Assembly (NCBI GenBank): GCA_030614305.1
Contig: JAUWKH010000017.1
Coordinates: 1-12,023, forward strand
DNA: 12,023 bases
Reading direction: 5' to 3'
Source: Bacteroidota bacterium
GTDB taxonomy: Bacteria; Bacteroidota; Bacteroidia; Bacteroidales; JADFUO01
Positions 1-12,023 of this stretch are shown in pieces; within the stretch, counting starts at the first letter, position 1; each line of letters starts with the position of its first letter. The notes under the pieces were generated by a model, which ran no database searches, was not told the DNA's origin, and was given only the letters and a program-made list of their open reading frames with translations. Position numbers and translations under genes: made by a program.

Positions 1-979
1 CATAAACTGCATTCAGTAATTTATTTTGAGATGTTATATCAATTATAAATTCCGGTGTTTGTGTTGAACAGGCTTTGACTTTTAAGTCAGGTTCAGTGAT
101 TTTATATTCTTTTTGAATTGTTTTTTCAAAATCTTCAACATATTTAATGAATTTGTTTTGGGATTTTGCAGGAACAGTAATAATTGCATAAGCTTCTCTT
201 GCAATGGCATTGCGTAAATTTCCACCGTCAAAGACAAACAATTTCATACCATATCTATTTGTTGCATTCCATAAAAGTCTATTCAGTATTTTATTTGCGT
301 TTCCCAGTCCTTTTTGTATGTCGTCGCCTGAGTGTCCGCCTTTTAAACCGCCGACAGTAATTTTAAAAGCAGTAATATTATCCGGAACACTTTCTTTTGA
401 AAAATGAAGATTAGCCAAAGTGTCTTTGCCACCGGCACAACCGATGAATAGCTCACCTTCGTCTTCCGAATCAAGGTTTAATAATATATTGCTTTTAAGC
501 AGGTCGGGTTTTAAACCGAAAGCACCTGTTAGTCCGGTTTCTTCATCAATGGTAAAAAGACATTCAATAGGTCCGTGATCAATATCGTTAGCTTCAAGAA
601 TAGCTAACTCTGCAGCAATCCCAATGCCGTCATCAGCTCCGAGTGTTGTTCCTTTTGCTTTTACCCATTCTCCGTCAATCCATGCTTGGATGGGGTCATT
701 ATCAAAATCATGGACAATATCGCTGTTTTTTTCACAAACCATATCAATATGACTTTGCAGAACAACGGATTTTACATTTTCTTTTCCTTTTGAAGCGGGC
801 TTCCTGATCAAAATATTGCCTGTTTCATCCTGTATTGTTTCAAGATTATGTTTTTGCCCGAATTTGATTAAATATTCCGCAATTTTTTCTTCCTTTTTTG
901 ATGGACGTGGAATTTTTAATATTTCCGTAAAATAATACCAGAGCCGCTCCGGTTTCAGATTTAATAGTTCTTTGTTCAT
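1..979 (-). CDS. pepD: Cytosolic Xaa-His / non-specific dipeptidase (M20 family), C-terminus missing
   Basis: This is an open frame from an ATG at 979 running off the left edge; 326 codons are present, against about 485 in the family. It should be a cytosolic dinuclear zinc dipeptidase that cleaves dipeptides such as aminoacyl-histidine. Visible in the translation: SHIDMVCEKN (H77 metal ligand, D79), TTLGADDGIG (D116, bridging metal ligand), TIDEETGLTGA (E146 general base, E147 ligand), LNLDSED (D170 ligand), and GGLKGGHSGDDI at 210-221, which is typical of the lid/dimerisation domain. The H77-D116-E147-D170 spacing matches what I recall for Vibrio PepD. The last metal-binding histidine and the rest of the catalytic domain lie beyond the window, so whether the gene is intact cannot be judged. 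It lies 58 bases downstream of the hybrid kinase stop and has its own possible -7 box. Confidence 0.95.
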   Translation of the reverse strand, partial: MNKELLNLKPERLWYYFTEILKIPRPSKKEEKIAEYLIKFGQKHNLETIQDETGNILIRKPASKGKENVKSVVLQSHIDMVCEKNSDIVHDFDNDPIQAWIDGEWVKAKGTTLGADDGIGIAAELAILEANDIDHGPIECLFTIDEETGLTGAFGLKPDLLKSNILLNLDSEDEGELFIGCAGGKDTLANLHFSKESVPDNITAFKITVGGLKGGHSGDDIQKGLGNANKILNRLLWNATNRYGMKLFVFDGGNLRNAIAREAYAIITVPAKSQNKFIKYVEDFEKTIQKEYKITEPDLKVKACSTQTPEFIIDITSQNKLLNAVY

Positions 980-1009
980 TCGTAAAAATTTAATTTAATT
1001 AATATCAGG

Positions 1010-1017
1010 CAAATTTA
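1010..1017 (-). promoter_or_regulatory. Possible -7 box upstream of pepD
   Basis: On the minus strand this reads TAAATTTG, an exact match to the Bacteroidota -7 consensus TAnnTTTG. It lies 30 bases upstream of the pepD ATG, the same distance as in the better-supported rpsO promoter. No TTTG-like -33 element is found 18-20 bases further upstream, so the call rests on the -7 box alone. Confidence 0.4.
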
Positions 1018-1037
1018 ATAGAATTTATTCGTAATTT

Positions 1038-3029
1038 TTATTTCAAATACTTATCAATTAAAGAAAGAAGTTTTTTAGCTTTTATTGGTTTTGTTATATA
1101 ATCATCACAACCTGCCTCAAGGGATTTTTCTTTATCACCTTCCAGAGCAAAAGCTGTTTGAGCTATAATAGGAATATCTTTATTTATTTTTTTAAGCTGT
1201 TTTGTCACTTCATATCCGCTAATATCAGGAAGTTGAATATCCATTAAAACCAAGTCAATTTCTTTATTTGATTCAAATGTACTGATAGCATCCTTTCCTT
1301 TTTTAGTCCATAATAAGCATGCTTTGGTTCTTTTAAGTGCTAATTCAATAAATTGATAGACGATTATATTATCTTCAACAACAAGTATTGTTTTATCTTT
1401 CCAGTCATAAAATATTTTATCGGCTTTTGTGTCTGTGCTTATGGGTTTTTCTTCGGGGTCAAAGGGTAAGGTAAAAAAGAAGGTTGATCCTCCTGCCTTG
1501 CCGGCAGGCAGGTTTCCTCCCTCTGATTCAACCCATATTTTGCCACCTAATAATTTTAATAATTTTTCAGTTATTGCCAAGCCCAATCCGATTCCACCGT
1601 ATTTTCGTGTATGCGAGTCATCCGCCTGGCGAAAAAGTTCAAAAATTATTGATTGTTTATCTTCAGGAATACCTATTCCGGTATCTTTAACATAAAATTG
1701 CAGAAATGAAATGTCATTATCAGTTTTGACCGTATAACCAAATTCAATTGTTCCCTGATGAGTAAATTTAAAAGCATTTTTAATAAGATTATTTAAAATC
1801 TGGCGGAATTTTGTTTCATCGGTGCATATAGTATCTTCTCCTTCTTCCAATTCATTATTTATGATTATATCAATTTGATTGTTTTGAATTTTATCATATT
1901 TAATAAAAGCAGTATTAATATCTTTTAGAGTCTTATTTAATGAAAATTTATCTTTACTTATCTTAATTTCATCTGCTTCAATTAACGAGATGTCAATGAT
2001 GTCGTTTACAATTTGCAACAGATCATTTCCGCTTGTAAGGATATTGCTACTAAAGTCCTTTACTTCATCTACAGAAAGTTCGGAGTTGGCTAAAATTTCT
2101 GAAAAACCTATTATTCCATTTAACGGTGTACGAAGTTCGTGTGACATTGTGGCTAAAAATGCTGATTTCAGCCTATCGGATTCTTCGGCTCTTTTCAGTG
2201 CTTGTTTTAAATCGCTTTCAGCTTGTTTGCGATCGCTAATATCATGGAAAATTCCGAAAGCTCCCTCATATTTTCCTTCATTATTAACTGTTGGTGTTGC
2301 AGTTACAGCGATAATTCTTTGTTCTCCATTTTTTCTGATGATTGTAAGCTCATATTGGCTTGATTCTTCTTGTTTTCTTAATTTGGTTTGGTCAAGGACT
2401 TTCCTGAACATTTCAGGACTTGTGAATTCCTTTAGGTTCTTTCCAATCATTTCTTCTTTTGAATATCCGAAAATATTTGCTAAAGCTTGATTTACAAAAC
2501 TAAAATTTTCATTTTCGTCAGCATAAGCTATTCCTTCAATTATAGTTTCAATCAAAGTACGAAACTTTTCTTCCGATTCAGATAATTCTTTTGTTTGTTT
2601 ATTTACTAATTTTTCAAGCTCTTTTTTTTTGGTTCTTAATATATCTTCGGCTTTTTTTATACGAAGCATAGCATTAAGCTGTGAGGAAAATTCGGGTGCA
2701 GTAATTGGCATTGTAAGGAAGGCATCGGCACCTGATTCCAAACCTTTAATGCGGCTACTGATATCAGTTTCTATTGCTGTTATCAGGATAACAGGAATAT
2801 ATTTAACAATTTCATCTGATTTTAATTGCTTACAAACATCAAATCCATTCATATCAGGCATAACAATATCAAGAAGGATAACATCGGGTAATTTTTCTTT
2901 TGCTATTTTTATTCCGTCAATGCCTGATTGTGTGGTTAATACTTCGCAGCCAGGAAACATATCTTCTAACCGTGCTTTAATAGCAGTGAGGTTATTTTTT
3001 TTATCATCAATTGTTAATATTTTTTCCAT
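1038..3029 (-). CDS. Cytosolic hybrid histidine kinase: REC-PAS-HisKA-HATPase-REC
   Basis: 663 residues with no signal peptide or membrane segment, so it is probably a soluble phosphorelay hub. Domains in order: receiver 1 (about 3-124; acidic D8/D9, phosphoacceptor D54, T84); a linker helix; PAS (about 152-268, ending FHDISDRKQAE); HisKA with SHELRTPLNG (H297); HATPase_c with N box NNLIKNAFKF (N418), G1 DTGIGIP (449-455) and G2 GGIGLGLA (478-485); receiver 2 (about 546-660; E552/D553, D597, T625, K647). There is no DNA-binding output domain. Two oddities. Receiver 1 reads ADAFLTMPI, with Met107 where the conserved Lys of the KP motif belongs. NLPAGKAG (506-513), just before the GSTFFFTLPF end of the ATPase domain, is encoded by a GC-rich palindrome. 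The gene starts 12 bases after the PPDK-regulator stop, so the two are probably co-transcribed. Signal and target are unknown. Confidence 0.95.
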   Translation of the reverse strand: MEKILTIDDKKNNLTAIKARLEDMFPGCEVLTTQSGIDGIKIAKEKLPDVILLDIVMPDMNGFDVCKQLKSDEIVKYIPVILITAIETDISSRIKGLESGADAFLTMPITAPEFSSQLNAMLRIKKAEDILRTKKKELEKLVNKQTKELSESEEKFRTLIETIIEGIAYADENENFSFVNQALANIFGYSKEEMIGKNLKEFTSPEMFRKVLDQTKLRKQEESSQYELTIIRKNGEQRIIAVTATPTVNNEGKYEGAFGIFHDISDRKQAESDLKQALKRAEESDRLKSAFLATMSHELRTPLNGIIGFSEILANSELSVDEVKDFSSNILTSGNDLLQIVNDIIDISLIEADEIKISKDKFSLNKTLKDINTAFIKYDKIQNNQIDIIINNELEEGEDTICTDETKFRQILNNLIKNAFKFTHQGTIEFGYTVKTDNDISFLQFYVKDTGIGIPEDKQSIIFELFRQADDSHTRKYGGIGLGLAITEKLLKLLGGKIWVESEGGNLPAGKAGGSTFFFTLPFDPEEKPISTDTKADKIFYDWKDKTILVVEDNIIVYQFIELALKRTKACLLWTKKGKDAISTFESNKEIDLVLMDIQLPDISGYEVTKQLKKINKDIPIIAQTAFALEGDKEKSLEAGCDDYITKPIKAKKLLSLIDKYLK
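1492..1512. repeat. GC-rich imperfect palindrome inserted in frame in the kinase gene
   Basis: Arms CCTGCC (1492-1497) and GGCAGG (1507-1512) flank the self-complementary core TGCCGGCA (1499-1506), with T1498 as a single bulged base. The element is 21 bases and strikingly GC-rich against the AT-rich surroundings. It encodes most of NLPAGKAG in the kinase, between the ESEGG and GSTFFF parts of the HATPase domain, which are nearly adjacent in relatives. In sequence style it resembles dispersed palindromic elements of environmental bacterial genomes. Only one full copy is seen here. Confidence 0.75.
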
Positions 3030-3041
3030 ATTATTATTTTT

Positions 3042-3857
3042 TTAACTTTCCACAGACATTTTTACTTTACCAATAATTGCCAGAATTTCAGAAGCTATTT
3101 CTTCAATAGGTTTGCTGGTTACTTTAATAACCGACCATTTTGGTTGTCTGTTAAAAATTGATTGAGCATATTCCAGTTCACGCCTAACATAGTCAAGTGA
3201 TGCGTAATCACCGGTATTACCACCAAAATATTCTTCTCTTACCTGACGTAGTGCTGACAAACGCCTTGCATTTGTAGTTAAACAAAAAACCCTATCAGTA
3301 GGAATTTTAAAAAGTGCATCGGGTGGTTGTATACCAAGTATTATAGGTACATTTGCAACGAACCAGCCTTTGAAGGCAAGGAAAATACTTAGCGGTGTTT
3401 TAAATGTACGGGATACCCCTAATAAAACTATTTCTGCCTTATACAATTCATTGGTTCTCAAGCCATCATCATGATTGAATGCAAATTGCATAGAATCTAT
3501 TCGTTTAAAATAATTTCTATTTAACTCATGAAATAACCCTGGTTTTTGTGATGGTACATTCTCAAACTGATCTGCTAAACGTGATAAAAGAGGCCCCATT
3601 AAGTCAATGGTTTCTATGTTACGCAATCTTCCGGCTCTGACCATTGCCTGTCTTACATTATTTTTTACCAATGTATGAGCTATGGAAGCATTTGCTTTTA
3701 CTGCTTCTTCAACTACATTTAATACTTGTTCTTTGGTGCGGACTTCAGAAAATTTAATAATATCAACAGTTATATCAGGAAATTGTGTTAAAGCAGCATT
3801 AAGTGCTTGCCGGGCTGTTCTTCCTGTTCCATCGGAAACTACAAATATTGTATACAT
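3042..3857 (-). CDS. PEP synthase / pyruvate,phosphate dikinase regulatory protein (bifunctional kinase-pyrophosphorylase, DUF299)
   Basis: 271 residues, close to the usual 270-280. The family inactivates PEP synthase or PPDK by ADP-dependent phosphorylation of an active-site threonine and reactivates it by Pi-dependent, PPi-forming dephosphorylation, so it sets the pyruvate/PEP balance. Seen: N-terminal VVSDGTGRTA, a HDDG motif (about residues 129-132), and the P-loop LLGVSRTFKTPLSIFLA (GVSRTFKT at 147-154). The family usually has Ser where Phe152 stands. A further conserved stretch is RRLSALRQVREEYF. I chose the start at MYTIFVVSDGTGR (3857) over an ATG at 3878, because the extra MSFIFTK is translated heptad repeat and family members begin near this point. 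It is followed after 12 bases by the hybrid kinase and preceded by rpe. The target enzyme is not in the window, and PPDK versus PEP synthase cannot be decided here. Confidence 0.92.
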   Translation of the reverse strand: MYTIFVVSDGTGRTARQALNAALTQFPDITVDIIKFSEVRTKEQVLNVVEEAVKANASIAHTLVKNNVRQAMVRAGRLRNIETIDLMGPLLSRLADQFENVPSQKPGLFHELNRNYFKRIDSMQFAFNHDDGLRTNELYKAEIVLLGVSRTFKTPLSIFLAFKGWFVANVPIILGIQPPDALFKIPTDRVFCLTTNARRLSALRQVREEYFGGNTGDYASLDYVRRELEYAQSIFNRQPKWSVIKVTSKPIEEIASEILAIIGKVKMSVES

Positions 3858-3863
3858 TTTAGT

Positions 3864-3923
3864 AAAGATAAAAGACAAAAGACAAAAGACAAAAGTAAAA
3901 AATTAAAAGACGAATTACGAATT
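3864..3923. repeat. Heptad tandem repeats filling the rpe / PPDK-regulator gap
   Basis: Four units of seven bases, AAAGATA then AAAGACA three times, run from 3864 to 3891, with a partial fifth to 3895. A second heptad, ACGAATT, occurs twice in tandem at 3910-3923 and overlaps the rpe stop codon. Together they take up most of the 64 bases between the two genes. The minus strand at 3897-3890 reads TACTTTTG, which fits a TAnnTTTG -7 box 32 bases before the chosen start, but no good -33 element accompanies it. Confidence 0.9.
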
Positions 3924-4575
3924 ATTCTTTTGATTTTAATTCAGAAATAGTTTTTTCAGGATTTTGTGAAGAAAATATAGTATAACCTGCTACTAAAACA
4001 TTAGTGCCGGCTTTTATTAAATCAGCAGCATTTGATAAAGTAACTCCTCCGTCAACTTCAATTAAAGCAGAAGAATCTGCATTATTGATAATTTGTTTTA
4101 ATTGTTTAATTTTCGAATATGTGTTTTTAATAAATTTTTGTCCGCCAAAACCCGGATTTACTGACATCACCAACACAACTTCAACATCAGAAATTATATT
4201 TTCAAGTAAATTAACATTCGTATGGGGATTAATGGCAACTCCTGCTTTAAGTCCTAATGATTTTATTGCCTGTATTGATCTGTGTAAATGGGTGCATGCT
4301 TCGTAATGGACGCTTATAATATCAGCACCTGCATTTTTAAATTTTTCAAAATAACGATCAGGATCAATTATCATCAGATGAACATCAAGAGGTTTTTGAG
4401 CATATTTTTTTATTTGTTTGATTACAGGAATACCAAATGAAATATTCGGAACAAAAACACCATCCATAACATCAATATGAAACCAGTCAGCTTCACTGCG
4501 ATTGATCATTTCAATATCACTACGGAGATTTGCAAAATCGGCTGATAAAATAGAAGGAGCGACTAGATGACTCAT
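3922..4575 (-). CDS. rpe: Ribulose-phosphate 3-epimerase
   Basis: 217 residues, the full family length, as a single TIM barrel. The enzyme interconverts ribulose 5-phosphate and xylulose 5-phosphate in the pentose phosphate pathway in the cytosol, using a bound divalent metal. Seen: APSILSADFANL (S8), HIDVMDGVFVPNISFG (H33 metal ligand, D35 catalytic acid/base, D38), DVHLMI (H66 ligand), VMSVNPGFGGQKFI (phosphate-binding loop) and EVDGGV (D175, the second catalytic acid/base and metal ligand). The C-terminal phosphate-binding loop reads VAGYTIF rather than the commoner AGSAIF; variation there is not unusual. The start MSHLVAPSIL fits homologues. The gene lies behind the sigma-factor terminator and has its own promoter candidate, so it is probably transcribed independently of the sigma gene. 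The stop overlaps a heptad repeat. Confidence 0.97.
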   Translation of the reverse strand: MSHLVAPSILSADFANLRSDIEMINRSEADWFHIDVMDGVFVPNISFGIPVIKQIKKYAQKPLDVHLMIIDPDRYFEKFKNAGADIISVHYEACTHLHRSIQAIKSLGLKAGVAINPHTNVNLLENIISDVEVVLVMSVNPGFGGQKFIKNTYSKIKQLKQIINNADSSALIEVDGGVTLSNAADLIKAGTNVLVAGYTIFSSQNPEKTISELKSKE

Positions 4576-4591
4576 ATATATATATTTGAAG

Positions 4592-4622
4592 CAAAATTAA
4601 TAAAAAGTATTATATGTCAAAG
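4592..4622 (-). promoter_or_regulatory. Promoter of rpe, Bacteroidota type
   Basis: On the minus strand CTTTG (4622-4618) is followed after 18 bases by TAATTTTG (4599-4592), an exact TAnnTTTG -7 box. It sits between the sigma-factor terminator and the rpe ATG at 4575, leaving a very short leader. The -7 box has the same sequence as the one upstream of rpsO. Confidence 0.65.
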
Positions 4623-4632
4623 TGTATAGAAC

Positions 4633-4662
4633 AAAAAAAGCGTTCTGTTTTAAGAACGCTTT
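4633..4662 (-). terminator. Intrinsic terminator of the primary sigma factor gene
   Basis: A perfect 10-bp stem, AAAGCGTTCT (4637-4646) with AGAACGCTTT (4653-4662), has a 6-base loop. On the minus strand the stem's trailing T's continue into four more (4636-4633), giving a seven-base U tract. The stem begins four bases after the sigma gene stop codon, so it ends that transcript cleanly. The plus-strand side has no comparable U run. Confidence 0.9.
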
Positions 4663-4666
4663 AAAT

Positions 4667-5530
4667 TTATCCCAAATAAGTTTTTAGAATTTTGCACCGC
4701 GAAGTATGTTTTAATCTTCTTATCGCTTTTTCTTTTATTTGTCGCACTCTTTCACGAGTCAAATCAAATTTTTCACCGATTTCTTCAAGTGTCATAGGAT
4801 GACTACCGTTTAACCCGAAATAAAGTCTTATAACATCTGCTTCACGGGAAGTTAAAGTAGAAATTGCCCTGTCAATTTCTTTTCTAAGCGACTCATAAAG
4901 TAATTCGGTTTCAGGAGTATTACTTTCATCCATCTTAAGCACATCATACAAATTATTATCCTCATCCTGAATCAAAGGTGCATCCATTGAAATATGACGA
5001 CCGGCATTTTTCATTGATTCTTTTATCTCGCGTTCAGTAATCTCAAGCATATCAGCAATTTCTTCAGAATTTGGTTCTCTTTCAAATTTCTGTTCAAGTT
5101 TAGCATGAGCCTTATTAATTTTATTAATTGAACCGATTTTATTCAGAGGTAAACGAACAATTCGAGATTGCTCAGCTAATGCCTGTAAAATAGACTGACG
5201 TATCCACCAAACAGCATAAGAAATGAACTTAAATCCTCTGGTTTCATCAAATCTTTGAGCTGCTTTGATAAGTCCGAGATTACCTTCATTAATTAAATCG
5301 GGCAGAGTTAATCCTTGATTTTGATATTGTTTTGAAACGGAAACAACAAAACGTAAATTTGCTTTTGTAAGTTTCTCCAGAGCTAACTTATCGCCCTGTT
5401 TAATTTTTTGAGCTAATAGAACTTCTTCATCTGCTGTAATAAGATCTACTCTTCCTATTTCCTGGAGGTATTTATCCAATGAAGCGGTTTCACGATTCGT
5501 TACCTGTTTGGTAATTTTTAGTTGCCTCAT
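4667..5530 (-). CDS. rpoD: Primary (housekeeping) RNA polymerase sigma factor, short Bacteroidota form
   Basis: 287 residues. It directs core RNA polymerase to housekeeping promoters. Region 1.2 (about 14-45, [20 protein letters not shown]) is followed by region 2 (52-122) with [35 protein letters not shown] and [16 protein letters not shown]. Region 3 spans about 130-205, and region 4 about 218-275 with a helix-turn-helix [20 protein letters not shown]. Region 1.1 and the long non-conserved insert of proteobacterial RpoD are absent, as is normal for the primary sigma factor of this phylum, which recognises TTTG / TAnnTTTG promoters. The start [10 protein letters not shown] fits relatives. 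It lies 330 bases downstream of pnp and is followed at once by a strong terminator. I found no convincing consensus promoter in the gap upstream. The symbol could equally be given as sigA. Confidence 0.97.
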
Positions 5531-5653
5531 AATTTATATAATGTAAAATTTAATTGTAATTGGTAAAAATTGTACGAAATATCATTAATTAAGTTACAAA
5601 AAAATTTACTATTGGCTATCATTCTAAAATTTTACTATTTAGCCTGAATAATT

Positions 5654-5810
5654 CATCACGCAAAGACGCAGAGGCGCAAAGATTTGAATTGGAACAATTT
5701 AATACCTGCAATAGTTTTTATATTATAAAATTAAATATTTTAAACACTTATTACTAATTTACTTATTCTTTGCGGCTTAGCTCTCGAAAGTTTTCGGGAT
5801 TGCGAAAGAT
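5654..5810. repeat. Non-coding pnp/sigma gap with an inverted-repeat element on CGCAAAG units
   Basis: The 330-base gap (5531-5860) has no credible gene. Its left part carries an 8-bp tandem, ACGCAAAG, ACGCAGAG, GCGCAAAG (5658-5681). About 90 bases later CTTTGCGG (5768-5775) is the inverted counterpart, followed by a small hairpin (TCTCGAAA 5782-5789 with TTTCGGGA 5792-5799, one G-T pair) and another GCGAAAG. The arrangement suggests a roughly 150-bp repeat element with degraded inverted ends. Between 5682 and 5767 there is only AT-rich sequence. I saw no TAnnTTTG box on the minus strand here, so the promoter for the sigma gene is unresolved. Confidence 0.6.
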
Positions 5811-5860
5811 TTTATGAATAATGCAGGTTAGACCAGACTAAATATTAAAATCCGTAATTC

Positions 5861-7996
5861 CTAACTTTTCGATGGTCTGGATAATAAAACTTTTCGTGAA
5901 AGCTTTAATTTACCGGTTCTGCTATCAATACCTATTAGTTTAACTTCTATTTCATCACCAACTTTTAAAACACTTTCAACGTTTTCCAATCGACTCCATT
6001 CAATTTCAGAAATATGCAGTAATCCATCTTTACCTGGAAGTATTTCAACAAAAGCCCCGAAAGGAACAATGTTTTTAACAACGCCTTTGTATATATCTCC
6101 AATTTCCGGAATTGCAACTATTTGTTTGATTTTTTCTTTGGCAGCTTCAATATCTTCTTTGTTGCTTGATACGATATCAATAATTCCAAGATCGCCTTCT
6201 TCTTCAATAACGATAGTAGTATTGGTTTCCTCTTGAATTTCCTGGATAACTTTCCCTCCGGGGCCGATTATTGCACCGATAAATTCCTTATGAACTGTCA
6301 TTTTTTCAATTCTTGGAACATGAGGTTTGTAATCTTCACGTGGTTGAGAAATAGTTTTTTCCATTTCGGAAAGTATATGTATTCGTCCTTCTCTGGCTTG
6401 TTCAAGTGCTTCTTGAAGAATATCGAAAGAAAGTCCTTCAACTTTTATATCCATCTGACAGGCAGTAATTCCATCTTTTGTTCCTGCAATTTTAAAATCC
6501 ATATCACCAAGATGGTCTTCATCACCCAAAATATCCGAAAGTATAGCAAATTTACCTGATTCATTATCAGTTATCAAGCCCATAGCAATTCCGGAAACAG
6601 GTTTTGATATTTTAACACCGGCATCCATTAAGGCAAGTGTACCTCCGCAAACCGTAGCCATTGATGAAGATCCGTTGGATTCAAGTATATCTGAGACAAT
6701 CCTGATAGTATATGGGTTCTCCATATCGTCAGGAATAACGTGTTTTAATGCCCTCCTGGCAAGATTACCATGACCAATTTCACGCCGGCTGGTTCCACGA
6801 ATTGGTCTTACTTCGCCTGTGGAAAATGCAGGGAAATTGTAGTGCAGCAGAAAATCGCTTTTACCTTCAAATACAACACCATCAATAGTTTGTTTGTCAA
6901 GTTTTGTACCTAAAGTAACTGTTACGAGCGACTGTGTTTCACCACGAGTAAAAATTGCTGAGCCATGTGCAGCCGGCAGATAATCAACTTCAGACCATAT
7001 TGGTCTTATTTCATCTGATTTTCTTCCATCCAGACGAATTTTTTCATTTAATACAGCATTTCTCACTGCTTCTTTTTCAATATCATGAAAATAACGGTCA
7101 ATTAATTTGGCTTTTGCCTCTTTGTCTTCTTCTGATAAGGTGCTGATAAATTCGTTTTTTACTGCTTCAATAGCTTCAGACCTTTCATGCTTACAATTAT
7201 TACCTGATTTTGCTATTTGATAGAGTTTATCGTAAGTGGCTTGTTTTAATGCTTCTTTAAGTTCAGCATCATTTTCTTCGTGAGTATATTCTCTTCTTAC
7301 CTTTGACTTTTCAATCATTTCAGCCAGCTCAAGCTGTGCCTGACATTGGACTTTTATTGCATTATGAGCAACTTTAATAGCTTCAAGCATTACTTCTTCT
7401 GATACTTCTTTCATCCCGCCTTCAACCATAATAATATTATCTATAGTTGCTGCTACTATAAGGTCAAGTTCGGCAGTTTCTAACTCTTTAATTGAAGGAT
7501 TGATAATAAAATCTCCATTAATTTTTGCCACCCTGACTTCAGAAATTGGTCCGTTAAAAGGTATATCCGAAATAGTTAATGCCGAAGAAGCAGCTAATGC
7601 AGCCAATGCGTCGGGTGCAGTGTCATTGCTTCCTGAAATTAATGTAATTATTACCTGAGTGTCACCGTGGAAATCATCAGGAAATAAAGGGCGAAGTGCT
7701 CTGTCAACTAATCTTGCAATTAATATTTCATATTCCGAAGGTCGTGCTTCTCTTTTAAAAAAGCCACCGGGAAATTTTCCTGTTGCAGCATATTTTTCTT
7801 TATATTCAACAGTAAGTGGCATAAAATCAACATTTTCCCTTGCTTCTTTTGTTGCAACTACCGTGGCAATTAGCATAGTATCACCCATCTTAACTACAAC
7901 AGCTCCATCTGCCTGATTAGCTAACTTTCCTGTTTCTATTGAAATGGTTCTTCCATCATCTAATTCAATTTTTTTTGTAATAACTGATTTTGACAT
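5861..7996 (-). CDS. pnp: Polyribonucleotide nucleotidyltransferase (PNPase)
   Basis: 711 residues, full length. The enzyme is a phosphorolytic 3'-5' exoribonuclease that releases nucleoside diphosphates in mRNA turnover and forms a trimer. Domains: first RNase PH-like (about 8-145, with [10 protein letters not shown] and RALRPLFP), an all-helical linker (about 240-310), second RNase PH-like catalytic domain (about 325-545, with [24 protein letters not shown], the GSSSM phosphate-binding loop at 442-446 and acidic [15 protein letters not shown]492/D498), KH (about 560-625, GPGG at 578-581) and S1 (about 632-702, ending KLKLSRKVL). I set the start at [12 protein letters not shown] (7996). A longer frame opens at 8044, but its ATG lies in the rpsO terminator hairpin and its 16 extra residues have no family counterpart. 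rpsO lies immediately upstream, the classic rpsO-pnp pair. Expression may depend partly on read-through, since I see no clear promoter of its own. Confidence 0.97.
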
Positions 7997-8028
7997 GATA
8001 TTTGTGTGTGTTTTATTAATTTGTATAC

Positions 8029-8057
8029 AAAAAAAGGCAATCAAAATTGCCCTTTTT
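8029..8057 (-). terminator. Intrinsic terminator between rpsO and pnp
   Basis: On the minus strand AAAAAGGGCAAT (8057-8046) pairs across the loop TTTG with ATTGCCTTTTT (8041-8031), with one bulged base, and the T run extends through 8029 (seven T's). It begins 39 bases after the rpsO stop and ends 32 bases before the pnp start. A terminator between rpsO and pnp is also known in Escherichia coli, where leaky termination feeds pnp; the same arrangement is inferred here. Confidence 0.8.
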
Positions 8058-8096
8058 ACATCTGTAATTTAATTCTGTAATATAAAATGTATAAGA

Positions 8097-8366
8097 TTAT
8101 TTTCTGATACCTAATTTTTTAATTATTACCCTGTATCTTTCTATGTCTATTTCTTTAAGATAATCAAGTAATTTTCTTCTTTTACCAACTAATCTAACCA
8201 ACGAACGTTCGGTATTAAGATCTTTTTTGTTTTTCTTTAAATGACCAGTTAGATGTTTGACTCTGAATGTAAATAAAGCAATTTGCCCTTCAGCAGATCC
8301 GGTATCAAATTCTGATTTTCCGAACTTCTTAAAAATATCTTTTTTTGTTTCCGTTGTTAAATACAT
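8097..8366 (-). CDS. rpsO: 30S ribosomal protein uS15
   Basis: 89 residues, the standard length. It binds the central domain of 16S rRNA early in 30S assembly and contributes to an intersubunit bridge. Seen: the N-terminal TETKKDIFKKFG; the family core DTGSAEGQIALFTFRVKHLT (about 22-41), with HLKKNKKDLNTERSLVRLVG following; and KRRKLLDYLKEIDIERYRVI near the C-terminus, all strongly conserved in S15. The protein is basic, as expected. It has a well-formed Bacteroidota promoter 30 bases upstream and a terminator downstream, with pnp following. The leader is only about 20-25 nt long if that promoter is used, too short for the pseudoknot by which E. coli S15 controls its own mRNA, unless that structure extends into the coding region. 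Confidence 0.98.
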   Translation of the reverse strand: MYLTTETKKDIFKKFGKSEFDTGSAEGQIALFTFRVKHLTGHLKKNKKDLNTERSLVRLVGKRRKLLDYLKEIDIERYRVIIKKLGIRK

Positions 8367-8395
8367 ATTATTTTTTTATTTTCAATTTCGGCGTG

Positions 8396-8427
8396 CAAAA
8401 TTAGAATAATCTTTTTATATATCAAAA
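8396..8427 (-). promoter_or_regulatory. Promoter of rpsO, Bacteroidota type
   Basis: On the minus strand TTTTG (8427-8423) is followed, after a 19-base spacer, by TAATTTTG (8403-8396), an exact TAnnTTTG box. The spacing fits the -33/-7 arrangement of Bacteroidota primary promoters. The start codon is 30 bases beyond the -7 box. Confidence 0.75.
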
Positions 8428-8446
8428 CTTTTTTTTATTATTTATT

Positions 8447-9634
8447 TTAGAAAGATAATTTTAACCGCATATAAAACATTTTTCCGTAATCTCCGAATTC
8501 AGTACCTGTATCACCGAGGAAAATTTGACCAATTAACAGGAAGCCGATATTTTCGGTTAAGGAGAAATCAAGAGAAGGACCTATATAAGCTGACTTATCA
8601 TTTGGGTTGAACATTCCTGAAAAATTTGCTTTTATCAAAGGTGTGACAGGATATGAAATCTCACCAAAAATTGAATATTTTGCTCTTGTATAATTTTTCG
8701 CCGAAATAGTTGTTTGCAAAGCTAATATGCTTCCCATGCTTGCAGGACCTGTTGTTCCGTCACTATTAAATAAAAAAGCAGCATGAATATAAAGACTGTT
8801 TTTAAAAGTATAGTTTATACCTGCCGAAGCAACTAATACTCCGGTAGAATCACTGAAATTTTCTTTGGATAGAAAATATGTTGCTTCGCCGTTAAAGCCG
8901 GCTCCTTTAATTTGACCTGACCATCCTGTACCTAAAACAATATCGTCTTCCATAATTCCGGCAAGAAATTGAAAATCATAATTCCATTTATTGAATTTAT
9001 ATAATCCTGCAAAAGTAACTTTGTTTTCCTTATTAATTTTATATGCCAATTGTGCGGAAGATGTCATGCCTGTGTAATACTGGATTTTTATGGCATCACA
9101 ACCCGGGCGTTCAATATAATCAAAATCAAAATAATTGAAAGTATTGAAGATGTCATTAGGAGTCCACACTAAATTTATTCCCCAGTTTATTCTTTGCCTT
9201 CCTATTTTTGCTTCAAAATTTCCTTTTGAAAATTCAAGATTAGCTCTGTCAAAGGTTGAATAAATAAAAAACGATGTGTCTTTTGCAATTAATCTTGTAA
9301 GGTCTAAATATCCATCATCAATAATCGCATAGTCGGCAAAAACCGGATAATATTCACCAACCATTTGTCCGTAATTCAAAACATTTCGCATTCCGAAATG
9401 AGCTGTTAAAAAACTCGTTGGATACCATCTGAAATCCAGACGGTTTTTAATTGTATTCATTGTCAGCCATTTTTTTTTGAAATCTTTTACCCAGACTGTT
9501 TCAAGTGTTTCAATATGACCGTTTAATGAATAATTCCTTGGCTTTTTATCGCCTTTTGCCTGTATGCTTTGATCAAGGAATATTAATAAAAAAAACAGAA
9601 AAATAATCTTTATTATGAAATTTAATTTTTTCAT
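8447..9634 (-). CDS. Outer-membrane beta-barrel protein, porin-like, function unknown
   Basis: 395 residues. A clear Sec signal peptide covers about 1-26: MKKLNFIIKI, then a run of Ile/Leu/Phe, ending DQSIQA before KGDKK. The mature part is rich in alternating hydrophobic/aromatic strands (for example AKIGRQRINWG, YFDFDYIERPG, VTFAGLYKFNKW, KNSLYIHAAFLFN, ENIGFLLIGQIFLG) and ends MFYMRLKLSF. The terminal Phe is typical of proteins inserted by the BAM complex. The strand GRQRINWGINLVWTPNDIFN followed by ERPG resembles porin-like families in which a GRQR.-.WG strand precedes a NP/PND.F turn. I infer an outer-membrane channel but cannot assign a substrate. The leader is nearly identical to that of the secreted LRR protein upstream, suggesting shared control. 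The stop is 80 bases before the rpsO start, and no terminator hairpin is obvious in that gap. Confidence 0.8.
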   Translation of the reverse strand: MKKLNFIIKIIFLFFLLIFLDQSIQAKGDKKPRNYSLNGHIETLETVWVKDFKKKWLTMNTIKNRLDFRWYPTSFLTAHFGMRNVLNYGQMVGEYYPVFADYAIIDDGYLDLTRLIAKDTSFFIYSTFDRANLEFSKGNFEAKIGRQRINWGINLVWTPNDIFNTFNYFDFDYIERPGCDAIKIQYYTGMTSSAQLAYKINKENKVTFAGLYKFNKWNYDFQFLAGIMEDDIVLGTGWSGQIKGAGFNGEATYFLSKENFSDSTGVLVASAGINYTFKNSLYIHAAFLFNSDGTTGPASMGSILALQTTISAKNYTRAKYSIFGEISYPVTPLIKANFSGMFNPNDKSAYIGPSLDFSLTENIGFLLIGQIFLGDTGTEFGDYGKMFYMRLKLSF

Positions 9635-9718
9635 AGAAGTTTATTTTTTGATATTTCCATTATTTTAGTTGAAAAGACTGTTCTTAAATATTTACTAATT
9701 ACGGATTACGTTTTCCGT
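9623..9718 (-). promoter_or_regulatory. Conserved leader, copy A (in front of the beta-barrel gene)
   Basis: It aligns over its whole length with 10931-11019, the leader of the LRR gene. By my count 79 of 89 aligned bases are identical, and copy A has one extra heptad, TTACTAA (9692-9698). Identity includes the first few codons (start of MKKL) and the segment farthest from the gene, which carries the inverted repeat ACGGA-N8-TCCGT (9701-9718). It could be a transcribed leader element or an operator. If the promoter candidate at 9774-9805 is real, the whole copy is 5' UTR. Confidence 0.75.
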
Positions 9719-9733
9719 TTTCCCGATTCGTTA
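9692..9733. repeat. Degenerate heptad array
   Basis: Six consecutive 7-base units each begin with TT: TTACTAA, TTACGGA, TTACGTT, TTCCGTT, TTCCCGA, TTCGTTA. The units are related but not identical. The first one is the heptad missing from the corresponding place in the LRR-gene leader (three units remain there, 11000-11020). Confidence 0.7.
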
Positions 9734-9773
9734 ATTTATTACACTATGCATTTATCCAATTATCAATTTCTCT

Positions 9774-9805
9774 CAAATCTAAAATCTAAAATCTAAAATC
9801 TCAAG
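9774..9805 (-). promoter_or_regulatory. Promoter candidate of the beta-barrel gene, with heptad repeats as its spacer
   Basis: On the minus strand CTTG (9805-9802) is followed after 20 bases by TAGATTTG (9781-9774), an exact TAnnTTTG box. The spacer is the AAATCTA heptad array, so a change of one repeat would alter the spacing by seven bases. Use of this promoter implies a leader of about 130 bases. Confidence 0.45.
9775..9802. repeat. Heptad tandem repeat AAATCTA, four units
   Basis: AAATCTA occurs three times in perfect tandem (9775-9795), followed by AAATCTC (9796-9802). It lies 10 bases past the LRR-gene stop codon (9812-9814) and upstream of the beta-barrel gene. Confidence 0.95.
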
Positions 9806-9811
9806 TATTCC

Positions 9812-10942
9812 CTATCTTATTATCAATTTTTTTCTTATTTTCGAATCGTTTGTAAGCAATTCAATAATATATATTCCTTGCCGGAGTTTTGAAACATCAA
9901 TTGAATTGGTTATTGATTTTTTATGAAATACTTTCTGCCCGATTTGGTTATAAATATTTACTTCATTTATAATTGTTCCATTATTGCAGGAAATAAAAAT
10001 CTCCATTTTTGCAGGGTTAGGATATATCAAAAATCCAGACTCGGCATTTATATTTGGAATCCCAATAGACTCACAAGCTTCTTCTACTTCTTCCGGGCTA
10101 TTACAACCCGTTGCGTTACTTTGGATATCAATTTGACCCATTGGATTAGATAAATAATCACATATCGACTGAACTTCACAAGTAGATAAAGATTCATTAT
10201 ATGAGATGTGTATTCCAGTTATAGTATTATAATCTATATTTTCAATACCAACTAAACTTGTAAGGTTATAATTTGCCCCAATATACAATTCACCTCCGAT
10301 TGAGCTTAAAGCCACCAATCCTGATAAACTTATCAGTTCATTGTTATCATAAATCCACAGGTCACCTCCTATTGATGTCAGAGCCTCAAGTCCGTTTAAA
10401 TTTGTTAAAGCGTCATTATTTCTGATTTCCATGTAATCAGCAATATAATTTAAAGCGTCAAGTCCTGTTAAACTTGTTAAGCTATCATTCGATCCAATAT
10501 ACAATAAACCATTTATAGATATAACAGCGTTTAACCCCGACAAATTTATCAGGGAATTGTTAAATTTAATAGCAAGAGATCCTTTAATTGATGACAAACC
10601 ACTTAAGCCTGACAAACTGGTTAGAGAGCAATTGTTATTAATAATAAATATTCCGATTGAAGATAATGTGTCTAAACCTGTTAAATTTGTTAGCAAATTG
10701 TTGTTTTGAATAACAAGATACCCCCCAATAGATTCAAGAACAATTAATCCGTTTAAATTAGTGATATCATTCCCATGAATCTCAACATTTCCCTCAATTT
10801 CAGTACAATTAGGGTGATTGATTTGGAAATTATCAATTTCTGCCTGAGTTGTAAATGTAATTCCTTCAGGCAGGCAGGGTTGGGATGAAACGGTAGCCTG
10901 GATGATGAAGGCTAAAACGATTAAGAAAATTAATTTTTTCAT
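9812..10942 (-). CDS. Secreted leucine-rich-repeat protein with T9SS C-terminal sorting domain
   Basis: 376 residues. A signal peptide (about 1-20, MKKLIFLIVLAFIIQATVSS) precedes a Cys-containing cap, QPCLPEGITFTTQAEIDNFQ (C23, C46). From about 53 to 243 come roughly eight 23-24-residue repeats of the pattern L-x-I-x-x-N, then LTxLxGL, then xxLxSIGG; examples are LYIGSNDSLTSLTGLDAL and LWIYDNNELISLSGLVAL. This resembles LRR/receptor-L-domain solenoids. A C-terminal cap has C255, C261, C280 and C290, probably disulfides. Residues about 303-376 are a type A T9SS sorting domain: FLIYPNPAKMEIFIS, IYNQIGQKVF, IDVSKLRQGIYIIEL, ending KKLIIR. The protein should pass Sec, fold in the periplasm and be exported by T9SS to the surface or medium. 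No catalytic domain is visible; binding or adhesion is the likely role, but the ligand is unknown. It shares its leader with the downstream beta-barrel gene. Confidence 0.92.
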   Translation of the reverse strand: MKKLIFLIVLAFIIQATVSSQPCLPEGITFTTQAEIDNFQINHPNCTEIEGNVEIHGNDITNLNGLIVLESIGGYLVIQNNNLLTNLTGLDTLSSIGIFIINNNCSLTSLSGLSGLSSIKGSLAIKFNNSLINLSGLNAVISINGLLYIGSNDSLTSLTGLDALNYIADYMEIRNNDALTNLNGLEALTSIGGDLWIYDNNELISLSGLVALSSIGGELYIGANYNLTSLVGIENIDYNTITGIHISYNESLSTCEVQSICDYLSNPMGQIDIQSNATGCNSPEEVEEACESIGIPNINAESGFLIYPNPAKMEIFISCNNGTIINEVNIYNQIGQKVFHKKSITNSIDVSKLRQGIYIIELLTNDSKIRKKLIIR

Positions 10943-11019
10943 AGCAGTTTATTTTTTAGTATTATTATTATTTTAGCGGAAAAGACTGTCCTTAAAGATT
11001 TACGGATTACGTTTTCCGT
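10931..11019 (-). promoter_or_regulatory. Conserved leader, copy B (in front of the LRR gene)
   Basis: Counterpart of 9623-9718; it lacks one heptad and differs at about ten other positions. It keeps the inverted repeat ACGGATTACGTTTTCCGT (11002-11019), which as RNA could form a 5-bp stem with an 8-base loop. The rest of the 214-base gap (to 11156) is AT-rich with no gene. Confidence 0.75.
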
Positions 11020-11052
11020 CCTTGCATTAAATAAGTTGACTATTTTGTACAT

Positions 11053-11060
11053 CAAAAATA
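11053..11060 (-). promoter_or_regulatory. Possible -7 box for the LRR gene
   Basis: The minus strand reads TATTTTTG, matching TAnnTTTG. No convincing -33 element lies 18-20 bases upstream. If used, the transcript would have a leader of about 100 bases containing conserved leader copy B, parallel to the arrangement proposed for the beta-barrel gene. Confidence 0.3.
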
Positions 11061-11132
11061 AGAAAAAAATGGTAACTTTAAGAAAAAATCAAGTAAAACA
11101 TAAACACCTCAATTCATGTATTTAATTTCAAC

Positions 11133-11146
11133 TTTTATCTTTTATC
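11133..11146. repeat. Short heptad tandem TTTTATC, two units
   Basis: TTTTATC occurs twice in tandem, followed by TTGTTTA, 10 bases downstream of the ABC ATPase stop. By itself it is too short to be notable. It is listed because it follows the same 7-base period as the other intergenic arrays. Confidence 0.6.
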
Positions 11147-11156
11147 TTGTTTAAAT

Positions 11157-11843
11157 CTACATCCTATTCTCATCACTTGTTACCTTTCCGTCATCAATAG
11201 TTATAATACGTCTGGCTTTATCCATAACTCTTTGGTCGTGAGTTGAGAAGATAAATGTTATTTTTGATTCTTTATTCATTTTTTGCATGATATCCAACAG
11301 GTCGTTTGTTGATTTGGAATCAAGATTTGCAGTGGGTTCATCTGCTAAAATAAACTTTGGTTCAGAGGCTAATGCCCTTGCAACCGAAACACGCTGTTGC
11401 TGACCGCCTGAAAGATCACCTGGCCGGTTATTTATTTTATCGCCGATTCCAACCGCATTTAGCAATTCTTTTGCTCTCTTGTTACGCTCGTTTTTTGATT
11501 TGCCCTGCAATTCCATTATAAAGGCTACATTTTCAATTGCAGTTAAAACCGGAATTAAATTAAATGATTGAAATACAAATCCTATGTTATGTAATCTGAA
11601 ATCTATTAATTTTCTTGATTTCAATTTACTGATATTTTTACCGTTAATACGTATTTCTCCTGCTGTTGGTGTGTCTAATCCTCCAATTAAATTCAAAAAA
11701 GTTGTTTTTCCTGAACCTGAAGGTCCAACCACAGCAGAAAATTCTCCTTCTTCAAATGATAAATCAATACCATTAACAGCTTTAACAGGGACTTTGGTGT
11801 CCTGGTAAACTTTGTGCAAATTTTTAACTTCTATGATTCCCAT
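11157..11843 (-). CDS. ABC transporter ATP-binding subunit, MacB/LolD class
   Basis: 228 residues, one complete nucleotide-binding domain. Seen: Walker A GPSGSGKT (40-47), Q-loop Q92 in FVFQSFNLIP, signature LSGGQQQR (144-151), Walker B FILADE (164-169), D-loop NLD, and H-loop H202 in FSTHD. The FNLIPVLTAIENV stretch and overall length are typical of the MacB/LolD/FtsE-like class, which powers mechanotransmission-type exporters and lipoprotein-release complexes rather than import. Its FtsX/MacB-type permease partner is not seen. Downstream comes a 214-base gap and then the LRR gene; upstream, 180 bases of repeat-rich non-coding sequence run to the window edge. The partner is therefore either beyond the right edge or elsewhere. 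Substrate cannot be inferred. I found no TAnnTTTG box in the upstream gap. Confidence 0.95.
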   Translation of the reverse strand: MGIIEVKNLHKVYQDTKVPVKAVNGIDLSFEEGEFSAVVGPSGSGKTTFLNLIGGLDTPTAGEIRINGKNISKLKSRKLIDFRLHNIGFVFQSFNLIPVLTAIENVAFIMELQGKSKNERNKRAKELLNAVGIGDKINNRPGDLSGGQQQRVSVARALASEPKFILADEPTANLDSKSTNDLLDIMQKMNKESKITFIFSTHDQRVMDKARRIITIDDGKVTSDENRM

Positions 11844-11910
11844 TTTTATTATAATTTATAAGTATTTTATTGTAATTAATTATTGTATTATTCTGATTAT
11901 TTTTTTCTGT

Positions 11911-12023
11911 GTAGTCCTTATGGGCAGATGGACTTTTACTTTTTACTTTTTACCCATACGGGCTAATGAAACGAAGTAAATCCGTATGACTAAAAGGAAT
12001 CCGTATGGATGGACTTCGTGTCG
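11911..12023. repeat. Nested inverted and direct repeats at the right edge
   Basis: CCATACGG (11954-11961) is the exact inverse of CCGTATGG (12001-12008). TCCGTATG occurs twice in direct order (11981-11988, 12000-12007). ACGAAGT (11971-11977) is the inverse of ACTTCGT (12013-12019). In front lies a 6/7-base ACTTTTT tandem (11932-11953), preceded by TCCTTATGGGCAGATGGACTT-like sequence that resembles TCCGTATGGATGGACTT at the end. The whole gap upstream of the ABC gene (11844-12023) shows no credible gene. The element continues past the window edge, so its type cannot be settled. Confidence 0.65.

Follow-up and report, generated by a model that had tools for sequence, protein, structure and literature searches.

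A leader shared by two adjoining envelope genes of a Bacteroidales genus: probable local duplication of a 5' flank with a common heptanucleotide repeat

We analysed a stretch of 12,023 nucleotides (hereafter the window) from a Bacteroidota bacterium of the order Bacteroidales (contig JAUWKH010000017.1). The genome of the window, G000, is a fragmented draft of 2.1 Mb in 413 contigs and is 81% complete. It was compared with three other species of the same genus (G001, G002 and G003), all of them likewise fragmented drafts; in G001, the region is split over two contigs. On the minus strand, the genes follow each other in the order ABC transporter ATPase, LRR-type protein, barrel-like protein and ribosomal protein S15. 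The features of the locus are as follows.

11157..11843, minus strand: gene of a LolD-like ABC transporter ATPase, with a score under the NCBIfam cut-off; it lies upstream and anchors the locus
10998..11019, minus strand: array of heptads 5' to the LRR gene, CGGAAAA CGTAATC CGTAAAT (two CGTAA-type units); holds the reported inverted repeat
10943..11003, minus strand: LRR leader core, 61 nt, abutting the ATG; 85% identity to the LRR leader of G002
10920..10942, minus strand: first codons of the LRR gene (MKKLIFL), inside the similarity
9812..10942, minus strand: LRR-type (Recep_L_domain) gene, 376 aa, carrying a sorting tail for type IX secretion; at the locus in two of the four species
9771..9801, minus strand: further heptad array (AGATTTT in sense), just 3' of the LRR stop codon; TRF period 7, 4.4 copies
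9690..9724, minus strand: array of heptads 5' to the barrel gene, GGGAAAA/CGGAAAA units followed by CGTAATC CGTAATT AGTAAAT (three CGTAA-type units)
9635..9695, minus strand: barrel leader core, 61 nt, abutting the ATG; 95% identity (57/60) to the barrel leader of G001
9612..9634, minus strand: first codons of the barrel gene (MKKLNFI), inside the similarity
8447..9634, minus strand: barrel-like gene, 395 aa, in all four genus members; DUF1302 match below the curated cut-off

A barrel is the likely identity of the last protein, as suggested by a sub-threshold DUF1302 match (21.7 bits versus a curated cut-off of 23.2 bits); a search of NCBIfam with this protein gave no match.

The leaders of the two genes (9623-9718, 96 bases, and 10931-11019, 89 bases) lie upstream of the minus-strand starts at 9634 (barrel) and 10942 (LRR). 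Global alignment gave 10 mismatches and one 7-base gap, exactly as a sequence-only reading of the window had described. The aligner placed the gap as GTAATTA; shifted inside the repeat it reads TTAGTAA in sense, which is TTACTAA on the plus strand. A search against all 2.1 Mb of the draft genome matched the pair with E=2.0e-25, and the intergenic parts alone reached an alignment score of 87; among 1000 Markov-1 random pairs the highest score was 41. Within G000, the LRR core was 84% identical to the barrel leader. The similarity extends about 23 bases into each coding region, and the placement right before the start codon was confirmed for both genes. The two proteins are alike only in MKKL and a generic signal-peptide-like start, and we agree with the sequence-only reading that this is no whole-gene duplication. 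That reading had also let the conserved block run from the first codons to an inverted repeat; the first codons do belong to it, whereas the inverted-repeat end consists of heptads, (CGGAAAA)(CGTAATC)CGT. The sequence ACGGAAAACGTAATCCGT occurred exactly twice in G000, both times at the leader pair, and allowing up to two mismatches added one site (G000:C99:940, one mismatch).

Searches with the leader returned no third full-length match among 41 matches in G000 (the best 40 of 57 first-look candidates). The next match, at G000:C400 (E=3.5e-8, query positions 69-111 of 121), was the start region of an LRR paralogue, which has the ATG-proximal part of the leader and the first codons in common with it. 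We checked 28 of the 39 weaker matches in G000; 13 opened with an MKK reading frame of at least 90 aa at the aligned ATG, and these 13 span the start-proximal half of the leader only. Weak matches were present in 60 of 60 genomes searched. Where checked in G000, they largely reflect start-region composition, namely an A-rich flank followed by ATGAAAAA.

Across the four genus genomes, TTTAAGRACAGTCTTT occurred without mismatch at four sites: before the LRR and barrel genes in G000, before the barrel gene in G001 and before the LRR gene in G002. With up to two mismatches it gave 7, 7, 8 and 7 matches in G000-G003, fewer than the 15, 17, 16 and 12 of the reversed control, and hence only the four exact matches were counted. 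Among 393 genomes of the order, a longer core pattern with up to three mismatches matched at three places in two genomes, each a member of this genus, while the reversed control gave two matches; the fixed spacing of this pattern misses the G001 copy, which has a one-base deletion and which the other searches recover. An exact-pattern scan of a collection of 85k species, in which G000 is possibly absent, returned only two stretches, at the positions of the G002 and G001 copies. Pattern searches of the order (393 genomes) and of the 85k-species collection thus found no core copies outside the genus. The suggested search of the whole genome and its relatives located the exact core only at one locus, in front of its LRR or barrel gene.

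The 5' portion of the leaders is made of heptads. In sense, the G000 barrel copy reads CGGAAAA CGTAATC CGTAATT AGTAAAT and the G000 LRR copy CGGAAAA CGTAATC CGTAAAT; the G001 barrel copy reads CGTAATT CGTAATC CGTAATC CGTAAAT, and the G002 LRR copy is degenerate (CAGAAAA CATAAAC CGTAAAT). At the barrel gene of the window, TRF reported period 7 at 9709-9723, and the CGTAATY pattern matched with one mismatch at 9695-9710; period 7 accounted for 6 of the 16 TRF rows of the window. The pattern CGTAATYCGTAATYCG, with up to one mismatch, gave 18, 51, 68 and 39 matches in G000-G003, which overlap and thus count longer arrays more than once, compared with 0, 1, 0 and 0 for the reversed control. Exact matches were found in 13 of 60 genomes (the four of the genus and nine others), and the reversed pattern in one genome, three times. 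All 63 of 63 CGTAATY arrays, in 59 stretches chosen from the listed matches and with the G001 leader array included, were intergenic, while ORFs cover 89% of the bases in 26 genus contigs not chosen for a heptad match. These tandem, dispersed and intergenic 7-nt units are a heptanucleotide tandem repeat. Since the 5' part of the leader is a heptad array and CGTAATY arrays are dispersed in the genus, the gap between the leaders is best read as a change in repeat number. Moreover, a one-heptad difference also separates the barrel leader of G000 (three units) from its orthologue in G001 (four units).

Period 7 made up 10 of the 28 short exact arrays in 178 kb of the 26 contigs (4 of 16 in G000, where period 6 made up 5 of 16, and 6 of 12 in G001), and 4 of 14 such arrays in 300 kb from other families. 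For 33 of the 48 arrays with both neighbours known, the nearest gene boundary was a stop, versus 44% of intergenic bases (P=0.0004), and 19 of the 48 lay between convergent genes, versus 11% of intergenic bases (P=4e-7); both backgrounds are the intergenic bases of the 26 contigs not chosen for a heptad match. A larger background gave 47% and 14% (P=0.0016 and 2e-5), but was drawn partly from contigs with earlier matches and hence overstates heptads. All these P values are optimistic, as some arrays are common to several species. Gene-end placement had been named beforehand as a sign that such a sequence is simply a dispersed repeat, and most of the CGTAATY arrays lie closest to a gene end. 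The inverted repeat once proposed as an operator is the junction of two heptad unit types.

Presence and absence of the leaders differed among the species. Both leaders were found in G000 only, the LRR leader alone in G002, the barrel leader alone in G001, and neither in G003. In G002, the LRR gene has its leader and the region upstream of the barrel gene differs. In G003, the ABC gene is followed directly by the barrel gene, with neither LRR gene nor leader. In G001, the leader precedes the barrel gene, while the LRR gene and its leader are missing between recognisable flanks: after the ABC gene, the two LRR flanks are joined, with the final 18 bases of coding sequence and the stop codon still present and the rest of the gene gone. 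This absence is most simply a deletion, with the contig ends leaving a gap. The region upstream of the G001 barrel gene resembles the spacer between the LRR and barrel genes of G002.

Barrel identities were 98.1% between G002 and G003, 95.5-95.6% between G001 and these two, and 93.8-94.3% between G000 and the others. The ABC gene gave the same ranking, with G000 as the outlier by pairwise identity, while its four-fold sites did not separate G001, G002 and G003 (88.4-89.7%). In a barrel tree, two distant outgroups (G049 and G055) attached by G003 with 23% support. This does not settle the root, so that loss of the barrel leader in G002 and G003 is indistinguishable from late gain; for the same reason, we do not date the duplication to before the first divergence within the genus. 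In the alignment of the four cores, all three parsimony-informative sites grouped the copies by gene (barrel with barrel, LRR with LRR) and none grouped them by genome. This implies that the duplication is older than the split of G000 and G001, and that each copy followed its own gene.

We then considered what the leader might do. The aligned leaders had been proposed for folding in search of covariation; RNAalifold found 0 pairs on the four leader sequences. Single-sequence folds gave z-scores of -1.37, -0.38, -0.35 and +0.82, and Rfam returned no match to the leaders up to E=1. Neither a covarying fold nor an Rfam match thus points to a structured RNA leader or riboswitch. Zero terminators were found in the region. 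Sigma-70-like sites numbered 13 in the whole region, versus 9.8 expected from shuffling; two of these, each matching at 9 of 12 positions, occupy equivalent places in the two cores (10992-10964 and 9687-9659). The promoters of Bacteroidota consist of a TTG at -33 and TAnnTTTG at -7. Such a pair, with at most one mismatch in the -7 box, occurred inside none of the four cores. Exact -7-like boxes in G000 lie only farther upstream, at -118 of the LRR gene (without TTG) and at -147 of the barrel gene (with TTG). The latter pair, TTG with TAGATTTG 147 nt before the G000 barrel start, could make the core part of a transcribed leader. The LRR cores were identical at 52 of 61 positions (85%), compared with 86% at four-fold sites, and hence diverge at the neutral rate. 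The barrel cores, with 57 of 60, were somewhat more conserved than four-fold sites (85%), at a binomial P of about 0.015 in one post hoc test. We read the core as the 5' flank of its gene together with the translation-initiation region, drifting under weak constraint at most.

Taken as a whole, the two leaders are probably paralogous copies of one 5' flank of about 90 bp, produced by an ordinary local duplication and carrying a common repeat unit. The LRR upstream region would have been copied in front of the adjoining barrel gene before G000 and G001 diverged, perhaps in a short recombination with the A-rich start common to both genes (ATGAAAAAATTA) as its anchor, after which each copy would have evolved with its own gene. 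The LRR gene as donor is suggested by a single paralogue (G000:C400). The 5' portion is an ordinary member of the genus-wide heptanucleotide tandem repeat, and slippage would have added or removed a single unit to give the 7-base gap. By the ATG, the 61-nt core is an AT-rich 5' flank and translation-initiation region that lacks a Shine-Dalgarno sequence, like most such regions in Bacteroidota.

The sequence-only reading had suggested a reusable 5' UTR or operator cassette that co-regulates surface proteins. A promoter, operator or 5' UTR binding site kept to set both envelope genes together would account for the exact position directly before both ATGs, for the slight excess of conservation in the barrel core and for the sigma-70-like sites at equivalent places. 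However, no full-length copy was found in G000 beyond this locus, and the core precedes two adjoining genes rather than several unrelated ones. Retention is poor as well: the barrel gene has the leader in two of four species and both genes have it in one of four, with the G002 and G003 barrel genes lacking it. The neutral divergence of the LRR cores, the lack of a conserved fold or Rfam match and the lack of a Bacteroidota-type -33/-7 pair inside the four cores argue in the same direction. So does position -3, which is G, T, G and A in the four copies, although a study of Flavobacterium johnsoniae gives the base at -3 as important for initiation (Baez 2019, PMC6847099). We consider co-regulation unlikely, and a shared regulator for both leaders finds little positive support. 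Hence, the earlier interpretation is partly supported: it was right about an upstream, gene-linked position, and the reusable operator cassette is not supported.

Two other explanations address the origin of the copies. A mobile or dispersed repeat might have inserted twice, by chance before a start codon both times. The 5' heptad part does belong to such a repeat, whereas the core has four exact copies in four genomes at one locus and is absent from the remaining 389 of the 393 genomes searched in the order, which makes this highly improbable. Alternatively, the LRR gene might have been inserted or tandemly duplicated upstream of the barrel gene, with the leader as a flanking direct repeat able to excise it. 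The leader-LRR-leader geometry of G000 and the missing LRR gene in two of the four species fit this scheme, but G001 retains the 3' end of the LRR gene downstream of the ABC gene, and G003 has no leader left. Excision between direct repeats is rejected on the basis of these two junctions, and we regard the scheme as a whole as quite improbable.

A different block was observed upstream of other LRR paralogues (G001:C29, G001:C32 and G002:C167), unrelated to the leader. It had at least 25 matches in the genus (1, 11, 8 and 5 in G000-G003, among the best candidates, up to 40 per genome). A 78-bp version had at least 18 matches among the best six candidates per genome; of 149 genomes searched, the four with a match all belong to this genus. 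After three partial matches were dropped, 22 copies were examined, including the three of the LRR paralogues themselves and three pairs that resemble one gene in two species. All 22 were intergenic, and 20 had a gene start downstream in sense orientation. The consensus contains TTTACTATTTTAGC, which we judge to be -7-like. A hairpin, GGAGTTT/AGACTCC, was paired in 91.7% of cells over 19 copies, with the outermost pair broken in 7 of the 19. Covariation in this hairpin was not above that of shuffles (210 of 500 reached the observed level), and Rfam returned nothing for 10 loci containing the block. The proteins downstream are diverse by eye, and the block therefore does not look like a surface-protein regulon. 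If it were a lineage-specific mobile promoter, transcription would start just after TATTTTAG. Detected so far in this genus only, the promoter-like block would then be a case of promoter spread in uncultured Bacteroidota. It is conceivable, though we hold it only tentatively, that surface-protein genes of the genus have been repeatedly rewired by transferable upstream blocks, with the leader of the window captured once by the barrel gene from the LRR gene and the 78-bp block with its small hairpin dispersed, serving LRR paralogues and many other genes. If so, regulatory evolution in this lineage would have proceeded repeatedly through capture of upstream regions.

Several known systems resemble parts of this locus. 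In promoter capture or propagation, and with mobile promoters, the 5' region of one gene comes to stand before another. The barrel gene would likewise have gained the 5' region of another gene, but here in a single local event and with a putative promoter. According to MacGregor (2015, PMC4679880), TAACTGA heptanucleotide direct repeats are found in Beggiatoaceae, in Cyanobacteria and in some Bacteroidetes, and two Bacteroidetes carry direct repeats of other heptamers. The same account states that the heptanucleotide class is the most frequent in most genomes with many such repeats, and that two closely related Cyanothece strains differ in repeat length mostly by steps of 7 nt. The arrays of our genus share the tandem, intergenic 7-nt units. 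Their unit differs (CGTAATY and relatives), and so does their placement: in the Beggiatoaceae genome of that account most TAACTGA sets lie just upstream of start codons, whereas here a stop is usually the nearest boundary. The core itself is A-rich, lacks a Shine-Dalgarno sequence and lies directly before the ATG, like the initiation regions of Bacteroidota described in PMC6847099, but three of its four copies lack the favourable A at -3. The striking one-heptad difference between the leaders would thus resolve into an old local duplication and a common repeat unit, and the case guards against taking heptad repeats for operators.

The barrel gene carries, within its coding region (window 8791-8806), a further copy of the core motif of the two leaders with one mismatch. 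The internal copy, likewise with one mismatch, is also present in G002 and G003, two other species of the genus, and is probably a chance occurrence kept by the protein. The upstream region of the barrel gene of G002 was unlike those of the window's own genome (G000) and of a third congener (G001). The apparent start codon of this G002 gene (L069:172) is TTG. In a paralogue of the LRR gene in G000 (L072:2082-3211, on contig C400), the coding sequence is broken up, with one reading frame of 283 aa and another of 91 aa; this represents either a decayed gene or an assembly error.

Tandem heptads of many different sequences occur in intergenic regions throughout the genus, with units including AAAGACA, ACGAATT, TCTAAAA, TTTTACT and CGTAATY. 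Arrays of CGTAATY, the unit found in both leaders, prefer gene ends and convergent regions.

Tandem heptads, examples in the window: 3864-3895, 3910-3924, 9771-9801, 11132-11148, 11934-11953

A promoter-like block of 78 bp with a small hairpin is also dispersed.

78-bp block, example: L289:1223-1300 (G002:C144:7122-7199)
78-bp block, further copies: extracted loci L278-L297 and L129-L131

Rfam gave no match in 10 loci holding this block. It was detected in four of the 149 genomes searched, all four from the window's genus, and in 20 of the 22 examined copies a gene begins downstream, on the sense strand of the block. The block is a candidate mobile promoter specific to this lineage.
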